The translations under genes were made by a program, and so were the position numbers. Shown here piece by piece: positions 1 to 64,000 of a stretch of DNA of 64,000 nt. Under the pieces are notes generated by a model. It worked only from the letters and a program-made list of their open reading frames with translations. It was not told where the DNA came from and searched no databases. The stretch is from a virus. The stretch covers positions 62,001 to 126,000 of the IMG/VR virus record IMGVR_UViG_3300025087_000037; one strand, 5' to 3'. The number at the start of each line of letters is the position of its first letter. The first letter of the stretch is position 1.

Positions 1-1
1 A

Positions 2-970
2 AATATAAAAATAACAGAATTATGTGATTTGTTATATTGTCCCCCTATACGCATAATTGAATTTGTGGATTATTATAGATCAAAAGGTTATGAGATAAGT
101 GTGTTTTCAGATTTTGTTTGTCTGAGTAAAGACGCCCCAAATTTAAATGTTTCAAAGGTTGAAAAATTAGAAGATAAAGAAATTATCTTTGGCGTTGCCT
201 CTGATATTCACTTCGGTTCAACATCCTGCCAAATCACCGCTTTAAATGAATTCGCTGAGATATGTAAAAACAATAATGTTAAATATATGTTTTCTCCAGG
301 AGATTTAGTTTCTGGAATTAAAATGTTTCCAGGTCATGAATATGACGTTTATGAAATGTCAGCCGAAGGCCAAGAAAATTCCGCAATTATAAATCTTCCA
401 AAAGGTTTTATCTGGTATATTCTTGGCGGAAATCACGATTATTCTTTTATCACAAAAGGAGGCGGACATAATCCTTTGTTAAGAGTTTCATCAGAAAGAG
501 AAGATGTAAATTATGTTGGGTATGATGAAGTCGATATTCCTATATTAAATGGTGTGGATATGAAAATGTGGCATCCTTCAGGTGGGGTTCCCTACGCTAT
601 GTCTTATAGATTACAAAAAGGAATTGAACAAGCTGCCTATAATGAATTATCTAGCATCGCTAATGGTTTGAAAAATAAACAGAGTTTGAGATTTGTTTTA
701 TGTGGTCATTTACATATTCAATTACAAGCAATGTTTGGCTCTATTTTTGGAGCACAATGTGGAACGTTTGAAGGAAAAACAAACTATTTAAAAAAGAAAG
801 GTTTGACTCCAAATATCGGCGGATATATTATCAAGGCTACATTAGATAAAAATGGAATGTTCAAAAACTTCTCAGCAAAATTTTATGTATTTCCTGAGAT
901 TGAAAATGATTGGAAAAATTATAAACATTCAGTAACAAATAATAAAATAGAAAAACCTATTTTTGGATAG
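2..970 (+). CDS. Calcineurin-like metallophosphoesterase, 5' end outside window
   Basis: Two-metal phosphoesterase fold. The ordered metal-ligand motifs are visible: SDIHFGS (about residue 58 counted from position 29), SPGDLVSG (about 92), GGNHDY (about 134) and CGHLHIQ (about 228). These are the D-x-H, GD, GNHD and GH-x-H blocks of the family. The reading frame is open to the window edge, so the TTG at 29 is probably not the true start, and the protein has an N-terminal extension whose function I cannot read. The substrate cannot be assigned; family members hydrolyse phosphodiesters or phosphomonoesters. It is followed after 6 bases by a CxxC mini-protein gene. Confidence 0.85.
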   Translation, partial: NIKITELCDLLYCPPIRIIEFVDYYRSKGYEISVFSDFVCLSKDAPNLNVSKVEKLEDKEIIFGVASDIHFGSTSCQITALNEFAEICKNNNVKYMFSPGDLVSGIKMFPGHEYDVYEMSAEGQENSAIINLPKGFIWYILGGNHDYSFITKGGGHNPLLRVSSEREDVNYVGYDEVDIPILNGVDMKMWHPSGGVPYAMSYRLQKGIEQAAYNELSSIANGLKNKQSLRFVLCGHLHIQLQAMFGSIFGAQCGTFEGKTNYLKKKGLTPNIGGYIIKATLDKNGMFKNFSAKFYVFPEIENDWKNYKHSVTNNKIEKPIFG

Positions 971-976
971 GAAAAT

Positions 977-1204
977 ATGATGCTAATCGAAGAAAACTTG
1001 AGAAGAAATAATTCTTTTCTGGAGTGTGATCAAAAAGATAAATGTTTCTTTTGTGATATTCCTTTAATAGAAATTTGGCAGAGAATAACTGAAGAAACAA
1101 AAGGTTCAATTTCTGGACCAATTATGTATGAATGTAAGATATGTAAGCAGAAGTATTTAACACGAACATTTTTATTGAAAGGAAAAGAAAATGTCATCAT
1201 TTAA
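977..1204 (+). CDS. Small CxxC ribbon protein
   Basis: A 75-residue protein with a two-CxxC ribbon, KCFFCDIPL near residue 22 and YECKICKQKY near 50. This layout matches the C-terminal ribbon of the large minus-strand cysteine family at 40.8-54.9 kb, but the N-terminal four-Cys cluster is absent. It overlaps the next start, so translation is probably coupled. Probable zinc binding; function unknown. Confidence 0.7.
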   Translation: MMLIEENLRRNNSFLECDQKDKCFFCDIPLIEIWQRITEETKGSISGPIMYECKICKQKYLTRTFLLKGKENVII

Positions 1205-1475
1205 AACGGAAGATGTTGTTGTACTGGTTATCGCGACTGTATGTTTTTCCACTGAGTCGGAAAAATTTTTTAAGATTATCTCGATACCTGGAAATATTCC
1301 TCCTTATGTGAAAGAAGTTTCTGTTGATTTTATATCTGTTCCTTTAAAAGAAATATTTTTAGACATTGATGATAAACAATACAAATTTTATAAATTTTTA
1401 GGTTTAGATAAACAAAAAACTTTTTTGGAATATAAAGAATTGTTTATATCTAGAGGTTGGGTTAAAAAGAACTGA
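1191..1475 (+). CDS. Hypothetical protein
   Basis: 94 residues; the ATG lies inside the end of the preceding gene. No recognisable motif. Mixed beta-strand-like hydrophobic stretches at the start (VVVLVIATVCF) are followed by a charged C-terminus. It belongs to a tightly packed plus-strand operon. Confidence 0.6.
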   Translation: MSSFKTEDVVVLVIATVCFSTESEKFFKIISIPGNIPPYVKEVSVDFISVPLKEIFLDIDDKQYKFYKFLGLDKQKTFLEYKELFISRGWVKKN

Positions 1476-1476
1476 A

Positions 1477-1725
1477 ATGAAAAAAGAACTTGATGGAAAT
1501 ATTGTAGATATAGATTTAGAAAATGTGAGATGTGAATTAAAAGATTTAGGGTTTTATTCTTTTCCAAAGGAATATTTTTCATATGATAAAATCCATCTAA
1601 ATTATAATTTTAAAATCTATTTTGAAAATAATCAACTATTATTTGAAGATAAAACACCTATCCCTGAAACAGAAGAAAATTTTATAGACTTATTGTATAT
1701 CAAAGAACAGATGGAAAGGCTATAA
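1477..1725 (+). CDS. Hypothetical protein
   Basis: 82 residues, acidic, no recognised domain. It starts one base after the preceding stop and ends one base before the next ATG, so it sits inside a continuous operon. No signal peptide or membrane segment. Confidence 0.6.
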   Translation: MKKELDGNIVDIDLENVRCELKDLGFYSFPKEYFSYDKIHLNYNFKIYFENNQLLFEDKTPIPETEENFIDLLYIKEQMERL

Positions 1726-1726
1726 A

Positions 1727-2593
1727 ATGGATTTTAAAATTGTTATAGAAACTGATTCTCATTTTGAGAATATCTCTAATATATTAATCAATAATTTTAA
1801 AAGATTGAATTGTAAGGTTGAAGAAATAAAATATATTCCTTTTTCTTTGAAAGATAGCTATAATAATCTTTTTACTGGAGAATATATGTTTCCCTTAGGA
1901 TCCATCAATATGATGAGATCATTACAGAGATGTGAAAAGAAAGAAAATTTGATTGATTTTTGTGGATGGCCTTTATTCTCTTTTACAAATTGTTTTATGA
2001 GTTATTCTCAAACTACAAAAAATGAAAAACATTTTTTTAATTACCCTTTTATGGTTAGAGAATATTCTTTTTTAGAAAATGAAAATAGTATTATTTTTGG
2101 AGAGTATAAAGATAATGGACATATTTTTATAAGGCCAGATAGTTCTGATAAATGTTTTGCAGGAAAGATATTTGATTTAAATTCTAGAGATTATAAAGAG
2201 GCTTTACAAAAAGCTACAGATTGGTCATGTGAAGATGTTGAATATATTATCATTTCAAAACCAAAATATATTATGCAAGAATGCAGATTTATTATTTATA
2301 ATAAAAATGTTATAACCAGTTCAATATATAAAAACAATGGAAAAAATGTTAGTTATCCTGAAGAACAAACTCCTCAAGAAGCGGTAGAAAAAGCAAGGTA
2401 TTTTTCAAATTATTATTCTCCATATCCTTTATTCGTTTTAGATTTAGCTTGTGATGAAAATAATGTTTGGAAAATATTAGAGATTGGAAGCATTCATGTT
2501 TGTGGTTTATATAATTGTAATCTTAAAAAAGTATGTGAAAGTATTTCAGATTATATGAAGAATTTAAAAGGAAAGGGGGTGACGTTTAACTAG
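1727..2593 (+). CDS. ATP-grasp protein, R2K-like clade
   Basis: 288 residues. Motifs fit the phage/bacterial R2K clade of ATP-grasp ligases: FIRPDSS near residue 133, a CRFIIYNKNVITSSIYK segment near 190, a DLACDENN acidic pair near 246 and the metal-binding EIGSIH near 257. Known relatives are predicted RNA- or peptide-modifying ligases found beside phage tail or toxin genes; the substrate is not established. The call rests on motif order, not on alignment. It ends in GGGGTGACG just before a strong ribosome binding site for the next tiny gene. Confidence 0.7.
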   Translation: MDFKIVIETDSHFENISNILINNFKRLNCKVEEIKYIPFSLKDSYNNLFTGEYMFPLGSINMMRSLQRCEKKENLIDFCGWPLFSFTNCFMSYSQTTKNEKHFFNYPFMVREYSFLENENSIIFGEYKDNGHIFIRPDSSDKCFAGKIFDLNSRDYKEALQKATDWSCEDVEYIIISKPKYIMQECRFIIYNKNVITSSIYKNNGKNVSYPEEQTPQEAVEKARYFSNYYSPYPLFVLDLACDENNVWKILEIGSIHVCGLYNCNLKKVCESISDYMKNLKGKGVTFN

Positions 2594-2604
2594 GAGGAAA
2601 ATAA

Positions 2605-2733
2605 ATGCTTTTTAGATTAATTATAAAAATGTGGGATATCTGGAATAATTTTAAATGGCTATTAGATGGTGAAGCCCCTAGAACTCCAAACTGGATCTTT
2701 AATTTAAAGAAAAAGGTTAAAAAATGTTCTTAA
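2605..2733 (+). CDS. Hypothetical mini-protein, 42 aa
   Basis: A short frame starting at ATG 2605 behind an excellent TAGGAGGA site at 2591-2598. It is Trp-rich (MWDIWNNF near residue 9) with a basic C-terminus, and it overlaps the next gene's start by ten bases. The ribosome binding site and overlap argue that it is translated. Function unknown. Confidence 0.6.
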   Translation: MLFRLIIKMWDIWNNFKWLLDGEAPRTPNWIFNLKKKVKKCS

Positions 2734-2993
2734 AAATCATGGATCTATATAACAATACTGAAATATTTTTTATATATTATCTTACCACATTTTTGATTTG
2801 TTGTGGGTGGATAGTTTATGGTTATTTATTTTTATTAATTTGGAATTATTTTTTTGTAAATAAAAGTGTTATTAAATTTGTGATAGGGGTATTTTTAACT
2901 TCTATATATTTATTGTCCATAATTTTAGGAATAATTTTTTCACCAGTTATTTTTGAAACTGTAAAATTTTCCTTAGAAAATACTTTAATATAA
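2724..2993 (+). CDS. Small membrane protein
   Basis: 89 residues with two long hydrophobic helices (about residues 12-40 and 46-75), probably an integral inner-membrane protein. It is the first of three consecutive two-helix proteins (2724, 3005, 3241), which suggests duplication and divergence or a multi-subunit membrane assembly. No catalytic motif. Confidence 0.65.
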   Translation: MFLKIMDLYNNTEIFFIYYLTTFLICCGWIVYGYLFLLIWNYFFVNKSVIKFVIGVFLTSIYLLSIILGIIFSPVIFETVKFSLENTLI

Positions 2994-3004
2994 AGGATTG
3001 AAAA

Positions 3005-3220
3005 ATGCCTCTTTTTTTAGTTTTGGGACTTTTCTTAAGTAGTATTTTATCATTTTGCATAGTTTTAAAAATGGCTAAAATGGAGAAGATAAAGTTTCCT
3101 GAAAACAATTGGCATGTAGTTCTGTATATTTCATTTTTATTTATGAGCATTTTATATTTTATTATTGCTGTGATTAGTTCTCTATTTCTATTTTTAAATT
3201 TTCTTTTGACGGGAATCTAG
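3005..3220 (+). CDS. Small membrane protein
   Basis: 71 residues with hydrophobic helices at about 3-24 and 37-70, separated by a short basic/acidic linker (KMEKIKFPENN). Second of the three membrane mini-proteins. No function recognised. Confidence 0.65.
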   Translation: MPLFLVLGLFLSSILSFCIVLKMAKMEKIKFPENNWHVVLYISFLFMSILYFIIAVISSLFLFLNFLLTGI

Positions 3221-3240
3221 AATTCTAAAGGAGTTGAGAA

Positions 3241-3456
3241 ATGTCTATATTGGTGTTATTATTATTTATAGTTTTGGGGGTTGTTTTAGGAATTATCTCA
3301 TTTTATCTATTTGATATATTTCACGATCCTGAACATATAATGGACTTAACTTTAAAATATATTTTTCTAATTTCATTTTTCATTTCTTGTGGAATTGTGA
3401 TAGCCTCTTTCGGAAAAATATGTTTCAGAATTTTTGAAGCGATCTTTTTGATTTGA
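3241..3456 (+). CDS. Small membrane protein
   Basis: 71 residues; hydrophobic helices about 2-24 and 38-70 with an HDPEH loop between them. A good GGAGTTGAGAA site precedes the ATG. Third member of the local membrane trio; a holin-like role is possible from size and topology but nothing specific supports it. Confidence 0.65.
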   Translation: MSILVLLLFIVLGVVLGIISFYLFDIFHDPEHIMDLTLKYIFLISFFISCGIVIASFGKICFRIFEAIFLI

Positions 3457-3471
3457 TGGGAATGTTTTGAA

Positions 3472-3957
3472 ATGAAGAAACTGAAAAGTCCCAATTCTTC
3501 TCAAGAAAAATCTCTACCTGAAGATAAATCTTTAGTTGTATGTCGTGAAAATCATTTAGATAAACACATCATTCGTCAAATTCCTCTTTCTATTTGGGAT
3601 AAATCAAAAAATAACAAAGTTCCTAAATCACTCGATAAAAGAGATAAGAAAGGAAATTCTATGCTCAGTATTAAGGAATGGCAAAAAGAAATCCATCAAT
3701 GTGCTAAGGATCATGGATGGTGGGAGACAGAAAGAAATTTTCCAGAAATGCTTTGTTTAATTCATAGTGAAATATCTGAAGCTTTAGAGGGTTATATAAA
3801 AGGAGACGATGAAAATATTAAGGAAGAATTAGCCGATGCAGTGATTAGAATTTTAGATTTGTGTGAACATATGGGGTTTGATTTAGAATTAGAAATTTCA
3901 AAGAAACATACGTATAATCTAACTCGTCCTTATAGGCATGGCGGAAAAAAATGTTAA
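3472..3957 (+). CDS. MazG-like nucleotide pyrophosphohydrolase
   Basis: The C-terminal ~98 residues carry the MazG-like pattern: a helix with HSEISEALEG (the E-x2-E metal site), then ENIKEELADAVIRILDL (E and D of the second site). Such enzymes hydrolyse NTPs to NMP and pyrophosphate and in phages tune host nucleotide or (p)ppGpp pools. The first ~63 residues are polar and Lys-rich and look like a linker. An internal ATG at 3661 has its own AAAGGA site, so a short 98-residue form is plausible and may be the main product. The 3' end overlaps the next gene. Confidence 0.8.
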   Translation: MKKLKSPNSSQEKSLPEDKSLVVCRENHLDKHIIRQIPLSIWDKSKNNKVPKSLDKRDKKGNSMLSIKEWQKEIHQCAKDHGWWETERNFPEMLCLIHSEISEALEGYIKGDDENIKEELADAVIRILDLCEHMGFDLELEISKKHTYNLTRPYRHGGKKC

Positions 3958-4208
3958 CTTTTCCATACATTTGTGAAATGTTAATTGATCAAAATAAATA
4001 TATCGGTGAAGATCCAATTGGTCATAGCTGTTCAAATAAAGCGCGGTTTACAAAAGATGGTTATTTAATATGTGAAAAATGTTTAATGATTTTAGAGAAT
4101 GAACCTGAGAGAATTACTTTTCCAAAATGTGGGCATGGAAAAGAATTTCAAGATGAAATAATTAGAAATGCTTTGATAGAAATCCAAAGGACTTTTTCTT
4201 ATGATTAA
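3951..4208 (+). CDS. Hypothetical Cys-containing protein
   Basis: 85 residues with a CSNKARF...LICEKCLMIL arrangement, a probable single zinc site, and a CGHG near the C-terminus. It overlaps both the MazG gene and the RNase H gene by a few bases, indicating translational coupling. Function unknown. Confidence 0.6.
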   Translation: MLTFPYICEMLIDQNKYIGEDPIGHSCSNKARFTKDGYLICEKCLMILENEPERITFPKCGHGKEFQDEIIRNALIEIQRTFSYD

Positions 4209-4674
4209 AATTTATACTGATGGGGCTTGTTATAGAAACCCAGGGCCTTCTGGTTGTGCTTGTATGATAATTCAAGATAATTTCATTTTTGAATTCTCAA
4301 AATACTTGGGATTTAAAACAAACAATTTTGCCGAATTAGCAGCCATTGAATTAGCTTTAAAAAACGTTAGAGATAAAGATTTGAAAGTTACATTGTATTC
4401 AGATAGTGAATATGCGATTAATATCTTAACAAAAGATTGGAAAATTAAAAAACATGTTGAATTTATAAATAATATAAAAAGTCTAATTGGAGAATTTAAA
4501 GATTTATCATTTGAATGGGTCAAAGCCCATAATGGACATCCAGAAAATGAAAAGGTAGATCAGCTTTGTAAAGATAGTATTAATAATAAGAAAAAAGGAA
4601 CATATACCGAAAGAGTTTATATAATTCAAGAAAATAGTATTCCATCTTTGATTATGGAAAGCACTTTTTTTTAA
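4201..4674 (+). CDS. rnhA: Ribonuclease HI
   Basis: 157 residues with the full RNase H type 1 layout: IYTDGAC (catalytic Asp), FAELAAIELAL (Glu), YSDSEYAIN (Asp) and WVKAHNGHPENEKVDQL (His and final Asp). It cleaves RNA in RNA-DNA hybrids, fitting primer removal in phage replication. Full length for the family. The tail after about residue 135 is a short divergent extension. Confidence 0.93.
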   Translation: MIKIYTDGACYRNPGPSGCACMIIQDNFIFEFSKYLGFKTNNFAELAAIELALKNVRDKDLKVTLYSDSEYAINILTKDWKIKKHVEFINNIKSLIGEFKDLSFEWVKAHNGHPENEKVDQLCKDSINNKKKGTYTERVYIIQENSIPSLIMESTFF

Positions 4675-4690
4675 AAAGGAAAAAGAAAGA

Positions 4691-4921
4691 ATGTCGATTG
4701 TTGATTATTACAATTCTTGTGATGATTGTAATTTAAAAAGAACTATTAAAAAATTAACTGATGAGATTGATTTTTTAAGATGCAAAAATAGAGTTTCATT
4801 GATTGTTTGTGATATGATTAAAGATAAAGAACATAATCCATTCATTTGTGATGGAAAAGCGTCTAGACCCTTTTGGTGTCCAAGGAAAGGACTTTTAAAT
4901 GTCAACAATGGTTTGGGTTGA
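4691..4921 (+). CDS. Hypothetical Cys-containing protein
   Basis: 76 residues; CDDCNLKR near the N-terminus, then scattered Cys, including VCDM, ICDGK and WCPRKG. Probable metal binding, but no known family recognised. A ribosome site (AAGGAAAAAGAA) precedes the ATG; the 3' end overlaps the next gene. Confidence 0.55.
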   Translation: MSIVDYYNSCDDCNLKRTIKKLTDEIDFLRCKNRVSLIVCDMIKDKEHNPFICDGKASRPFWCPRKGLLNVNNGLG

Positions 4922-5474
4922 TACATTGAATTATAAGACATTTCTTAAATTTGTTAAAAGAGGAGAATTAAAATTTGTTCCTGATGATTATCATATTTTA
5001 AATAATCACAGATGCCCAAATCATTCTTGTAGAACTGAGATCGTTTTTCTTCATGGTAGATTTGAAGATAAACGCGAAGTTCATGTTTTTCAGCATGGTG
5101 ATAAATTAGCAGAGAAATTTGTATTTTATGATGATGAGTACAGAGATGAAATTAGAAGAGGATATAAAACTTGTTTTAACTGCAAAGATGAAATACATTA
5201 TAGAATTGTAAATAACCCACAATCTAGCCATGATCTACCTTTTAAGATAGAAACTAGGGTTTTGCCTAATAAGAATTCATTGAAAATTGATTTTGAAAAA
5301 GATCCCATTATTAATTACCAGAATATAAAATGTATATTTTGTGATCTAGAATTAAAAAAGAGTCAGATAAAAGAAATAAAAAATAAAAAGGCAACCGATG
5401 ATAATAAAATTAAATTAACTAAATATAGTTGTGAAATTTGTAAACAGGAATATATAAGGACAGATTTGATATGA
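4899..5474 (+). CDS. Multi-CxxC protein with C-terminal ribbon
   Basis: 191 residues. Three Cys modules: CPNHSC near residue 41, CFNCKDE near 91, and a C-terminal CIFCDLEL...CEICKQEY ribbon that closely resembles the ribbon in the minus-strand cysteine family at 40.8-54.9 kb and in the 977-1204 protein. Probable zinc protein; the shared ribbon suggests domain exchange between the two parts of the genome. Confidence 0.65.
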   Translation: MSTMVWVDTLNYKTFLKFVKRGELKFVPDDYHILNNHRCPNHSCRTEIVFLHGRFEDKREVHVFQHGDKLAEKFVFYDDEYRDEIRRGYKTCFNCKDEIHYRIVNNPQSSHDLPFKIETRVLPNKNSLKIDFEKDPIINYQNIKCIFCDLELKKSQIKEIKNKKATDDNKIKLTKYSCEICKQEYIRTDLI

Positions 5475-5851
5475 GCTCGACAATCATCGCTGGATCAAGA
5501 AATATTCAAGATTATGAATTAGTCAAATATGCAATCGAAATCTCTAACCTTCAAATCGATCAAATTATTTCTGGAGGGGCAAAAGGTGTTGATATTTTAG
5601 GTGAAAGATATGCTAAAGAAAATAATATTCCTTTTAAGAGATATCCAGCTAATTGGGGTAGAGATGGAAAAAGAGCTGGATTTTTAAGAAATCAAAAAAT
5701 GGCTGAAAACGCTGATACTTTAATTGCTATATGGGATGGAGAATCAAAAGGGACAGAACATATGATTTCAATCATGAGAAAAATGAATAAGAAAATTTTT
5801 ATATTCAACATGAAGAATATAGATTTAAAACCAGATATGTTTTTTGATTGA
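5471..5851 (+). CDS. SLOG-superfamily protein, DUF2493/YspA-like
   Basis: 126 residues. IIAGSRNIQDY at the start and ISGGAKGVDILGERYA near residue 34 are the nucleotide-binding signatures of the SLOG (DprA-like Rossmann) fold, followed by the typical RNQKMAENADTLIAIWDG block. Such proteins bind nucleotides or nucleic-acid-derived ligands and are frequent in phages. Biochemical role not established. Confidence 0.85.
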   Translation: MSSTIIAGSRNIQDYELVKYAIEISNLQIDQIISGGAKGVDILGERYAKENNIPFKRYPANWGRDGKRAGFLRNQKMAENADTLIAIWDGESKGTEHMISIMRKMNKKIFIFNMKNIDLKPDMFFD

Positions 5852-5869
5852 TAAGAGGATAAATATAAA

Positions 5870-6034
5870 ATGAATAAAATAAAAATTCATTTAAAAGAAA
5901 TAAAGAAAGATACTAAATTATGTTTTGAATGTAATGAAGATATAAATATCAATGATATTGATTTTAGAGATGAAGAATCTGCAAGAAAAACTTTTTTAGA
6001 TGTGTTCAGTGATAAATTAATATCTAAGCAATAA
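5870..6034 (+). CDS. Hypothetical mini-protein, 54 aa
   Basis: Starts at ATG 5870 behind ATAAGAGGAT. A basic N-terminus is followed by a CFECNED half-ribbon and an acidic C-terminal helix. The ribosome site and fit between neighbours support it as a gene. Function unknown. Confidence 0.55.
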   Translation: MNKIKIHLKEIKKDTKLCFECNEDININDIDFRDEESARKTFLDVFSDKLISKQ

Positions 6035-6056
6035 AAGTTAGAAAGGCTTACTATCA

Positions 6057-6749
6057 ATGTCAGACGCTCAGGAAAGAAAAGATATCTATAAGGTACTTAG
6101 TATACTAAAAGATAGCCAATACTGTATAGAGGATTTTAAACGGAATGAGAATGGTAAACAATTTTTATTTGAAATAGAACAAAGAGTGAAATTGAATATT
6201 TCTGAAAATTTGAATATTGTTGAAAAACTAAAATTGATTAATTATGACATAATCAATTTATCATTCAATATTGTTAAAACTATAATTCAAGGAAAGAAGA
6301 TTTTGATTTTTGGTAATGGTGGTAGTGCATCAGATTCTCAACATTTTGCTGCAGAAATGGTAAATAGATTTAAATACAATCGACATTCGTATCCAGCGAT
6401 TTCTCTAAATACCGATACATCAATTATAACAAGTATTTCAAATGATTTTGGATATGAATATATTTTTAAGAGACAGATAGAATGTTTAGGAAATCAAGGA
6501 GATATGGCGATAGGAATCTCGACAAGCGGAAATTCTAAAAATGTTATATTAGGGTTAAAAGAAGCTTTTAAAAATGGTTTATGCACTGTTTCTTTTATAG
6601 GGAAAAATAATTCTTTTGTTAAAGAATTTTCAGAAATTGTTATCTCTGTTGATAGTGATGATACTCCAAGGATTCAAGAATGTCACATTCTAATAATTCA
6701 TATAATATGTGATCTTGTTGAAAGGATCATGGAAGGGATAGACTTTTAA
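6057..6749 (+). CDS. gmhA: Phosphoheptose isomerase (SIS domain)
   Basis: 230 residues. The SIS-domain signature FGNGGSASDSQHFAAE (about residue 84) and the phosphate-binding GISTSGNSKNV (about 155), plus RIQECHILIIH, identify sedoheptulose-7-phosphate isomerase, the first step of ADP/GDP-heptose synthesis for LPS or S-layer glycans. The core is complete; the N-terminus is about 35 residues longer than usual. In a phage it could serve host-surface remodelling or feed glycosylation. The two acyltransferases at 51.2-52.3 kb are also sugar-modifying. Confidence 0.9.
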   Translation: MSDAQERKDIYKVLSILKDSQYCIEDFKRNENGKQFLFEIEQRVKLNISENLNIVEKLKLINYDIINLSFNIVKTIIQGKKILIFGNGGSASDSQHFAAEMVNRFKYNRHSYPAISLNTDTSIITSISNDFGYEYIFKRQIECLGNQGDMAIGISTSGNSKNVILGLKEAFKNGLCTVSFIGKNNSFVKEFSEIVISVDSDDTPRIQECHILIIHIICDLVERIMEGIDF

Positions 6750-6751
6750 AA

Positions 6752-6985
6752 ATGAACTTAGGAATTATTCTAAACGAAGATAACAAAATCATTAATCATA
6801 GATCATTATTTAAAGTTCTCTTTAATCCTTTTTTTAGAACAATGGGGTTCGAAGTCGCAACTATAGGAGATGATAAAAGACTGTATAAAAGAGTGATTCA
6901 ACGTTGTAAAAAAAGAAAATTAAAATTTCATTTTCATTATGATATGTCTAGAAAAACAAGAATTTTAAAAAGTCGAATCTTTTAG
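6752..6985 (+). CDS. Hypothetical basic protein
   Basis: 77 residues, strongly basic in the second half (RCKKRKLKFHFHYDMSRKTR). No known domain; two bases after gmhA, so co-translated. A nucleic-acid or glycan ligand is possible from charge alone. Confidence 0.55.
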   Translation: MNLGIILNEDNKIINHRSLFKVLFNPFFRTMGFEVATIGDDKRLYKRVIQRCKKRKLKFHFHYDMSRKTRILKSRIF

Positions 6986-7028
6986 CTATAACTTTAACAA
7001 TCTTTTAATATAAGGAAGGGTTTTAAAA

Positions 7029-7322
7029 ATGAAAAGAGATCTTATAAAAAGATATTATCATCTATCAAAAATATATCCAATTTTCTTTTGGAAAGAATGT
7101 TCTTCTTGTAATAAAGAATTTAGGAGAGAATGGGGATGGAAAGTTAAAGTTGAGATGAATAAAATATATTTATGTAAAACATGTGCTGAAACAGAAAATG
7201 AAGTTTATAATTTTGTACAAAAATCCTTAAGACCACAATTACCAAAGTCAACTGTTCCAAACATATCCTTGATTCCCCCTCCGCCTCCAAGAAGTTGGAG
7301 TTATGAAGATTTAAGACAATGA
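7029..7322 (+). CDS. Small zinc-ribbon protein with Pro-rich tail
   Basis: 97 residues. CSSCNKEF near residue 24 and LCKTCAE near 49 form a plausible ribbon; the C-terminus is Pro-rich (IPPPPPRSW). A GGAAGGG site lies upstream. Function unknown. Confidence 0.6.
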   Translation: MKRDLIKRYYHLSKIYPIFFWKECSSCNKEFRREWGWKVKVEMNKIYLCKTCAETENEVYNFVQKSLRPQLPKSTVPNISLIPPPPPRSWSYEDLRQ

Positions 7323-7530
7323 AATAAAATCCAAAGAAGAGGAGAGGAAGAATCTCAATATTAAAATTTTTAGATTGACATAGATATCCTACAGGTTTGG
7401 GCATAAACTTCATTTTCATCAAAAAACGATGAAAAAATGGGTATAGATCTAATCTTAAGACAATTTTTAAAAATTGCTAAAATTTTTTAAAGTTGATAGG
7501 GAGCAACCTACATAGAAAGGAGAAATAAAA
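7323..7530 (+). other. Intergenic stretch without a clear gene
   Basis: About 200 bases between two small genes. It holds an imperfect hairpin (CATTTTCATC / GATGAAAAAATG around 7410-7440) and a 17-codon frame at 7437 with a poor ribosome site. I see no convincing gene or promoter in it. Confidence 0.4.
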
Positions 7531-7650
7531 ATGAATCTTGTCAGATCTATTGCTTTTATTTTCTTTTCAGCAATTGAAAAAATCAGATATGGGATTTGGG
7601 TACTTAAAGGAAGGAAAGGAAAGAAACCTGTTCCTTTTATCTCTTTATAA
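7531..7650 (+). CDS. Hypothetical mini-protein, 39 aa
   Basis: ATG at 7531 behind a strong AGAAAGGAGA site. A hydrophobic N-terminal helix (SIAFIFFSAI) is followed by a basic tail (LKGRKGKKP), compatible with a small membrane-associated peptide. Included because of the ribosome site; function unknown. Confidence 0.5.
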   Translation: MNLVRSIAFIFFSAIEKIRYGIWVLKGRKGKKPVPFISL

Positions 7651-7665
7651 GAAAGGAATATTTCT

Positions 7666-8031
7666 TTGACTATCATTAGTAATTTTTGGAGAAAAATGAT
7701 GAAGAAAAATATTGAGATTATATTTGTAGACAAAGAAAAAATATTTCCTAATTATGGCCGTACAAAGATCTTTCCTAATTATGCTAGAATCATGATAAGA
7801 AATGACTTATCAAATATTGTTACAAAAAGTGTTTTGAAACATGAGCAAATTCATGCTAATAGATTATTAAAAGGGGAAGATACAGAAAATATTTTGTGGG
7901 AAGAAATTATTGCTAATTGGGAATCTTTTAAATTTTTTCCTTTAGGATGGATTATATGTCTTTTATCTACAATGACAGATAAAGATCGTTTGATTTGGTA
8001 TTTGAACAAATATCTATTAAATAAAAAATAA
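7666..8031 (+). CDS. Putative small zinc metallopeptidase-like protein
   Basis: 121 residues from the TTG at 7666 (with GAAAGGA 8 bases upstream); an ATG at 7696 with TGGAGA is equally possible. Contains LKHEQIHANRLL near residue 59, an H-E-x2-H zinc motif, followed by WEEIIANWESF, which could provide the third ligand. Family members are small gluzincin-like peptidases; activity is inferred only from the motif. Confidence 0.55.
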   Translation: MTIISNFWRKMMKKNIEIIFVDKEKIFPNYGRTKIFPNYARIMIRNDLSNIVTKSVLKHEQIHANRLLKGEDTENILWEEIIANWESFKFFPLGWIICLLSTMTDKDRLIWYLNKYLLNKK

Positions 8032-8088
8032 TGGGGTAGAGAAGACAGAATAATCAACAATATGATTAAAAAATGAAAGATTGATAAA

Positions 8089-8634
8089 ATGACAAGAACA
8101 GGAAAATTTCTAAGATTTTTAGAAGAGACTAATGTTCTTCAAAAAGGAGAATTTCTTTTAAAAGATGGTTCTAAATCTAATAAATTTTTTAATTTTGGAA
8201 ATATTAAAAATGGAAGAGATTTAATAGAATTAGGAAAGTTCTATTCTGATTATATTTATTTAAAAAAGATTTATGAAAAAATAGATTTTATTTTTGGGCC
8301 ATCATATAAAGGAATTCCTTTAGTCGTTTCAACGTCTTGTGCTTTGTCTTTTTGTTTTGGAATTGATGTTCCAATTTGTTATAATCGAAAAGAAGAAAAA
8401 GATCATGGAGAAAAAGGAAATTTCATAGGATATGATTTCACAAAAGAACCTTGTACATGTCTTGTATTAGATGATGTATTCACATCAGGAAAAACTAAGT
8501 ATGAAGTTTTAGATATGTTTTCTAAATATCCCAATGTTAAGATTTTAGGATTTTTGGTTGGAGTCAATCGATCAAAAGAAAATGATTTCTTGGAGAAAAC
8601 AGGAATTCCTATTTTGTATTTAGCTTCATTGTGA
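8089..8634 (+). CDS. pyrE: Orotate phosphoribosyltransferase
   Basis: 181 residues. Substrate-site LKDGSKSNKFFNFG near residue 24, a FGPSYKGIPL block near 68, KDHGEKG near 103 and the PRPP-binding VLDDVFTSGKT near 125 match PyrE, which converts orotate and PRPP to OMP. Slightly shorter than cellular enzymes. With dCMP deaminase and MazG it indicates phage control of pyrimidine pools. Confidence 0.88.
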   Translation: MTRTGKFLRFLEETNVLQKGEFLLKDGSKSNKFFNFGNIKNGRDLIELGKFYSDYIYLKKIYEKIDFIFGPSYKGIPLVVSTSCALSFCFGIDVPICYNRKEEKDHGEKGNFIGYDFTKEPCTCLVLDDVFTSGKTKYEVLDMFSKYPNVKILGFLVGVNRSKENDFLEKTGIPILYLASL

Positions 8635-8648
8635 AAGGACATTAAGAA

Positions 8649-8915
8649 ATGGTTGATCCTTGTCAATTTTGTCCTCATGGAAAAAGTCAAATTTCGTTAA
8701 CAGAAGAGAATGCAACTGGAATATGGAAATATGATATAGAGAATATGCCAATTGGAAAAACACTTTTATTAAATTCAAAAGATTATGGATTTATCACAGG
8801 GACAGTTTATAAAGAAAAAGAAAAAAACTGGATTGAAGATTGTTTTGGTGAAGGGATTAACATACATATTAAAAATATTATTTCTTATGCAGAGATAAAT
8901 GAAAATGTGGTATAA
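8649..8915 (+). CDS. Hypothetical protein, copy 1 of a paralogous pair
   Basis: 88 residues with DPCQFCPHG at the start, then WKYDIENMPIGKTLLLNS and GFITGTVYKE...WIEDCFGEG. A clear paralogue lies at 12591-12839, about 4 kb away on the far side of the TnpB gene. The conserved CxxCPHG may bind metal. Function unknown. Confidence 0.7.
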   Translation: MVDPCQFCPHGKSQISLTEENATGIWKYDIENMPIGKTLLLNSKDYGFITGTVYKEKEKNWIEDCFGEGINIHIKNIISYAEINENVV

Positions 8916-9153
8916 AGGATTTCCTTGGAAAATTAATTATATAAGATATTTTGGCGCATGCACTATTCAAGATTCTGTTTTTAAATGTAAAGCCTGGACT
9001 ATTTTTGGAGCTTGGTTGAAATTCATGGATTTCATTGATGATGAGCACATAGATAAGAACCAATTTAATTTTTTTATTATGCTCGGAAATATTCATCTTG
9101 ATTGGGATACTATATTTCCAGAAGATAGTCAATATAAACGAAAGAATGGATAA
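8899..9153 (+). CDS. Hypothetical protein
   Basis: 84 residues, aromatic-rich, overlapping the preceding gene by 17 bases. No recognised motif. Lies between a paralogous small protein and a P-loop kinase in one operon. Confidence 0.55.
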   Translation: MKMWYKGFPWKINYIRYFGACTIQDSVFKCKAWTIFGAWLKFMDFIDDEHIDKNQFNFFIMLGNIHLDWDTIFPEDSQYKRKNG

Positions 9154-9155
9154 AA

Positions 9156-9770
9156 ATGGAAAATACATTTTTTGGAATAGAATGGGTTTCAGAAATACCC
9201 AACCCTCCATTAGTTGTTAATTTATTTGCTGGCCCAGGGTGTGGAAAATCCACTTGTGCTTCTGGAATATTTTCCCTTCTAAAATTGAATGGAATTAAAT
9301 CAGAACTTGTTTTAGAATTTGCGAAAGATTTAGTTCGAGAAGGAAGAACTGTTGCTTTAGAAAAACAATATTATATTTGGGCAAAACAATTGATGAGAAT
9401 TGAAAGATGCATAAATCAAGTCGATATTGTAATAACCGATTCCCCAATTTTATTATCAATACTTTACGATAATATGCAAAGTCCATCTCTTTCAAAAACC
9501 ATTCTTGAAAGCTTTAATAAATTTAATAATTTAAATATATTATTAGAAAGAACAAAGCCCTATATTAAAGACGGAAGATATCAAAATGAAAAAGAAGCCA
9601 AGGATTTAGATAATAAATCTAAGGAAATGTTAGATAAATTTAATATCCCATATCATATCCATTCTGGAGACTCAAAAGGAATAAATGAAATAGTTTATTC
9701 AATCTTGTTAAATGTTTTTGGAATGAAAAGTAAATCCTTTATCATGGAAATGGTTGGAGGTCCTTCTTAA
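9156..9770 (+). CDS. P-loop kinase/ATPase
   Basis: 204 residues. Walker A GPGCGKST near residue 29 and VIVITDSP-type Walker B (IVITDSPILL near 91), then LLERTKPYIKDGRYQ resembling the lid region of nucleoside/nucleotide-like kinases of the NadR-kinase or AAA_28 type. Probably phosphorylates a small metabolite or acts as a phage nucleotide kinase; substrate not determinable here. Confidence 0.75.
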   Translation: MENTFFGIEWVSEIPNPPLVVNLFAGPGCGKSTCASGIFSLLKLNGIKSELVLEFAKDLVREGRTVALEKQYYIWAKQLMRIERCINQVDIVITDSPILLSILYDNMQSPSLSKTILESFNKFNNLNILLERTKPYIKDGRYQNEKEAKDLDNKSKEMLDKFNIPYHIHSGDSKGINEIVYSILLNVFGMKSKSFIMEMVGGPS

Positions 9771-9772
9771 AA

Positions 9773-9943
9773 ATGATAACACAATTAGATAGAATTAAAA
9801 ATATATTAAGATTCATCAAGAAAAAGGAATGGCGACTTGTTTCTAGGGAATGGCAATATATAGGAGAAAAACTATTTAAGGGCTATGCCACGGATGAACT
9901 TTGGAATTTGGATGATAATTTAATAGATTTTATCGATCTGTAG
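9773..9943 (+). CDS. Hypothetical mini-protein, 56 aa
   Basis: Starts three bases after the kinase stop, with the upstream GGTTGGAGGTCC serving as ribosome site. Basic N-terminal half, acidic C-terminus (LWNLDDNLIDFIDL). It ends immediately before the probable left end of the TnpB element. Function unknown. Confidence 0.5.
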   Translation: MITQLDRIKNILRFIKKKEWRLVSREWQYIGEKLFKGYATDELWNLDDNLIDFIDL

Positions 9944-10039
9944 TCTGAAGAAGACTGGCGGCTTTAGACGTCCAAATGAATTCAGCACTTTCTTGGTTTT
10001 TAAAGAACATATTTAAAAGTCCTTCCTTTAGGAGTTTTT

Positions 10040-11113
10040 ATGCCGAAATCTTCCAAATCTTATACAGTTAAAATTGGTGGAAATATTTTGAATAAAGTCA
10101 ATTACTTAGAGTGGATGATTGACGAACTAGAAGATCTTTCTTGCTTTGTCTTTAATTTCGGCAAAAGGTTTGGAGAAAAACATTGGGATAATTATGGACA
10201 AATGTATCATTTCGCTCGGAGATTTTTTCCAGATTTAAATACGAAAGTTTTGCAGAATTTTATTCGGCTTTATAGAAAGCGAGGTAAAAGACCACAACCA
10301 AAATCTCCAATAAATCCAAGTATTTATATAGATCAAGCATTTAATATAAAGAAAACTAATGAGACTAAAATTACAAATTATTGGTTGAGATTTCACAAAA
10401 AGAATTTCCCTTTATTTGGCAAAAGAATTCTCAATAGAATTTCAAAATTCTCCCAGGTCAAATTGATTCAAATCTATAAGAAAAACAATAACTTATATTG
10501 CAAACTTTGTCTCGTAAATCCTTTGGCTTTGCCAAAAGAAAATAAGAATTCAAAAACCATAGGTTGTGACGTTAATTTTAAAACTTTAGTTCTTTCGGAT
10601 AACTCCTTCTTTTCATTGGCAAAATTAGCACATCGAAAACTTGAGCATAAGAAAAATAATTCTAAAAAGAAAAACCTCACAAATTTCTCAAAAGATTTTT
10701 GCCACAAAATAACTTCTCAAATGGTCGAACATCTTTTAAGTACAGGATCAAAAGTTTTGATTCTCGAAGATCTTCGAACTTTGAGGAAAAACGCTTCGAG
10801 AAAATATGGATCATATTCTAAGTTAAGAAATTATATAATAAATACAATGCCTTACGGAATGATCCAAAACTTTCTCGAATACAAATGTTTAGACGCTGGA
10901 ATTTTAGTTCACAAAATAAATCCTGCTTACACAAGCAAAACATGCTCGGCCTGTGAATCGTTAGAAACACAAAGACCGACACAGAACAGTTTTGTTTGTC
11001 AAAAATGTGGACTGAAATTACATGCAGATCTAAACGGGTCGAGAAACATCGAGAAGTTCTACACGAACACTCGATGGGCTACCAGTGAATCTAGCCCAGC
11101 CAAGGACCTTTAA
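10040..11113 (+). CDS. tnpB: TnpB, RNA-guided RuvC nuclease
   Basis: 357 residues. RuvC-I Asp in TIGCDVNFKTLVLSD (near residue 175), RuvC-II Glu in LILEDLRTLRKN (near 240), a zinc finger CSACES...CQKCG near 300-318 and RuvC-III Asp in HADLNGSRNIEKF. TnpB uses an omega-RNA from the element's right end to cut DNA beside a short motif. All three catalytic positions are present, so it is probably active. AGGAG precedes the ATG. No transposase accompanies it, as often in phages, where TnpB may favour its own retention or spread. Confidence 0.9.
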   Translation: MPKSSKSYTVKIGGNILNKVNYLEWMIDELEDLSCFVFNFGKRFGEKHWDNYGQMYHFARRFFPDLNTKVLQNFIRLYRKRGKRPQPKSPINPSIYIDQAFNIKKTNETKITNYWLRFHKKNFPLFGKRILNRISKFSQVKLIQIYKKNNNLYCKLCLVNPLALPKENKNSKTIGCDVNFKTLVLSDNSFFSLAKLAHRKLEHKKNNSKKKNLTNFSKDFCHKITSQMVEHLLSTGSKVLILEDLRTLRKNASRKYGSYSKLRNYIINTMPYGMIQNFLEYKCLDAGILVHKINPAYTSKTCSACESLETQRPTQNSFVCQKCGLKLHADLNGSRNIEKFYTNTRWATSESSPAKDL

Positions 11114-11180
11114 AACTTGGAGAAGCTGGGATCCTTTCGGACCGTCCAGAAGTTCACGGATAACTTTTTGAATTTAAGTT
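11114..11180 (+). ncRNA. Candidate omega-RNA 3' portion
   Basis: The stretch directly after tnpB is unusually G+C-rich for this genome and contains GGATCCTTTCGGACCGTCC, a hairpin-forming segment, followed by AGAAGTTCACGG. In IS605-family elements the omega-RNA spans the end of tnpB and the right end. The call is by position and general resemblance only. Confidence 0.35.
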
Positions 11181-11200
11181 GGTAGAAGGAGAGTGATAAA

Positions 11201-11443
11201 ATGATCTGTCCAAATTGTGATAAAGAATTAGAAGAATCGTATATAGATAGTTTTAATAATATACCTATTGAAAAAATTGAATTTTTTCATTGTAAAAATT
11301 GTAACCTATGTGTTGGAAAAATACATCCTATCTTAACCGATAAAGATTTTGTTGGCTATGTATGTTGGAAAAAAGATGGAGAAATAAATTTCAACAAAAT
11401 GTATGATGTGAAAAAAGATAAAGGAATTATACTTGGAGGATGA
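11201..11443 (+). CDS. Small zinc-ribbon protein
   Basis: 80 residues with ICPNCDKEL at the start and HCKNCNL near residue 31, a compact ribbon, then a non-conserved domain. AAGGAGAG site upstream. First gene after the TnpB element. Function unknown. Confidence 0.6.
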   Translation: MICPNCDKELEESYIDSFNNIPIEKIEFFHCKNCNLCVGKIHPILTDKDFVGYVCWKKDGEINFNKMYDVKKDKGIILGG

Positions 11444-11669
11444 AATGGAGAAAATCAAAGAGATTAAAAATCCTGAGCTTCTTAAAATTTTAGAAGATGA
11501 AAAGATTGACCCTTGTATATTTGTAGACATGGGAAATAGCATCTTAAAAATGATTGAAAAAGAAAAGGAAGAATATTTAAAACCTGATTATCCATTCAAA
11601 AATATTTTTAAACAAGAAAAGTCCATAGATGAAGAAATTCTCATCAAATATCCATGTAAGAAAGGATGA
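11433..11669 (+). CDS. Hypothetical protein
   Basis: 78 residues, strongly charged and helical, overlapping its neighbours on both sides. GGAGGATG provides the ribosome site within the previous gene. No domain recognised. Confidence 0.55.
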   Translation: MEDEMEKIKEIKNPELLKILEDEKIDPCIFVDMGNSILKMIEKEKEEYLKPDYPFKNIFKQEKSIDEEILIKYPCKKG

Positions 11670-12007
11670 AAATGATCATAGTTCAGTGGGGAGTAAATAA
11701 TTTTCTTGATGACTTTTCGAGCGACTATTCAGATTTTTTGCCAGAAGAGGTTAGAAAAAATTTTTCTATTATTCTGTTGTCAGGACATGAAGGATGTGGG
11801 GACCCGGAATGCGATTTTGAAATGTATTGTCATGGGCTGCTTTCAGGAGGCATAAAAATTTGGGGGACTCAAGAAATAACATATACATTATGTCCTGGGG
11901 ATTATGTCATACAAGTTTCTGAAGAAGAATTTGTGAGAGTCAAACGAAAGTTTTTTGAGGATTCTAAATTTTTCAACTTAGTAAAAGATAAAATAATTTC
12001 GTGCTAG
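11666..12007 (+). CDS. Hypothetical protein, paralogue 1 of 2
   Basis: 113 residues. Shares with the next gene the start MKM(I/N)-x-VQW, a central Cys region (here CGDPECDFEMYCHG) and the LCPGDYVIQVS segment near residue 80. The pair looks like a local tandem duplication. Possible metal site; function unknown. Confidence 0.6.
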   Translation: MKMIIVQWGVNNFLDDFSSDYSDFLPEEVRKNFSIILLSGHEGCGDPECDFEMYCHGLLSGGIKIWGTQEITYTLCPGDYVIQVSEEEFVRVKRKFFEDSKFFNLVKDKIISC

Positions 12008-12038
12008 TTAAATAACCCAGAAGTTTTAGAAAGGAATC

Positions 12039-12353
12039 ATGAAAATGAATTACGTTCAATGGTTTAAGAATGGTGATCATCCTGAAGATGGCCCTTCAGC
12101 TTTAGAAGGAAAGGTTGTTAGATATTTTAGAGATCCTGATATTTCTGGAGATACGATTTGTGATGATTGTAATCAGGAAATGAATTCCCATGGGTGGATT
12201 GATCAAAGTGAATATGGTTATGTAGTTTGCCCAGGAGATTATATTTTCGAAACGTCTCCTGGTGTTTATAAACCTTTAAACGAAGATCTAGTTGAGATTA
12301 TAAACGGCATGGTTGAAAATGCAATCAAAGAACATAATAAGGCAATATCATGA
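12039..12353 (+). CDS. Hypothetical protein, paralogue 2 of 2
   Basis: 104 residues, starting MKMNYVQWF with AGAAAGGAA upstream. ICDDCNQEMNSHGW and VVCPGDYIFETSPG match the layout of the preceding gene (CPGDY block conserved). Tandem paralogue. Function unknown. Confidence 0.6.
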   Translation: MKMNYVQWFKNGDHPEDGPSALEGKVVRYFRDPDISGDTICDDCNQEMNSHGWIDQSEYGYVVCPGDYIFETSPGVYKPLNEDLVEIINGMVENAIKEHNKAIS

Positions 12354-12598
12354 AAAAATATATCATTGAAAATTTGGAAGTTAAAGAAATTAATATTTAT
12401 AGAGAAACGGAACAATATGTTTATATGCCTGGCGGAAAGAGAAAAGAAAAATCTAAAAAGTATTTTTCATCTAAAGAAGAAGCCATGTTGTTTTTAATGA
12501 AAGAAGAAGTTAAAAAATTTGAAAACGATATCTTTTCTTTTCAAAGTAGATGGAGCAGACTTCTCGAATACAACGAAGGGATATTAAAAAATGTTTGA
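12350..12598 (+). CDS. Hypothetical protein
   Basis: 82 residues; basic and aromatic N-terminal half (GGKRKEKSKKYFSSKEEA), helical C-terminus. Four-base ATGA overlap with the preceding gene. No known family. Confidence 0.55.
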   Translation: MKKYIIENLEVKEINIYRETEQYVYMPGGKRKEKSKKYFSSKEEAMLFLMKEEVKKFENDIFSFQSRWSRLLEYNEGILKNV

Positions 12599-12839
12599 TC
12601 CTTGCACGGCTTGTCCACATGGAAATAAACTAGAATTGAAAGAAAGTCCAACGAGTCCTTGGAAATATGATGTAGAGAATATGCCAATAAAAAAGACGCT
12701 TTTATTAAATTCTAAGGTTTATGGTTTTATCACAGGAACTGCCTATAAAGAAAATGAAAAAATTTGGATTGAAGATTGTTTCGGAGAGGGCTTTGGAATT
12801 AAGATTGAAGATATTTTGGCATATGCCGAAATAACATGA
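12591..12839 (+). CDS. Hypothetical protein, copy 2 of a paralogous pair
   Basis: 82 residues; DPCTACPHG, WKYDVENMPIKKTLLLNS and WIEDCFGEG align along the whole length with the 8649-8915 protein. The two copies flank the TnpB region, suggesting a dispersed duplication of this small gene. The CxxCPHG motif may bind metal. Confidence 0.7.
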   Translation: MFDPCTACPHGNKLELKESPTSPWKYDVENMPIKKTLLLNSKVYGFITGTAYKENEKIWIEDCFGEGFGIKIEDILAYAEIT

Positions 12840-12858
12840 TAAAAAGGAGATTACAAAA

Positions 12859-13101
12859 ATGGCATTGACTTCATTGGAACAAGGATTTTTGATTGGGATT
12901 GGATTTGCAATTAGCAAGATGTCTGAAAATGAATTGAAGCCTTTGATCGATACCCTTGGACAATTAAAGACTCAGCTTGGTGGAATGTTAACATCTCCGG
13001 AATTCAATGAAGCTTTTAAAACCATTCAAAATGGATTTAATATGGCAAAGCCTCCAGAACCTGTTAATACCCCTCCGACGGATATTCCTCAAGAAAGTTA
13101 A
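12859..13101 (+). CDS. Hypothetical protein
   Basis: 80 residues: a hydrophobic Gly-rich start (LEQGFLIGIGFAISK), a helical middle, and a Pro-rich tail (KPPEPVNTPPTDIPQ). AAAAAGGAG site upstream. No function recognised; the tail resembles flexible linkers of virion-associated proteins. Confidence 0.55.
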   Translation: MALTSLEQGFLIGIGFAISKMSENELKPLIDTLGQLKTQLGGMLTSPEFNEAFKTIQNGFNMAKPPEPVNTPPTDIPQES

Positions 13102-13107
13102 ATATAA

Positions 13108-13698
13108 ATGTATATCACCCCTTGTACAAAATGTGTTTTCACTTTGACATGCGCTAAAAAGAAAGAACTTTTGAAATCAATAAGAGATAATGGTTTTGGA
13201 TCTTATGTTACAAAATTAAATATAAAGTGTGATATTCATTGGAGAGAAATTCAACCTGGGCAAAGAATTATTTATGCCTTTTCTGACTTTAATGGTCCAG
13301 AGCATGATATTATTCTTTCATATCAAACAATTTCTGGAACAGTTATGAAAAGAATGAAGAAAATTAATAAGTTATTAGTTTGGTTAGATGATAATGATTT
13401 TACTAGAAGAAAAATTGTAAAACTTCTTCCTTCTCTTGTCGAAATTTTAAATGAGCCAAAAGAAGCATTATGTTCGATGTGCAATAGGCCAATATCTAAA
13501 TCAAATTTTGAAGGATTCAATTGTGGATTATGCAACCCAGCTAAAGAATACATAGAAAATTGTGAGTTAGATTATGAAATATCTAAGTTATCTAAATTAC
13601 CGGATTATTTTTATGACGAGATGGCAAAAAATATGGCTAAACAGATAGATGAAGAAATTATGAAACTCTTTGAAAAAAGTAAAAACAGAAAAGAATAA
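13108..13698 (+). CDS. Cys-motif protein related in layout to the 40.8-54.9 kb family
   Basis: 196 residues. The N-terminus CTKCVFTLTCAKKK has C-x2-C-x5-C, three of the four cysteines of the minus-strand family's N-terminal cluster. A C-terminal CSMCNRP...CGLC pair near 130-150 forms a ribbon. Between them lies a beta-rich segment (GQRIIYAFSDFNGPEHDI). The fourth N-terminal Cys is missing. It could be a distant or ancestral relative. Confidence 0.6.
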   Translation: MYITPCTKCVFTLTCAKKKELLKSIRDNGFGSYVTKLNIKCDIHWREIQPGQRIIYAFSDFNGPEHDIILSYQTISGTVMKRMKKINKLLVWLDDNDFTRRKIVKLLPSLVEILNEPKEALCSMCNRPISKSNFEGFNCGLCNPAKEYIENCELDYEISKLSKLPDYFYDEMAKNMAKQIDEEIMKLFEKSKNRKE

Positions 13699-13740
13699 AT
13701 ATCTAATATTCAATATGCCTTCAGAAAAGGGATTTAAAAA

Positions 13741-13983
13741 ATGAAAGTTTCAATTCATAAGCTGGAGAATCCTTCAAAGAAATCTGGAGATCGATATGTC
13801 TTTTCTGCAAAGTATTGTTGTATGAACATGTTTAATGCTCTTCAGAAAAATGACGGAGTTATAATGCTTCCTCTGTTGTATTCTGACTTCGATGTTGAAA
13901 CATCATTGAACATGACTTTAAGCGGCACTCCAATCTCTTTTTGTCCATTCTGTGGATCAGAGATTAGCTTTGTTAGAAAGTGA
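13741..13983 (+). CDS. Small Cys protein
   Basis: 80 residues with YCCMNMFNAL near residue 22 and FCPFCGSEI near the C-terminus, a probable single zinc site. GGGATTTAAAA upstream. Common phage small-protein layout; function unknown. Confidence 0.6.
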   Translation: MKVSIHKLENPSKKSGDRYVFSAKYCCMNMFNALQKNDGVIMLPLLYSDFDVETSLNMTLSGTPISFCPFCGSEISFVRK

Positions 13984-14044
13984 AACATAATGTTCCGGCA
14001 TATAGAACAAAAATAAAACTTTAGTTTTCTTTGGAGAATAAGAA

Positions 14045-14563
14045 ATGATTTTAGCTAGAAATAATCAAGTTGCTTATGAAGATTTTACAGTCACCGATTC
14101 TGAAGGAAATTTAATTACGGGTTTAGACCAAAGTGATTTTACTTATAAATTATATAATGGCTCAGGAACAGATGTTTCTCTAACAATCTCCGTGACAATT
14201 TCAGCTTTAAACAACGGAAATTATAGAGCTTCATTTACTCCCAATGCAATTGGAACATGGTATTTGACAATTTATAATTCGACATATTTTCCATGGGGAA
14301 AATCAGATTCTATAATTGTTCAAGAAAATAATTTTGATACTTTGGATACGTTAATAAAGAGAATTCTTGGTCTGACTCAAGAAAATTATTATATTGATAA
14401 TATGTCTTATAATACAAATGGAAATCTTTTATCTGGAAGAATTAGGATTTATTCAAATCCTTCCAGTGTCGGAACAACCAGTGATGTAATTTCAAGTTAT
14501 TTAATGTCAGCTTCATATGATGCAAGTCAACAATTATCAAATTATTCTGTAATTAAATTGTAA
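14045..14563 (+). CDS. Predicted virion protein with Ig-like N-terminal domain
   Basis: 172 residues. An N-terminal beta-sandwich (about 1-90: VTDSEGNLITGL...NGNYRASFTPNAIGTWYLTIY) is followed by a short helix and a C-terminal beta domain with the RIRIYSNPSS...YSVIKL ending common in phage structural proteins. Low Cys and Lys content, unlike its neighbours, fits a particle protein. A decoration or tail-associated role is inferred only. Confidence 0.6.
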   Translation: MILARNNQVAYEDFTVTDSEGNLITGLDQSDFTYKLYNGSGTDVSLTISVTISALNNGNYRASFTPNAIGTWYLTIYNSTYFPWGKSDSIIVQENNFDTLDTLIKRILGLTQENYYIDNMSYNTNGNLLSGRIRIYSNPSSVGTTSDVISSYLMSASYDASQQLSNYSVIKL

Positions 14564-14568
14564 ATAAA

Positions 14569-14847
14569 ATGAAAACTGGAGAATGGTCTGTGTACTTAGT
14601 TGAGTGCTCAGACCATTCTCTATATTGTGGTATCACAAAAAATATAGAGAAAAGAATAAAAGCCCATAATAAAGGAAAGGGAGCAAAATACACAAGGATG
14701 AGAAGACCTGTAAAATTAATTGAAGTCTGCTCAGATCTTGATTTATCTTTGGCTTTAAGAACTGAATATTATATCAAATCTTTAGAAAGAAAAAAGAAAG
14801 AACCTTTTTTAAGAAATTTTAAAAAGAGAAAGGTAATTGTTAAATGA
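14569..14847 (+). CDS. GIY-YIG nuclease, YhbQ/UPF0213-like
   Basis: 92 residues. VYLVECSDHSLYCGITKNIEKRIKAHN is the GIY-YIG core (Y-L-V and Y-C-G in place of GIY/YIG, then the catalytic Arg), followed by GKGAKYTRMRRPVKL and ALRTEYYIKSL, the YhbQ pattern. Members are small structure-selective DNA nucleases. Standalone here, with no homing context. Confidence 0.85.
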   Translation: MKTGEWSVYLVECSDHSLYCGITKNIEKRIKAHNKGKGAKYTRMRRPVKLIEVCSDLDLSLALRTEYYIKSLERKKKEPFLRNFKKRKVIVK

Positions 14848-14868
14848 ATATTTGGGAGAAAATAAAAT

Positions 14869-15087
14869 ATGTTATCTATTAAATATATAGTCGAAAATAT
14901 AGATATTGTAGAAAAGGCAATGATAAATCGAGGTAATTTGAAAGCTGTTAGTTTATTGCCTAAATTGTTAGAATTATATAATAAGAAAAAGAAACTTCAA
15001 ATAGATCTTGAAACTCTTAGGTTCGAAAAAAATAAAAAAACAAAAGAAATGGCTTTATCAAAAAGGAAATTAAAAGAGGAAAAATAA
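14869..15087 (+). CDS. Miniature seryl-tRNA synthetase N-terminal arm homologue
   Basis: 72 residues that read like the first ~70 residues of bacterial SerRS: MLSIKYIVENIDIVEKAMINR (helix), then LLPKLLELYNKKKKLQ and ETLRFEKNKKTKEM, the first strand of the antiparallel coiled coil that holds the long variable arm of tRNA-Ser. The catalytic domain is absent and the next gene starts at the stop, so this is a standalone arm. It could bind tRNA or titrate it, or be a remnant. Motif resemblance, not alignment. Confidence 0.6.
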   Translation: MLSIKYIVENIDIVEKAMINRGNLKAVSLLPKLLELYNKKKKLQIDLETLRFEKNKKTKEMALSKRKLKEEK

Positions 15088-15284
15088 TGGCAATTGCCCT
15101 AATCACTAAAGGAATGTTAAAACCAAGGGGAATTCTTTCAGTCGAGTTTGGCCCTCCAATTACAGTGGTCAAAGAGTCGACACAAAAACCTGAGGTCACT
15201 GTTTTTAACGTTACATTAAAAGAATCAAAAAATCAAACATTGATTGAAGAGAAAATTAAAATTGTTGTGAAACCAATCGAATAA
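15087..15284 (+). CDS. Hypothetical protein
   Basis: 65 residues, beta-rich (VTVFNVTLKES, IKIVVKP), starting in the stop codon region of the preceding gene. AGAGGAAAAATA site. No recognised family; composition resembles small virion-associated proteins. Confidence 0.55.
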   Translation: MAIALITKGMLKPRGILSVEFGPPITVVKESTQKPEVTVFNVTLKESKNQTLIEEKIKIVVKPIE

Positions 15285-15343
15285 ATTTTTAGAATAAAAA
15301 TATTTTATTTTTTTTGTTTTAAACTTTTTGGAGGTTATAAAAC

Positions 15344-16231
15344 ATGATAGTTTTAGATTCAAATAAAGAAGATAAAATTACCTTTGATGCTTTAATAGAG
15401 GGAGTTAGTCATAAGAATTTACAAGGCACTTTTAATATTATAATTGAAGGGATACATTTGGGGTTTCCTATTCAAGTTTATGAAGGGAGAATAATCGCTA
15501 AAATTCCTCAATTGAATAAAGTTATAAAAACAGTTTTAAAAGAAAATAATTATGTCGAAGCGCATTTAGATATTATATCAGATGGATTTCATGTTAGGCC
15601 ATGGAAGGATACAATAAATATTAAATCGACTAAATCTCCTTTAAAAGAAATAAAAAAAATAAAGCCAGTGGTTAAAGTGAAGCCTATAAAAGAAGTCGAA
15701 TATCCAGAAATGAAATCTAAGAAAGGAAAAGATATAATCGTTGACGAAGATCCTCCAGAGGAAAATAAAAAGAAAATTGTGGATATCATTGAAAAGAAAA
15801 TTTCTTCAAATCCTATGAATAATGTTTTAGAAAGATTATATAGAGATATAACTGTAAAAGAACGTGATGACAAAGATTTAAAAGATTTAGATAAAAAAAT
15901 ATATATGAAAAATACAGAGTCTTCACCTGTGATATTAAAAGAAACTAAAAAAGAAGAAATGAAAACTGATATAAAACCAATTAAAATTTTATCGGAAAAT
16001 AAATCTTTTCAAAAACCTTCAGAAATTAATATTAATGTTATTAAAGAAATGATGTCGTTTTATGGAATGAAAAGTGAATCAACACAAAATAGAATGATAG
16101 AATCGACCAAAGAAACTTGTGATGATCCAGACACCATGTATAATCATATTGAGAAAATGATAAAAGGAAATCAATCAAATCTTACTCCGGCCACTCCAGA
16201 AGAATTTTTAAAAATGTTTTCTCCAACTTAA
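15344..16231 (+). CDS. Hypothetical protein with beta domain and long charged tail
   Basis: 295 residues. Residues ~1-95 form a beta-rich globular domain (GTFNIIIEGIHLGFPIQVYEG, then HLDIISDGFHVRPW). The rest is Lys/Glu/Pro-rich and probably extended (VVKVKPIKEVEYPEMKS), with a predicted helical end. A scaffold or core-like role is possible from the layout, but no family is recognised. A GGAGG site precedes the ATG. Confidence 0.55.
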   Translation: MIVLDSNKEDKITFDALIEGVSHKNLQGTFNIIIEGIHLGFPIQVYEGRIIAKIPQLNKVIKTVLKENNYVEAHLDIISDGFHVRPWKDTINIKSTKSPLKEIKKIKPVVKVKPIKEVEYPEMKSKKGKDIIVDEDPPEENKKKIVDIIEKKISSNPMNNVLERLYRDITVKERDDKDLKDLDKKIYMKNTESSPVILKETKKEEMKTDIKPIKILSENKSFQKPSEININVIKEMMSFYGMKSESTQNRMIESTKETCDDPDTMYNHIEKMIKGNQSNLTPATPEEFLKMFSPT

Positions 16232-16249
16232 AAATGAAGGGTTTTAAGA

Positions 16250-16759
16250 ATGTCAAGAATTGAATGGGATGAATTCTTTTTAAAAACTGCATATTTGGTT
16301 GCCGAAAGATCAACATGTTTAAGAAGAATGGTTGGAGCAGTTTTAGTTAAAGATAAACGAATTATCGCTACGGGATATAACGGGGCTCCTTCGGGGCATA
16401 AACATTGTTTAGATGTTGGATGTATGAGAAAAGAATTGAAGATTCCTCGTGGAGAAAGATATGAAATTTGTAGAGCAATACACGCTGAGCAAAATTGTAT
16501 TGTTCAATGCGCAAAACATGGAATTCCAACTCAAGGCTCAATTTTGTATTGTACTTTAAAACCTTGTATGATGTGTGCAAGAGAAATTTGTAATACAGGA
16601 ATTAAAGAAATTATAGTTTGTGGAAATTATTCAGATGACACTTCAGATAAATATTTAGAAGAATCTGGAGTCTCTTTAAGATTTATAAATCCTTTTAATT
16701 TAGATAAAGCCTTGAGTTGGGAAACAAAAATTATAGAAAAAAATGATATAGAATATTAA
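16250..16759 (+). CDS. dCMP deaminase
   Basis: 169 residues. Zinc motif HAEQN near residue 82 and TLKPCMMCAREI near 103, plus the N-terminal TGYNGAPSGHKHC loop, define a ComEB-type deoxycytidylate deaminase producing dUMP for dTMP synthesis. Full length. Last gene of the plus-strand block before a convergent junction. Confidence 0.93.
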   Translation: MSRIEWDEFFLKTAYLVAERSTCLRRMVGAVLVKDKRIIATGYNGAPSGHKHCLDVGCMRKELKIPRGERYEICRAIHAEQNCIVQCAKHGIPTQGSILYCTLKPCMMCAREICNTGIKEIIVCGNYSDDTSDKYLEESGVSLRFINPFNLDKALSWETKIIEKNDIEY

Positions 16760-16788
16760 GCTCGTCCACCACGTGTGGAAGGAGTAAA

Positions 16789-16820
16789 GATATTCCCACT
16801 TTAGGGATATCGGCATTTTT
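16789..16820 (+). terminator. Rho-independent terminator, plus strand
   Basis: GATAT-T-CCC, loop ACTTTA, GGG-ATATC, then GGCATTTTT. The stem has eight pairs with one bulged T, 30 bases after the dCMP deaminase stop, and would end the plus-strand operon. Modest stability. Confidence 0.5.
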
Positions 16821-16831
16821 AGTTAGAAAAT

Positions 16832-16894
16832 TTACAAAAAAATAAATTTTGTTGCCTGGTGCTCTTAGCCTAAGATTTAAGCTAAGAGCACCAG
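16832..16894 (-). terminator. Terminator hairpin, minus strand
   Basis: A perfect 14-bp stem, CTGGTGCTCTTAGC (16856-16869) with GCTAAGAGCACCAG (16881-16894). Read on the minus strand it is followed by GGCAACAAAATTTATTTTTTTGTAAA. The same ATTTTTTTGTAAA tail follows the hairpins near 23.37 and 40.77 kb. It would terminate transcripts coming from the 16989-17207 gene. Confidence 0.6.
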
Positions 16895-16904
16895 ACTCCG
16901 ACAA

Positions 16905-16961
16905 CCGCTTTCTCATATTCCCCCAGTTTCCAGAAGAAGGAAATGGAAAATGAGATAGCGG
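16905..16961. other. Imperfect stem-loop in convergent junction
   Basis: CCGCTTTCTCAT pairs with ATGAGATAGCGG (one T-T mismatch), with an inner TTTCC/GGAAA hairpin. An outer CCACCAC (16766-16772)/GTGGTGG (16976-16982) pairing could enclose this and the terminators. More G+C-rich than the surroundings; whether it is a separate RNA is unknown. Confidence 0.35.
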
Positions 16962-16988
16962 CTCCGCGATATCGTGTGGTGGAATCCC

Positions 16989-17207
16989 CTAGTGAATAAC
17001 CCCCTTTCCTTTACACTTAGGACAAATCCGTTTGGGTGAAATGTATTTTCGGGTTCCGAATTCTCCTTCCAATGCATCTTTTCCCAGAACCCTTTTCTTG
17101 TTAGAATGGGTTCTGTAAATCCGTTGGGTAGTTTTGGAAGTGGTTATTGAATCCCCGACCCTATAGATAATCAGGATCGTTATTAAGCCGATAATGACCC
17201 AGAACAT
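16989..17207 (-). CDS. Membrane-anchored CxxCxGxG mini-protein
   Basis: 72 residues: an N-terminal transmembrane helix (about 2-16), a basic middle, and a C-terminal CPKCKGKG, half of a DnaJ-type zinc finger. AAAGGAG site 5' of the ATG and the repeated A/T promoter element 37 bases upstream. Architecture matches the 17338-17514 protein. Function unknown. Confidence 0.65.
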   Translation of the reverse strand: MFWVIIGLITILIIYRVGDSITTSKTTQRIYRTHSNKKRVLGKDALEGEFGTRKYISPKRICPKCKGKGVIH

Positions 17208-17243
17208 GGTCAGCTCCTTTCAAAAATATGTCAAATAACACTC

Positions 17244-17268
17244 CTCATATATTAATATATATAAAAGA
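17244..17268 (-). promoter_or_regulatory. Repeated A/T promoter element, copy 1
   Basis: On the minus strand TATATATATTAATATATGAG, the most divergent of four copies. It lies directly downstream of a terminator and 37 bases before the ATG at 17207. Copies 2-4 are near 23.34, 33.54 and 55.0 kb, always facing a minus-strand unit. Confidence 0.55.
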
Positions 17269-17269
17269 A

Positions 17270-17315
17270 TACAAAAAAATGATCCGGGGAAAATACTTCT
17301 TCCCCCCGGATCATT
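17270..17315 (-). terminator. Rho-independent terminator, minus strand
   Basis: 12-bp perfect stem AATGATCCGGGG / CCCCGGATCATT (17278-17289 and 17304-17315), 14-base loop, followed on the minus strand by seven Ts. It ends the unit coming from 19.9 kb. Confidence 0.85.
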
Positions 17316-17337
17316 TTCAATCAATAATTATTTTGTG

Positions 17338-17514
17338 CTATTCTTGAAATATCTTCTGTCCACACGTAGAACAAAGTACAACTGGAACTTTTATAAAAAG
17401 AATTTTCATTCGTCTTTTTCTATATACAAATTTCTTGTTTAAAATGTATATATAAAAATCTCCAACGATATAGAGAATTGATAAAGCAATGACGATTGAA
17501 AGGGCAAGAATCAT
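17338..17514 (-). CDS. Membrane-anchored CxxC mini-protein
   Basis: 58 residues from ATG 17514 behind GAAAGGA. An N-terminal membrane helix (LALSIVIALSILYIVG), a basic stretch, and a C-terminal CSTCGQK. It shares its layout with the 16989-17207 protein but has a different sequence. It ends 23 bases before the terminator stem. Confidence 0.6.
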   Translation of the reverse strand: MILALSIVIALSILYIVGDFYIYILNKKFVYRKRRMKILFIKVPVVLCSTCGQKIFQE

Positions 17515-17562
17515 TTAGATTCCTTTCATGGAGATTGGCTTAAAGACGTTTTTATAAAGTTT

Positions 17563-17802
17563 TTATCTAATTATAAGATCAGATTCAACTGGAGTGACAA
17601 TTAAGGCATTATCAAAATATAAAAGTTTGCAATCACTCAATCTTAATGTATTTATATATAGAAATGTTTGTTGACCATATTGAAAAGTAAAAGTCTCAAC
17701 TTTTAGATAATATTCATCTTGATCATTAACATAAAATACAGTATTTTTTGGTAGATTTCCAAATTTAATTTTTTTGTCTTCATCAATAATTTTAATATTC
17801 AT
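17563..17802 (-). CDS. Short 'GNLPKNTVF' family protein
   Basis: 79 residues. Pattern: I-K-F-x-N/D-L-x4-x-F, then a Y-Y/F-L/M-K strand, an 'N-x-L-x-L' segment, and a closing strand near V-x-x-D-L-I-I. At least five further copies of this domain lie between here and 23.7 kb. The fold is probably a small beta-barrel; function unknown. Confidence 0.6.
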   Translation of the reverse strand: MNIKIIDEDKKIKFGNLPKNTVFYVNDQDEYYLKVETFTFQYGQQTFLYINTLRLSDCKLLYFDNALIVTPVESDLIIR

Positions 17803-18017
17803 ATGACAAGACCCTTTATATTCAATTCTGCATCAACTTTTAAAACTTGATTGTATTCTGGAAATATAGAAAGAACTGTCGTTTCTAGATTTATTGCATT
17901 CCAATTATTTATTTTTTTAATTTTCATATAATATTGAGTGTCATATAAAAATACATCTCTTTCTTTGATACTATGAAAATTTACCCATGCCGATTCGAAT
18001 TCTGCTATAATTTTCAT
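17799..18017 (-). CDS. Short repeated-domain family protein
   Basis: Starts at ATG 18017 (GTGGAGAAAATCTAAA upstream). An in-frame TTG at 18035 would add six residues but has no ribosome site. One domain: VNFHSIKERDVFLYDTQYYMKI, then NAINLE and a VDAELNIK ending shared with its upstream neighbours. Overlaps the next gene by four bases. Confidence 0.6.
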   Translation of the reverse strand: MKIIAEFESAWVNFHSIKERDVFLYDTQYYMKIKKINNWNAINLETTVLSIFPEYNQVLKVDAELNIKGLVI

Positions 18018-18057
18018 TTTAGATTTTCTCCACAATCAATTCAGCGTCAACTTTTTG
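18008..18057 (-). repeat. 50-base repeat, copy A
   Basis: Identical over 50 bases to 18468-18517. It encodes the VDAELIVEKI ending of one gene plus the ribosome site and MKI start of the next, showing that the genes at 18019 and 18479 arose by recent tandem duplication. Confidence 0.85.
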
Positions 18058-18477
18058 TACAAAATCATTATCATGTAAAAAACGTCCACTTCGAAAAACA
18101 AGTTCAAAAACATTTAGTCTGTGGTTTCCAATACTACATGGTTCAATTTTCATGAAATAACAATTATTAAGATAAATTACCTCTCCATATTTAATTTCGG
18201 AAAATTTTATAATATTATTTCTTTTGTTTTCTGGATTAAATTCTAAAAGTGTTTTTAAAAATAATTTAGCATATATTTTTTGTATTATTTCATGATCATT
18301 GAATGTCGATAATGAACCATCTCTTAAACATATTGAATTTTTTACCCCCTGGCTATTATATAATTTTGTTGTTTTCATAAAAGGATTCTCTAAGGAACCA
18401 ATGCAAAAGGGATCTCCAGAATGAAGTTCAAGAAATTTTGTAGAGGAAGAAAGTTGTCCTTCCACGGTAATTTTCAT
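18019..18477 (-). CDS. Two-domain member of the short repeated family
   Basis: 152 residues from ATG 18477. It contains two copies of the short domain, the second reading IKFSEIKYGEVIYLNNCYFMKIEP followed by NVFEL and VDAELIVEKI. Tandem duplicate of the next gene upstream, as shown by the 50-base repeat. No catalytic motif; perhaps an oligomeric beta-structure. Confidence 0.6.
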   Translation of the reverse strand: MKITVEGQLSSSTKFLELHSGDPFCIGSLENPFMKTTKLYNSQGVKNSICLRDGSLSTFNDHEIIQKIYAKLFLKTLLEFNPENKRNNIIKFSEIKYGEVIYLNNCYFMKIEPCSIGNHRLNVFELVFRSGRFLHDNDFVQKVDAELIVEKI

Positions 18478-18517
18478 TTTAGATTTTCTCCACAATCAAT
18501 TCAGCGTCAACTTTTTG
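18468..18517 (-). repeat. 50-base repeat, copy B
   Basis: Second copy of the 50-base block at 18008-18057, 460 bases away, at the same position relative to the reading frames. Confidence 0.85.
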
Positions 18518-18934
18518 AACTAAATCGGATTTATTTATTGATATTATATTTTTATGAATAAGATCTAGAGCATTCAACACATTACTTTCAGTACAAAATC
18601 CTTCAATTTTAATAAACCAATTATTTTTTAGAAGAAAAATTTCACCTGGGTTAACATCATAAAAATTTGTGAAGATTCTTTCTATAGTTTCTAAATCAAA
18701 TGTTATTTTTATATTTAATTTCGCTTTTAGAAGTTCAGTCATTACATTAATATTTTCAAAATTATATAGTAAACCATTTGTTAAATTTATTGAATTTACT
18801 TTTTTATGCGATCCATTCAATGGAGATATTTTTATAAAGATTTGGTTTGTAATTGGGTTACGGATTGGATGAAAAATTTCATCTAATTTAACTTCAGAAA
18901 ATGGAATAGTTCTTTCGTCTACGATAATTTTCAT
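18479..18934 (-). CDS. Two-domain member of the short repeated family
   Basis: 151 residues with two domains: IPFSEVKLDEIFHPI...FIKISPL...NSINLTNG, then FTNFYDVNPGEIFLLKNNWFIKIE...NALDLI, ending VDAELIVEKI. Upstream paralogue of the 18019-18477 gene. Function unknown. Confidence 0.6.
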   Translation of the reverse strand: MKIIVDERTIPFSEVKLDEIFHPIRNPITNQIFIKISPLNGSHKKVNSINLTNGLLYNFENINVMTELLKAKLNIKITFDLETIERIFTNFYDVNPGEIFLLKNNWFIKIEGFCTESNVLNALDLIHKNIISINKSDLVQKVDAELIVEKI

Positions 18935-19167
18935 TAATTTATTTCACTTTTAGAAAGTGTCAAAGTTCCGTAATATTCAAAAACTGGTTGGCTATTGAGA
19001 ATTTCATACATAGAATAATTAATTAAACTAAATCCTTTGCCCGTGGAGCCTAATGTTCCCTCATCACTTTTAATAAGAAAATGACTTCTATTTATAGTAA
19101 AAATATCCCCTGGTTTTAAATCGCCAAAGGTTTTTTCTTTTTTATTTTCTATCTTGATTTGGATCAT
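18934..19167 (-). CDS. Short repeated-domain family protein
   Basis: 77 residues. KTFGDLKPGDIFTINRSHFLIK is the clearest form of the family motif, followed by SLINYS and a FEYYGTLTL strand. The stop overlaps the next start. AAAGGACCGAAC ribosome region. Many phages and plasmids carry such domains without known function. Confidence 0.65.
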   Translation of the reverse strand: MIQIKIENKKEKTFGDLKPGDIFTINRSHFLIKSDEGTLGSTGKGFSLINYSMYEILNSQPVFEYYGTLTLSKSEIN

Positions 19168-19220
19168 GTTCGGTCCTTTCTGAACTCCATATTTTTGATG
19201 GTTTATAAAAGTTTAGGAAT

Positions 19221-19919
19221 TTAATATATGAGATTTATAAACCAAAGATTAGAAGGACATTGATTTAAAATTGTAAATTTTGTATTTTCTATTCTTGATT
19301 CGTAAAATGTATGCCAATGGCCACAATACCATAAATCAGGTTTGTATTTTTCCCAAACAAGATCCAAAGCGTTTATTGAAGGGTCATTTACAGGAGAACC
19401 TAAAATCATTCTTTGAAAATTTTGTTGTTCTAAAATTCTTTTAGGTATGGTATGAGAAATTACAATGTCGATCTTTAAATCTGGAAGATTTTGAATATCA
19501 TTATAATTTATAATTTCTTCAGGCCACCAAGAAACTCCTTGAATTCTTAAGTTTTTATCTATTGAGTCTGCCCCTCCCATAAATAAAACATTTCTTCCAT
19601 CGGGAAGAGTTAAGAAAGACCCTCTTGGCATATAATAAATATTTGTATCAATTGAAATTGGAACTCTTCCATATTTTTTAACTTTTAAAGTTAAATCTTC
19701 ATGATTTTCATGATTTCCATCACACCAATATATTTTTGTTTTTTTCGGGTTAATTCCATATTGATTAAATTTGTTATTAGAGTTCGAATGGATATTATGT
19801 AGATGAGGCCACCATCCAAAATCTCCACATTGTAAAATTATATCTGGTTTATAAAGATCGATTAATCTATTTAAATCTCCCCATCTACAATGAAGATCTC
19901 CACAAATAATAATATTCAT
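19221..19919 (-). CDS. Calcineurin-like metallophosphoesterase
   Basis: 232 residues with all metal-ligand blocks: CGDLHCRWGD, LQCGDFGWWPH, CDGNHENHED, SHTIPKR and GHWHTFYE. Typical of phage serine/threonine-type or nucleic-acid-processing phosphoesterases. Complete. One of three phosphoesterases in the window, not closely similar to the other two. Confidence 0.88.
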   Translation of the reverse strand: MNIIICGDLHCRWGDLNRLIDLYKPDIILQCGDFGWWPHLHNIHSNSNNKFNQYGINPKKTKIYWCDGNHENHEDLTLKVKKYGRVPISIDTNIYYMPRGSFLTLPDGRNVLFMGGADSIDKNLRIQGVSWWPEEIINYNDIQNLPDLKIDIVISHTIPKRILEQQNFQRMILGSPVNDPSINALDLVWEKYKPDLWYCGHWHTFYESRIENTKFTILNQCPSNLWFINLIY

Positions 19920-19992
19920 TTTTCCCCTATTTTTTGATTTTCTTTTATCGATCTACGATATGAAGAAGATCATAGCCCAGACGTTTTAAAAT

Positions 19993-20232
19993 TTATTTTA
20001 ATGTTCTTTTAATTATATCTTTGTCTTCTGGTTTTGACCTGATATCTAAAGTTGAAGAATTTCCAGAACAATTAATTTCATCAGAATATACTTTTAGAAA
20101 ACCGGCTGAATTTGGAGCCAAGGTTTTAAATTCATTCGTTATAAATTCCGACATTTTTTTATGATCGATAATATCGGGAAATAGTACAGAAAAGGATTCT
20201 CCAGAAGAGTTTTTAAAAATGATATATTTCAT
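19993..20232 (-). CDS. Hypothetical protein
   Basis: 79 residues. The SSGESFSVLFP segment near residue 9 resembles SQGEFFTVLLP in the 21519-21821 protein, suggesting a shared small domain. Overlaps the next gene by four bases. Function unknown. Confidence 0.55.
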   Translation of the reverse strand: MKYIIFKNSSGESFSVLFPDIIDHKKMSEFITNEFKTLAPNSAGFLKVYSDEINCSGNSSTLDIRSKPEDKDIIKRTLK

Positions 20233-20495
20233 CTAATTCTAATCTTAAAATACTTTTTAGTATTTTTAAAAAACGTTGTTGAAAATGCAAATAAACAACA
20301 AATCAATTGAAAAAATAATATGTTAAAAGCAAAAGTCCATGTACTTAAATGATCGTTTGGATATTTCATAAAAATAATAAAAAACCATATTGTCTCAATA
20401 ATATAAGTAATAAAAATAAGTATTGATATATAATAAATAAAATTCTTTTTTAAATCACTCATTTTTAAGAATTCTTTTCTAAGATGCGATATCAT
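20229..20495 (-). CDS. Small membrane protein
   Basis: 88 residues with two hydrophobic helices (about 20-42 and 54-76). An internal ATG (MSDLKKNF, 20462) could be the real start, since the upstream one has only a weak ribosome site. Four-base overlap with its upstream neighbour. Confidence 0.6.
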   Translation of the reverse strand: MISHLRKEFLKMSDLKKNFIYYISILIFITYIIETIWFFIIFMKYPNDHLSTWTFAFNILFFQLICCLFAFSTTFFKNTKKYFKIRIR

Positions 20496-20818
20496 TTTTC
20501 AATTTTCTTTTTTTGAGTTTTCACCCATTCTAAATAATCTCTTTTAATCTTATCAATTTTAATAAACTCTAACGGATCTTTTATCCAAAATTTCTTTTCA
20601 ATATATTTAAAATCATAGAAACATGCTTCAAAAGAAAATTTTAATTCTTGATATTTAAAATAATAAATTGGTGTATGATAAAAATTTATAAAGGAGTTTA
20701 TTAAATTAAATGCAAATTTAATTCTTCTACCCATGTATATCCACCAGAACATATTTAACACACTTAGACATAATAAAATCGATGTAAATATAATAGGGAT
20801 ATAGAGATTTTCTTTCAT
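20492..20818 (-). CDS. Membrane-anchored protein
   Basis: 108 residues: one N-terminal transmembrane helix (about 6-28), then a basic, aromatic soluble domain ending in KKKIEK. Probably anchored on the inner membrane. GAGGAGAA site. Unknown function. Confidence 0.6.
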   Translation of the reverse strand: MKENLYIPIIFTSILLCLSVLNMFWWIYMGRRIKFAFNLINSFINFYHTPIYYFKYQELKFSFEACFYDFKYIEKKFWIKDPLEFIKIDKIKRDYLEWVKTQKKKIEK

Positions 20819-20829
20819 ATATTCTCCTC

Positions 20830-21039
20830 TCAGAACTTTCGTTTTATTTTAATGTATTTATCTTTTAAAAGAATTTCTTTCATTTCTTCATTTTGAAAAT
20901 AAATCGCCATTAAGATTGAAAAAATTGCAAATACAAGAATACAAAGACAATTAAATATATTTCTTTGAACTATAAATCCAGAAGAACCAAAAGAAATAAA
21001 CGCTATAATGAAGAATATCATTTTTAGAGCGCTATTCAT
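20830..21039 (-). CDS. Small membrane protein
   Basis: 69 residues, two hydrophobic helices separated by a short polar turn (VQRNIFNC), basic C-terminus. Third membrane protein in this cluster of four genes. Confidence 0.6.
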   Translation of the reverse strand: MNSALKMIFFIIAFISFGSSGFIVQRNIFNCLCILVFAIFSILMAIYFQNEEMKEILLKDKYIKIKRKF

Positions 21040-21041
21040 TT

Positions 21042-21476
21042 TTAATTCTCTTCCTCAGGAATAAAATCTTCTTCTTCTTCTTCATCATCATAATTATCTA
21101 GATCAATATTTTCATCAACATTTCCCATCAAATTTCCTTGGTTTCCCCAACCTTGATTGGGATCATTTTCAGATCTTGTTTTTGGAATTTCTCCTTTAAA
21201 ACATTTTGTATGAACTGCAGCAATTCCATTGGATTTATTATCATTAAACATCAAATCACAAACGTCACCCCAGTCTAAATCCCATTGAATAGAATCCCTT
21301 AAATTTTCATTTATCTTTTCGTTAGAGAAAACTCTTCCATATGAATCATATTCTCCACTCATCACCTGAATGCAATTCCCATCTTTCAATAAAAACAATT
21401 TTGTAGTTTGACCTCGAAAACTATTTGATAGAATCGCTTCTCCACATTCCTTGCAGATAAAACTAAAACATCCTAT
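21042..21476 (-). CDS. LIM-like Cys/acidic protein with possible ATA start
   Basis: The frame is open 26 codons upstream of the TTG at 21398. The added part reads GCFSFICKECGEAILSNS, completing a treble-clef-like site with HTKCFKGEI downstream. An AAAGGA site lies nine bases before an in-frame ATA at 21476, with no ATG, GTG or TTG between. The C-terminus is very acidic (NYDDEEEEEDF). If only canonical starts are used the gene is 21042-21398 and lacks half its metal site. Confidence 0.6.
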   Translation of the reverse strand: MGCFSFICKECGEAILSNSFRGQTTKLFLLKDGNCIQVMSGEYDSYGRVFSNEKINENLRDSIQWDLDWGDVCDLMFNDNKSNGIAAVHTKCFKGEIPKTRSENDPNQGWGNQGNLMGNVDENIDLDNYDDEEEEEDFIPEEEN

Positions 21477-21518
21477 GGGGTATTTTCCTTTCAGAACATG
21501 TTTTTAATGGAAATTGAT

Positions 21519-21821
21519 CTAATTAAAACTTCTTATCTCAGCGTTCATTAAAACGGCAAATTCTTTTGCTAATTCAATATTTGGAAAAACCAATTTTGCT
21601 TCATCAATTAAGACTACTCCTTTTTGTGGTGGCTTGTTAAATCTATAAGGAAGAAGTACAGTAAAAAATTCTCCCTGAGAGTTTTGAGTTTCATAGATTG
21701 TCACAAAGTCAATTTTTGGTTTTTCTTTTAAAAAAATTTTAACCTCGGGATCATTCCCAAAATGTCTTGTTAGTTTTTCAAGCTTTTGATCTTTTTTCCT
21801 CTTAGATATATTTTTTAGCAT
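21519..21821 (-). CDS. Hypothetical protein
   Basis: 100 residues from ATG 21821 (AAGGAAGGAAAAC upstream). A longer frame exists to 21875 but would run through a 17-bp hairpin. Basic N-terminus (NISKRKKDQKLEK), then VTIYETQNSQGEFFTVLLP, shared with the 19993-20232 protein. Unknown function. Confidence 0.6.
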   Translation of the reverse strand: MLKNISKRKKDQKLEKLTRHFGNDPEVKIFLKEKPKIDFVTIYETQNSQGEFFTVLLPYRFNKPPQKGVVLIDEAKLVFPNIELAKEFAVLMNAEIRSFN

Positions 21822-21837
21822 GTTTTCCTTCCTTTTT

Positions 21838-21883
21838 GGAAATGGATGGGGAGGAAGAGAGAATAACCTCCCCATCCATTTCC
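21838..21883. other. 17-bp perfect intercistronic hairpin
   Basis: GGAAATGGATGGGGAGG pairs perfectly with CCTCCCCATCCATTTCC around a 12-base loop, directly upstream of the ribosome site of the 21821 gene (minus strand). There is no U-tract on either strand, so it is not a standard terminator; an RNA-processing or stability element is likelier. Confidence 0.75.
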
Positions 21884-21936
21884 TTAGAAATACAACTCAA
21901 TCGAACTATAGATTTCATTCTTTTTGTTAATAATTT

Positions 21937-22188
21937 TTATTCTTTTAAATCGTTTGGATTTCTATTTCGACAGGAACATTGATTTATATTAGGATGAGAG
22001 TGCCCTCTCTTTTCCAATGCTTCCCAAAATTCTTTTGCATTATGTCTGGTTAGTAGATTTTCTTTTGGCTTATTTACCCTTCCCTTTTCATGTACTGGGA
22101 TTGGAAGTCCAAGAGATTCACATTTCGCTTCAACCCAAGCTCTTTCATGATTCAATGAAACTTTCCAATGTGGAAATTCAGTTTCCAT
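21937..22188 (-). CDS. Hypothetical protein
   Basis: 83 residues with AAAGGAG before the ATG. Polar, His/Asn-rich, ending in a CSCRNRNP segment. Contains WEALEKRGHSHPNI. No known family; composition is that of a soluble protein. Confidence 0.6.
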   Translation of the reverse strand: METEFPHWKVSLNHERAWVEAKCESLGLPIPVHEKGRVNKPKENLLTRHNAKEFWEALEKRGHSHPNINQCSCRNRNPNDLKE

Positions 22189-22205
22189 TTTTTCTCCTTT
22201 CTTTG

Positions 22206-22445
22206 TTATTCTTTTTTAAGAAGTTCAATAATTTCTTGAACGAAATAATAAATTGAAACTCCTAACATGCATAAAGAATATAGAATCAAGAACATTCCAT
22301 GAGCTGGAAACTTTTCCAATAGAAAAACCCCAACGAAAATTCCACAATTGAGAATGCATAAAAGCAATAATTTCATCTTCAAAGGGTCATTGAATTTTTT
22401 CAATTTTTTATATGGACCATATGGGTTAAAATTCTTTTGTATCAT
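22206..22445 (-). CDS. Small membrane protein
   Basis: 79 residues, two hydrophobic helices (about 24-43 and 50-71), basic N-terminus. Its ATG overlaps the stop of the tiny gene upstream (ATGA). Function unknown. Confidence 0.6.
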   Translation of the reverse strand: MIQKNFNPYGPYKKLKKFNDPLKMKLLLLCILNCGIFVGVFLLEKFPAHGMFLILYSLCMLGVSIYYFVQEIIELLKKE

Positions 22446-22567
22446 TCAGATTCTCCATTCTTGATAAAATAGTATCTCCATCGAATTGATTCCATTTCAA
22501 ATGAAGAAGAACTCATCGAAGAAATATAACCCAACAGAATTTTTCTTTTCAATCTCAATTCAGACAT
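22442..22567 (-). CDS. Hypothetical mini-protein, 41 aa
   Basis: ATG at 22567, stop overlapping the next ATG. Basic N-terminus (LRLKRKILLGYISSM), Ser-rich middle, aromatic end (IRWRYYFIKNG). The ribosome site is weak, so coupling to the upstream gene would be needed. Moderate support. Confidence 0.45.
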   Translation of the reverse strand: MSELRLKRKILLGYISSMSSSSFEMESIRWRYYFIKNGESE

Positions 22568-22580
22568 TTAAATTGATTTA

Positions 22581-22775
22581 TTAATCATGAAGAATAACAA
22601 GTTCAAAATTCCAAAAGAATACCTCTACCAAGATATTGCCATCATTTTTGTCCCTTTCAAAACCAAACCCAAAATGTTTATAATGCGGATTAAAACAATC
22701 TTTTAATATAACCTCTAATCTCCCTATTTTTCTTGAAAAATATATCTTTTCATCATAGAGGTCGACAAAGTCCAT
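22581..22775 (-). CDS. Hypothetical protein
   Basis: 64 residues behind an AAAGGAAACC site. Alternating hydrophobic/charged pattern (RLEVILKDCF, ILVEVFFWNFELVILHD) suggests a small beta-sheet protein. Unknown function. Confidence 0.55.
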   Translation of the reverse strand: MDFVDLYDEKIYFSRKIGRLEVILKDCFNPHYKHFGFGFERDKNDGNILVEVFFWNFELVILHD

Positions 22776-22795
22776 GTGGTTTCCTTTCTTTACTT

Positions 22796-22969
22796 TTATT
22801 GCTCTGTGTCAGTACCTTCAGTGTTTGCCATCATATCAATTGATATTGATTTTGCTAAATTATCAATTCCCATTTCTTCGATCATTTCTTTTCCTTCTTC
22901 AGTGAGGCTCAATACTTCAGTTCCAATTGGAGGGTCATACCCATCATACCAGACCCCACAAAAATCCAT
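22796..22969 (-). CDS. Hypothetical protein, true start unclear
   Basis: 57 residues from ATG 22969 (MDFCGVWYDGYDPPIG, ending in an acidic helix and DTEQ). The frame looks protein-coding for 18 codons further upstream, back to the TAG that ends the 23024 gene in the same frame, and those codons contain no canonical start. Either an ATT start, amber readthrough, or the internal ATG is used. Confidence 0.5.
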   Translation of the reverse strand: MDFCGVWYDGYDPPIGTEVLSLTEEGKEMIEEMGIDNLAKSISIDMMANTEGTDTEQ

Positions 22970-23023
22970 GGCCTCTTGTAAAAGATGTTTCTTAATTCGA
23001 ATATTTCTGGTCTCATCTTCGAA

Positions 23024-23296
23024 CTAAAAATATTCACAAATGGGACAAATCAAAAAATTGAGAACCCTATCGACTTGTTTGTAATTGATCCAATCAAAAA
23101 GGTTATCCCATGAAAAAATAACATCTACCATCGTCACATCCAATATGTCTGATATAATCGATTGGATCAATTCATCATCGGTCATATTATCAATTGAGAT
23201 ATTTCCATTGAATGCGTGACATACATATCTCCATAATTCATTATCAGGAAAGGATGAAAATGTATTTTTGTATATCTCAACCAGTCCGTTTCGCAT
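23024..23296 (-). CDS. Hypothetical protein
   Basis: 90 residues; acidic, helical (DDELIQSIISDILDV), with a C-terminal CPICEYF just before a TAG stop. First gene after promoter copy 2. The same frame stays open beyond the TAG (see the 22796-22969 entry). Confidence 0.6.
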   Translation of the reverse strand: MRNGLVEIYKNTFSSFPDNELWRYVCHAFNGNISIDNMTDDELIQSIISDILDVTMVDVIFSWDNLFDWINYKQVDRVLNFLICPICEYF

Positions 23297-23329
23297 TTAA
23301 CTATCTACTTTCAAAAAGTAAAACTCTAT

Positions 23330-23354
23330 CTCATTTATTAATATATATAGTTAA
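23330..23354 (-). promoter_or_regulatory. Repeated A/T promoter element, copy 2
   Basis: On the minus strand AACTATATATATTAATAAA followed by TGAG, identical to copy 3 (33529) and nearly to copy 4 (54994). It begins a few bases after a terminator and ends 34 bases before the ATG at 23296. Confidence 0.65.
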
Positions 23355-23361
23355 ATTTTTA

Positions 23362-23401
23362 CAAAAAAATAAAGGGGCATAAAACCTTCTCCGCCCCTTT
23401 A
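23362..23401 (-). terminator. Rho-independent terminator, minus strand
   Basis: TAAAGGGGC / GCCCCTTTA stem (23370-23378 and 23393-23401) with a 14-base loop. On the minus strand it is followed by TTTTTTTG. It closes the long unit that starts near 33.5 kb. Confidence 0.8.
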
Positions 23402-23486
23402 TATTCTAATTCTTTATGTTTATCTATTTTTCCCTAAATAGTATAAAAATGGAGAGATAAAAATATAAAGACTGATTTTAAATATT

Positions 23487-23711
23487 TTAGTCATAATTTA
23501 AAACTGCATTCTCCAATACTTTAACATAAAGATCAGTTTTGATATGGCATAAATTTCCATTATCCAGGAATACTGAATTTCGTGTCTCTCCGTTTTTTAA
23601 GATGACTTTGGGAATTTTCATTAGAAATAAACCATTAATAGTGAAAGGAATTCCACATTTAACATTTTCAAAAGTAACATCATTGTACTTTTCCGATTTC
23701 TTTATCTTCAT
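23487..23711 (-). CDS. Short repeated-domain family protein
   Basis: 74 residues: VTFENVKCGIPFTINGLFLMKI, then NSVFLDNGNLCHI and VKVLENAVLNYD. This is the same domain as the 17.6-19.2 kb cluster, here as a dispersed single copy. GAAGGGGAAG ribosome site. Confidence 0.6.
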   Translation of the reverse strand: MKIKKSEKYNDVTFENVKCGIPFTINGLFLMKIPKVILKNGETRNSVFLDNGNLCHIKTDLYVKVLENAVLNYD

Positions 23712-23726
23712 CTTCCCCTTCTTTCT

Positions 23727-23918
23727 TTATGGCTTATTTTTCATTGAGATTTTTCTTGGTTTTTTATCGTCAAAAATTTCTTGAAGTTTTATTTCATCTA
23801 TAGGCAATATAGCTGAATCAAGAAAAATTTCAGCATCTTTTCTCGCTGAAATATCATTTAAAGAATGAAAGGTATAAACTATTGTCAGTCTGTATTTCTT
23901 TCCAGATGTTGACTTCAT
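23727..23918 (-). CDS. Hypothetical protein
   Basis: 63 residues, basic. Contains LTIVYTFHSLNDISARKDAEIF, with the ending resembling the closing strand of the repeated domain. Starts at the stop of the upstream mini-gene. Unknown. Confidence 0.5.
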   Translation of the reverse strand: MKSTSGKKYRLTIVYTFHSLNDISARKDAEIFLDSAILPIDEIKLQEIFDDKKPRKISMKNKP

Positions 23919-24068
23919 TTAAGATACATAACCACTGAAGCCTACAGATTTAATTTCTAAATTTTCCTTTTTCTTTCTTCTGATCAATTTATTATATTGT
24001 CTTTTGGCCCATTTTTTAAATTTATGTCCGGCTTTTTGACCAGATATCTGTTCCTTATATGTGGCCAT
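23919..24068 (-). CDS. Hypothetical basic mini-protein, 49 aa
   Basis: ATG at 24068 behind a strong AAAGGAG. Very basic central helix (KFKKWAKRQYNKLIRRKKK), then a short hydrophobic end. Likely nucleic-acid or membrane-surface binding by charge. Coupled to the 23918 gene. Confidence 0.6.
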   Translation of the reverse strand: MATYKEQISGQKAGHKFKKWAKRQYNKLIRRKKKENLEIKSVGFSGYVS

Positions 24069-24097
24069 ATGGTCTCCTTTAAAACTTATTTAAATAG

Positions 24098-24132
24098 CTC
24101 CGAGAGGGCTTTTGTTTCTTGCCCTCTCGGAG
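24098..24132. other. 12-bp perfect intercistronic hairpin
   Basis: CTCCGAGAGGGC pairs with GCCCTCTCGGAG around an 11-base loop, between the stop of the 24160 gene and the ribosome site of the 24068 gene on the minus strand. No strong U-tract. Same position type as the 21838 hairpin. Confidence 0.7.
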
Positions 24133-24159
24133 GTTAAAGTTAAAAATTATTTTGATTGG

Positions 24160-24324
24160 TTAAAGAGAAGTTTCCTTCTTTTCATATCTGAATGTGGAAT
24201 GCCAGGTTTTCTTATTTTTTGCTGCGAAGATCTTTATTTTCGGAATTTCATCGATCTGTATGTCGAAAGAAGTTCTGTGAAAGACAAAAAGAAATCCGGC
24301 TATGAAGAATAGCGTAGTGAGCAC
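24160..24324 (-). CDS. Membrane-anchored mini-protein, GTG start
   Basis: 54 residues from GTG 24324, five bases after AAAAGGAG. A longer frame to 24387 lacks a ribosome site. N-terminal hydrophobic helix (LTTLFFIAGFLFVF), then a polar domain ending KKETSL. Probably anchored or exported. Confidence 0.55.
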   Translation of the reverse strand: MLTTLFFIAGFLFVFHRTSFDIQIDEIPKIKIFAAKNKKTWHSTFRYEKKETSL

Positions 24325-24350
24325 TCTTTTCTCCTTTTCTTTTGGGAGAT

Positions 24351-24770
24351 TTAGTTGGGAACAATGGAAAGGATTTCTGTTGCCCACAATGGAAGTTTAT
24401 AATTCTTGAAATACCTTCTGGATCTTTCGATAAATTCGATGATGTCATCAGCGTAATCTGGGTGCATTCTCGAATTATAATATTTGATCTGGTCTTCAAA
24501 ATTATCAAATTTAAGACCATCGATGCTTCTGGCGGCTGCTGTGAAGAAGCCAATCGCCTTATCAAATTTATCGGGAGGCACGACCTTTTCAGGTTCTCCC
24601 TTTTTGTTAATTACCATCGGCTTTTGCCTGCAAAAGGAAAAGCCGATATGAATCTGTGGATCTCCAATTTCGGTCCATGAAAAAAGAACTCCAGTTTTCT
24701 GATTGTTTTCATTTCGTACATATTCCAACAGATATCCACTATTCCTTTGCTTCCTCGGGCCGTCTTCCAT
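24351..24770 (-). CDS. Hypothetical protein
   Basis: 139 residues. VLFSWTEIGDPQIHIGFSFCR resembles a beta-sheet core, followed by a helical C-terminal half (IIEFIERSRRYFKNY). AAGGAATCGCC ribosome region. Seen as an intact soluble protein of unknown function; overlaps the upstream membrane gene. Confidence 0.6.
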   Translation of the reverse strand: MEDGPRKQRNSGYLLEYVRNENNQKTGVLFSWTEIGDPQIHIGFSFCRQKPMVINKKGEPEKVVPPDKFDKAIGFFTAAARSIDGLKFDNFEDQIKYYNSRMHPDYADDIIEFIERSRRYFKNYKLPLWATEILSIVPN

Positions 24771-25008
24771 AGAAGGCGATTCCTTTCTTATTGGTTGTTT
24801 GTTGTTTTCTTTTTAGACTTTTAAAATTGAATTCAGGAATTAAAATATATAACCATGAGATAAAGAATATGACAAAGGATATTGATAAATATAATTTCAG
24901 AGTTTTATAATCTAATGTATGATTTTTAATTATGGTTAAACAAAATGAAAATATTCCAATTAAAATTATTAGTGCTATACATCTTAAAATAGTATTCTTT
25001 AGAGTCAA
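24739..25008 (-). CDS. Small membrane protein, TTG start
   Basis: 89 residues from TTG 25008, eight bases after GGGAG and two bases after the upstream stop. A longer frame reaches 25095 but overlaps that gene. Two transmembrane helices (CIALIILIGIFSFCL and LYLSISFVIFFISWLYIL) and a basic tail. Confidence 0.6.
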   Translation of the reverse strand: MTLKNTILRCIALIILIGIFSFCLTIIKNHTLDYKTLKLYLSISFVIFFISWLYILIPEFNFKSLKRKQQTTNKKGIAFYGRRPEEAKE

Positions 25009-25010
25009 AA

Positions 25011-25259
25011 TTATTCTCCCTTCTCCTTGGGATCTTTCCAATTTCCTTTTGCTAAAATATTTGAAATATAAATTGAGCATCTTGTGAAAAAACATTCCGT
25101 ATCTACAGGATAATCAAAATCTATTGAGTTCTTTGTAATTAGGAGAGGACAATGATATTGTTCATTTTTTTTAATTTTTAAGGGACAATATTTGAGGAAT
25201 ACAGCAAAAGCTTTTTCATTTCCAGGAAAGGTTTTTTGTTTTAAATCGTGAAAACTCAT
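25011..25259 (-). CDS. Hypothetical Cys protein
   Basis: 82 residues with KYCPLKI, YHCPLLI and CFFTRCSIYI, four to five Cys in a layout that could bind one metal. Overlaps the preceding gene by four bases. Function unknown. Confidence 0.55.
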   Translation of the reverse strand: MSFHDLKQKTFPGNEKAFAVFLKYCPLKIKKNEQYHCPLLITKNSIDFDYPVDTECFFTRCSIYISNILAKGNWKDPKEKGE

Positions 25260-25624
25260 TCCTCAACAATTCTAAATGATTTACATAATGCAACGTTAAA
25301 AGATTTTCCGTTAATGAAATTTAATTCTTTTCTTTGTCCCAACCCTTTTCTATATTCAATTTTTTTAACAATCAATTCTGAGAAATCTGGGACGGATAAT
25401 AATATATCTTTAAGAACATTTGTAGTTTCAGGCTCTTCAAGAAAAAAGCAAAATCCATCATCAACAACATTATATTTTGCCCAATTGATCCAGCCATCTT
25501 CTTTTTCATAATTAGAAAACATAAATCCACGAAGATGGCCATTAATTTGAGAAAATATTTTCCATCCAAAACCATTTTCGGGAATCGGAAAAACTTCACT
25601 CCCATTTTCCAGTTTATTGCACAA
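25256..25624 (-). CDS. Hypothetical protein, TTG start
   Basis: 122 residues from TTG 25624, seven bases after AAGGAG. The frame is open further but upstream it runs through tRNA-Lys. Contains FGWKIFSQINGHLRGFMFSN and WINWAKYNVV, beta-rich, with a C-terminal hydrophobic/basic part. No family recognised. Confidence 0.55.
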   Translation of the reverse strand: MCNKLENGSEVFPIPENGFGWKIFSQINGHLRGFMFSNYEKEDGWINWAKYNVVDDGFCFFLEEPETTNVLKDILLSVPDFSELIVKKIEYRKGLGQRKELNFINGKSFNVALCKSFRIVEE

Positions 25625-25659
25625 AGAGAATCTCCTTAAGATCAGTGATATCAAGATGA

Positions 25660-25731
25660 TGGGGCCGGTTGGGCTCGAACCAACGACTCTCTGCTTAAAA
25701 GGCAGATACTCTACCACTGAGTTACGGCCCC
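25660..25731 (-). tRNA. tRNA-Lys (UUU)
   Basis: 72 bases with acceptor GGGGCCG/CGGCCCC, D-arm, anticodon loop CTTTTAA, T-loop TTCGAGC, discriminator A. CCA is not encoded. UUU suits the AAA-rich codon use here. First of the minus-strand tRNA group, isolated from the others by about 3 kb. Confidence 0.95.
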
Positions 25732-25749
25732 ATTTAGACACGTAATATT

Positions 25750-26127
25750 TTATTCTTTAGGAAGATTTTCTAAAATAGTTCTAAATGTAATATAAATATA
25801 TTTTTTACTTTCCTTATTTATAAATGAAAAATATATTCCCGATCTTGTTGAAATATATTCTTTCTCAATATCAGTTTTTAGTTCTCCTAAATATTCTAAA
25901 CAAATTCCATATATAGTACTTTGATAAATAGTTGGTTCTGTCGAATTTTCATCTAGAGGGTCTTTTTCATATATTTTCATAAATCTTTGTATCAATTCTT
26001 TTTGTGTTGTTAAACAATCTTTTTTTATAACCCAATCTATCAGTAATTGACACTCTGTTTCACAAATATCTCTTAGAACACATTCAGAACAAATTGAAGG
26101 CAACCCATGAATTGTTATCCTTTTCAC
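25750..26127 (-). CDS. Four-Cys cluster protein, outlier of the large family
   Basis: 125 residues. The N-terminus CSECVLRDICETEC has exactly C-x2-C-x5-C-x3-C, the N-terminal cluster of the 40.8-54.9 kb family. The rest is helical and has no CxxC ribbon, so the N-terminal module occurs here alone, showing it is a separable unit. It overlaps the membrane-protein gene by four bases. Confidence 0.65.
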   Translation of the reverse strand: MKRITIHGLPSICSECVLRDICETECQLLIDWVIKKDCLTTQKELIQRFMKIYEKDPLDENSTEPTIYQSTIYGICLEYLGELKTDIEKEYISTRSGIYFSFINKESKKYIYITFRTILENLPKE

Positions 26128-26744
26128 ATTAAAACCACTCCGAAAACTATCCCCTGAATGAAGCCATATATAACTTCAGATTGACTCCATTTATTATCCA
26201 TGTGTGGATATTTAGGAATATTGATTAAACAAGGAATATTAACGCTAATCGGAAAAGATATACTTAAAATAAAAATATATATTAAATATATTGGGCTTAA
26301 AATTAAAAATGGTATAAAAGGGGGAACCCAAAAATATAAACCTCTAATAAATAATGCTACATTTGCATACAAAAGATAATTTTTTTCATGAGAAATAAAA
26401 ACTTCTGTGATTTGAGAAATGCCATCACAAATTCTATATCCAAAAAAGTTTCCACAGCTTTTTTCTGGATTATAATTTTTTGGATCTTTATCGATAATCG
26501 TTGCAATCCATGTTCCCCATCCAAACGACTCACCGATTTTATATAAGATATAACCAATAAATTCACAAAAGAAAATATTCCAATGAGTTTTAAAATATAA
26601 AATTATCCCAATAGAAATTCCAATTCCTAATTTTGCAAATGTGTCCATTTCTATTTCTTGAACTTTAATATCAGAGCCACGTACCCTATGTAAAAAACTA
26701 AATACAATTCCTATAAAAATCACAATGAAAAATTTAATTATCAT
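26124..26744 (-). CDS. Integral membrane protein
   Basis: 206 residues, about six hydrophobic segments. Conserved-looking loops include FLHRVRGSD near the N-terminus, GESFGWGTWIA near 70 and IRGLYFWVPPF near 135, a pattern seen in other phage multi-pass proteins of unknown role. A transport or superinfection role cannot be deduced. Confidence 0.65.
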   Translation of the reverse strand: MIIKFFIVIFIGIVFSFLHRVRGSDIKVQEIEMDTFAKLGIGISIGIILYFKTHWNIFFCEFIGYILYKIGESFGWGTWIATIIDKDPKNYNPEKSCGNFFGYRICDGISQITEVFISHEKNYLLYANVALFIRGLYFWVPPFIPFLILSPIYLIYIFILSISFPISVNIPCLINIPKYPHMDNKWSQSEVIYGFIQGIVFGVVLM

Positions 26745-26747
26745 TTT

Positions 26748-27137
26748 TTAAAATTTATCTTTGATTATTGAACTAATCATTTTTCCATCCGCTTTTGTTC
26801 CAAAATGATTTTTAATAATTCCAATAGCTTGCATTTTATTTTTCAAAGAACTAAAATCAATATGATTTGAAATCCACATTAATAATTCTTCTTCAGATAT
26901 AGGTTGAGGTATGTACTGTTTTAAAATTGAAATATAAACTTCATCTGGCACTGGAAACTTTTTTGCATCATCAGCCATTTTATTTAAAAGATTTATTATT
27001 CTTTGATCTTCGATTTCTTTTTTTGTATCTATTCTTGCCAATTCTCCCATTATAATAATCAATACATTTTTCTTTATTTCATCTTTTTCTTTTCTAGCTT
27101 TTTGAAGGTCGGCTTTTATTTTCTGTTGAATTGTCAT
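26748..27137 (-). CDS. yqeY: YqeY/GatB-tail domain protein
   Basis: 129 residues. Full YqeY layout: IKADLQKARKEKDEIKKNVL, IKQYIPQ-type ILKQYIPQPISEEEL near 90, and GIIKNHFGTKADGKMISSI near the end. YqeY is the helical tRNA-binding tail domain found in GatB/E; the standalone form is linked to tRNA metabolism. Location next to phage tRNA genes is suggestive. Confidence 0.88.
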   Translation of the reverse strand: MTIQQKIKADLQKARKEKDEIKKNVLIIIMGELARIDTKKEIEDQRIINLLNKMADDAKKFPVPDEVYISILKQYIPQPISEEELLMWISNHIDFSSLKNKMQAIGIIKNHFGTKADGKMISSIIKDKF

Positions 27138-27934
27138 TTAGTTAGAGGAAGATTACAAATTAAACCGATTTGTCTAATCATTTCTGATATTTCTAAAACA
27201 GGAATATTTAAAATTTTCGAAATTTCTTCCCTCTTTTTCTCTTCAAAAAAGATATAATTTATAATTTGTTTTTGACTTTCAGTCAATTTTTCAAGATTTG
27301 GTTTAACATTAGATTCATAAACTTCTCCTGGATGAAAGGATAAAAGTTGAAAATTAGGATATAATTTTTTAAAAGAAACATCTAGAGTTCTACAGAGGTG
27401 AAGAATGACATTCTTATAACAATATTTATTAATATTTTTCATATGAATTGGAGAAACATTTCCATTCATTATACTTCTCAACGTAGAATATGACAATCCA
27501 GTCCCTTTCATGATGTCTTCTATTCGAGATCCATAAAGAGAATAACAAAATTCTTCAACTTTATTTTCAAAATGCCAACGAGTTCTTTCATTTTTTTCTT
27601 TAACCATACTAATAGGAATTGGAATTGGTTCAGGAATTGTAGTTGAAGGTGGAATTTCCGGAACAATATTTTTTGTTTTAAGTTTTTCTGCTAGAGGAAC
27701 GATCATATCCAATTCTTTTTTATGTTTATCCATATAAAATTTATAAATAAATTCAGGAGAAATGCCGAAATATTTTGAAAGTTTAAGAACTCCACAGGTA
27801 CTAAATTCTACATCGTCATTTAAAGCTGCTGTGAGGCCTTTTACAGTTCCAAAAAGGTGTTTGGCCATTTCTTCAATTGAAATATTATTTGGTTTCAAAA
27901 AACATTCGATGATCATCTCTCCTATTGAGTACAT
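27134..27934 (-). CDS. Multi-HTH DNA-binding regulator
   Basis: 266 residues. Residues 1-70 resemble a HigA/XRE domain (NISIEEMAKHLFGTVKGL... SPEFIYKFYMDKH). A second XRE-like unit lies at about 135-190 (IEDIMKGTGLSYSTLRSIM). A third, sigma-region-4-like unit is at the C-terminus (SQKQIINYIFFEEKKREEI). Probably a transcription factor of the minus-strand program. Overlaps yqeY by four bases. Confidence 0.7.
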   Translation of the reverse strand: MYSIGEMIIECFLKPNNISIEEMAKHLFGTVKGLTAALNDDVEFSTCGVLKLSKYFGISPEFIYKFYMDKHKKELDMIVPLAEKLKTKNIVPEIPPSTTIPEPIPIPISMVKEKNERTRWHFENKVEEFCYSLYGSRIEDIMKGTGLSYSTLRSIMNGNVSPIHMKNINKYCYKNVILHLCRTLDVSFKKLYPNFQLLSFHPGEVYESNVKPNLEKLTESQKQIINYIFFEEKKREEISKILNIPVLEISEMIRQIGLICNLPLTK

Positions 27935-27993
27935 TTGTTGCCTTTCTTTTCTAGCTTTTGAACATCAACTTTTATATCTTGTTGGATCGACAT
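27922..27993 (-). pseudogene. 23-codon leader resembling the YqeY N-terminus
   Basis: MSIQQDIKVDVQKLEKKGNK matches the start of the YqeY protein (MTIQQKIKADLQKARKEKDE) 0.8 kb away, then stops inside the start of the HTH gene. Either a remnant of a duplicated yqeY or a short leader peptide coupled to the regulator. Confidence 0.45.
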
Positions 27994-28053
27994 ATCAACC
28001 TTTCAAATCAGATCTGATTTGACAAAATTTAGTTTTAAGAAAAGATTTAAAGG

Positions 28054-28230
28054 TTATTTAATTTTTCCTTTTTGTGATTTCATTCTATTTGATAAATCTA
28101 TAAGATCTGACCATTCGCTGTTATTTTGTTCTGGCTCTTCTTTTGGGGTTTTTCCCCAATCAATATTATCATAGTTATCTCTATATTTTTTTGAGACCGC
28201 CTTATGATCTTTAGACATTAAGTTTTCCAT
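28054..28230 (-). CDS. Hypothetical mini-protein, 58 aa
   Basis: ATG 28230 behind AAAGGAAAATAAACC. Hydrophilic with a Trp pair (DNIDWGKTPK, SEWSDLIDL) and basic end. Clear ribosome site and coding-like composition. Function unknown. Confidence 0.55.
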   Translation of the reverse strand: MENLMSKDHKAVSKKYRDNYDNIDWGKTPKEEPEQNNSEWSDLIDLSNRMKSQKGKIK

Positions 28231-28250
28231 GGTTTATTTTCCTTTATCTA

Positions 28251-28889
28251 TTATTTTTTATAATAGTGTTTTTGTTGAATATATTTTAAAACTTTAGGTA
28301 ATGACATAAAAGGTGTCTCACATTTAGAAGAATAATATCTTATCATATTTACACAGCCCTCATTTGTTTTTGGATTAATTATAAGAGAATATGAGCCACC
28401 TTGTGATAATGTTTCTTCCATAATATGAAATACAATAATTTCATGTTCAAAATCATACATGTCATCTTCAAAAGGAATCATAAAAGGTAGAATTGTCTTT
28501 AAGCCATTTTCAACCTTTTTTAATTGTTCATCATCATTTTTATTTAAACAAATCTCGATAGCAACTTGTTTTATTTTAGGAAAATAACCCATTGTTTTTA
28601 AACCTAAATCTGAAAGATATGTTTCTAATTCTTTGCGGAAAGGACTATTTCCACAATCGTTTACGGATAATAAGGCTTTCCAATCAGGCCCATTCAATTT
28701 CATGTCTTCTTTTTTTAAGTTAACTTTTTTAAGAAGTAAAGCTTCTTTTTCTTTTTTATATTTTTCGATAATTTTATTAAATGGCTTCATTAATTTATAT
28801 AAAGGTTTTATATTTTCATCATGAACTTTTTTAGAAAGTAAATCTAGTTCTTCGATCTGTTTATCTATTTCCTCATATTTTTCTTCCAT
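28251..28889 (-). CDS. Hypothetical coiled-coil protein
   Basis: 212 residues from ATG 28889 (AAAGGACTTCTTT upstream); the frame runs further but only through a tRNA. Residues 1-60 form a charged coiled coil. The rest is a mixed domain (WKALLSVNDCGNSPFRKEL... MGYFPKIKQVAIEICL). No family recognised. Confidence 0.6.
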   Translation of the reverse strand: MEEKYEEIDKQIEELDLLSKKVHDENIKPLYKLMKPFNKIIEKYKKEKEALLLKKVNLKKEDMKLNGPDWKALLSVNDCGNSPFRKELETYLSDLGLKTMGYFPKIKQVAIEICLNKNDDEQLKKVENGLKTILPFMIPFEDDMYDFEHEIIVFHIMEETLSQGGSYSLIINPKTNEGCVNMIRYYSSKCETPFMSLPKVLKYIQQKHYYKK

Positions 28890-28921
28890 AAAGAAGTCCT
28901 TTCTTTTTTTGTTTTGAAAAA

Positions 28922-29006
28922 TGCCGATGGAAGGATTCGAACCTTCATGATGGGAACTCACATCAGGGTGGCCAAGCCGAGCGTCTTCCATTTTCGCCAC
29001 ATCGGC
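28922..29006 (-). tRNA. Class II tRNA-like gene, anticodon undetermined, probably degenerate
   Basis: Perfect acceptor GCCGATG/CATCGGC, a Leu-type D-arm (GCGAAAATGGAAGACGC), T-arm GAAGG-TTCGAAT-CCTTC and a long variable arm (TGATG/CATCA). Only 15 bases lie between D-arm and variable arm and they do not form a 5-bp/7-base anticodon arm. Windows with U33 would give UGG or GGC. The anticodon arm seems damaged. Confidence 0.6.
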
Positions 29007-29012
29007 ATATGA

Positions 29013-29102
29013 TGGTGCCTAAGACGGGAGTCGAACCCGTACAGGGATTTCTCCACCGAGGGATTTTAAGTCCCTTGCGTCTACCAGTTCCGCCACTCAG
29101 GC
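29013..29102 (-). tRNA. tRNA-Leu (UAA)
   Basis: Class II tRNA with acceptor GCCTGAG/CTTAGGC, anticodon stem AGGGA/TCCCT with loop CTTAAAA, long variable arm, T-loop TTCGACT, discriminator A and encoded CCA. Six bases from the degenerate tRNA. Confidence 0.95.
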
Positions 29103-29147
29103 ACATTGAACTCATTTCACTGCCTTAAACTAATGCAACGTATTCTT

Positions 29148-29846
29148 TTAAGTGGCTATATATAATTGATCAATACCTTCCGAAAGAAGTCTAATCAATT
29201 TATCCTTTGGAATTGCATAGCGTTCTCTCATTGATTTATAAACTTTTTCTGTTTCCTCAATGTAAGCTTTCACAAAATTTTTATAAAATTCTTTAAAGGT
29301 TGGATCATTGGCTATAATATCTTTGGTTTGAATATATGTAGAGTCCTCATAATGCAACATATGGTTTTTTTCATGTTTGAAATTTGTATCAAAAGAATTA
29401 ATATTTTCAAGCTTTTTAAATGCCAATTTATCAAAGATACAAAATGTGGAATTTTGCTTTAAAACAATATAAACATGTTTATCACTTCCAACTGAAATAT
29501 TTGTTTGAATTAATGCACTTTTGCCTTCTTTTGATAAAGTCGCTGCATTTAAAAAATCATTGAAAATTTGATCAAATTTTTTCGTAATATTTTCTAATTG
29601 TATATAGCTTCGCCTTAGTTCTTTATTATTATTTAACCAAATAACATGTTTTTCATTTTTTCCTTTATGAGAATCTTCCCAGAAATAATGAACCCAGCCC
29701 CAAGGAATTCCTTTTAATGTCATAGATTTTTCATCTATAATATCTTCTTCTAAAATTTGTCTAAAGACTCTTTGTGTTAATTGTCTATTCCCAATTAAAA
29801 TGGTTTTCACACTAACCGTTGTTGTTGTAACAGATATTTTTTCCAT
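29148..29846 (-). CDS. Hypothetical protein
   Basis: 232 residues from ATG 29846, nine bases after AAAGGG; an ATG 18 bases upstream is less well placed. Features VTTTTVSVKTILIGNRQLTQRVF (beta-rich start), IPWGWVHYFW near 55 and a helical C-terminus. No family recognised. Confidence 0.6.
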   Translation of the reverse strand: MEKISVTTTTVSVKTILIGNRQLTQRVFRQILEEDIIDEKSMTLKGIPWGWVHYFWEDSHKGKNEKHVIWLNNNKELRRSYIQLENITKKFDQIFNDFLNAATLSKEGKSALIQTNISVGSDKHVYIVLKQNSTFCIFDKLAFKKLENINSFDTNFKHEKNHMLHYEDSTYIQTKDIIANDPTFKEFYKNFVKAYIEETEKVYKSMRERYAIPKDKLIRLLSEGIDQLYIAT

Positions 29847-30105
29847 CTCGAGATCCCTTTTCATAATCTTTTTTTGAATTTTCTAAAATAAAATTTTTAA
29901 CTTCTTTTATCAATTTTCTAACATCATTTTTATCAAAATCAAAAGTTGTAAAGACGCATATCAGATATGAATTATCAGAGAATATTATTTTTCCAATACT
30001 AGACTCACTTAAATTTTTTCTTTTGTCTATGTAAAGAAAAAGATCTACAATTTCTTTTAACGTCATGTCTATAAATAAATGATTCATAATCAAAACATGT
30101 TCCAT
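29812..30105 (-). CDS. Hypothetical protein
   Basis: 97 residues behind AAAGGGATCGCC. Mixed alpha/beta (LICVFTTFDFDKNDVRKLIKEV), basic C-terminus overlapping the next gene by 35 bases. Unknown function. Confidence 0.55.
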   Translation of the reverse strand: MEHVLIMNHLFIDMTLKEIVDLFLYIDKRKNLSESSIGKIIFSDNSYLICVFTTFDFDKNDVRKLIKEVKNFILENSKKDYEKGSRDGKNICYNNNG

Positions 30106-30132
30106 GGCGATCCCTTTCTTTGGGATTTTATG

Positions 30133-30220
30133 TGGCGGAGGGTGTAGGATTCGAACCTACGGTGGCTTTCACCACAACGGTTTTCAAGACCGCCGCTTTC
30201 GTCCTCTCAGCCAACCCTCC
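30133..30220 (-). tRNA. tRNA-Ser (UGA)
   Basis: 88 bases with CCA. Acceptor GGAGGGT/ACCCTCC, anticodon loop CTTGAAA (UGA), variable arm GTGGTGAAAGCCAC, T-loop TTCGAAT, discriminator G as usual for Ser. The window also encodes a SerRS-arm-like protein at 14.9 kb. Confidence 0.95.
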
Positions 30221-30224
30221 TTGA

Positions 30225-30298
30225 TGGCGGTGCCTGGATTCGAACCAGGGATCCCTCGATTATCGGTCGAGTGCTCTACCAGGCTGAGCTACACCGCC
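30225..30298 (-). tRNA. tRNA-Ile (GAU)
   Basis: 74 bases. Acceptor GGCGGTG/CACCGCC, anticodon stem CTCGA/TCGAG with loop CCGATAA (GAU), T-loop TTCGAAT, discriminator A; CCA not encoded. Five bases from tRNA-Ser. Confidence 0.95.
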
Positions 30299-30313
30299 TT
30301 AGACAAAAATTCT

Positions 30314-30517
30314 TTATTTTCCAACAAGTATCTTTTTTAATTTTTTTAATGAACTTTTATGTATTTTTTGAACTCTTTGAAATGATATCCCCATTTTGTT
30401 CGCTATTTCTCTTAAACTTAAGTTTTCAAAATATAAAAAGTATACCACTTGTTTTTGTCGATCATTTAAACGGTTTAAAAGTTGTTCAATATCAATATCA
30501 ATATCATTATCAACATC
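30314..30517 (-). pseudogene. Sigma-70 region 4-like HTH frame without a canonical start
   Basis: 67 codons reading LNRLNDRQKQVVYFLYFENL, then SLREIANKMGISFQRVQKI and a Lys-rich end: the region 4 helix-turn-helix pattern. No ATG, GTG or TTG lies in frame after the upstream stop. A good GAGAGGG site and ATG at 30516 are in a different frame that stops after 13 codons, next to a GATATT microsatellite. Probably frameshifted, or started by a rare ATT. Confidence 0.5.
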
Positions 30518-30527
30518 TTTTTCCCTC

Positions 30528-30968
30528 TCACTCTTTTAAAAAATAATACGATAATATAGTATTATATACATGCCTATTTGGGGCGTAACGTTTAAAAAAG
30601 AATTGATCATCGCCATTAAATATTTTTGAAATTGCGGCTGCGACTCCAGCGGATCTAGAAATTCCAGCATCGCATTGACATAATAAAAAATTATCTTCGT
30701 TTATAAAATCAAGTATTGTTTTAGCTAAATTTTTATCAAAAAGAATTATTTTTCTTTTTAGTTTTTTCTCTATTTCTTCCTCATCAATTTTTTTCATTGG
30801 GTCTAGATCATCAAAAAATATTTGTAACATTCTTTGTCTAAATTTATTTTCAGGATATATTATATGTTTATCCCCAGGGGTCGAAATTGATATAATATCA
30901 TGAGGAATTGAAATATTATCTTCAGTTATTTTATTAACCTCTCTTCTCCCTAAAACTAAGATCTTCAT
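30528..30968 (-). CDS. Dual-specificity-phosphatase-like protein
   Basis: 146 residues. CDAGISRSAGVAAAI near residue 97 is the C-x5-R-S phosphatase P-loop; a potential general acid Asp lies in FFDDLDP near 52. Probable protein or RNA 5' phosphatase; the substrate is unknown. Its 3' end overlaps the region of the broken sigma-like frame. Confidence 0.75.
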   Translation of the reverse strand: MKILVLGRREVNKITEDNISIPHDIISISTPGDKHIIYPENKFRQRMLQIFFDDLDPMKKIDEEEIEKKLKRKIILFDKNLAKTILDFINEDNFLLCQCDAGISRSAGVAAAISKIFNGDDQFFFKRYAPNRHVYNTILSYYFLKE

Positions 30969-30986
30969 AAATGTTCTCTTCTTATC

Positions 30987-31364
30987 TTAATTATTAAGTT
31001 CATGAATATGTATATCTATTTCTTTGTACCTAATTTTTTCTTTTCCATTTTTTAAAATATTTTTTGTTCCTTTCATAATTAAATACATTTGTTCATTTTT
31101 TGGGACATCGGGGTATGTAAATTTATCAATTACATTACACCCACATGTCTTTGGCTCTTCAAATAAAATTAACTGTTTATTTTCGTCTAAAATATATATT
31201 GAATGATTATCATTTTCTCCGATCTTAAATTCAACTATTTCAATTCTTTTTTCAATTGAAGAAGAATTCTTCACCCTATAACCAGAGAGAGCATTATATT
31301 CCAAACTAAGAATCCCTAATACAAAAAATACAATCAAAACCTTAAAGATAAAACTTTTTGCCAT
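30987..31364 (-). CDS. Membrane-anchored protein
   Basis: 125 residues. N-terminal hydrophobic helix (about 5-22, KVLIVFFVLGILSLEY), then a beta-rich domain with KTCGCNVIDKF. Likely anchored, facing the periplasm. AAAGGCGGCC ribosome region. Function unknown. Confidence 0.6.
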   Translation of the reverse strand: MAKSFIFKVLIVFFVLGILSLEYNALSGYRVKNSSSIEKRIEIVEFKIGENDNHSIYILDENKQLILFEEPKTCGCNVIDKFTYPDVPKNEQMYLIMKGTKNILKNGKEKIRYKEIDIHIHELNN

Positions 31365-31415
31365 CAGAGGCCGCCTTTCTTTTCAAAGATGAAAAACTAT
31401 AGTTTTGAAATTAAT

Positions 31416-31490
31416 TGGAGCCGGTGGAGGGATTTGAACCCACGGCTTGCTGATTACAGATCAGCTGCTCTGCCACTGAGCTACACCGGC
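31416..31490 (-). tRNA. tRNA-Thr (UGU)
   Basis: 75 bases with CCA. Acceptor GCCGGTG/CACCGGC, anticodon stem GCTGA/TCAGC with loop TCTGTAA (UGU), T-loop TTCAAAT, discriminator T. Separates the octapeptide-repeat gene from the membrane-anchored gene. Confidence 0.95.
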
Positions 31491-31498
31491 TCTTGACT

Positions 31499-32230
31499 CT
31501 ATTTCACTGCCTTAAATTCATTTAATGAATTCAATCGATATTTGACATTTGGAAGAAGGCCATCTTCTCCAATATAGCCAACTTTAATTCTTTTTCTATT
31601 ATTTTTATAATAAGATATTTGAATTATTCCGCAATCTCCTGCGGTAGCAGTTCCGCAATATCCTGCGGTAGCGGTTCCGTAATCTCCTGCGGTAGCAGTT
31701 CCGCCATTTCCTGCGGTAGCGGTTCCGTCATCTCCTGCGGTAGCGGTTCCGCCATCTCCTGCGGTAGCGGTTCCGTCATCTCCTGCGGTAGCGGTTCCGC
31801 CATCTCCTGCGGTAGCGGTTCCGTTATCTCCTGCGGTAGCGATTCCGTTATCTCCTGCGGTAGCGATTTCATTGTCTCCGGCAACATAAGTCGCGCCAAT
31901 GATCGGCTGACCATTTTTTACGAATTTCTTCATGAATTCTGTGGAATGAAAACGATCTCCGACAAAGAGAACCTTAACCTCTTCAGATTTTGCTTTCCCA
32001 TCAAATTCAATGCAAGATGTCGTTTGAAGAACAATCCATTTAGCGGTTAGATCCCAATTCAACCAAGAGGGGTTTCCTTGCCCATTCTTTAAAAAATAAA
32101 GTCCTCCAGTACATCTCGGATTAGGATCCCAATTTAAACACTTTACTTTTCCTTGCATTGGCCATTGAAAATTATCTCTAGAAATCATGTTTTCTGGGCA
32201 TGTTCTTAACCCGTAGATGTACTTCGGCAT
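31499..32230 (-). CDS. Octapeptide-repeat (G-T-A-T-A-G-D-x) protein
   Basis: 243 residues: an N-terminal globular domain (~1-115; CLNWDPNPRCTGGLYFLKNG), about 11 repeats of TAGD(N/G/D)G(T/I)A, and a short beta C-terminal domain. Regular repeats with T-x-T faces fit a beta-solenoid. Related GTATAG repeat proteins occur in other phages. Role unknown; surface, ligand or ice-like binding are only guesses. Confidence 0.65.
   Translation of the reverse strand: MPKYIYGLRTCPENMISRDNFQWPMQGKVKCLNWDPNPRCTGGLYFLKNGQGNPSWLNWDLTAKWIVLQTTSCIEFDGKAKSEEVKVLFVGDRFHSTEFMKKFVKNGQPIIGATYVAGDNEIATAGDNGIATAGDNGTATAGDGGTATAGDDGTATAGDGGTATAGDDGTATAGNGGTATAGDYGTATAGYCGTATAGDCGIIQISYYKNNRKRIKVGYIGEDGLLPNVKYRLNSLNEFKAVK
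31627..31890 (-). repeat. 24-base coding tandem repeat, about 11 units
   Basis: Units of the type GCGGTAGCGGTTCCGCCATC (plus strand) repeat every 24 bases with few changes. They encode the octapeptide repeats and are much more G+C-rich than the genome. Near identity of DNA suggests recent expansion or contraction by slippage. Confidence 0.85.
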
Positions 32231-32284
32231 TCTCTTTCTCCCTTTAACGTATTCTTTAAAATATATATGTTCTATAAAAGTTAA

Positions 32285-33154
32285 TTAATCAATTAACTTT
32301 ATTTTTTGTTTTTTATTTAAAATACTTTGTATGATAATTCCTGTTAGATCATCCATAGTTAATTTTGAAGGATCATTCTCAGGAGAACTAATTAAATTTC
32401 TTCTATATATCCATCCGGGTTCAAGAGATGAAATTTTTGTAAAAATGTCATTCCCTCGAATATTTTTTAATGAGATTGTATATTTAATAAAATTATCTGT
32501 TAATTTAGAAATTAAAATATCAGGATTATATAGTTTTCTAATTACCGGCATTATGCCATAAAATTCACTTGAGATTTGACATATTTTTATATTTTGTTCT
32601 TTGATAACAATTGTATTTTTTAACGCATAGGGTCTTAAAATACTTTTATATTTTTTCTTAATTGAGGCGAACATTTCAAATCCAGATATTGAACTAAAAA
32701 CATCTTGTTCTTCATCAATGATTCTTCGTAAAACATAAAGCCCTTTTTCAAATGCCATTTTATTATCATTTTTATATTTTATTAATACTCCAGAAATTAT
32801 ATCAGTCAACATGGGAAATTTAACTTTTCCATAATTCGTAAAACCTCTTGGACCTTTTGTCTCAAGAATATTTATATATTCTACAATATCTTTAAGATGT
32901 TTTGGGCATCCTTTATATTTCCACGCTTGCATTGAAGCGGTTTCAGTAATTCCATTTCCATGATGATCCCAACAATTTAAATCTGTTCGTCCAGAATATT
33001 CATGTGTGCATTCTATGCAACAAATTTCTTTATCTAAAATATCTTTTGTAGGAACTTTATTTGAAAAAATAATTTTATTATGATCTTGGAGTTCAAGACA
33101 AATGTATGTAATTAAAACATCCAAGTCTATCTTTTTCGAAACATAGATATACAT
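32285..33154 (-). CDS. DHH-motif protein
   Basis: 289 residues. IECTHEYSGRTDLNCWDHHGNG near residue 48 has a D-H-H triad as in DHH phosphoesterases, though the usual N-terminal D-x-D is not evident. The remaining domain is helical with IYRRNLISSPENDPSKLT near the end. First gene behind the tandem structured RNAs. Enzymatic role uncertain. Confidence 0.5.
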   Translation of the reverse strand: MYIYVSKKIDLDVLITYICLELQDHNKIIFSNKVPTKDILDKEICCIECTHEYSGRTDLNCWDHHGNGITETASMQAWKYKGCPKHLKDIVEYINILETKGPRGFTNYGKVKFPMLTDIISGVLIKYKNDNKMAFEKGLYVLRRIIDEEQDVFSSISGFEMFASIKKKYKSILRPYALKNTIVIKEQNIKICQISSEFYGIMPVIRKLYNPDILISKLTDNFIKYTISLKNIRGNDIFTKISSLEPGWIYRRNLISSPENDPSKLTMDDLTGIIIQSILNKKQKIKLID

Positions 33155-33186
33155 AACATACCTCTTCTCGTTAAAGATTCTTTTTT

Positions 33187-33320
33187 GACATACCCGTTGT
33201 TTCTTCCATTGAGGTATACAACGGGAAAAATACCTATGTTTGGCCCAGGGAATTAAGAGGAAGTGATGGGAGGCTTAATCCCCTGACAGATGGAAGACCC
33301 TGCTACATGAACATCCTCCC
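33187..33320 (-). ncRNA. Structured leader RNA, copy 1 (multiple pseudoknots)
   Basis: Helices: CCCGTTGT/ACAACGGG (33193, 33218), GGGAATTAAG/CTTAATCCCC (33248, 33274), GGGAGG/CCTCCC (33268, 33315) and TCTTCCAT/ATGGAAGA (33202, 33290). The last two cross the first two. Copy 2 conserves all four with a compensatory change. It lies between the promoter at 33529 and the minus-strand gene at 33154, so it is probably a 5' leader element. Confidence 0.75.
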
Positions 33321-33334
33321 TAATTTTGATTTTT

Positions 33335-33463
33335 GACATACCCGTTGTTTCTTCCATTGAGGTATACAACGGGAAAAATACCTTTAGGATAGGGAATCAA
33401 GAATTCGTCTTGGGAGGCTTGATTCCCTTCAGATGGAAGACCCTGGCCATGTGTTCCTCCCTT
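33335..33463 (-). ncRNA. Structured leader RNA, copy 2 (multiple pseudoknots)
   Basis: Same order of helices as copy 1: CCCGTTGT/ACAACGGG (33341, 33366), GGGAATCAAG/CTTGATTCCC (33392, 33418), GGGAGG/CCTCCC (33412, 33456), TCTTCCAT/ATGGAAGA (33350, 33433). In the second helix a T-A pair of copy 1 is C-G here, while loops have diverged. Offset between copies is 148 bases. Confidence 0.75.
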
Positions 33464-33528
33464 AGATTTTTAAAGTTTTCTTTTTTTTCTAAATTGATTA
33501 GAAATAAAAAAAATAAAATTCAACCTTT

Positions 33529-33553
33529 CTCATTTATTAATATATATAGTTAA
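33529..33553 (-). promoter_or_regulatory. Repeated A/T promoter element, copy 3
   Basis: Identical to copy 2 over AACTATATATATTAATAAA-TGAG on the minus strand. Downstream it continues with GGTT and ATTTTATTTTTTTTATTT, shared with copy 4. It would drive the structured RNAs and the minus-strand unit from 33154 down. Confidence 0.65.
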
Positions 33554-33573
33554 TAAAAGAAAAATTAAAAGAA

Positions 33574-33583
33574 TCTATAAATA
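33574..33583 (+). promoter_or_regulatory. T4-late-like promoter element
   Basis: TCTATAAATA includes a perfect TATAAATA, the T4 late promoter consensus, 47 bases before the plus-strand HD gene and the structural block. A similar TCTATAAGTA precedes the second structural block. Confidence 0.5.
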
Positions 33584-33629
33584 TGAAAGAACAAATTTAA
33601 AATTGGAATATATTTAAGAAAGGAAAAAT

Positions 33630-34226
33630 ATGGATAGGGGATATTTTAATAAAGAAGATTATAAAAAATGGTTGGATAAAATAGAAAAAATTTTACAAAA
33701 AAATATGACGGAAAGAGGATTTTTATTTTGGAAAGGCTTGAATGAAAAAATTCCAATGATATGGCATAGACCAGTTTCTTCATCTTTTAAATATCATCAA
33801 AAAGAAGATCTTAGAATTCCAACAATTGCTGAACATGTTTTTGAAATGATATATGCGGCAGTTCCTATTTTAGGAAGTATAAATATAAAATCAAAAACAG
33901 AAGATTGTGACACTATTCTTTTAGCTATTCTTTTACATGATGGTTTTAAATATGGAAAAACTCCTGACGAATCTAAATTTACAAATAAGCAACATGATAG
34001 AATTGTAGCAGATTTTATAGGAAAAAATAAATTGATTTTTGAACAATTATTTCAAAGCTCTAAAATTGAAATATTAGAAGAAATTGTTAGGTATCATTCT
34101 GGACCGTGGTCTCCTGATGCTAAAAAAGATTTTTGTTTTTCAAATGTTCATCCGTATGTGATGTTTGTTCATTTATTAGATAATTTAAGTTGTAAAAATT
34201 TGTTAAAAAATGGAGAATATGAATGA
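33630..34226 (+). CDS. HD-domain phosphohydrolase
   Basis: 198 residues. IAEHVFEM (first His), LLAILLHDGFKYGK (HD pair) near residue 92, HSGPWS near 153 and VHLLDNL (last Asp) near 183 form a metal-dependent HD hydrolase site. Substrate likely a nucleotide or cyclic nucleotide. First plus-strand gene behind the late-like promoter, behind a GAAAGGAAAA site. Confidence 0.8.
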   Translation: MDRGYFNKEDYKKWLDKIEKILQKNMTERGFLFWKGLNEKIPMIWHRPVSSSFKYHQKEDLRIPTIAEHVFEMIYAAVPILGSINIKSKTEDCDTILLAILLHDGFKYGKTPDESKFTNKQHDRIVADFIGKNKLIFEQLFQSSKIEILEEIVRYHSGPWSPDAKKDFCFSNVHPYVMFVHLLDNLSCKNLLKNGEYE

Positions 34227-34765
34227 AAATAATTTCTTATAAAAACTTGTTAAAAGAATTAGTTATTTTAAAAGAAAGTATTCCGTGGAGAAATGGAAAG
34301 GTTCCTATTGACATAGGCGAAACTTCTATGGAAGGGTTAAAACAAAAATGTATAGTTTTAAATAATTTATCATACTTTCACTTAAAACCAAGCTTTATGA
34401 TTATATTCCCATCTTTAGACCCTTTAAAAGAAATTGGTGGGGGAACCAATGGATTTATCATTGCATCTCCTGAAGCACAATATTTAGAATATAGAAAAAT
34501 AGAATCTGGATTATGTTATGCAAAAACTTATTTTTGGGGCAGGCCAAAACGTGATAGATTTTTAGATCTTTTAGATCGTCTATCTGAAAGAGGTTTTTCC
34601 TTAGAAAATTTTTCAAATTTAAAATCTTTTGATAAGGATGTAAAATTAAATCTTTCTGTTGATAGAAATCAATTATTGATAACGTTAGGAGGCTTTAGAG
34701 AAAATCCAGAATTAAAAGATAAGAACATAATAAAAATTAACACAAGAATCTCAAGGATAAGATAA
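34223..34765 (+). CDS. Hypothetical protein
   Basis: 180 residues, mixed alpha/beta with IGGGTNGFIIASPEAQYLEY near 72 and WGRPKRDRF near 110. Overlaps both neighbours, so it is in the tail operon. Not recognised; could be an assembly factor. Confidence 0.55.
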   Translation: MKIISYKNLLKELVILKESIPWRNGKVPIDIGETSMEGLKQKCIVLNNLSYFHLKPSFMIIFPSLDPLKEIGGGTNGFIIASPEAQYLEYRKIESGLCYAKTYFWGRPKRDRFLDLLDRLSERGFSLENFSNLKSFDKDVKLNLSVDRNQLLITLGGFRENPELKDKNIIKINTRISRIR

Positions 34766-35391
34766 TGTCATATAAAAATTTTATTCCTGAATTTCAATAT
34801 TATTTTCATAATATTATGATAAATAATTATTTAAATAAGTTTGAGGTTCCATTACCTACAGAAGTCTCATCGCAATATATGCCAGTGGAGTCTTTTATAG
34901 AATTATTATTCAATGAATCATATTCATATAATACATATAAATATTTATATTCAATAGATTCAAATTCTTATGGATGGCCTTCAGTTGTTAAAACAAGAAC
35001 TTTGATTTATCCTCAAACTATGAGATATCATATTTGCGGAAATACAGGACAAAATTTATTTTCTTTAACAAATGAACAATTAGAAATGTTAAATGGACTT
35101 TTGTTATATAGACAAAGACCAGATAATTTTAGCGTAATTGATAGTACATCGGTTGATTCGACAAATGTCATAATTATAGACAGCACAACGTCAATTTTAT
35201 TAGAAGTCAATTTTGACAATTTATCACCTTTGTCGAAACTTATATATATCTATTTAGACTTTAAAATCAATCAATCTGTTTCAAAATATAATAATGAAAC
35301 CCCCATAGCCAGGGAAGAGAGCTTATTGGAACTATTATATGAAACATATATTTTAGATATGATTTTTCAATTTAAATCAACGGGTTCCTAA
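34765..35391 (+). CDS. Predicted tail/neck protein
   Basis: 208 residues, low Cys, aromatic and Asn/Ser-rich, as expected of a virion protein. It contains a repeated IDSTSVDSTNVIIIDSTTS segment near residue 125. It sits immediately upstream of the tail-protein-I-like gene. The role is by position only. Confidence 0.5.
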   Translation: MSYKNFIPEFQYYFHNIMINNYLNKFEVPLPTEVSSQYMPVESFIELLFNESYSYNTYKYLYSIDSNSYGWPSVVKTRTLIYPQTMRYHICGNTGQNLFSLTNEQLEMLNGLLLYRQRPDNFSVIDSTSVDSTNVIIIDSTTSILLEVNFDNLSPLSKLIYIYLDFKINQSVSKYNNETPIAREESLLELLYETYILDMIFQFKSTGS

Positions 35392-35403
35392 AGGAGTTTT
35401 AAT

Positions 35404-36975
35404 ATGTCTTTTTACGAAATAGATGATCTTTGGAAAATTCTCAATACGATTCGAGGCGGAACAGAAGATATTCCAAAGTCTCTTTCGACGTTAGGTTTAT
35501 CTGAACAGAAAAAGACAATATCACTTTTCTCTGATATTATAGATCAGCAATGTTTTCAAACTCAAGATTACTTAAGAATACGAAATTTCATTATTGACTT
35601 ATATTCTTCTCATAAAACTTTAACCTCTGCTCAGAAAAATGTTCATGATATATATAGTTTAGATGAACAACATTTAGATGAACTTTTTAAAAGTTTTGGA
35701 TTTAATTTTTCAAGACAATTATCCATATTCACAAAAGAAACAAATATTAATAAAGCCAACTTCTTTTTAGATTTGGTAAATCTTTATAAAATAAAAGGGA
35801 CCCCTCAAGGACTGGCAAAGGTTTTAGCTTATTATGGTTTTGCAGATTTAGATATTATAGAATTTTGGTTACAAAAAAATAGTGAAGGGGATCTAATTTT
35901 TAGAGGAGAGGTTATAGAGGGAACTATCTCAAGAGATTTAAAACTTCCTATAATTGATTTAGATTTTAACACATTTACAGAAAATGACCCACACTGGCTT
36001 TTACCTGAAAGTAAAATTCATCAATTATTTAGTCTAAATCAAATAAGATTTCCTAGTAAATCTCCTTATTTTTCTTTAAGACCAAAATTTGATTTAACGA
36101 CCATAAATGCAATTATGTCTGCCGTTGTTAGAATAGTTCAAGATCAATATTATGCTTGGAATCTAAATGGAACGATCCCAACGAAAGATGTCGAAGTTAC
36201 AAAAACTGGAGATAAGGTTTCTCTTCTTGAAATTTATTTAGCTAATATTTATCTTTTTAATTCCGAGTATGAACATGGAAAAGATAATAATATTAATTTT
36301 TTATGTTATGACGGAACAACAGAATCTTATGCACAAATTATTTCTGAGTTTACTAATTTAATTAAAATGCCATCATCAAGATCTGAAAAGAAAATAAATA
36401 CTGATTTATTTTCTAATTTATTCACTAGATTAAAAAGTACAAATTTTCTTATCAACAAAAATACGGCGGGAACAATTTTAAATCAAATCAATTCAACGTT
36501 CAAACAAAATGTTGATAATTTATTAATTGACACATTTAATTTTGAAGAACTTTTAATAAATTTTTTAATTGATCTTTCTAGATGGATCAGAGTGAATTTT
36601 GGTTTGGGTTATCCAAGTTTAGCTTTTATTGTTTTAGGAAGGGAGGCGATTTTAAATTATGTTGGAGACGTCATAGATTTCTTTAAACCATATCATGCCA
36701 GAGTTAGTTTGGTCGAAGCAATAAATGTTTCAAATGATCCTTTACATGATTCTTTAATTATGGAAGATGGACTTTTTGAAACAATTACAGAAAATATTTA
36801 TGATTATCAAACGGGTAACAGTACTCCTTGTTGTTCATCCCCAAATATATTATGTCCGGGTGGAAGTTATTATTCAAGAGATTTTTACGATTGTGGTTCA
36901 TATCATGATCTTGGACATTGCCTTGATGAATTTGCAATATATGATGATGGAGTTTTGGTTTATCAGTCTTTTTAA
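35404..36975 (+). CDS. Baseplate protein, tail protein I-like
   Basis: 523 residues. The segment LYKIKGTPQGLAKVLAYYGF near residue 125 matches the KGT-P-x-x-x2-V/L-x4-G motif of P2 gpI-type baseplate proteins, and LNYVGDVIDFFKPYHARV near 420 fits their C-terminal part. Insertions make it longer than P2 gpI. The extreme C-terminus is Cys-rich (PCCSSPNILCPGG) and could be an added metal site. GGAGTTTTAAT site. Confidence 0.65.
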   Translation: MSFYEIDDLWKILNTIRGGTEDIPKSLSTLGLSEQKKTISLFSDIIDQQCFQTQDYLRIRNFIIDLYSSHKTLTSAQKNVHDIYSLDEQHLDELFKSFGFNFSRQLSIFTKETNINKANFFLDLVNLYKIKGTPQGLAKVLAYYGFADLDIIEFWLQKNSEGDLIFRGEVIEGTISRDLKLPIIDLDFNTFTENDPHWLLPESKIHQLFSLNQIRFPSKSPYFSLRPKFDLTTINAIMSAVVRIVQDQYYAWNLNGTIPTKDVEVTKTGDKVSLLEIYLANIYLFNSEYEHGKDNNINFLCYDGTTESYAQIISEFTNLIKMPSSRSEKKINTDLFSNLFTRLKSTNFLINKNTAGTILNQINSTFKQNVDNLLIDTFNFEELLINFLIDLSRWIRVNFGLGYPSLAFIVLGREAILNYVGDVIDFFKPYHARVSLVEAINVSNDPLHDSLIMEDGLFETITENIYDYQTGNSTPCCSSPNILCPGGSYYSRDFYDCGSYHDLGHCLDEFAIYDDGVLVYQSF

Positions 36976-37033
36976 AAGTGCTAATATGAATCATCTTTAA
37001 GAACAAATTATAAACTTTCTATAAAAGGTTAAA

Positions 37034-37687
37034 ATGAGCCAAGAAAATAAAAAATATCTCGTAGAGATACATGACAAGGTTCGTGGTTGTATTCTCGATG
37101 GAGATTTAAACCACAATAGAAAGCCACAAGGTCTTGTCGAAGTTTACGAATTAGATGAAAATAATGAAAAACAATTAATTGGTAAATCAAACCTTGTTGT
37201 TTATTTAGGAAGAGAATCCATTTTACAAAGATCTTTAGATTATCAAAATTCACATATCACTCCAACAAAAGATGAATTTATTTGTTGGTTTGGCATAGGG
37301 GATGGCGGGTCAAATCCTTCAGACCCTTTTGATCCAATTCCTCCAACAAATAATGATATTGATTTAAATAATGAAGTTCCAATAAGCGCCACTGATACGA
37401 CATGTGCTGATTTTCATGATGGCTTTTATTGGAAACATCCTTTTGATAGCATAAATTATATTCAAGATTCAGAAAATGATAATTCATGGATCATTTCAGT
37501 TTTATCAATTATTTTATCTCCCGCACAAGCAGTTGGAGAACAGATAAATGAGGCTGGCCTTTTTATGGCCGAGAGTCGAGCACCGGGATATGGAGGGCCG
37601 TTTCATTTATATGCCAGGGTGACATTTCCCACTATGGTAAAATCAGGATTACGAAGTTTGCTTTTTGTTTGGTATTTATATTTTTAA
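37034..37687 (+). CDS. Predicted tail/baseplate structural protein
   Basis: 217 residues. EQINEAGLFMAES and LYARVTFPTMVKS near the C-terminus are typical of tail-fibre or baseplate-associated phage proteins. N-terminal part binds a GLVEVYEL-type beta region. AAAAGGTTAAA site after a 58-base gap. Exact role unknown. Confidence 0.55.
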   Translation: MSQENKKYLVEIHDKVRGCILDGDLNHNRKPQGLVEVYELDENNEKQLIGKSNLVVYLGRESILQRSLDYQNSHITPTKDEFICWFGIGDGGSNPSDPFDPIPPTNNDIDLNNEVPISATDTTCADFHDGFYWKHPFDSINYIQDSENDNSWIISVLSIILSPAQAVGEQINEAGLFMAESRAPGYGGPFHLYARVTFPTMVKSGLRSLLFVWYLYF

Positions 37688-37698
37688 GAGGACAAAAA

Positions 37699-38121
37699 AT
37701 GTCAACTGCTTATATTCCAAATAGAGCAAAAAGGGAACTTTTAAAAGGGACATTTATTTTATTAAGTCATTCTTTAAAAGCGGCATTGATGGCTTCAGGA
37801 TTCACTTTTGATATTGATAGCCATAATATCTGGTCTGATGTTTCCGCGAGTGAAGTTAGCGGAGTCGGTAATAATTATTCACAACAAACAATTTCTGGAA
37901 ATACTGTAACGCAAAATAATACTACAGATAAAGGAATATTTACTTGTAATTATTCTAGTTTTTCGGCTATCGGTGGAGATATAGGGCCGGCTGCCGGTTT
38001 ATTAATTTATGATGATGACGGCGGAGATAATATTTTAGTGTATTTTGAATTTGACTCTCCTGAAACAATCTCAGATGGATATACAACGAGATTTTCAGGA
38101 ATTCAAGTTGAGGTAAATTAA
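37699..38121 (+). CDS. Phage structural protein, small beta family
   Basis: 140 residues from ATG 37699 (AAGAGGAC upstream). LKAALMASGFTFDIDSHNIWSD, SEVSGVGNNYS, SGNTVTQNN and GLLIYDDDGG form a recurring pattern of a widespread family of small phage virion proteins (K-v-x-L ... D-x-H ... D-V-x-x-x-E-V-S-G-x-G-Y). Likely a decoration or tail-tip component. Confidence 0.65.
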   Translation: MSTAYIPNRAKRELLKGTFILLSHSLKAALMASGFTFDIDSHNIWSDVSASEVSGVGNNYSQQTISGNTVTQNNTTDKGIFTCNYSSFSAIGGDIGPAAGLLIYDDDGGDNILVYFEFDSPETISDGYTTRFSGIQVEVN

Positions 38122-38123
38122 TA

Positions 38124-40745
38124 ATGCCAACGACAATATTATATCCGTTGGCGTCGGCAGATGATGGATATATTTTTGATGCTGGGGGTGGCACCCAATA
38201 CAATAATAATGAAGTGCATTTACAAAACCAAGATAATATGCAATGCACGCCATATATTAGATTTCCATTAGCGCCAGTGCCTCCCCATTCAACAATTACA
38301 AATGCTTTTTTTAGATTCACATCAGAGGTAAGCAACTCCAACCCTTTAATAATGTTGATTTATGGTTTTGATGAAGATAATTCGACACAAGTAACTGGGG
38401 TTGCTGATTATGGAGGCAGAACAAAAACTACAAGTTTTGTTTCATGGACTTTTGGAAGCTGGGTTATAGGAAATAGTTATGACAGTCCAGATATCTCGAC
38501 TGTCATCCAAGAAATTATAGATCGAGCGGGCTGGGCTGAAGATAATGCTTTACAAACTGGATTATATTCAGACGGTATTTTTCAAGCTGGAAACAGAACA
38601 TTTTATTCTTTCGATAATGGTGCTGGAATTCCAGAATTACATCTTGAATGGGAACCGCCTATAACGACCGTTACGCTTGACCCAGCTTCTTTAATAATTT
38701 CAGGTGGTTCCATAAGTTCATATTCAACAAGAACTGTGAATCCAGATATAGGACCCGTAATTTCAGACTTTTCAAATACAGGAGGACAAGGCATGTCTGT
38801 ATCGCCCGGCGTATATACCAATATTTTGGATATTACCACATATCCTAAAAAGGTTCCCAGTACAATCGCTTTTATTGCTGGTTTTTCAGATAAGGGAGAA
38901 GATAATAAGTTAAAGTATTATGAATCAAAAGAAACCTTTGTCATCGAGAATGGTTATCCTAATTATGATCTTTATGGCAAAGAATTTTCTCAAGGTATGT
39001 TTTGCGCTCATAATTATCTTGATGAAGCTGAATCACTTTATTGGTTAAGAGCTTTACCTTCTTCAGCTCAATATGCAAATTTTAGAATTGATGGAGTTAT
39101 GTCATCGACAGATAATACCGCATCTATTTCATTGACATATGTTAATACTTTAACGACAAAAAGTGCTATCGCCGCGACTTTGGCAACGGCTGGCACGACT
39201 TATCCTCTTTGTGTTTTGGCCGGTTTAGGAAGAGGCGTTTATTACAATAAAATTGGTATTCGTTTAACGCAACATGCAAATCCCATTTTATCTGGAGTTT
39301 TTGTTTTAGATATTTATGAAAGACAATCTGATGGAACCGATAAAATTATTGAATCGTATGAGATTTCTTTTGATCCAAATGGAACAGATTTAAATGGAAA
39401 TACAATTTATATTGTTGATATTTTAAATAATTATTCTTCTGTTTTAAGAGCCTATGAATCTTTAAGTTCCGGAGCTGTCACCCCAGGATATGAATTATTA
39501 GTTAAAGTTTTTGACAAAGATATTGGGACTGTGTCCTCAGTCATTACAGATGGGTCTGCGACCATCACAGATAATAAACAAGATTTTAGCACTTGGGATA
39601 CAAATCCCGAAACTGGTTACGCTTCATATATTGTTATTGCGAAAGATAATAAAGGAAATGAAATTTGGGGTTGGCTTGGCTCTGCTAATGGTGCCGGCTC
39701 TACGGTAAATGTTTTTGACGGAAGAAATCTTGATACCGCAACCCAAAGTTGGCAGGGTGATACAAGCTCATTTAATACCAGCGGAACAATTACATATCAA
39801 ATCAAGAAATCCTATAATGAAATTGCAAGCGCTTTTGTTTCTTCTGAACCCGTTCCTTTAAGAAAAGGAACTGATGGAACTTTATTTGATGTTGACGGAA
39901 CAATCAATTCTACCGTGGCAACTGACACTTTAGAAGATGCTTATTCCGGAGATTTAGACGACCAAGTTTTAGACACGGATAATATTTATTTTTCTGTCGT
40001 TTTTGATTGTGGGTATCCAACTTCCGTAAAAGATGAAGTTGACGCTCTTTTAAGAACCAGAGAAGACGCTATGGGTTTTATCGACAATGGAGATAATTCG
40101 ACTGTCAACTCTGCTATTCTTTCAAGAGATTCTGCTCACGATTATGATTCTGAATATTTATCGCTTTATGAACCTTATAATAAGGTTGAAGATCCTGTAA
40201 CCAAAAGAGATATTTGGGTTTCTCCTATTTATCATATGTCTTATCTTGTTCCGAAAAATGATATTATTGGAAAACCTTGGTATGCGGTTGCCGGTTTTAA
40301 TCGCGGGGAAAACAATTCAATTAAAGAAATGAGATTTATTGCCAAACAAGCTGATAGAGAAAGATTTTATCCAAAACAAATAAACCCTATCACAAAAATT
40401 AATAACAAATATATTCCCTATAGTCAGTTAACAACCCTGGGAAGAATGAGTCCTTTAAATGATGTTAATAGTGTTCGAGTGATTTTATATTGCAAAAGAG
40501 CTTTAAAGAACTTTTGTCTTGGATATATTTTTGAGCAAAACGATCAGCAAACCTGGACATCTGTCGCAACAGATATTTCTGAATTCTTATCTATCGTTCA
40601 ACAGGAAAGAGGTTTGGACAGTTATACCATTGAGGTTTCAGCGACTGATTATGAAAAGAAATTAAAGAAATTTCATGTTAACGTAACCTTGGCTCCAACG
40701 CCAACCACAGAGCAAATATCTTTAAATTTCTTTATCACAAGATAA
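38124..40745 (+). CDS. Tail sheath protein with extra N-terminal beta domain
   Basis: 873 residues. From about residue 226 it reads as a myovirus sheath: GMSVSPGVYTNILDIT, PSTIAFIAGFSDKGEDNKL, then the C-terminal GKPWYAVAGFNRGE, YSQLTTLGRM and VILYCKRALKNF blocks. The first ~190 residues are a DNRLRE/jelly-roll-like domain (TPYIRFPLAPVPPHSTITNA, STVIQEIIDRAGWAEDNAL), which would decorate the outside of the tail. Last gene of the plus-strand block. Confidence 0.82.
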   Translation: MPTTILYPLASADDGYIFDAGGGTQYNNNEVHLQNQDNMQCTPYIRFPLAPVPPHSTITNAFFRFTSEVSNSNPLIMLIYGFDEDNSTQVTGVADYGGRTKTTSFVSWTFGSWVIGNSYDSPDISTVIQEIIDRAGWAEDNALQTGLYSDGIFQAGNRTFYSFDNGAGIPELHLEWEPPITTVTLDPASLIISGGSISSYSTRTVNPDIGPVISDFSNTGGQGMSVSPGVYTNILDITTYPKKVPSTIAFIAGFSDKGEDNKLKYYESKETFVIENGYPNYDLYGKEFSQGMFCAHNYLDEAESLYWLRALPSSAQYANFRIDGVMSSTDNTASISLTYVNTLTTKSAIAATLATAGTTYPLCVLAGLGRGVYYNKIGIRLTQHANPILSGVFVLDIYERQSDGTDKIIESYEISFDPNGTDLNGNTIYIVDILNNYSSVLRAYESLSSGAVTPGYELLVKVFDKDIGTVSSVITDGSATITDNKQDFSTWDTNPETGYASYIVIAKDNKGNEIWGWLGSANGAGSTVNVFDGRNLDTATQSWQGDTSSFNTSGTITYQIKKSYNEIASAFVSSEPVPLRKGTDGTLFDVDGTINSTVATDTLEDAYSGDLDDQVLDTDNIYFSVVFDCGYPTSVKDEVDALLRTREDAMGFIDNGDNSTVNSAILSRDSAHDYDSEYLSLYEPYNKVEDPVTKRDIWVSPIYHMSYLVPKNDIIGKPWYAVAGFNRGENNSIKEMRFIAKQADRERFYPKQINPITKINNKYIPYSQLTTLGRMSPLNDVNSVRVILYCKRALKNFCLGYIFEQNDQQTWTSVATDISEFLSIVQQERGLDSYTIEVSATDYEKKLKKFHVNVTLAPTPTTEQISLNFFITR

Positions 40746-40761
40746 TATTTTTAAAAATTTA

Positions 40762-40808
40762 CAAAAAAATGGGGCAGGGAGATTCTTTAAATCCCTGTCC
40801 CATTTTTC
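40762..40808. terminator. Bidirectional terminator between convergent operons
   Basis: ATGGGGCAGGGA (40769-40780) pairs with TCCCTGTCCCAT (40792-40803), one G-T pair. Five Ts follow on the plus strand and TTTTTTTGTAAA on the minus strand. Ends both the sheath operon and the cysteine-family operon. Confidence 0.88.
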
Positions 40809-41127
40809 ATCTCAAATTTTCAAAAAAGAAATAATAATTGTTCTTAAATTTATATTTAGTCTTATGAATATGATTTAAAAAATTAGTTCTACAAAATTTA
40901 AACTTCATTTTTAAATGAGAAATAATTAACGTATGCATATTATTAGAAAAATGAAATTCAGCTTTGCAATTTGAACAGATAAGAATTTTAAAACATAATA
41001 TACTCTTTTTAAAATCTATTGTTTTTTCCCCACATATTAGACAATAACTATCCTCTAATGAATTCAAAGAAAAATCCCCACATGGCATATCACATTGATC
41101 TTTCAAAATACATTCAATACAAATCAT
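40807..41127 (-). CDS. Cys-motif family, locus 1 (operon-distal)
   Basis: 106 residues. N-terminal cluster C3, C6, C12, C16 (CIECILKDQCDMPC), ribbon C29/C32 and C51/C54, then ~50 basic, aromatic residues. Final gene of the 14-kb operon, 4 bases before the terminator stem. Four-base overlap with the next locus. Probable double metal-binding protein; function unknown. Confidence 0.7.
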   Translation of the reverse strand: MICIECILKDQCDMPCGDFSLNSLEDSYCLICGEKTIDFKKSILCFKILICSNCKAEFHFSNNMHTLIISHLKMKFKFCRTNFLNHIHKTKYKFKNNYYFFFENLR

Positions 41128-41430
41128 CGAACAACTCTCCTATATAAATTTTCAGAAAGAAAACTGTACATAAAATAATATTTTAAATTTTTTGAAAATA
41201 TAGACATACTTATTGTCTCAATTTGATATTTTTGATTGCAATTAATACATTCAATATTAATAACATTGTTATAAACAATTCTAGAATTACAAAAAATACA
41301 TCGACAATTTCTAAATGAATAAATTTTTGATTCAAAAAAACGCATTACATTTTTCAATCTGTATTGTTTTTAAAATATCAATGCAAGGGTTTTCACAAAT
41401 ATTTTGAAGAATGCAATTATCACAAAGCAT
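41124..41430 (-). pseudogene. Cys-motif family, locus 2, frameshifted at T7
   Basis: From ATG 41430: MLCDNCILQNICENPC, then CNAFF and a stop. The remaining half (CRCIFCNSRI, ECINCNQKY) continues in another frame. The shift occurs at TTTTTTT; removing one T restores a complete ~100-residue member. A partial product could start at 41357. Decay, slippage or a sequencing indel. Confidence 0.65.
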
Positions 41431-41794
41431 TTTTCTTCGCAATAAATCTATAAAAATATTCCATATGATAAAGAAGACAAATTCCTGAATATAAATCAGA
41501 TTCCAATATAAAGCATACAAAAGGTTCAAAAACATAAGTTATATTACAAGTTGAACATCTGGTAATTAAAGAATTGTTTATCGAGATTCCTCCTTTATTA
41601 TGTAAATGTCCAAAATTTTTATATTTGTTTTTAAGTTCTGTAAATATAAGATTATTGCAAAATACACATTTTGATTTATGTGGGGTATAGGGTCTAATCA
41701 ATTGTTGAAAATTTAATGTTTTTAAACGGTTATGTAATTCAGAACATATTTCATTATTACAAATATTTTGAAGAATGCAATTATCACAAAGCAT
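41420..41794 (-). CDS. Cys-motif family, locus 3
   Basis: 124 residues. MLCDNCILQNICNNEIC (last spacing x4 instead of x3), ribbon KCVFCNN / RCSTCNITY with an unusually long 37-residue loop. The first 12 codons are nearly identical to locus 2, indicating a recent duplication. Eleven-base overlap with locus 2. Confidence 0.7.
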   Translation of the reverse strand: MLCDNCILQNICNNEICSELHNRLKTLNFQQLIRPYTPHKSKCVFCNNLIFTELKNKYKNFGHLHNKGGISINNSLITRCSTCNITYVFEPFVCFILESDLYSGICLLYHMEYFYRFIAKKNAL

Positions 41795-41796
41795 AT

Positions 41797-42099
41797 TTAT
41801 TCATTATATGTACTAAAACTTCCTTTATTAAAAATTATAATTCCCTTATCTTTTGTTTTTTTAGATTTAATTATTGTGCCAAAATTAGTTTGAAAATATT
41901 CTAACCCACAGTTTTGACAAAATGATTTTTTAGATATATACCTTTCATAAAAGCTAAATTTATTTTTACAAAAAATACAATGATCCATTTTGGTTCTATA
42001 AACACTTAAAATTCTTTCCATTTCTGAACATATATTTTTGCAAATATTTTGTATAATACATGCTTCACAAAGAAAACTACTAATTTTTAGGTTTTCCAA
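41797..42099 (-). CDS. Cys-motif family, locus 4
   Basis: 100 residues. CEACIIQNICKNIC starting at residue 11, ribbon HCIFCKNKF / FCQNCGLEYF, short C-terminal tail ending in STYNE. Overlaps the methyltransferase-like gene by 20 bases. Confidence 0.7.
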   Translation of the reverse strand: MENLKISSFLCEACIIQNICKNICSEMERILSVYRTKMDHCIFCKNKFSFYERYISKKSFCQNCGLEYFQTNFGTIIKSKKTKDKGIIIFNKGSFSTYNE

Positions 42100-42565
42100 T
42101 CAAAGCTATATTGGCTCCATTAAAGTTCAATTTTCGTTGAATAACTTCGAAAGATGAATTCTCAGCGATTCTTATTAAATGTTCTATCCATTTTTTTATA
42201 TCTCTATTTTTATTATTAAACTGAGTTGTGGTTGGCAATACGCAACAGGGAATAATAAAGAATGGAATTCTTCTTTTTAAAGATTCTGTTAAAATAATAT
42301 CAGTTGCTTCATCTGGGTGAATTCCAACCAATAAATCAAAATTATCATTTTCTTTCTCAGAAAAATAAGTATTTTTAAAATTAATATTTTTTTCTCTTTT
42401 TCTTCTATTTCTTTTCTTATCAAAGGTCGTGATATTATAGTCAGATAATACTATTTGTAATTTTCCAGTTCCTCCAGCAATATCAGCAATATTCCTAAAT
42501 TTTTCTTTTGGAAAATAAAACCTTATGAGTCTTCCTGCCTCAAAAAACCTCTTTCTGTCTCCCAT
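42080..42565 (-). CDS. SAM-dependent methyltransferase-like protein
   Basis: 161 residues. IADIAGGTGKLQIVLSDYN is a Rossmann motif I, followed by TTFDKKRNRR, and DLLVGIHPDEATDIIL with FFIIPCCVLPTTTQF in place of the catalytic (D/N)PP(Y/F). Similar phage proteins exist without known substrate. Embedded in the cysteine-family operon. Confidence 0.65.
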   Translation of the reverse strand: MGDRKRFFEAGRLIRFYFPKEKFRNIADIAGGTGKLQIVLSDYNITTFDKKRNRRKREKNINFKNTYFSEKENDNFDLLVGIHPDEATDIILTESLKRRIPFFIIPCCVLPTTTQFNNKNRDIKKWIEHLIRIAENSSFEVIQRKLNFNGANIALIGKPKN

Positions 42566-42611
42566 TTTTTCTCCTCTTCAAATCTAGATTTTTGTCAATT
42601 TTATAAAACTA

Positions 42612-42971
42612 TCACATAATATTTATGGATCTTCTCAAAGAATTTTTTCTTCTATAGCCTTGTTCTTTTAAAATAAATTTACAGCTTCTTTTTCTATGAA
42701 AATTTTTTATAAGACAGAATTCATTTCGAAAATTTGTGAAAATAGAAAAATACAATTCTGTGATTCTGTATTTTGTTTTACAGTTAGAACATAGCCATCT
42801 ATTTGGTGAAGGTTTTATTAATTTTAAGTCGCAGATCAAACATTTTTTATTTTCATTCTCTGAAAATATTGAATGCGTTTGAAGTTTAGCAATCGATTCA
42901 TTTAAAAGAAAACAATTATCACAATATGAATTTTTAAATATTAAACATTCAAAACAAGGAATATTAATCAA
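42612..42971 (-). CDS. Cys-motif family, locus 5 (spacing variant)
   Basis: 119 residues. N-terminal cluster CFECLIFKNSYCDNC is C-x2-C-x7-C-x2-C, the spacing typical of this five-gene subgroup (42612-44330). Ribbon KCLICDLKL / LCSNCKTKY. Strongly basic C-terminus (RKRSCKFILKEQGYRRK), possibly nucleic-acid binding. Four-base overlap with locus 6. Confidence 0.7.
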   Translation of the reverse strand: MINIPCFECLIFKNSYCDNCFLLNESIAKLQTHSIFSENENKKCLICDLKLIKPSPNRWLCSNCKTKYRITELYFSIFTNFRNEFCLIKNFHRKRSCKFILKEQGYRRKNSLRRSINIM

Positions 42972-43300
42972 GTCTGAAACCCCATCTTAGGTTTTATTTT
43001 ATAAGCTGTATCAAATGTGTGATATTCTAAATATATGTTTTTAATAGATATAGATAAATAATTGAATGTACATATATAACTTACTCTACAATTTTCACAC
43101 CAGTATCTATGAAATAAATTAGCTTTTAAGTTTGATTTACAAAATAAACATGTCTTAATTTCTTGATTTGAAAATATTGGATTATTTTGGATTTTAATTT
43201 TAAAAAATTCTTCTTGTAAAAGAATGCAAGAAGAACAAGTCGGCATATTTAATAATAGGCATTCAAAACAAGGCACATGAAAAGAATTTAAATTAGTCAA
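42968..43300 (-). CDS. Cys-motif family, locus 6 (spacing variant)
   Basis: 110 residues. MTNLNSFHVPCFECLLLN, then CSSCILLQEEF; ribbon CLFCKSNL / WCENCRVSY, beta-rich C-terminus. Four-base overlap with locus 7. Same subgroup spacing as locus 5. Confidence 0.7.
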   Translation of the reverse strand: MTNLNSFHVPCFECLLLNMPTCSSCILLQEEFFKIKIQNNPIFSNQEIKTCLFCKSNLKANLFHRYWCENCRVSYICTFNYLSISIKNIYLEYHTFDTAYKIKPKMGFQT

Positions 43301-43623
43301 GAATCAAATATTGAAAAACTTTTAATACTAACATTTGTCGAATGATAATATTCAAATTCTATTTCTTCTTTTATAAACCGAATATATAAATAGTGTGAAA
43401 ATACTAAATAATAAATTTTACAATGTTTGCATTCAAAATTAGGTTTTGAAATAACTGTTACGACTTTTTCGCAAAACAAACATGTCTTAATTTCTTGTTT
43501 TAAAAACATCGAATGATCCTTAAGATTGTCAAATTCATCTTTTAGAAGTATGCATTGTTTACATCGATATTTTTTAAGAATGCAATTAAAACAAGGAATA
43601 TGAAGAAAATCTGAACTAATCAA
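43297..43623 (-). CDS. Cys-motif family, locus 7 (spacing variant)
   Basis: 108 residues. CFNCILKKYRCKQCILLKDEF (C-x2-C-x6-C-x2-C), ribbon CLFCEKVV / CKHCKIYYL, then YLYIRFIKEEIEFEYY. Four-base overlap on the upstream side. Intact. Confidence 0.7.
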   Translation of the reverse strand: MISSDFLHIPCFNCILKKYRCKQCILLKDEFDNLKDHSMFLKQEIKTCLFCEKVVTVISKPNFECKHCKIYYLVFSHYLYIRFIKEEIEFEYYHSTNVSIKSFSIFDS

Positions 43624-43971
43624 TTAAAAAGGTAAAAAGGGCTAATCATAGGTTTTTTAAAATAATATTTATAAGTTCTATCAGGAGATAAAAAATATTC
43701 AATTAGAATATTAGATTTTACTAATTTGATGCATAAATAATTTATAGTCATTATATATTGAATTTTACAATGTACACATAAATATTCATGTTTTGTAATA
43801 ATATTGTCGGTATGTTTTCCACATATTAAACAATTACAAATCTCTTTTTTTAAAGACATTGAATTATTTTTAAATTTATCAAATTCATTTTTTAGAAGTA
43901 TACAATCAACACGCATAATTTTTAAGAATGCAATCAAAACAGTGAACTTGAAAAGAATTTAAATTAGTCAT
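43620..43971 (-). pseudogene. Cys-motif family, locus 8, frameshifted
   Basis: From ATG 43971: MTNLNSFQVHCFDCILKNYAC then stop. The remainder (VDCILLKNEF, CLICGKHT, CVHCKIQY) is in another frame, from an ATG at 43878 or nearby. Compared with locus 9 about two codons are altered at the junction. Probably decaying; a shortened C-terminal product is possible. Confidence 0.6.
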
Positions 43972-44330
43972 ATTCGAAAATTTGAATATTAGAAATTTCT
44001 CTTTTAAAATAAGTTTTATAAATATATTCTTCAAATGGAAAATATTCAATTAATATTTTTATTCATAAACCGAATGTATAAATATTTTCTAGAAACTACA
44101 AAATAAATTTTACAATGAGTACATTCAAAATCACTTATTGAAATATATCTTGTCGGTTTTTCACAAAATAAACATTTTTTATTTTTTCTTTCTAAAAATA
44201 TTAAATTATCTTTAAGTTTATAAAATTCATTCTTTAAAAGTATACAATCAACGCACTGAGCATAATTTTTAAGAATACAATCAAAACAATATATGTTAAT
44301 ATTTTTATTTAAATTATGGAGTTCTTTCAT
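43964..44330 (-). pseudogene. Cys-motif family, locus 9, frameshifted near the end
   Basis: 94 residues are readable from ATG 44330 (YCFDCILKNYAQCVDC, CLFCEKPT, CTHCKIYF), stopping after FMNKNIN at 44046. In the next frame the family C-terminus continues (ILIEYFPFEEYIYKTYF) to 43964. The shift sits at AAAAA. Both Cys modules are intact, so the short product could still fold. Confidence 0.6.
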
Positions 44331-44836
44331 AACCTAAAATTTTCATTATTTGGAAGATTCTTCATTATTTCCTTAATTTGATCAAAAGAAACCGGATAAA
44401 AATTATTATTATCCACTCCTATATCCCATGTTTTTCCATAGGGTTTCATCCTTCCGTGTGAATGCCCAAATAAAAGCCAACTATTATAATGTGATCTAGG
44501 CCATCTTAACATAGCGTAATGGCAAATTACAATATATTCTTTTTCATATTTTAATTCAAATATTTCATGATAAAATTTTTTATTAAGTTTCATCCAATAA
44601 TCATGACTGCCTTTTAAAAAAATATGTTTTCCTTTTAAAGAATTTATATAATCTTGAACATCGGTTTTTAACAAAGAAAAATCTCCAGCATGAATAACAA
44701 TATCATTCTCTTTAACAATTTCATTATTATTTTGAATCAATTTATTATCCATCTCTGTTATATTTTTAAATGGTCGATTACATAATTTAATTATTTTTCT
44801 ATGGCCATAATGTTCATCAGAAGTGAAAAAATACAT
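44327..44836 (-). CDS. Metallophosphoesterase
   Basis: 169 residues with FTSDEHYGHRKII, IHAGDFSLL, LKGSHDYWM (GSHD instead of GNHD), ICHYAMLRWP and FGHSHGRM. A compact phosphoesterase of the kind common in phages and beside RNA-repair genes. Four-base overlap with locus 9. Confidence 0.85.
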   Translation of the reverse strand: MYFFTSDEHYGHRKIIKLCNRPFKNITEMDNKLIQNNNEIVKENDIVIHAGDFSLLKTDVQDYINSLKGKHIFLKGSHDYWMKLNKKFYHEIFELKYEKEYIVICHYAMLRWPRSHYNSWLLFGHSHGRMKPYGKTWDIGVDNNNFYPVSFDQIKEIMKNLPNNENFRL

Positions 44837-44891
44837 ATTTTAAAACCCCTCCTGTACAAAAGATTTTATTGCTATTTTTTAGTATTTAGAT

Positions 44892-45212
44892 TTAATTAAT
44901 TTCTATAGGAGATGAACTAAATGTCCATATTACATTCTTTTTCACAAACCCAATTCGTCTGGTAGCTAACTGAACTCCAATTCCATTATTTTTCTTAAAT
45001 TCAATAATTAAACTACTAATAAAAGTCCTATATATGATATTACATTTTTCACAATAATAATTATCTCTTTCCTTATTAATAGTTTTACACCCACAATTTA
45101 AACAATTTTTTATTATTCTATCCCATGAAAAAGTTTTAAAACTATTTATAATATTTGTACAAAGTTCTTTACATTGTGGTTTTAAAATACAATCAACACA
45201 AAGTAGTTTCAT
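44892..45212 (-). CDS. Cys-motif family, locus 10
   Basis: 106 residues. CVDCILKPQCKELC (C5, C8, C14, C18), ribbon NCLNCGCK / YCEKCNIIY, C-terminus with a FKKNNGIGVQLATRRIGF strand-rich segment. Ribosome site GAGGAATAA. Confidence 0.7.
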   Translation of the reverse strand: MKLLCVDCILKPQCKELCTNIINSFKTFSWDRIIKNCLNCGCKTINKERDNYYCEKCNIIYRTFISSLIIEFKKNNGIGVQLATRRIGFVKKNVIWTFSSSPIEIN

Positions 45213-45228
45213 TTTGTTTTATTCCTCC

Positions 45229-45450
45229 CTAACATTTTCTTGATATAGAATGTTTATAGTCTATGTCTTTTAAAGGCTCATTACAAAATAAGCATCTGGT
45301 AAATCGATCATGATTTATAAAAAATTTATCATTTTTAACAATTTGTTTCCATTCTTTCATTAAGTTTAAAGTTATGGGGTTGAAGATTTTTATACAATCG
45401 TCACATTGTGAGTCACAAGTTTTTGTTAAAATACAATGGCTACAAATCAA
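45229..45450 (-). CDS. Cys-motif family, locus 11, truncated
   Basis: 73 residues. MICSHCILTKTCDSQCDDC, then only the first ribbon pair (RCLFCNEP) before a stop. The second CxxC and C-terminal domain are missing. Probably a degraded copy, though the N-terminal cluster is whole. Confidence 0.6.
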   Translation of the reverse strand: MICSHCILTKTCDSQCDDCIKIFNPITLNLMKEWKQIVKNDKFFINHDRFTRCLFCNEPLKDIDYKHSISRKC

Positions 45451-45863
45451 AGTGAGATCCCATAATCACGAATAATTATATTATCAAAATCATTATCTTT
45501 AGAATTTTTATGCATACAAATATAGTATTTTTCTATCTCAAAAATATGTCTCCTATCAACCAATTGAATAATCATTAAATTTGAAAAATTGGAAAACATA
45601 TAAATTAAATTTTCTTTTTCACAATGAAATTTAGGAGCCCCATTTATTAAGGAAAATCTATCAGAAGATATATTTTTCTTTTTCTTTAGAATATCATCAC
45701 AAAAAATACATTTAATGGGTTCTAAATTTCCTATCCATTTAGCATCAGAATGATGAACTGATAAAAGTTCTTAGATTTGATCTTTCTTGTTTTTTACTAT
45801 TTGAATTAAATTTAAACACGCTGTATTACAACATTTTTCTAAAATACAATGATCACATATCAT
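45447..45863 (-). pseudogene. Cys-motif family, locus 12, nonsense at codon 31
   Basis: 139 codons from ATG 45863 (MICDHCILEKCCNTAC) with an in-frame TAA at 45771-45773. The frame is then open for 107 codons (KCIFCDD, then FHCEKEN with the last Cys lost) to 45447. Otherwise undamaged, so the nonsense change is recent. Confidence 0.65.
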
Positions 45864-45878
45864 ATCTTTCCTTTCATA

Positions 45879-46238
45879 TTATATTTCATATTGAGGCAAA
45901 GAAAAATCTAATTTTCCACTTTCGGAATTATAATTTTTTCCTAAGGTAATTTTTCCATTAGGAAAACTAGGATAATTAAATATGAAAAATAAATTATATT
46001 TTTGACCTTCTATAATTAAAAAAATTCTATCAAGAAGAAAATAATATAAAATTTTACAATTGGGACATTTAAATGAATGTGGGTAGTTTTGAACACGTTT
46101 TAATTTCACTTCGCAAAAAATACATTTTAAAGTTTTATTAATACTCCAGATTTGTTTTTTAGATTTTTTAACGAAATCAATTATAAAAATACAAGGAGCA
46201 TTGCATTCTTTAGAAATAATACAATCAATACAAATCAT
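45879..46238 (-). CDS. Cys-motif family, locus 13
   Basis: 119 residues. CIDCIISKECNAPC, a clean C-x2-C-x5-C-x3-C; ribbon KCIFCEVKL / KCPNCKILY, and a C-terminal part with YPSFPNGKITLGKNY. GAAAGGA site upstream; four-base overlap with locus 14. Confidence 0.7.
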   Translation of the reverse strand: MICIDCIISKECNAPCIFIIDFVKKSKKQIWSINKTLKCIFCEVKLKRVQNYPHSFKCPNCKILYYFLLDRIFLIIEGQKYNLFFIFNYPSFPNGKITLGKNYNSESGKLDFSLPQYEI

Positions 46239-46627
46239 TTTTCAACTATTCTTTTAAATTGATCATTTTTTATATAAAAATCTTTTGATAAATAAATATT
46301 TTTCTTGTGTGCCGCTACCTCAACAAAAAATAAATACGTTGAATTTAAGGGTTTTATAAGAAATATATAATATCGAGAAAATTCATATCTATTTTCATAT
46401 AAAAATACAGTTTTACATTTTTTGCACCTTTTTGGGAGTGCAAAAGAGCCATCTATTAAAGGTATGTTCTCACAAATTCCATCACAAAATAAACACGGTT
46501 CAAAATTCATATTATTTAATATTTCCCATCTTCTCTTAACATGCCAAGCCAACTTTTTTAAAATAATTTTTGAATCATCACATGGAAAATTACATATTCT
46601 TGTTAAAATGCAGTTATCACATATCAT
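46235..46627 (-). CDS. Cys-motif family, locus 14
   Basis: 130 residues from ATG 46627 (an in-frame TTG at 46645 would add six). CDNCILTRICNFPC, ribbon PCLFCDGI / RCKKCKTVF. A 10-bp hairpin immediately upstream holds an AAGGAG in its 3' arm, so ribosome access could be controlled. Confidence 0.7.
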   Translation of the reverse strand: MICDNCILTRICNFPCDDSKIILKKLAWHVKRRWEILNNMNFEPCLFCDGICENIPLIDGSFALPKRCKKCKTVFLYENRYEFSRYYIFLIKPLNSTYLFFVEVAAHKKNIYLSKDFYIKNDQFKRIVEK

Positions 46628-46645
46628 AAGTTTTAATCTCTCCAA

Positions 46646-46680
46646 GCTCCTTAAGTGCGAACGTCAAATTCTTAAGGAGC
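46646..46680 (-). other. 10-bp hairpin containing an AAGGAG site
   Basis: GCTCCTTAAG / CTTAAGGAGC with a 15-base loop, between the exported-protein gene and locus 14. On the minus strand the 3' arm carries AAGGAG just ahead of the start region. No U-tract follows, so it is more likely an RNA-processing or translation-control element than a terminator. Confidence 0.55.
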
Positions 46681-46695
46681 ATTTTAGTTGTGAAT

Positions 46696-47229
46696 TTATC
46701 TTTTCTCAAAATGATTTTTTCTAACATTATGAAATGTAGTTTCAGTTTCCCTTTTTAAATTTTCAGGTTCTTTAAAATAATAATAAAGATAGTACGGAAC
46801 CAAATTATTTTTGTAGTACATATCTTCAAGAATATATTCTCCTCGGTTTCTGGCATATTGTGCTTTTGGATCTTTAATTATTTTCATTGTATATAAAAGT
46901 AAAACGCCTTTTGTATTTTCTCCCAATTTTATTAAAATTCTCATATGTATTAAATATAACGATATGTCAGGACGTTTTCTTGTGAAAGAAATTATTTCTG
47001 GTTCACACTTTGCTTCAATCAATCTCTTTAATAAATCTTTTTCTGAAATGATAAAATTAAAATAATCTGAATAAATTGAATCAAGTTCAGGAAGATTTTT
47101 AAACCCTATTATTTTTCCTTCAAAGATTCCTGGAAGAAAATCATATGGGCCATTATTTGCTAAACAATTAGAACTTGTGAAGATTAATAAAAATATGAAT
47201 AAAGATATCGTTTTAACCATAGCTTTCAT
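46696..47229 (-). CDS. Exported protein with signal peptide
   Basis: 177 residues. A Lys start, hydrophobic core (ISLFIFLLIFTSS) and a probable cleavage after CLA (residue ~25). The mature part is helical and charged (NKLKRETETTFHNV near the end). Embedded in the cysteine operon. Periplasmic or exported; function unknown. Confidence 0.65.
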   Translation of the reverse strand: MKAMVKTISLFIFLLIFTSSNCLANNGPYDFLPGIFEGKIIGFKNLPELDSIYSDYFNFIISEKDLLKRLIEAKCEPEIISFTRKRPDISLYLIHMRILIKLGENTKGVLLLYTMKIIKDPKAQYARNRGEYILEDMYYKNNLVPYYLYYYFKEPENLKRETETTFHNVRKNHFEKR

Positions 47230-47267
47230 GAACGATTCCTTTCCTTTTTAAATCACATTACTAAAGA

Positions 47268-47588
47268 TTAAAAATTTTCTATAAATATCTTTGAGGAAAC
47301 AAAATTTCTGCTAAAAATATATTTCGTTTTATAAATAAGCATTGTTAAATCATTATTATTATTATCTTTAATATGTATTCTTCGATTTGTGATAAAATAA
47401 TGAATTGAACATTTTAGACATTTGGAACGCCCCATATATATTTTTAACTGGGAATTACAAAATATACATTTATTTATTTCATTGTTTAAAAAATTTAAAA
47501 TTCTGTTTTTATTTTTAGTTATCTCTTCAAAAAGATTAATACATATTTCATTGCAATTAAAACCTAAAATACAATTAACACAAATCAT
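47268..47588 (-). CDS. Cys-motif family, locus 15
   Basis: 106 residues. CVNCILGFNCNEIC, ribbon KCIFCNSQL / KCLKCSIHY, then ITNRRIHIKDNNNND and a hydrophobic C-terminus. Overlaps locus 16 by 14 bases. Confidence 0.7.
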   Translation of the reverse strand: MICVNCILGFNCNEICINLFEEITKNKNRILNFLNNEINKCIFCNSQLKIYMGRSKCLKCSIHYFITNRRIHIKDNNNNDLTMLIYKTKYIFSRNFVSSKIFIENF

Positions 47589-47997
47589 TAGGCAACTTTA
47601 TACTAACGCCGGGAAGAATTTCAGTTGAATTAAAAACTTTTGTAACTGTTAATTTTTTAAAGGAGTCATCGATAAAAAATTCTGTTTTTCTATCAAGAAA
47701 TAATTGTATAACGTAACCTCTTCCATTATAGTTAAAATATATATTACAATTTTTACATATTTTTACAGAATTATTTGGAGCTTGTTCTAATTTTGAATCA
47801 CAATAAATACAATTGATCATAATAGGTTGTTTTAAAACATAAAGTATTTCTTTTATTTTATAAATTATCAATTCATCCATGATTCTATGACAAGGATAAA
47901 AACATATATTTTTTAAAATACAAATAGAACAATATGTTCTTCCATCAATTTTTATATTTTTTAAAATTTTGTTTTTATCAAAAATATAGTTAGACAT
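47575..47997 (-). CDS. Cys-motif family, locus 16
   Basis: 140 residues from ATG 47997. A 21-residue lead (MSNYIFDKNKILKNIKIDG) precedes CSICILKNICFYPC; ribbon NCIYCDSKL / ICKNCNIYF, and RGYVIQLFLDRKTEFF after it. Overlaps locus 17 by eight bases. Confidence 0.68.
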   Translation of the reverse strand: MSNYIFDKNKILKNIKIDGRTYCSICILKNICFYPCHRIMDELIIYKIKEILYVLKQPIMINCIYCDSKLEQAPNNSVKICKNCNIYFNYNGRGYVIQLFLDRKTEFFIDDSFKKLTVTKVFNSTEILPGVSIKLPNDLC

Positions 47998-48382
47998 CTT
48001 GTTCAATGACCTTTGAAGAATAAAGACGCATACCATTTTTATGTAATTGAAAATGGTTTAAATCCATGCAAATTTCTATTAAGAAATTTTCACTTATTAT
48101 AAGGCGAACATAATCTACGAAAATATAATATTTTTGCCCGCAAACGCAACATTTATAATTAAGTTTACTTTTTAGATAAATACCAGAATCTGCCATTTGT
48201 AAATTGTTATCACATAACAAACATTTTGTCACTCTCTTAGATAAAGTATAATTTCTTATAAAATTATTTTTAATTTTTTTAATCTCATTTTCATATTCTT
48301 TGCAAATGTTAAAACATATTCTTTTTAAAATACATTTGCCGCAAATTTCTAAAAAGTTTTTAGAGAACATATTCTTTTCCAT
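47990..48382 (-). CDS. Cys-motif family, locus 17
   Basis: 130 residues. CGKCILKRICFNIC, ribbon KCLLCDNNL / CCVCGQKYY with a 24-residue loop, then a hydrophobic strand-rich part. Loci 17 and 18 share the NxF-K/x and YTLSK/LYKH linker style, suggesting a pairwise duplication. Confidence 0.7.
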   Translation of the reverse strand: MEKNMFSKNFLEICGKCILKRICFNICKEYENEIKKIKNNFIRNYTLSKRVTKCLLCDNNLQMADSGIYLKSKLNYKCCVCGQKYYIFVDYVRLIISENFLIEICMDLNHFQLHKNGMRLYSSKVIEQDV

Positions 48383-48728
48383 GTGTCAAATGAAATATTT
48401 GTTTATCATTTTTTGATACTATTAAATAAACCATTATAGTACTAATCTCAATTTTGTAATCTTCTTTTTTAAAACAAATATAATCTAAAAAACTATAATA
48501 TAACTGGTTACAATTTGGACACTTATACCACATATTTAACCTATCTATTTTTATTTTTATAACTCTTTCACCACAAATTAAACATTGTTCTATATGTTTG
48601 TATAATTTAAAATCTTTTTCAAAATTATTTTTCATTTCTATAAGTTTATTTTTATATTCTAAGCAAATAGGAATACAAACATTTTTTAAAATGCAATTAT
48701 TACAAAAAGTTAAAATATTATTATTCAT
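48360..48728 (-). CDS. Cys-motif family, locus 18
   Basis: 122 residues from ATG 48728 (a longer frame to 48857 overlaps locus 19). CNNCILKNVCIPIC, ribbon QCLICGERV / KCPNCNQLYY, then FLDYICFKKEDYKIEIS. Overlaps locus 17 by 23 bases. Confidence 0.7.
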   Translation of the reverse strand: MNNNILTFCNNCILKNVCIPICLEYKNKLIEMKNNFEKDFKLYKHIEQCLICGERVIKIKIDRLNMWYKCPNCNQLYYSFLDYICFKKEDYKIEISTIMVYLIVSKNDKQIFHLTHGKEYVL

Positions 48729-49071
48729 ATATGAACAGCAATTTCTCTTTGAAAGAAATATTTTCTTGATCAATAATTTTTTTAAAGTACAATACATTGC
48801 CAATATTAAAAACTTTAATTTCACAATTACCAATACAAAAAGAAAATGCCCAGTCACAGACTAAATTAAAATTATATTTGACTCCACACTTACAATTATA
48901 AGAAATGATAATTCCCAATGGAATTTCTAGATCACAAAAAATACAGTATCTGGGTTTCTCATTTAATAATTGATTCATTTTTAATTTTCTCGGTTCAAAT
49001 TCTTCTTTGACAATTCTTTCACAAAATTCAAAACATGTACGGTTTAAAATGCAATTATTACAAAAAAACAT
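48721..49071 (-). CDS. Cys-motif family, locus 19
   Basis: 116 residues from ATG 49071 (an in-frame start at 49089 adds six). CNNCILNRTCFEFC, first ribbon pair YCIFCDLEI, second pair NCKCGVKY with C-x-C instead of C-x2-C. The C-terminal half has two further Cys (FSFCIGNC). Confidence 0.7.
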   Translation of the reverse strand: MFFCNNCILNRTCFEFCERIVKEEFEPRKLKMNQLLNEKPRYCIFCDLEIPLGIIISYNCKCGVKYNFNLVCDWAFSFCIGNCEIKVFNIGNVLYFKKIIDQENISFKEKLLFIYE

Positions 49072-49441
49072 TTTTATGTACTGTTTCATTTAGTTCAACT
49101 GGAATATAACTATTTGTAACATTTTTCACTCTTTTAAAACCTATATTAAAATTTCTTTTCACTATCCAATATAATTCTTCGTTTTCTTCAATTACAACAA
49201 AACTTTCTGAGCAACTCTCAACCCCTATGTTAAATTTCAAATTACAAAAATCACATTTAAAACTTAGAATATTTGATTGTTTATTTATCATTAATAATCT
49301 TCCACAATTCATACATATTCTTTCTCCAACAAGAACACTTCTAATTTTTTCTAAAGATAATTTTTTAGAAATTTCTTCTATTCTATAACAATTTTTTTCA
49401 CAAATTATTTTGCATATACAATCGGAACATGGAAATATCAT
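49058..49441 (-). CDS. Cys-motif family, locus 20
   Basis: 127 residues. CSDCICKIICEKNC (an extra Cys at the usual I-L), ribbon ICMNCGRLL / KCDFCNLKF, and SCSESFVVIEENEELYW after it. Overlaps locus 19 by 14 bases and locus 21 by four. Confidence 0.7.
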   Translation of the reverse strand: MIFPCSDCICKIICEKNCYRIEEISKKLSLEKIRSVLVGERICMNCGRLLMINKQSNILSFKCDFCNLKFNIGVESCSESFVVIEENEELYWIVKRNFNIGFKRVKNVTNSYIPVELNETVHKNVFL

Positions 49442-49818
49442 AACGAAATCTCTCTTTCATCTTGAGGTTTAAATATTTTATATTTTGAAGTTCGTTCTCC
49501 TAAATTCAAATATATCTTATCAAAGAATACTATTAAAAGAATTATTTCATACGGAGTTTTAATATAAATTTTTCCCATGGTTAAAAATATATTAAATGTA
49601 TATGAAAGATTGCATCTAGAACATTTTTTATGAAAAAGTATGTCATTACAATTAAGGGATGTTTTAGATAGAGTTTCCCCACAATTTATACAAATGTTTT
49701 TATTTGTTTTTATATTATATAAAATATACTTTCTTTTTTCTTTAAAATTTTGAAGAATATTATAACAAGGAAAATGACAATTATTTTTTAAAATACAATT
49801 TAGACATTGTTTTGTCAT
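49438..49818 (-). CDS. Cys-motif family, locus 21
   Basis: 126 residues from ATG 49818 (the frame extends to 49854 within locus 22). CLNCILKNNCHFPC, ribbon ICINCGETL / KCSRCNLSY, C-terminus with YEIILLIVFFDKIYLNLG. Intact. Confidence 0.7.
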   Translation of the reverse strand: MTKQCLNCILKNNCHFPCYNILQNFKEKRKYILYNIKTNKNICINCGETLSKTSLNCNDILFHKKCSRCNLSYTFNIFLTMGKIYIKTPYEIILLIVFFDKIYLNLGERTSKYKIFKPQDEREISL

Positions 49819-50186
49819 TCTAGATGTATTCTTATAAAAGCAGGATAATTCCATGCAGTTTCATCTGAATAAAAACTCATCCAATTTTTGCTAATACTAA
49901 TAATTTTAGATCTTTGATCAATGGAAAATAAAAATCTATGTCCAGGTAATAAAAATTTTATGCACCAAGTTAATATAAATATTGTATTACAGTTTGGACA
50001 AATTTTTAATCTTTCATACTCCTTAAAATCCTTAAGTAATTTTTCACAAAATATGCATTTATTTTTTCCTAATAAAATTAAATTTTTTGAAAGTGTGGTT
50101 TTGTTTTCTTCAAAATATTTTTCAGTCAATGAACAAATTTGGTAACAACTATTTCCTAAAATACATTCTTGACAAGGAGGAATCAT
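49815..50186 (-). CDS. Cys-motif family, locus 22
   Basis: 123 residues. CQECILGNSCYQIC, ribbon KCIFCEKLL / ICPNCNTIF, then PGHRFLFSIDQRSKIISI. Very similar in layout to locus 23 (both YQIC and EENK), a recent pair. Four-base overlap with locus 21. Confidence 0.7.
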   Translation of the reverse strand: MIPPCQECILGNSCYQICSLTEKYFEENKTTLSKNLILLGKNKCIFCEKLLKDFKEYERLKICPNCNTIFILTWCIKFLLPGHRFLFSIDQRSKIISISKNWMSFYSDETAWNYPAFIRIHLE

Positions 50187-50556
50187 ATCTTATCATATCC
50201 TTAACTTTTCCATTTAAATAAAAATATTTATAATTCTTTGAAATTACCAAATGTGTTTCAGATATCTGAATGTCAAATATAAATTTGTGGTTGAATAAAC
50301 GAAATTCAAAACACCCTACCATTGATCCAAATGCCGTATTACATTTAGGGCAGGTTTTTTTAAAAACAGATGGATTACTTTTTAATAATTTCTCTTTACA
50401 AAATATACATTGTTCATTTATTTTTACAATATTGATCATATTTATAATTTCCTGTTTATTTTCTTCAAAATAATTTTTTGTTATCACACAAATTTGATAA
50501 CAATTATTTTTTAAAATACAATTAGTATCACAAGGGAGAAACAATTGAGATATCAT
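50149..50556 (-). CDS. Cys-motif family, locus 23
   Basis: 135 residues from ATG 50556. CDTNCILKNNCYQIC has C-x3-C at the start instead of C-x2-C; ribbon QCIFCKEKL / TCPKCNTAF, then NHKFIFDIQISETHLVIS. Overlaps locus 22 by 38 bases. Sister of locus 22. Confidence 0.7.
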   Translation of the reverse strand: MISQLFLPCDTNCILKNNCYQICVITKNYFEENKQEIINMINIVKINEQCIFCKEKLLKSNPSVFKKTCPKCNTAFGSMVGCFEFRLFNHKFIFDIQISETHLVISKNYKYFYLNGKVKDMIRYDSSLSRMYFRK

Positions 50557-50869
50557 ACTGAGACGTATATTCACTGGTTTTAAAATACCAATATTCTTTT
50601 GTCAAATAAATTAAAAATCTACTTTTTGGTAAATTGACAACCAGGCTAAAACCATAAAATATATTCATAAAAGTAGTGGCACATTTGGGGCATTTTCCTC
50701 CAGGGACGTTTTGTAATCTATCTAATTCAATATTACAAAATAAACATTTTTCTATAGATATTAAATTATCATCTGTTGAAAATAGTTTTCGATTTTCTCT
50801 AATATAGTTTCGAGTTTGATCACATATTCGGTCACATGCACTTATCAAAATACAATTCAAACAAAACAA
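50528..50869 (-). CDS. Cys-motif family, locus 24
   Basis: 113 residues from a TTG that overlaps the stop of locus 25. CLNCILISACDRIC, ribbon KCLFCNIEL / KCPKCATTF, then PKSRFLIYLTKEYWYF, the same C-terminal pattern as loci 22-23. Confidence 0.68.
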   Translation of the reverse strand: MFCLNCILISACDRICDQTRNYIRENRKLFSTDDNLISIEKCLFCNIELDRLQNVPGGKCPKCATTFMNIFYGFSLVVNLPKSRFLIYLTKEYWYFKTSEYTSQYDISIVSPL

Positions 50870-51193
50870 TTAAATTATCACAGTGCAATCGTCATTTTTT
50901 ATTTCATTTTTATAAATAACCCCTTTATTAATTCTTATTTGTTTTGTATTTTTATTTATTGAGATTAAAAAATTATATTTTTTATTTAAAATCAGATAAT
51001 ATAGAGGATGCAAACTCATATACATTAAATTTCAGTTCATACAATATAAATTAATTAAAGTATCCCCACAAAATAAGCAATTAGAAAAATCTTGATTTTT
51101 AAAGAACCGGTTTTTATTTTTAAGAAAAGGGTCAATTATTTTTTGACATGATAAATTACAAAAATTATTTAAAATGCAAGTATTACAAATCAT
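50870..51193 (-). pseudogene. Cys-motif family, locus 25, TGA at a ribbon Cys
   Basis: 108 codons from ATG 51193: CNTCILNNFCNLSC, CLFCGDT, then YCMN followed by TGA (51032-51034) exactly where the last ribbon Cys belongs. The frame then stays open for 53 codons to 50870. Probably a one-base Cys-to-stop change; readthrough with Cys or Sec insertion cannot be excluded but no other sign of it was found. Confidence 0.65.
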
Positions 51194-51642
51194 TTATAAA
51201 TTATTTCTTTTATAAATCGAGCTGGTGAACCATAATAAAGGCCTGGTTTTATTATGTTTTTAGAAACTAAAGACCCAGCCCCTATAATTGTATTTTCAAC
51301 AATTTCAATTCCAGCTAAAATAATACAGCCAGACCCTATAATACAATTTTTATGAATGATAGTTATTTTCTCTTCTTCATCAGACCCAATATATTTAGTA
51401 TGATTAAATATAACCCCTGGGCCGATAAAACAATTATCTTCAATGATAACATTTTTAGATATAATTGCGTTAGGCCTTATATTTACGTTTTTTCCAATAA
51501 AACAAGACCCGGTAGTTTTTACCCCATCTCCTATAATCGAATTTGATCTAATATGAGTTCCTGATTTTAATACAACCATATTTCCAATTAGAACATTATC
51601 ACCAATAAAAACCTTATTCTCAATTACACAAAATTCTCCCAT
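51190..51642 (-). CDS. Left-handed beta-helix acyltransferase
   Basis: 150 residues of hexapeptide repeats (VFIGDNVLIGNMVVLKSG, SIIGDGVKTTGSCFIGKN, FIGPGVIFNHTKYIG) ending in SPARFIKEI. Resembles acetyltransferases acting on amino-sugars (WbbJ/WlbB types), where the active-site His lies in the loop (FNHTKY). Paired with the next gene; probably modifies a surface or nucleotide sugar. Confidence 0.85.
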   Translation of the reverse strand: MGEFCVIENKVFIGDNVLIGNMVVLKSGTHIRSNSIIGDGVKTTGSCFIGKNVNIRPNAIISKNVIIEDNCFIGPGVIFNHTKYIGSDEEEKITIIHKNCIIGSGCIILAGIEIVENTIIGAGSLVSKNIIKPGLYYGSPARFIKEIIYK

Positions 51643-51646
51643 GTTT

Positions 51647-52324
51647 TTATCTCCTTAAACGTGCGGGATTTCCAAAATAAGTTGAATCTGGTTTTGTACT
51701 TTCCAATAAAACTGATCCAATTCCTATGGTTGAAAACTTTGAAATGCATAGATTATTTGATATGGTTGATCCGGGTCCAATATAAGTTCCTTTCTCTATA
51801 ACACAATCTCCGCAAATTGTTGAATTGGCACCAATATAAACAAAATCTTTAATGATACTTTGCCCACCAATATGTGACCCAGCTATAATTGTGGAAAATT
51901 CTCCTATTCTAACCATTGGACTAATAGTGACATTTGGCCCAATAAAAATTCCTTTCTCTAAAATATAATTTTTAGGCATTGACACAGAATGATGAATAAC
52001 AGATAAAATTTGTTTGTCAGGAATGTTCATTTTTTTAATCAAATTAATTCGACTTTTCATATCGTTAACTTTTAACAAAGAAAAAGCAAAAAGGCAACCG
52101 TCATCTATACGTCTCTGAATATCATTAAAAGATTCAAGAACTGGAATTCCTAAAAAAACAGATCCAATTGGAAAATTATCATCTAAAAATCCCAAAATTT
52201 TATGTTCTGATTTCACAAAATTTGTATAAAAAGTATGTTCTCTATAAATGCTTGCGCCGCCTATAATTGCATCTGCAATTTGTATTCCAGCTGAACGGAC
52301 TCCGAGTATGATTATATTTTTCAT
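51647..52324 (-). CDS. NeuD/PglD-like sugar acyltransferase
   Basis: 225 residues. An N-terminal Rossmann-like part (IIILGVRSAGIQIADAI, ILGFLDDNFP) followed by hexapeptide repeats with IHHSVSMPKNYIL and SHIGGQSIIKDFVYIGAN, ending YFGNPARLRR. Typical of O/N-acetyltransferases acting on sialic or bacillosamine-type sugars. Its partner at 51190 lacks the N-terminal domain. Confidence 0.85.
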   Translation of the reverse strand: MKNIIILGVRSAGIQIADAIIGGASIYREHTFYTNFVKSEHKILGFLDDNFPIGSVFLGIPVLESFNDIQRRIDDGCLFAFSLLKVNDMKSRINLIKKMNIPDKQILSVIHHSVSMPKNYILEKGIFIGPNVTISPMVRIGEFSTIIAGSHIGGQSIIKDFVYIGANSTICGDCVIEKGTYIGPGSTISNNLCISKFSTIGIGSVLLESTKPDSTYFGNPARLRR

Positions 52325-52584
52325 TTCTTCTTTCTCCTTCTATATTGAAATATCAATATTAAAATCCATAAATTTATTATGATACAAAAAATATTTGAAA
52401 TTATCATTGGATTGTTTGAAATTTTGAACCCATAAATTATCCACCATATTTGTCCATGAATAACAATGAGCCATAATGATATCGAAATATCATCACTTCT
52501 TTTTCTTTGATACAATTTGATAATTTGTGGAACCCCAGAAAAAGCCATTGATACCCCAATTATTGTAATCCAAAAATCAATCAA
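52321..52584 (-). CDS. SemiSWEET/PQ-loop transporter
   Basis: 87 residues, three membrane helices: GVSMAFSGVPQIIKLYQRK carries the PQ motif, then SDDISISLWLIVIHGQIWWIIYG and a third helix with a basic tail. SemiSWEETs are half-transporters that dimerise to carry sugars. It overlaps the acyltransferase gene by four bases, linking it to sugar metabolism. Rarely noted in phages. Confidence 0.75.
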   Translation of the reverse strand: MIDFWITIIGVSMAFSGVPQIIKLYQRKRSDDISISLWLIVIHGQIWWIIYGFKISNNPMIISNIFCIIINLWILILIFQYRRRKKK

Positions 52585-53006
52585 GGAAGTACAAGCCTTA
52601 CCACCCCATTGTGAAGCTTATCGTCTCTATACCTAGAAAAATCTTCTGAACATATATGAAACTGCCTCACAATATCCATTCTAAATATTCTAACATTTAA
52701 ATGTTCTGTATGAAAATAATCAATTAAAATTTGTTTTTCATTTTTAATAAGAATTGCAAAAAACTTATAATTAGGAGTGTATAAATATTGAACGTCACAA
52801 ATTCCACAAGAATATAAACAATTAGGAAACAAGTGTTCTTCTCTTTTGTTTAATAATTCTTCTCCACAAAATACACAATTATTTAATATTGTGTCTTTAT
52901 AACTATTATTATCAATTAATTCTTTGAAGTTAATCATTTTAATTAGATTTTTACACGGGGTTTCACATGTCTTTTTTAAAATACATTCTATACAACAAAT
53001 TTTCAT
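52581..53006 (-). CDS. Cys-motif family, locus 26
   Basis: 141 residues. CCIECILKKTCETPC, ribbon NCVFCGEEL / SCGICDVQY, then a basic C-terminal domain (HTEHLNVRIFRMDIVRQF). Four-base overlap with the transporter gene. Loci 26-29 share the later C-terminal F-x-x-D-Y/F pattern. Confidence 0.7.
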   Translation of the reverse strand: MKICCIECILKKTCETPCKNLIKMINFKELIDNNSYKDTILNNCVFCGEELLNKREEHLFPNCLYSCGICDVQYLYTPNYKFFAILIKNEKQILIDYFHTEHLNVRIFRMDIVRQFHICSEDFSRYRDDKLHNGVVRLVLP

Positions 53007-53016
53007 TCTTCCTCCT

Positions 53017-53373
53017 TTAAGTTATATTGACATAATGATATTTATGAAGAATTAAAATATTATAAGTGTCTGGATGTTTATATCTGTTAAATCTATAAAT
53101 ATTAAAAAAACTATAAATTCGTTTAGAAATAAAAACATCAAAAATGAAATTAAAATTTGAATCTTTTTCAATTAATAAAAAACAATCGTTTCTATGACTT
53201 ATCATTTGAAAAGTAATATTACAATTCCCACATTGATTAGCGACTAAATATTTTTCACAAAAAATACATTTTTCTAATCTTATTAAATTTTGTATATTTT
53301 TTATTGTGTGAACAAAATCAATACAAACTAAATCACATGAATTTTTTAGAATGCAATTATTACAAAGAAACAT
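53017..53373 (-). CDS. Cys-motif family, locus 27
   Basis: 118 residues. CNNCILKNSCDLVC, ribbon KCIFCEKYL / QCGNCNITF with a short loop, then CFLLIEKDSNFNFIFDVF. Overlaps locus 28 by 14 bases. Confidence 0.7.
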   Translation of the reverse strand: MFLCNNCILKNSCDLVCIDFVHTIKNIQNLIRLEKCIFCEKYLVANQCGNCNITFQMISHRNDCFLLIEKDSNFNFIFDVFISKRIYSFFNIYRFNRYKHPDTYNILILHKYHYVNIT

Positions 53374-53779
53374 CTAATTTCACCTGATTTTCTCGATTTA
53401 GGCTTATTAAATAAGATATATTATATAACGAGTCTTTAAAATAGGTAGTGAATTTAAAAACTGTAAATAAAGTACTGTTTCTATTAGCTTTTATAAAATC
53501 AAAAATAAATAAATTTTTATTTTTTGATATTATTGCAAAACATTCAACTCTAGAAACACCTATATATCTTAATTTACACCCTTCACAAATAAAAAGATTA
53601 TTAGATTTTTCAGTTTTTCCTGTTAATTTGTTTTTACAAAATACACAATGCTCTGGTCGTTTTCGATATTTATTAATACTATAATCATTTATAATTATTG
53701 AGAAATCTATTTCTTTAATAATTTCATCGCATGGTTTCATACATGTAAAACATAAAATACAATTATCACAAATTAACAT
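53360..53779 (-). CDS. Cys-motif family, locus 28
   Basis: 139 residues from ATG 53779 (a longer frame to 53809 overlaps locus 29). CDNCILCFTCMKPC has an extra Cys, ribbon HCVFCKNKL / ICEGCKLRY, then CFAIISKNKNLFIFDFIK. The KPC(D/E)EIIK stretch is shared with locus 29. Confidence 0.7.
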   Translation of the reverse strand: MLICDNCILCFTCMKPCDEIIKEIDFSIIINDYSINKYRKRPEHCVFCKNKLTGKTEKSNNLFICEGCKLRYIGVSRVECFAIISKNKNLFIFDFIKANRNSTLFTVFKFTTYFKDSLYNISYLISLNRENQVKLDVSL

Positions 53780-54170
53780 ATAAAATAAGTCCTTTATCTT
53801 TTTTATCATGGATCAACCTAGTCAAGTTTTGATCTGTTTTTAAAAACCGATGAGAAACATTTACTCGAAATATTATAAAATGCATACGATTTGAAGAAAA
53901 ATTATCATAATCAAAAATAAATTTTGGCTTTATGCTTTCTGCATAAGATAATGAAAAACATTTCCAACGAAAAGTTGATGAATATATTATATTACAATTT
54001 TTACATTTTAAATCAAAAAAATTCCCTTCAAACACTTTTCCACAAAATAAACAAACGGGAGGAAAAAGCGTTACACCCTTAAAATGTTGAAAATTCATAT
54101 TTTTTATGATCTCTTCACATGGCTTCACGCAGGTAAAAGTTAAAATACATTTTTCGCAGAGATCAATCAA
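53766..54170 (-). CDS. Cys-motif family, locus 29
   Basis: 134 residues. CEKCILTFTCVKPC, ribbon VCLFCGKVF / KCKNCNIIY, then CFSLSYAESIKPKFIFDYD and RVNVSHRFLKTDQNLTRL, similar to the ends of loci 26 and 28. Four-base overlap with locus 30. Confidence 0.7.
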   Translation of the reverse strand: MIDLCEKCILTFTCVKPCEEIIKNMNFQHFKGVTLFPPVCLFCGKVFEGNFFDLKCKNCNIIYSSTFRWKCFSLSYAESIKPKFIFDYDNFSSNRMHFIIFRVNVSHRFLKTDQNLTRLIHDKKDKGLILYVNL

Positions 54171-54553
54171 GGCGTCTTCTCCTTTGTATCTAAAGGTATA
54201 AAATTAAATGATCTATTATGTAAAATATTTATAGCTATTTTTGAAAAAGATATATATGTCTGAATTTGTTTAAAAAATATTTCAATTGAGATTTTATGAT
54301 TAATCAAAAGAATAGATGAACAATATTCACAAGTTTCACGTATTATATGAGGAGAGGCATTATAAACTTTATATTTGCCATCATATAAATATTTTCCACA
54401 ACAAAAACAATGTAAAAATTCTTTTTGATTAATCAGATCAAAAATAGTTTTTTGATTTTTAAAAATATATTGTAATGATGAAGCACATGATTCTTGACAA
54501 TAACCAATTAAAATGCAATCTAAACAAGGGAATCTCTCAAATCTATTTTTCAA
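54167..54553 (-). CDS. Cys-motif family, locus 30
   Basis: 128 residues. CLDCILIGYCQESC, ribbon HCFCCGKYL / TCEYCSSIL, helical C-terminus. Divergent from the 26-29 subgroup. Four-base overlap on both sides. Confidence 0.7.
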   Translation of the reverse strand: MKNRFERFPCLDCILIGYCQESCASSLQYIFKNQKTIFDLINQKEFLHCFCCGKYLYDGKYKVYNASPHIIRETCEYCSSILLINHKISIEIFFKQIQTYISFSKIAINILHNRSFNFIPLDTKEKTP

Positions 54554-54915
54554 GGAGATTTTCCAGTCCTTAAGATAATTCCTTCTGACATAAAATCTTT
54601 TGGGTGGTTTCTTAAGACCAATAATTTATTAATATAAAATTCCAACGATAGCAAAATATTATTATTTTTTTCATCCAGAAAAAATATATCTGAAAAATAA
54701 ATTATTCTTAATCCACATGTTTTACAAAATCTGACTGGGATATAATCTCCTGTTTCAAATAAAAGTTTTTCTTCACAATAAATACATTTTGAACTATCAA
54801 CATTTTTAAAAAAATCTATCTCCTTAAGATATGGTTTAAACATTTTATCTACAATTTCTTTGCAGCATTCTAAACATTGATTTTTTAAAATACAATCGAT
54901 GCATAGGCATTTCAT
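54550..54915 (-). CDS. Cys-motif family, locus 31 (operon-proximal)
   Basis: 121 residues, first gene of the operon, behind AGGAGAG and 79 bases from the repeated promoter element. CIDCILKNQCLECC, ribbon KCIYCEEKL / FCKTCGLRI, then LDEKNNNILLSLEFY. Confidence 0.72.
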   Translation of the reverse strand: MKCLCIDCILKNQCLECCKEIVDKMFKPYLKEIDFFKNVDSSKCIYCEEKLLFETGDYIPVRFCKTCGLRIIYFSDIFFLDEKNNNILLSLEFYINKLLVLRNHPKDFMSEGIILRTGKSP

Positions 54916-54993
54916 ATTTTCTCTCCTATGAACATATGGATTTTCATTCTATATAATTCTTTAAGATTCTAAATAAAAAAAATAAAACCTTAA

Positions 54994-55018
54994 CTCATTT
55001 ATTAATATATATAGTTTA
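54994..55018 (-). promoter_or_regulatory. Repeated A/T promoter element, copy 4
   Basis: On the minus strand AACTATATATATTAATAAA-TGAG, then GGTTTTATTTTTTTTATTT, shared with copy 3. It would drive the whole cysteine-family operon. The opposite strand leads to the next plus-strand block. Confidence 0.65.
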
Positions 55019-55102
55019 TAATTCTAAACTTGTATCTTTTATAGAACAAAATATAAATTTCTTTTTAAGAATTGAATCTAAGAAAAATTAAGGGTTTAAA
55101 TA

Positions 55103-55112
55103 TCTATAAGTA
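55103..55112 (+). promoter_or_regulatory. T4-late-like promoter element
   Basis: TCTATAAGTA, one base from the TATAAATA consensus, 16 bases before the ATG at 55128. Same TCTATAA context as the element at 33574. It lies too close to the ATG for a long leader, so it may be part of a compact late promoter. The rest of 54916-55127 holds no gene. Confidence 0.4.
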
Positions 55113-55127
55113 AGGATCTTTAAAATA

Positions 55128-55865
55128 ATGGAAAAAATTGATTTTCCTGAGGATGAATATAAAAGTATAAAAGATCGACTCGATCAAAATAAAGTCAGCC
55201 ATACAATTAGAATAAAATCTGAATGGGGTAAATATAAAATGGGAAATATTTACGCAACTCCGTGGGGAGATCATATTAAAATTTTATCGATCAAAAGACT
55301 TCAATCCATAAGACAATATGTTTTTTATAATGATTTAACAAATGATCAAAAAAATGAATTAAGCCAAAAGGATTGTATTGAACATATTGTATTTAAAAAA
55401 GTTCCAAAAGACATTGAAGAATCTGTGGGTGCTTTTGCCATAGATTCTCCTTTAAAAAGAAACGTTAGATTCGAATCTTTTTTAGAACAAAAAATGGATA
55501 ACATATTAATTGATTTTGATAAAGTCATTCATTCCTATCATGAAGGATGGCAGAATGGATATATTTATGGGTTTGTCATTGATGGAGCAAAAGAATCATT
55601 GACCTTTTTGAAAAAATATTTTAATATTATTATTTTCACGGCAAGAGCGTCAGAAGTTCATAAAGACGAAAAAGAAAAAATGATTAGAAACGTTGAAGAT
55701 TGGTTAAGAAAAAATGAGATACCCTTTGATTTAGTTACCGCTGATAAAATGCCAGCGTTTGCGTACATTGATGATAAAGCTATCAATTTTGACAATTGGA
55801 AAAATGTAATTGGGATCGTAAAACAAATGATGACTCAAAAAGAGACAAAAGTTGGAGGGTTTTAA
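55128..55865 (+). CDS. HAD-like hydrolase with N-terminal domain
   Basis: 245 residues. N-terminal ~90 residues resemble a small phage domain (YATPWGDHIKILSIKRL, YNDLTNDQ). The C-terminal HAD core has LIDFDKVIHSYHEG (D-x-D with nucleophile), IIIFTARAS and AYIDDKAINF. Probably a small-molecule phosphatase. A GGATC region precedes the ATG. Confidence 0.7.
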   Translation: MEKIDFPEDEYKSIKDRLDQNKVSHTIRIKSEWGKYKMGNIYATPWGDHIKILSIKRLQSIRQYVFYNDLTNDQKNELSQKDCIEHIVFKKVPKDIEESVGAFAIDSPLKRNVRFESFLEQKMDNILIDFDKVIHSYHEGWQNGYIYGFVIDGAKESLTFLKKYFNIIIFTARASEVHKDEKEKMIRNVEDWLRKNEIPFDLVTADKMPAFAYIDDKAINFDNWKNVIGIVKQMMTQKETKVGGF

Positions 55866-55867
55866 AT

Positions 55868-56587
55868 ATGAAGACATCTTTTAGTATTTTGGAACAGGAT
55901 CAATTAAGACGTACCTTCGGTGGTACGACTGTCGGCACGGCTGATCCTTATTTAACTGGTTTATTTGGAATTCAATTTGCAAAGCTTCCCGCTGCTTTGG
56001 AATCTAGAGTCAACCCATATGATATTTCCAGTAATAATGAGGTTAGAAAAATTTTAGCGGGTACATGTATTTCCGTGACCCCTCCCGGCGGAACATTGAA
56101 TAGCCAGGATTATACAGGTCTCGGTGGCATCAAATCGGGTGTGCCTTCCAACATTGATTATGGAAATGTGGTGACTTTAAGATTTGTTGAAATGAACGGC
56201 ATTCCCGTTTTTAGAATTATTCATGAGTGGTTTAAGATGATTCGTGACTATCGATTCGGTGCGTCTAACTTACAAGAAACAGCGAGTTTGACCGGATATT
56301 CAAAAAGAACTTTTTCTGGTCTTTTATATTACTGGACAACCGCTCCTGATGCGAAAACTGTTGAATTTGCCGCGTGCTATGATGGCGTTTATCCTACGAA
56401 GGATCCTCAAGATCTTTTTGGTTCTGATATTGATACCGTGGGTAGACTGGATATAGATATCGACTTTCATATTGATACGCCATGGCAAGAGTCTTGGGTA
56501 AAAACAAAATGTCAAGAATTTGCTGATCAAAGAGCCGCTCAGATTTCTGTCATCAAAAATTATGGCCCCAAGCAAGCTGGTGTGTAA
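55868..56587 (+). CDS. Tail tube protein
   Basis: 240 residues from ATG 55868 (GGAGGGTTTTAAAT upstream). RIIHEWFKMIRDYRFGA near 120, YYWTTAPDAKTVEF near 155 and YPTKDPQDLFGSDI near 178, rich in beta strands, match T4 gp19-type contractile tail tubes. A single abundant virion protein is expected. A larger open frame beginning at 55796 has no better start. Confidence 0.7.
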   Translation: MKTSFSILEQDQLRRTFGGTTVGTADPYLTGLFGIQFAKLPAALESRVNPYDISSNNEVRKILAGTCISVTPPGGTLNSQDYTGLGGIKSGVPSNIDYGNVVTLRFVEMNGIPVFRIIHEWFKMIRDYRFGASNLQETASLTGYSKRTFSGLLYYWTTAPDAKTVEFAACYDGVYPTKDPQDLFGSDIDTVGRLDIDIDFHIDTPWQESWVKTKCQEFADQRAAQISVIKNYGPKQAGV

Positions 56588-56600
56588 TGAGGATAAAATT

Positions 56601-57692
56601 ATGATTATCACAGAATCTCCAAAACTTTTTGATTCTGCATTATTTTCTTTTGTGACAAGGTCGGTTCTTTGCGATTATGTTACTGAATCAAATATTCAAA
56701 ATAAAAAAGATCTTAAGAATTTTATTTTGAAGGAAGCCACTGATTATGAAATAATGAATATTTTACTTTTAAATAAAATTCCTAAAGAATCTTCAAATCT
56801 TTTAAAAGAAACTGCGTTGTATAGTATTTTAAAAGAACAGATGGTTCAAAATTGTGATTTACTTGTTGAGCATATAGGACATGAAACATTTAATAATATT
56901 TTATTCAATGTTTCTCCTTTATCTTTGTTTGATAAAACTCCTGAAAATATTTTTGAATCTTTTCTTCTTGAGGCTCCAAAAAAGAAAAAAGGTATAAAAG
57001 GTCCACAAACCCAAGGGCCTGATGATTCTTCAATGGAGCCAACTTCTGAACCGTCTCCTGAGCCTCAACAAACTTCTCAAGCTAAGGAAATAGGCGGGGA
57101 AGCGGCCAATGTCGCAAAAAGCATGCTTCTTTATAATGCCGTTGGGGCTTTGATTGGAAAAGCAAAAGATCTTGCTGCCAAAGGAATTGGCCCAGTGATA
57201 AGTCTAGTTCAAGGACATCCAATTATGGCTGGGGCAACATTGGCGGCTATTTTAGGCTATGCTGCAATTCGAGCATATCAAAATCATTTTAGCGCCGCTG
57301 CAAAACAATGTGAAGGTTCTGATGATAAAGCTGAATGTATGAAATTTGCTAAAATTCAAGCTCTTGGATCTCAAATCAATGATTTAAGAAAAGGATTATC
57401 TGCTTGTAAAAATTCAAAAGATCCCAAGGGTTGTCAAGATTCTATAAATAAAAAAATTCAAGGCGTTGAAGAAAAAATATCTAAGGCAAGAATTAGTGAA
57501 TCTTTAATCCAAGAATTTTTTGGAAGAAAAAAAGAAAAAACTTTTCAAGAGAAATTAAATGAATTAGATATTAAAAATAATGAGATTAAAGAAAAAATTT
57601 CTAATTTAAAAAAAGAAATTGCTACCTTAATAGAGAAAAAAAATTATCTGAGACCGATGAGCCTAAACGCTATAAGGGGCATTATTCATTAA
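56601..57692 (+). CDS. Membrane/Cys virion-locus family, copy 1
   Basis: 363 residues from ATG 56601 (GAGGATAAAATT upstream). Starts MIITESPKLFDSALF, with the ATDYEIMNILLLNKIPKE motif near 55, an Ala/Gly-rich hydrophobic helix near 220 (MAGATLAAILGYAAIRAY), four spaced Cys (KQCEGSDDKAECMKF, LSACKNSKDPKGCQ) and a coiled coil. Three relatives follow. An A8 run near the end leads by a -1 shift to 84 further codons. Confidence 0.65.
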   Translation: MIITESPKLFDSALFSFVTRSVLCDYVTESNIQNKKDLKNFILKEATDYEIMNILLLNKIPKESSNLLKETALYSILKEQMVQNCDLLVEHIGHETFNNILFNVSPLSLFDKTPENIFESFLLEAPKKKKGIKGPQTQGPDDSSMEPTSEPSPEPQQTSQAKEIGGEAANVAKSMLLYNAVGALIGKAKDLAAKGIGPVISLVQGHPIMAGATLAAILGYAAIRAYQNHFSAAAKQCEGSDDKAECMKFAKIQALGSQINDLRKGLSACKNSKDPKGCQDSINKKIQGVEEKISKARISESLIQEFFGRKKEKTFQEKLNELDIKNNEIKEKISNLKKEIATLIEKKNYLRPMSLNAIRGIIH

Positions 57693-57919
57693 AAACATTT
57701 GAAGATTTAATTAAAGCGGCTAAGCTTGATATTAAATATGAAGTTTTACAATTAGCATTAAACGAATTAGATAAAAAATATTTGCAAATTTTTTCGAAAT
57801 ATAAAATAATGAAAAATCCAGAGATTTGTAAAAAGAAGGCTGAAATGAATTACGATAAAGAAAATGAAGGAATTTATAGATCTCATGGATTTGGATATGC
57901 TATTCAAAAGTATGATTAA
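57636..57919 (+). other. Open -1 frame after an A8 run
   Basis: From the AAAAAAAA at 57636-57643, the -1 frame reads LSETDEPKRYKGHYSLKTFE and continues to a stop at 57919. It looks coding and has no ribosome site. The slippery AAAAAAT followed by a long open frame resembles a programmed -1 frameshift; a sequencing indel would look the same. Confidence 0.45.
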
Positions 57920-57980
57920 AAATAACTCTTAGAACAAAATTTAAATCAGCTTTACTTAAACATAAGCAGGAGATATGTAT

Positions 57981-58091
57981 ATGATCATCACAGAAAATGT
58001 CAATGTTAAAGAATCTATAAATTTTCTAAGATCTTTGCGTTATATAATTTCTGAATCATATAAGAAAAAAGTAATAGAAACTTTATTTTAA
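57981..58091 (+). pseudogene. Membrane/Cys virion-locus family, copy 2, 5' part
   Basis: 36 residues starting MIITENVNVKESINFL, like the other copies, behind AGGAGATATGTAT. It stops at TAA 58089 while the homologous text goes on in another frame (ILREASNYQIMNLLINGKIP). 5' portion of a frameshifted gene whose 3' portion is 58115-58588. Confidence 0.6.
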
Positions 58092-58114
58092 GGGAGGCCA
58101 GTAATTATCAAATT

Positions 58115-58588
58115 ATGAATCTTTTAATAAATGGAAAGATTCCATCAGAGAAACATGACATTCAAAAGGAACAAGAATTATTTTCGATTTTCAAAGAAAG
58201 TATTTTAGAAAATTATGATATTTTTTCTTTTTTGATAGGAAAGGAAGAAACTAATAAATTGATTCTTGAGGTAGGCCCGATCAAAAATATTACTTATATT
58301 AGAGAGTTTGTTGATGCTGGAGTGGCGATTCCTATTCTTGTTGGGGCTTTTGTAGGGCACATGGTTGGGAAAAGACGTAGTATGGAAATGAAAGCATGTA
58401 AAGATTCTAAAGATAAGAAAACTTGTATAAAAAATTATTGGATAAAAGTTCATACTGATATTATTAATGAATTAAAGAAAAGTAAAGCAACTTGTGGAAA
58501 ACAGAAAAATCCCGCTAAATGCAAAACCGCTTTTGATAAGATAATTAAAAGACATACTGATGCAATAGAAAAACAAAAGAGAAAATAA
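58115..58588 (+). CDS. Membrane/Cys virion-locus family, copy 2, 3' part
   Basis: 157 residues from ATG 58115; in frame upstream the family motif EASNYQIM is readable back to about 58085. Contains GVAIPILVGAFVGHMVGK (membrane helix) and four Cys (KACKDSKDKKTCIKN, ATCGKQKNPAKCKTA). Shorter than copies 1, 3 and 4. Separated from its start by a frameshift. Confidence 0.6.
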   Translation: MNLLINGKIPSEKHDIQKEQELFSIFKESILENYDIFSFLIGKEETNKLILEVGPIKNITYIREFVDAGVAIPILVGAFVGHMVGKRRSMEMKACKDSKDKKTCIKNYWIKVHTDIINELKKSKATCGKQKNPAKCKTAFDKIIKRHTDAIEKQKRK

Positions 58589-58626
58589 ATAATTCTTTTA
58601 AATAAACATAGTAGGAGATAAACCAG

Positions 58627-59577
58627 ATGATCATCACAGAAAATGTAAAGATTTCAGATTCTATTTTGTTTCTGACCACAGCTAGAAGTATTTTAGCTGA
58701 TAATATTAATGAGTCAAAAATGGAAAACAAAACAGAACTTGTTGAGTTTATTATAAATGAAGCCTCAGACTATGAAATTATGTCTGTTCTAGTCACAAAT
58801 GAAATGCCTAAGGAAAAATATAATATTCAAAAGGAAATGCAATTATTTAGTATTTTAAAAGAACAGATTTTAAATTCTTCAGATGTTTTAATGGAAGCGA
58901 TGGGGTCTAAAGTTTTCAAGGAATTCATTCTGGAAATTGGCCCGGTCTATCCTCATCTTTCCACGGCTAAACCTTTGCTTGAGTTCTATATGAATTCTCA
59001 TAGTTTAAACGAAGACTGGAAAGATTGGAATGCTAGAACAGTTTTAAATAAAGCAGGTGAAGGAATTTCTAAAGCGGGAAAAAAGGCTGGAGAAGTCACT
59101 GGCATTGCAGGGCATTCTGCTGAAAAATCCTCTGAGGCAGGATTTCAAACTGCAAAAAAATTATATCAACAAACACAATCAAATAAAGCTCTTCAAAAAG
59201 GTATAAAAATTGATAAAGATATTTTAAGAAAAAAAGCAAAGGAATCTGCTGAAAAAGGCATTTCTTCTGTTAAAGCTCTAGCCTCTGGACCGATGGGAAA
59301 ATATCTTGGAGGCGCAGCCCTTGCTACTCTTCTCGCTTTTGCTGGAATTAAGCTTTATAAAAAATATTTTTCACAAGCAGCTAAGTCCTGTAAAAACTCT
59401 CCAGATAAAGCGGGTTGTATGAAAAAGTTTAGACAAGACGCAATAAAGAAACAAATGGATAGTTTACGTTCCTCGTTATCTTCTTGTAAAAAATCTAATA
59501 ATCCAGAAAAGTGTGAATCATTGATTCAACAAAGAATTTCAAAACTTAGTAAACAAATTGCTAATTTAGCAAGATAA
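58627..59577 (+). CDS. Membrane/Cys virion-locus family, copy 3
   Basis: 316 residues. MIITENVKISDSILFL, NEASDYEIMSVLVTNEMPKEK, YPHLSTAKPLLEFYMNSH, a Lys/Ala-rich amphipathic stretch, a hydrophobic GGAALATLLAFAGIKLY helix near 235 and four Cys (KSCKNSPDKAGCMKKF, SSCKKSNNPEKCES). Likely virion-associated, perhaps membrane-active at genome entry; that is inferred from location and helix only. TAGGAGATAAACC site. Confidence 0.65.
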   Translation: MIITENVKISDSILFLTTARSILADNINESKMENKTELVEFIINEASDYEIMSVLVTNEMPKEKYNIQKEMQLFSILKEQILNSSDVLMEAMGSKVFKEFILEIGPVYPHLSTAKPLLEFYMNSHSLNEDWKDWNARTVLNKAGEGISKAGKKAGEVTGIAGHSAEKSSEAGFQTAKKLYQQTQSNKALQKGIKIDKDILRKKAKESAEKGISSVKALASGPMGKYLGGAALATLLAFAGIKLYKKYFSQAAKSCKNSPDKAGCMKKFRQDAIKKQMDSLRSSLSSCKKSNNPEKCESLIQQRISKLSKQIANLAR

Positions 59578-59608
59578 ACAATATTTTTATATCAGGAGAT
59601 TTAAAACA

Positions 59609-60583
59609 ATGATTATCACAGAAAATGTAAAACTTTCTGACTCAATTTTATTCTTGACTATTGCTCGTCAAACTTTAGCTGAAGCAGTCTCAAAACAAAA
59701 CATGAAAGATTTTCTTATCAATGAAGCTTCTGATTATGAAATTATGAGTCTTTTAATGACAAATAAAATGCCTAAAGAAAAATATAATATTCAATCTGAG
59801 ATGGCTTTATTTAGTTTGTTAAAGGAACAAGTTTTAGGTTCTTATAATGTTCTTTATGAAATGATTGGTAAGGAACCTTTAAATACTTTTATATCTGAAG
59901 TGGGTCCAGTTTATCCCCAACTTTCAACGGCTAAACCTTTGCTTGAGTTCTTTATGAATTCTCATACAGATATTTTAAATGAAAAATTAAGTGACCATTT
60001 TAGCACTAATATATTTAAAGGCCCAAATGATAAAGGCTTTACTGGAGATGAATTAAAAAGGCATGAGGCTTTAAAGAAGAAGGCTGCTATTATGAAAGCT
60101 GGAAAAGTTGGAGAGTTAAAACGTAAAGGCATGGCTATGGGGAAAGAAGCGTTAGAAAAGGGTGTGCAGAAAGGACAAGAGATCAAGGGAAATGTTCAAC
60201 AAGGAGTACAGCAAGCGAAAACATCTGGGACTAACGCTCTTGCAGCTGGAAAAGCCGCTGCTGAAAAGGGAATTGGCGCTGTCAATAAATTTGCTACAAC
60301 TCCAGTAGGTAAGGCTGTTGGTGGTTTGGCATTGGCAGCCCTCCTTGGTTATGGCGCGGCAAAAATTTATAAGAATTATTTTTCTGCTGCAGCGAAACAA
60401 TGTTCTGGCGCTCCAGATAAAGCCGCTTGTATGAGAAAGTTTAAGCAAGATGCTTTAAGAAAACAAATTGCCGGTTTGAATTCTTCGATGTCAGCTTGTA
60501 GAAATTCTTCTAATCCACAAAAGTGCACTGAAGGAATTAAAGCGAGAATTCAAAAATTAAATGACCAAATTACAAAAGCTTAA
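59609..60583 (+). CDS. Membrane/Cys virion-locus family, copy 4
   Basis: 324 residues, the closest relative of copy 3: MIITENVKLSDSILFL, NEASDYEIMSLLMTNKMPKEK, YPQLSTAKPLLEFFMNSH, a hydrophobic GGLALAALLGYGAAKIY helix near 245, and four Cys (KQCSGAPDKAACMRKF, SACRNSSNPQKCTE). CAGGAGATTTAAAAC site. The region between residues 130 and 235 is repetitive, Lys/Ala/Gly-rich and probably disordered. Confidence 0.65.
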   Translation: MIITENVKLSDSILFLTIARQTLAEAVSKQNMKDFLINEASDYEIMSLLMTNKMPKEKYNIQSEMALFSLLKEQVLGSYNVLYEMIGKEPLNTFISEVGPVYPQLSTAKPLLEFFMNSHTDILNEKLSDHFSTNIFKGPNDKGFTGDELKRHEALKKKAAIMKAGKVGELKRKGMAMGKEALEKGVQKGQEIKGNVQQGVQQAKTSGTNALAAGKAAAEKGIGAVNKFATTPVGKAVGGLALAALLGYGAAKIYKNYFSAAAKQCSGAPDKAACMRKFKQDALRKQIAGLNSSMSACRNSSNPQKCTEGIKARIQKLNDQITKA

Positions 60584-60613
60584 AAAATAAGTTTTTAAAA
60601 ATATACAAACCCT

Positions 60614-60654
60614 GGCTCCCTAAAGAACAAATATAAAAGATTCTTTTGGGAGCC
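60614..60654 (+). other. 14-bp hairpin between virion genes
   Basis: GGCTCCCTAAAGAA / TTCTTTTGGGAGCC (one mismatch) with a 13-base loop, followed by GTCTTTCAC. Lies 30 bases after a stop and 36 before the next ATG. A weak terminator or a processing hairpin that could set transcript levels for the baseplate genes. Confidence 0.6.
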
Positions 60655-60690
60655 GTCTTTCACATCATTACAAATGAAAAGGAGATAAGG

Positions 60691-61470
60691 ATGTTTACTG
60701 GATTTAGAACTGCGAAAAAGCCTGTTTATGAAGTCATCACCCCTCAGACTAAATTGTCGTTTAAATTAAGAAGTCTTACCGTTAGAGAAGAAGAAAGACT
60801 CAAGGCAAGTTTGCTAACCCCATCAAAAGTTACGGAACATTTAAATCAATGTATTTTTGATTCGATTGATCAAAAGCCAGAATCGATCACAGATTTTAAA
60901 TCTTTTCTTCAAAGTTTAACGATAAAAGATAGAGACGCTCTTCTTTATGGTTTGTATCATGTTAGCTACGAAGAAATTAGAAACTATGATGTAAAATGTG
61001 CAAGTTGTTCAAAAGAATTCCCAGTTACGATTAAGGCTTCTTCCACTTTCAATGTGACTCCATATCCAGACAATGACATTCTTACAAAAAGAGTTCGTTT
61101 TAATCTTCCTGAATATAATGGGGTATGGGTTGTTTTAAAACAGCCTACTTTAGAAGATGAATTAAAAGGGTTGAAAGATTTAGGAACATCTAATTTAGAC
61201 ACTTTAAATAAAATTCTTCCTATTGAAAGTATTGAAGAAGAAAATAATGTTACCTCAGATCAAATTATTTTTAAAGATAAAACTGATATTTTAGATGCAT
61301 TTAAAGAACTTATTCCTAAGGATAAAAATTTTATAACTGAAAAATATAATGAAACTTTTGGAAAATATGGAATTGACTTAAAGATGAAAACATTTTGTGC
61401 TCACTGTGGCCATAGCCAAATCGTTGGCATTGATCTTGTGGAAAACTTTTTTCGTATGGTATTTATCTGA
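60691..61470 (+). CDS. Baseplate hub assembly protein, T4 gp26-like
   Basis: 259 residues from ATG 60691 (AAAAGGAGATAAGG); an upstream in-frame start at 60646 lies in a hairpin. LSFKLRSLTVREEERLKASLL near 20, a first CASCSKEF near 105 and a last CAHCGHSQ near 243 resemble the T4_baseplate (gp26) family of contractile-tail phages. Next to gp25, as in T4. The C-terminus overlaps the next gene by over 30 bases. Confidence 0.6.
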   Translation: MFTGFRTAKKPVYEVITPQTKLSFKLRSLTVREEERLKASLLTPSKVTEHLNQCIFDSIDQKPESITDFKSFLQSLTIKDRDALLYGLYHVSYEEIRNYDVKCASCSKEFPVTIKASSTFNVTPYPDNDILTKRVRFNLPEYNGVWVVLKQPTLEDELKGLKDLGTSNLDTLNKILPIESIEEENNVTSDQIIFKDKTDILDAFKELIPKDKNFITEKYNETFGKYGIDLKMKTFCAHCGHSQIVGIDLVENFFRMVFI

Positions 61471-61666
61471 TTTAGATCAAGAAACTTATAAAAAAGTTCT
61501 TGATGAAAATATTTATACTTGTATGGAATTGTCTAAACAATCCTATGAAGATATTTTAGAAATGCCCGTAGCAAGGTTCACTACATATTTGAAATGGAAA
61601 TCAAAATTGGAGGAAGAGAAAATGAAAAGCCTTGCTAGCATGTCAAATTTTGGAAAAAGAAAATGA
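61430..61666 (+). CDS. Small baseplate-locus protein overlapping the gp26-like gene
   Basis: From TTG 61430 about 78 residues (LSDLDQETYKKVLDENIYTC, EMPVARFTTYLKWKSKLEEE). The frame is open to 61397, inside the previous gene, in a +1 register; no good ribosome site or ATG is present. It may be reached by a frameshift, like a tail-assembly-chaperone extension, or by coupled initiation. Confidence 0.5.
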   Translation: MILWKTFFVWYLSDLDQETYKKVLDENIYTCMELSKQSYEDILEMPVARFTTYLKWKSKLEEEKMKSLASMSNFGKRK

Positions 61667-62079
61667 ATTTTTTAGATAGATTTAATAAATCATCAATCGG
61701 CTCAAATAATAAACTTATAGACTTTACATCCAATATAGGTTCCCAAGGAGATTTTCAAAAAATTTATGATATCGATGTAATTATAAATTCATGGAAGAAT
61801 ATTCTTACGACAAGATTGGGAACCTATATTGATGATCCAACTTATGGCAGTAAAATTTATGATTTATTGTTTCAACCCTTTGATGAGGGAACGAGACAAG
61901 ATATTTTAAATGAAGTCAAAGAAAGACTTTTTTCTATTGATGATAGAGCCGATATTAGAAATCTTGATGTAAAAAGGATTTCAGGAAAGAAAGGGTTTGT
62001 GGTTTTTATAAATGTTAATTATGATAAAAAGAATGTAACTTTCACAGTTCCTTTTACAGAATCAAATATTGGAAGTTAA
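61663..62079 (+). CDS. Baseplate wedge protein, gp25/GPW family
   Basis: 138 residues. INSWKNILTTRLGTYIDDPTYGSKIYDLLFQPFDE and the VKRISGKKGFVVFINVNY ending match gp25/GPW-type wedge proteins. Complete; starts in the stop of the preceding gene. It clamps the baseplate in contractile tails. Confidence 0.88.
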   Translation: MNFLDRFNKSSIGSNNKLIDFTSNIGSQGDFQKIYDIDVIINSWKNILTTRLGTYIDDPTYGSKIYDLLFQPFDEGTRQDILNEVKERLFSIDDRADIRNLDVKRISGKKGFVVFINVNYDKKNVTFTVPFTESNIGS

Positions 62080-62082
62080 ACA

Positions 62083-62595
62083 ATGAATTTCGGCTATTAT
62101 TTAATTGTAAAAACTTATAAAGGGATCTTTCAAAAAACTCACACTGGAAATACACATTTTATTATTTTACCTACAAATAAGAAATATCTATATTTAAATA
62201 TAATGGCTGAAGATATAGAGACTGGAGATTTACTTGCTGGTAAAATTGAAAATATTAAAGATGAATCTTATCCCAAAAAAGTAATAAAAAATATTCAAAA
62301 TAAGTTTGGATTTAATGCAATTTTTTTAGAAAAGATTTCTCTCGAATATAATGAGAAAGATAAAACCTTATATTATAAAACTAATGATAATACAAAATAT
62401 TTTCCAAAAAAATTTAGTTTAGAATATTCAGAAAAACTTTCAAAAGAATATAATATAACCATGTTCTTTTTGAAGGGAAATTTTAAATTAGAACTTAAAG
62501 AGGTTGGACAATACAATTTTGATTTTAAAATGAATGTTAAAACCTCAATGGCAAAAGCTCTTGCAATAAAAAATTTATTGCTCAAGGAACCATAA
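62083..62595 (+). CDS. Hypothetical baseplate-locus protein
   Basis: 170 residues, Lys and aromatic-rich, beta-rich (YYLIVKTYKGIFQKTH, FILPTNKKYLYL). Between the gp25 and gp6-like genes, so probably part of the wedge. No family recognised. Confidence 0.5.
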   Translation: MNFGYYLIVKTYKGIFQKTHTGNTHFIILPTNKKYLYLNIMAEDIETGDLLAGKIENIKDESYPKKVIKNIQNKFGFNAIFLEKISLEYNEKDKTLYYKTNDNTKYFPKKFSLEYSEKLSKEYNITMFFLKGNFKLELKEVGQYNFDFKMNVKTSMAKALAIKNLLLKEP

Positions 62596-63240
62596 ATGCA
62601 AAAATATAATAGAGTTTTAGATTATATTCATGAATATCAAAATTTAGTTTATGATTATTATGGAAAACACGGCATACCATTTTTAGTTAATTATTATAAT
62701 ATTGACCGAACAAATACGGTATGGGAAAATGAATATTTGATGGGCGGTTCTTATGAAGACATAGGAAATTTAACAGGGAAAAAATTTAATAAATATTTAT
62801 TATTGCCAGTTTATTTTATTGAAGAAATAACAACCATTTTTGATGCTCAGGAAGTTGGATATGTGAAAGAAAATGATACGACTATTGTAATTCCTTATTC
62901 TTATGAAATAACGCCCTATCCCGGAGATATGTTCAAATTAGAACAAGATTTTATGAGACCGACAAATAATATTTATCCTCTATTTATTGTGAGTGGAGCT
63001 CAAATTTCTGCAAACACAGATAAAAGGTTTTGGAGTTTAAAAGCTCATATAAAACAAAGTCGAACCACTTCAGAATTAGATTTACAAGTGACAAATAATT
63101 ATGTCTTTTATGAATATGATAAAACTATTCATACTGTAGATGAAGCGACTTTTTTAACAAAACTTTTATTAAAAAATGAATCACTCAAAGACAATTTGAT
63201 TTCAAAATTTGATAACAATAGTGGTTTCTATTTTCTTTAA
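62596..63240 (+). CDS. Predicted baseplate/tail structural protein
   Basis: 214 residues. RVLDYIHEYQNLVYDYYGKHGIPFLVNYYNID at the start, TVIVIPY-like IVIPYSYEITPYPGDMF near 95, and FKLEQDFMRPTNNIYPLFIVSGA near 115. Rich in Tyr and Asn like virion proteins. Adjacent to the gp6-like gene. No exact homologue named. Confidence 0.55.
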   Translation: MQKYNRVLDYIHEYQNLVYDYYGKHGIPFLVNYYNIDRTNTVWENEYLMGGSYEDIGNLTGKKFNKYLLLPVYFIEEITTIFDAQEVGYVKENDTTIVIPYSYEITPYPGDMFKLEQDFMRPTNNIYPLFIVSGAQISANTDKRFWSLKAHIKQSRTTSELDLQVTNNYVFYEYDKTIHTVDEATFLTKLLLKNESLKDNLISKFDNNSGFYFL

Positions 63241-63251
63241 AAGAGGAACAA

Positions 63252-64000
63252 ATGGCCAACGAAATTTCTAATAAAGTTTATGCATCAAGAGAACAAATAC
63301 GAAACCAAATTATTTCTTATATGCAATCCTATCTTGAATTGGAAAATGTTGATTTAGCCAAATCAAGTTTTGTTTCTTTTTTAATCAATGTTCTTTCTAG
63401 CTTAACAAGCAATTTATTATTTTATCAATTATCGACATATAGAGAATTCTTTTTAACAAGCGCTCAATTACCAGAATCTATTTTAAATCTTTCTTCTTTT
63501 TTAGGATACAATTCTCAAAATGCCACACCAGCTGTGACAAATGCACTTTTAACAATTCCATTGACTTTTACCTCATCGCCTGCGACCATTACAATTCCCT
63601 CTGGATTTAAATTCTCAACATCAGATGCTTGTTATTTTACAACATATTATATAACCATAATTACGATTACAAATAATACCACAGTTTCAATTAAAATACA
63701 AAATGGAAATCAAAGATACGATTTACCCTATAATATAGACACAGCAGAAAATACTTTAAGTTTTGTTTTACCTTTAAAACAAGTTGTGAGCAATGTTCAA
63801 GAATTTTCCTTAGATCAAGATATTCAAATATATCAATTTGTGACTTTAGATATTCCCTTAACTAATCAATCCGCTGGATTGACAGTTCAAGTTCAATCTC
63901 CTGGAAGTTCTTCATGGACAACTTATGAAGAATTTACAAGCCTTTATTTAATGTCAAATTTATCTTATGGATTTGTCCAAAGAAGAACTTCCACTGGAAT
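63252..64000 (+). CDS. Baseplate wedge protein, gp6/J-like, 3' end outside window
   Basis: From ATG 63252 behind AAGAGGAACA, at least 249 residues to the window end. SFVSFLINVLSSLTSNLLFYQL, LSSFLGYNSQNATPAVTNALL and ITIPSGFKFSTSDACYF match the N-terminal half of T4 gp6/baseplate J proteins. Gene order gp26-gp25-gp6 is that of contractile-tailed phages. Confidence 0.8.
   Translation, partial: MANEISNKVYASREQIRNQIISYMQSYLELENVDLAKSSFVSFLINVLSSLTSNLLFYQLSTYREFFLTSAQLPESILNLSSFLGYNSQNATPAVTNALLTIPLTFTSSPATITIPSGFKFSTSDACYFTTYYITIITITNNTTVSIKIQNGNQRYDLPYNIDTAENTLSFVLPLKQVVSNVQEFSLDQDIQIYQFVTLDIPLTNQSAGLTVQVQSPGSSSWTTYEEFTSLYLMSNLSYGFVQRRTSTG

Follow-up and report, generated by a model that had tools for sequence, protein, structure and literature searches.

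We here describe a structured leader RNA that is real and previously undescribed, known from one phage genome, in which it occurs as two tandem copies, each consisting of two interlocked pseudoknots. The window analyzed, meaning the whole stretch of 64,000 nt, corresponds to bases 62001–126000 of a virus record of 139,369 bp, derived from a contractile-tail phage with T4-like polymerase, terminase, capsid and sheath. Both RNA units lie on the minus strand between a DHH-type gene (start at 33154) and a divergent HD-domain gene (33630, plus strand), and their GC content is about 0.40 as compared with about 0.25 in the surroundings. That two such units share a set of pseudoknotted helices had been proposed in an earlier note on this DNA; the observation was confirmed, and its support is stronger than was stated there.

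Architecture of the two RNA copies

The two copies and their paired strands, all on the minus strand, are as follows.

33333–33463, minus: RNA copy 1, 131 nt; five perfect stems, with 0 of 2000 shuffles as good
33456–33461, minus: copy 1 strand a, GGGAGG; pairs with a' and is also Shine–Dalgarno-like
33433–33440, minus: copy 1 strand b, TCTTCCAT; pairs with b', in loop 1 of pseudoknot 1
33418–33428, minus: copy 1 strand c, AGGGAATCAAG; pairs with c'
33412–33417, minus: copy 1 strand a', CCTCCC; immediately 3' of c
33391–33401, minus: copy 1 strand c', CTTGATTCCCT; pairs with c
33378–33383, minus: copy 1 strand d, AGGTAT; pairs with d'
33366–33373, minus: copy 1 strand e, CCCGTTGT; pairs with e'
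33360–33365, minus: copy 1 strand d', ATACCT; immediately 3' of e
33350–33357, minus: copy 1 strand b', ATGGAAGA; in loop 3 of pseudoknot 2
33341–33348, minus: copy 1 strand e', ACAACGGG; pairs with e
33185–33322, minus: RNA copy 2, 138 nt; five perfect stems, with 0 of 2000 shuffles as good
33315–33320, minus: copy 2 strand a, GGGAGG
33290–33297, minus: copy 2 strand b, TCTTCCAT
33274–33284, minus: copy 2 strand c, AGGGGATTAAG; differs from copy 1 in a single compensated pair and a single G·U
33268–33273, minus: copy 2 strand a', CCTCCC
33247–33257, minus: copy 2 strand c', CTTAATTCCCT
33230–33235, minus: copy 2 strand d, AGGTAT
33218–33225, minus: copy 2 strand e, CCCGTTGT
33212–33217, minus: copy 2 strand d', ATACCT; with base 33211 it reads AUACCUC, the complement of the Shine–Dalgarno region of the DHH-type gene
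33202–33209, minus: copy 2 strand b', ATGGAAGA
33193–33200, minus: copy 2 strand e', ACAACGGG

Listing of every perfect Watson–Crick stem of at least 6 bp gave exactly five stems in each copy (a to e), none of them overlapping, in the strand order a b c a' c' d e d' b' e'. Copy 1 has 39 bp in all, and copy 2, whose stem c is broken by a G·U, has 34 bp. Each copy is made up of two H-type pseudoknots (a..c/a'..c' and d/e/d'..e'), the stems of which abut at the junctions of c with a' and of e with d', suggesting coaxial stacking, and the 8-bp helix b/b' ties loop 1 of the first pseudoknot to loop 3 of the second. The stem listing and the shuffles thus bear out the earlier description of the units as tandem pseudoknotted RNAs; all of the helices named at that time were found in both copies, and to these we add CCCGTTGT/ACAACGGG and AGGTAT/ATACCT. 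Strand a resembles a Shine–Dalgarno (SD) sequence and a' an anti-SD. The copies are offset from one another by 141 nt when measured at the 5' strand and by 148 nt in the 3' half; their final 51 nt, within which lies the unpaired tail UAUGUCAA, are identical, and the 5' halves have diverged. Two candidate likenesses were rejected, namely an HDV-like ribozyme with its similar strand order, on grounds of topology (a' is found inside the loop of c and not after c'), and a T-box likeness of AAGGGAGGAAC, a sequence missing from copy 2.

When each copy was subjected to 2000 dinucleotide shuffles, mean pairing was near 10 bp with maxima of 29 and 30, and none reached the observed 39 and 34 bp, respectively. 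In a scan of the whole 139-kb record using GC-weighted stems, the site ranked first in stem score. The z-scores for minimum free energy of nested folds were modest (−1.4 and −1.1), because a nested model cannot form pseudoknots and only part of the structure can be nested.

Where the copies differ by substitution, the helices are spared. Among columns of the 5' half, 3 of the 42 paired ones and 25 of the 46 unpaired ones had changed (counting gaps as changes; Fisher p about 1e-6), and when the 18 substitutions were re-placed at random on like bases, every pair survived in 0.0115% of the trials (about 1 in 9000). A compensatory change in helix c had been claimed in the earlier note; one compensated pair (C-G to U-A) indeed separates the copies, together with a change of A-U to G·U, but the copy 2 strand reads GGGGATTAAG and not GGGAATTAAG as had been given. 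This is the only compensated pair in total and, taken alone with two sequences, it is not significant. The minus strand is indicated as the RNA, because the A-to-G change is tolerated there as G·U and the plus strand would give C·A, and such a tolerated change favors an RNA over a role at the DNA level, such as an origin.

Genomic setting and search for homologues

Three further features, all on the minus strand, define the setting of the two copies.

33529–33551, minus: promoter-like element AACTATATATATTAATAAATGAG; exact at 3 sites and with 3–4 mismatches at 4 more in this phage
33158–33164, minus: GAGGTAT, SD region of the DHH-type gene; a 7-nt perfect complement of AUACCUC
32285–33154, minus: DHH-type phosphoesterase-like protein, 289 aa; assigned from motifs and from fold matches of a low-confidence model

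The promoter-like element has the consensus CTATATATATTAAT(A/T)A(A/C/T)TGA and is conserved in this phage, at 33551–33529, 23352, 55016 and 17266 of the window (minus), L003:2234 (minus), L005:5676 (minus) and L007:11082 (plus), as well as in at least four related uncultured phages (G037, G033, G028 and G043). Typically it is found 27–80 nt before a gene with an SD, in this phage and its relatives alike, but here it is separated from the start of the DHH-type gene by 375 nt, which the two copies occupy, with an A+U-rich stretch of about 65 nt 5' of copy 1. No intrinsic terminator was seen between the copies and the gene, with 0 terminator-like sites in 32200–34000. Transcription through both copies is therefore likely, considering the conserved upstream element, the long gap and the lack of a terminator-like site, and the copies probably sit in a 5' leader of about 375 nt in a minus-strand operon that comprises the DHH-type gene, other genes and tRNAs. 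As had been noted before, they are flanked by a promoter-like element of the minus strand on one side and by the DHH-type gene on the other, and a transcript start downstream of both copies, which would argue against such a leader, is opposed by the family-conserved element upstream.

In G037 the same promoter-like element is followed, at L062:10067–9826 (minus), by about 200 non-coding nt, possibly a small RNA, that close with a strong hairpin (CTGTCTTCACAG/CTGTGAAGACAG) followed by a run of T. A second motif, AAAGAACAAAT-TAAA, is located 14–85 nt before many genes of the phage studied here (33588, 37000, 14004, 55043, 57931, 60624 and others in the window, plus strand) and may represent another of its promoter classes. 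The same phage encodes a tmRNA (L005:3504–3915, minus) and about a dozen tRNAs on the minus strand. A PHROG match to a PurZ-type adenylosuccinate synthetase at L004:8477–9808 (minus) hints at 2-aminoadenine DNA, and a portal-like protein of 1114 aa (L003:15103–18447, plus) matches an HNH endonuclease in its central part, where an intein or homing element may have been inserted. At 31499–32230 of the window (minus) a protein with GDNGTATAGD-type repeats is encoded, the repeat stretch being open on both strands.

The product of the DHH-type gene gave no Pfam or PHROG match. Its one homologue found, in G037, is 35% identical and has the DxD and WDHH motifs in common with it. Using Foldseek with a low-confidence structure model (pLDDT 52, with only the C-terminal part being good), the best matches were DHH phosphodiesterases, with TM1595 on top (E 0.001) and with NrN, a SAM-AMP phosphodiesterase (PMC10600005), also among the matches; a second model, made of the DHH homologue, gave no improvement. 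The gene product is a probable nucleotide-cutting enzyme.

That the RNA belongs to no described class was corroborated, as Rfam 15 at gathering thresholds gave only tRNAs in the window, and the best local matches (E 0.25 and worse, up to 10) were far below gathering. A covariance model search, proposed earlier, was carried out with a model (R1) that recovered both copies and no further member among 44 viral records, these being this phage and 43 related by terminase. Searches with blastn against phages and plasmids found nothing real, and in viral contigs and bacterial genomes the sequence probes met chance matches only, none of which scored with the covariance model. With a descriptor of the five-helix topology, allowing any sequence, only the two copies stood out in the 1.4 Mb fetched; a looser descriptor was flooded by A+T-rich chance matches. 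Used as bait, the DHH-type gene led to the G037 homologue, which has no such leader, and the HD-domain neighbor gene led to homologues in related phages with other genes upstream. The RNA module thus appears to be specific to this lineage.

Possible functions of the tandem RNA

From the sequence we infer transcription across both copies and control in cis, together with the switch described below and any ligand or protein involved. The most likely reading, to which we give about an even chance, is that the tandem RNA is a cis-acting regulator of the DHH-type gene, the first of its operon. This reading is supported by the five stems and their absence from shuffles, the top stem score, the spared helices, the strand sense of the G·U, the GC contrast, the conserved element with an unusually long leader, the lack of a terminator and a match between d' and the SD region. 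In both copies d' and its next base read AUACCUC, complementary to GAGGTAT, which among 220 predicted starts is found upstream of the DHH-type gene uniquely; the match was noticed post hoc, and one of 7 nt to the SD region turns up in about 4% of leaders after shuffling (p about 0.04). In the folded knot d' would be held by d, leaving the SD region free, and upon opening of the knot d' with its adjoining C could pair with GAGGUAU and translation would be blocked, with the balance set by a small molecule or by a bound protein, e.g. the DHH-type protein itself. Such a switch is reasonable since pairing of d' with the SD region (−9.4 kcal/mol) is more stable than d-d' by itself (−4.9), though less so than pseudoknot 2 taken as a whole (d −4.9, e −11.8); we hold it to be possible but doubtful. 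Ordinary nested folding likewise places the SD in local hairpins. This, together with the post hoc nature of the match, the restriction of covariation to one compensated pair, no homologue of the RNA having been found, and the G037 DHH homologue without such a leader, weakens the cis-control reading. A further-reaching proposal, quite unlikely in our estimate, is that this doubly knotted, cross-linked and hitherto undescribed architecture represents a novel class of riboswitch or protein-sensing leader in phages. Such an RNA would respond to a nucleotide signal or to the state of infection, and the DHH-type phosphodiesterase under its control might degrade alarm nucleotides of the host.

Alternatively, the leader could be processed or accumulate as one or two knotted RNAs of about 135 nt, binding in trans a host or phage protein as a decoy, a defence inhibitor or part of a ribonucleoprotein, with the downstream gene being incidental. 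The high degree of structure, the tandem copies and the identity of 51 nt in the 3' half, unpaired tail included, would suit this, as would the G037 element that leads into a tRNA-like stretch and into a terminator-ended non-coding stretch, but neither copy has a terminator after it and the SD of the gene comes only about 25–30 nt past copy 2; we consider this reading unlikely. It is distinctly improbable that the knots serve stability, by stopping 5'-end-dependent decay or processing of a polycistronic mRNA/tRNA transcript; they lie close to the 5' end of a long tRNA-bearing operon and a mechanical block suits tandem copies, but about 65 nt of A+U-rich sequence precedes copy 1, and most other operons following the same promoter-like element, in this phage and its relatives, have short leaders.

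The copies might also be read as short translated leader ORFs, with the compensated pair being a coding effect. Copy 1 has GGGAGG-N5-ATG with a 17-codon ORF, and in the frame common to both copies (GIKPP..S-stop) the compensated pair is synonymous and the changes GGA/GGG, ATC/ATT and TGA/TAA are silent. However, in copy 2 the same SD-ATG leads into no more than ATGTTCATGTAG and the frame in common lacks an SD-bearing start, and five perfect interlocking stems cannot be explained by coding; we hold this reading to be very improbable. A type III toxin–antitoxin locus, in which the knotted repeats would act as antitoxin and the gene after them would encode the toxin, is brought to mind by tandem pseudoknotted RNA immediately upstream of one gene, as in ToxI and CptI. 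In the ToxIN family the antitoxin repeats are 34–36 nt, with a Rho-independent terminator between array and toxin gene (PMC5086642); here the unit is far larger (about 141–148 nt), no such terminator intervenes, and no toxin of the ToxN/CptN/TenpN type was recognized, the downstream protein having no Pfam match and being, judging from the low-confidence model, DHH-like and not ToxN-like. Differing thus in three defining features (repeat size, terminator and toxin type), the locus is hardly credible as one of this type, which was rejected.

Should the leader work in cis as proposed, an undescribed and unusually intricate fold would join the few known phage mRNA operators, and probing and reporter assays would have a defined target of 370 nt. 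Provided that the protein under control is a phosphodiesterase acting on signalling nucleotides, the phage could use the RNA to time its counter-defence. The reach of this is at present limited to one genome.

Comparison with known systems

The ROOL and GOLLD RNAs are associated with tRNA genes and are several hundred nucleotides long, as compared with units of about 135 nt here. Like the present RNA, these ornate RNAs are structured non-coding RNAs of phage genomes (PMC12286853), but the RNA studied here has no Rfam match. With the preQ1 classes and tandem glycine-type riboswitches it has in common a knotted leader, tandem copies and, possibly, a strand able to mask an SD, but it matches no Rfam class and was found in one phage only.

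In the T4 gene 32 leader, an autogenous translational operator, a coaxial H-type pseudoknot is separated from the ribosome binding site by a stretch rich in A+U (PMC3014915). The phage mRNA leader studied here is laid out correspondingly, since in copy 2 the second pseudoknot extends to 33193 and A+U-rich sequence, UAUGUCAAAAAAGAAUCUUUAACGA, runs from there to the SD. The two differ in that the pseudoknot of the present leader, of about 135 nt, is double, cross-linked and present twice and in that the gene product is DHH-like, compared with a ssDNA-binding protein in T4. With both gene and RNA differing, the nearest working parallel is still the pseudoknot of the T4 gene 32 leader.
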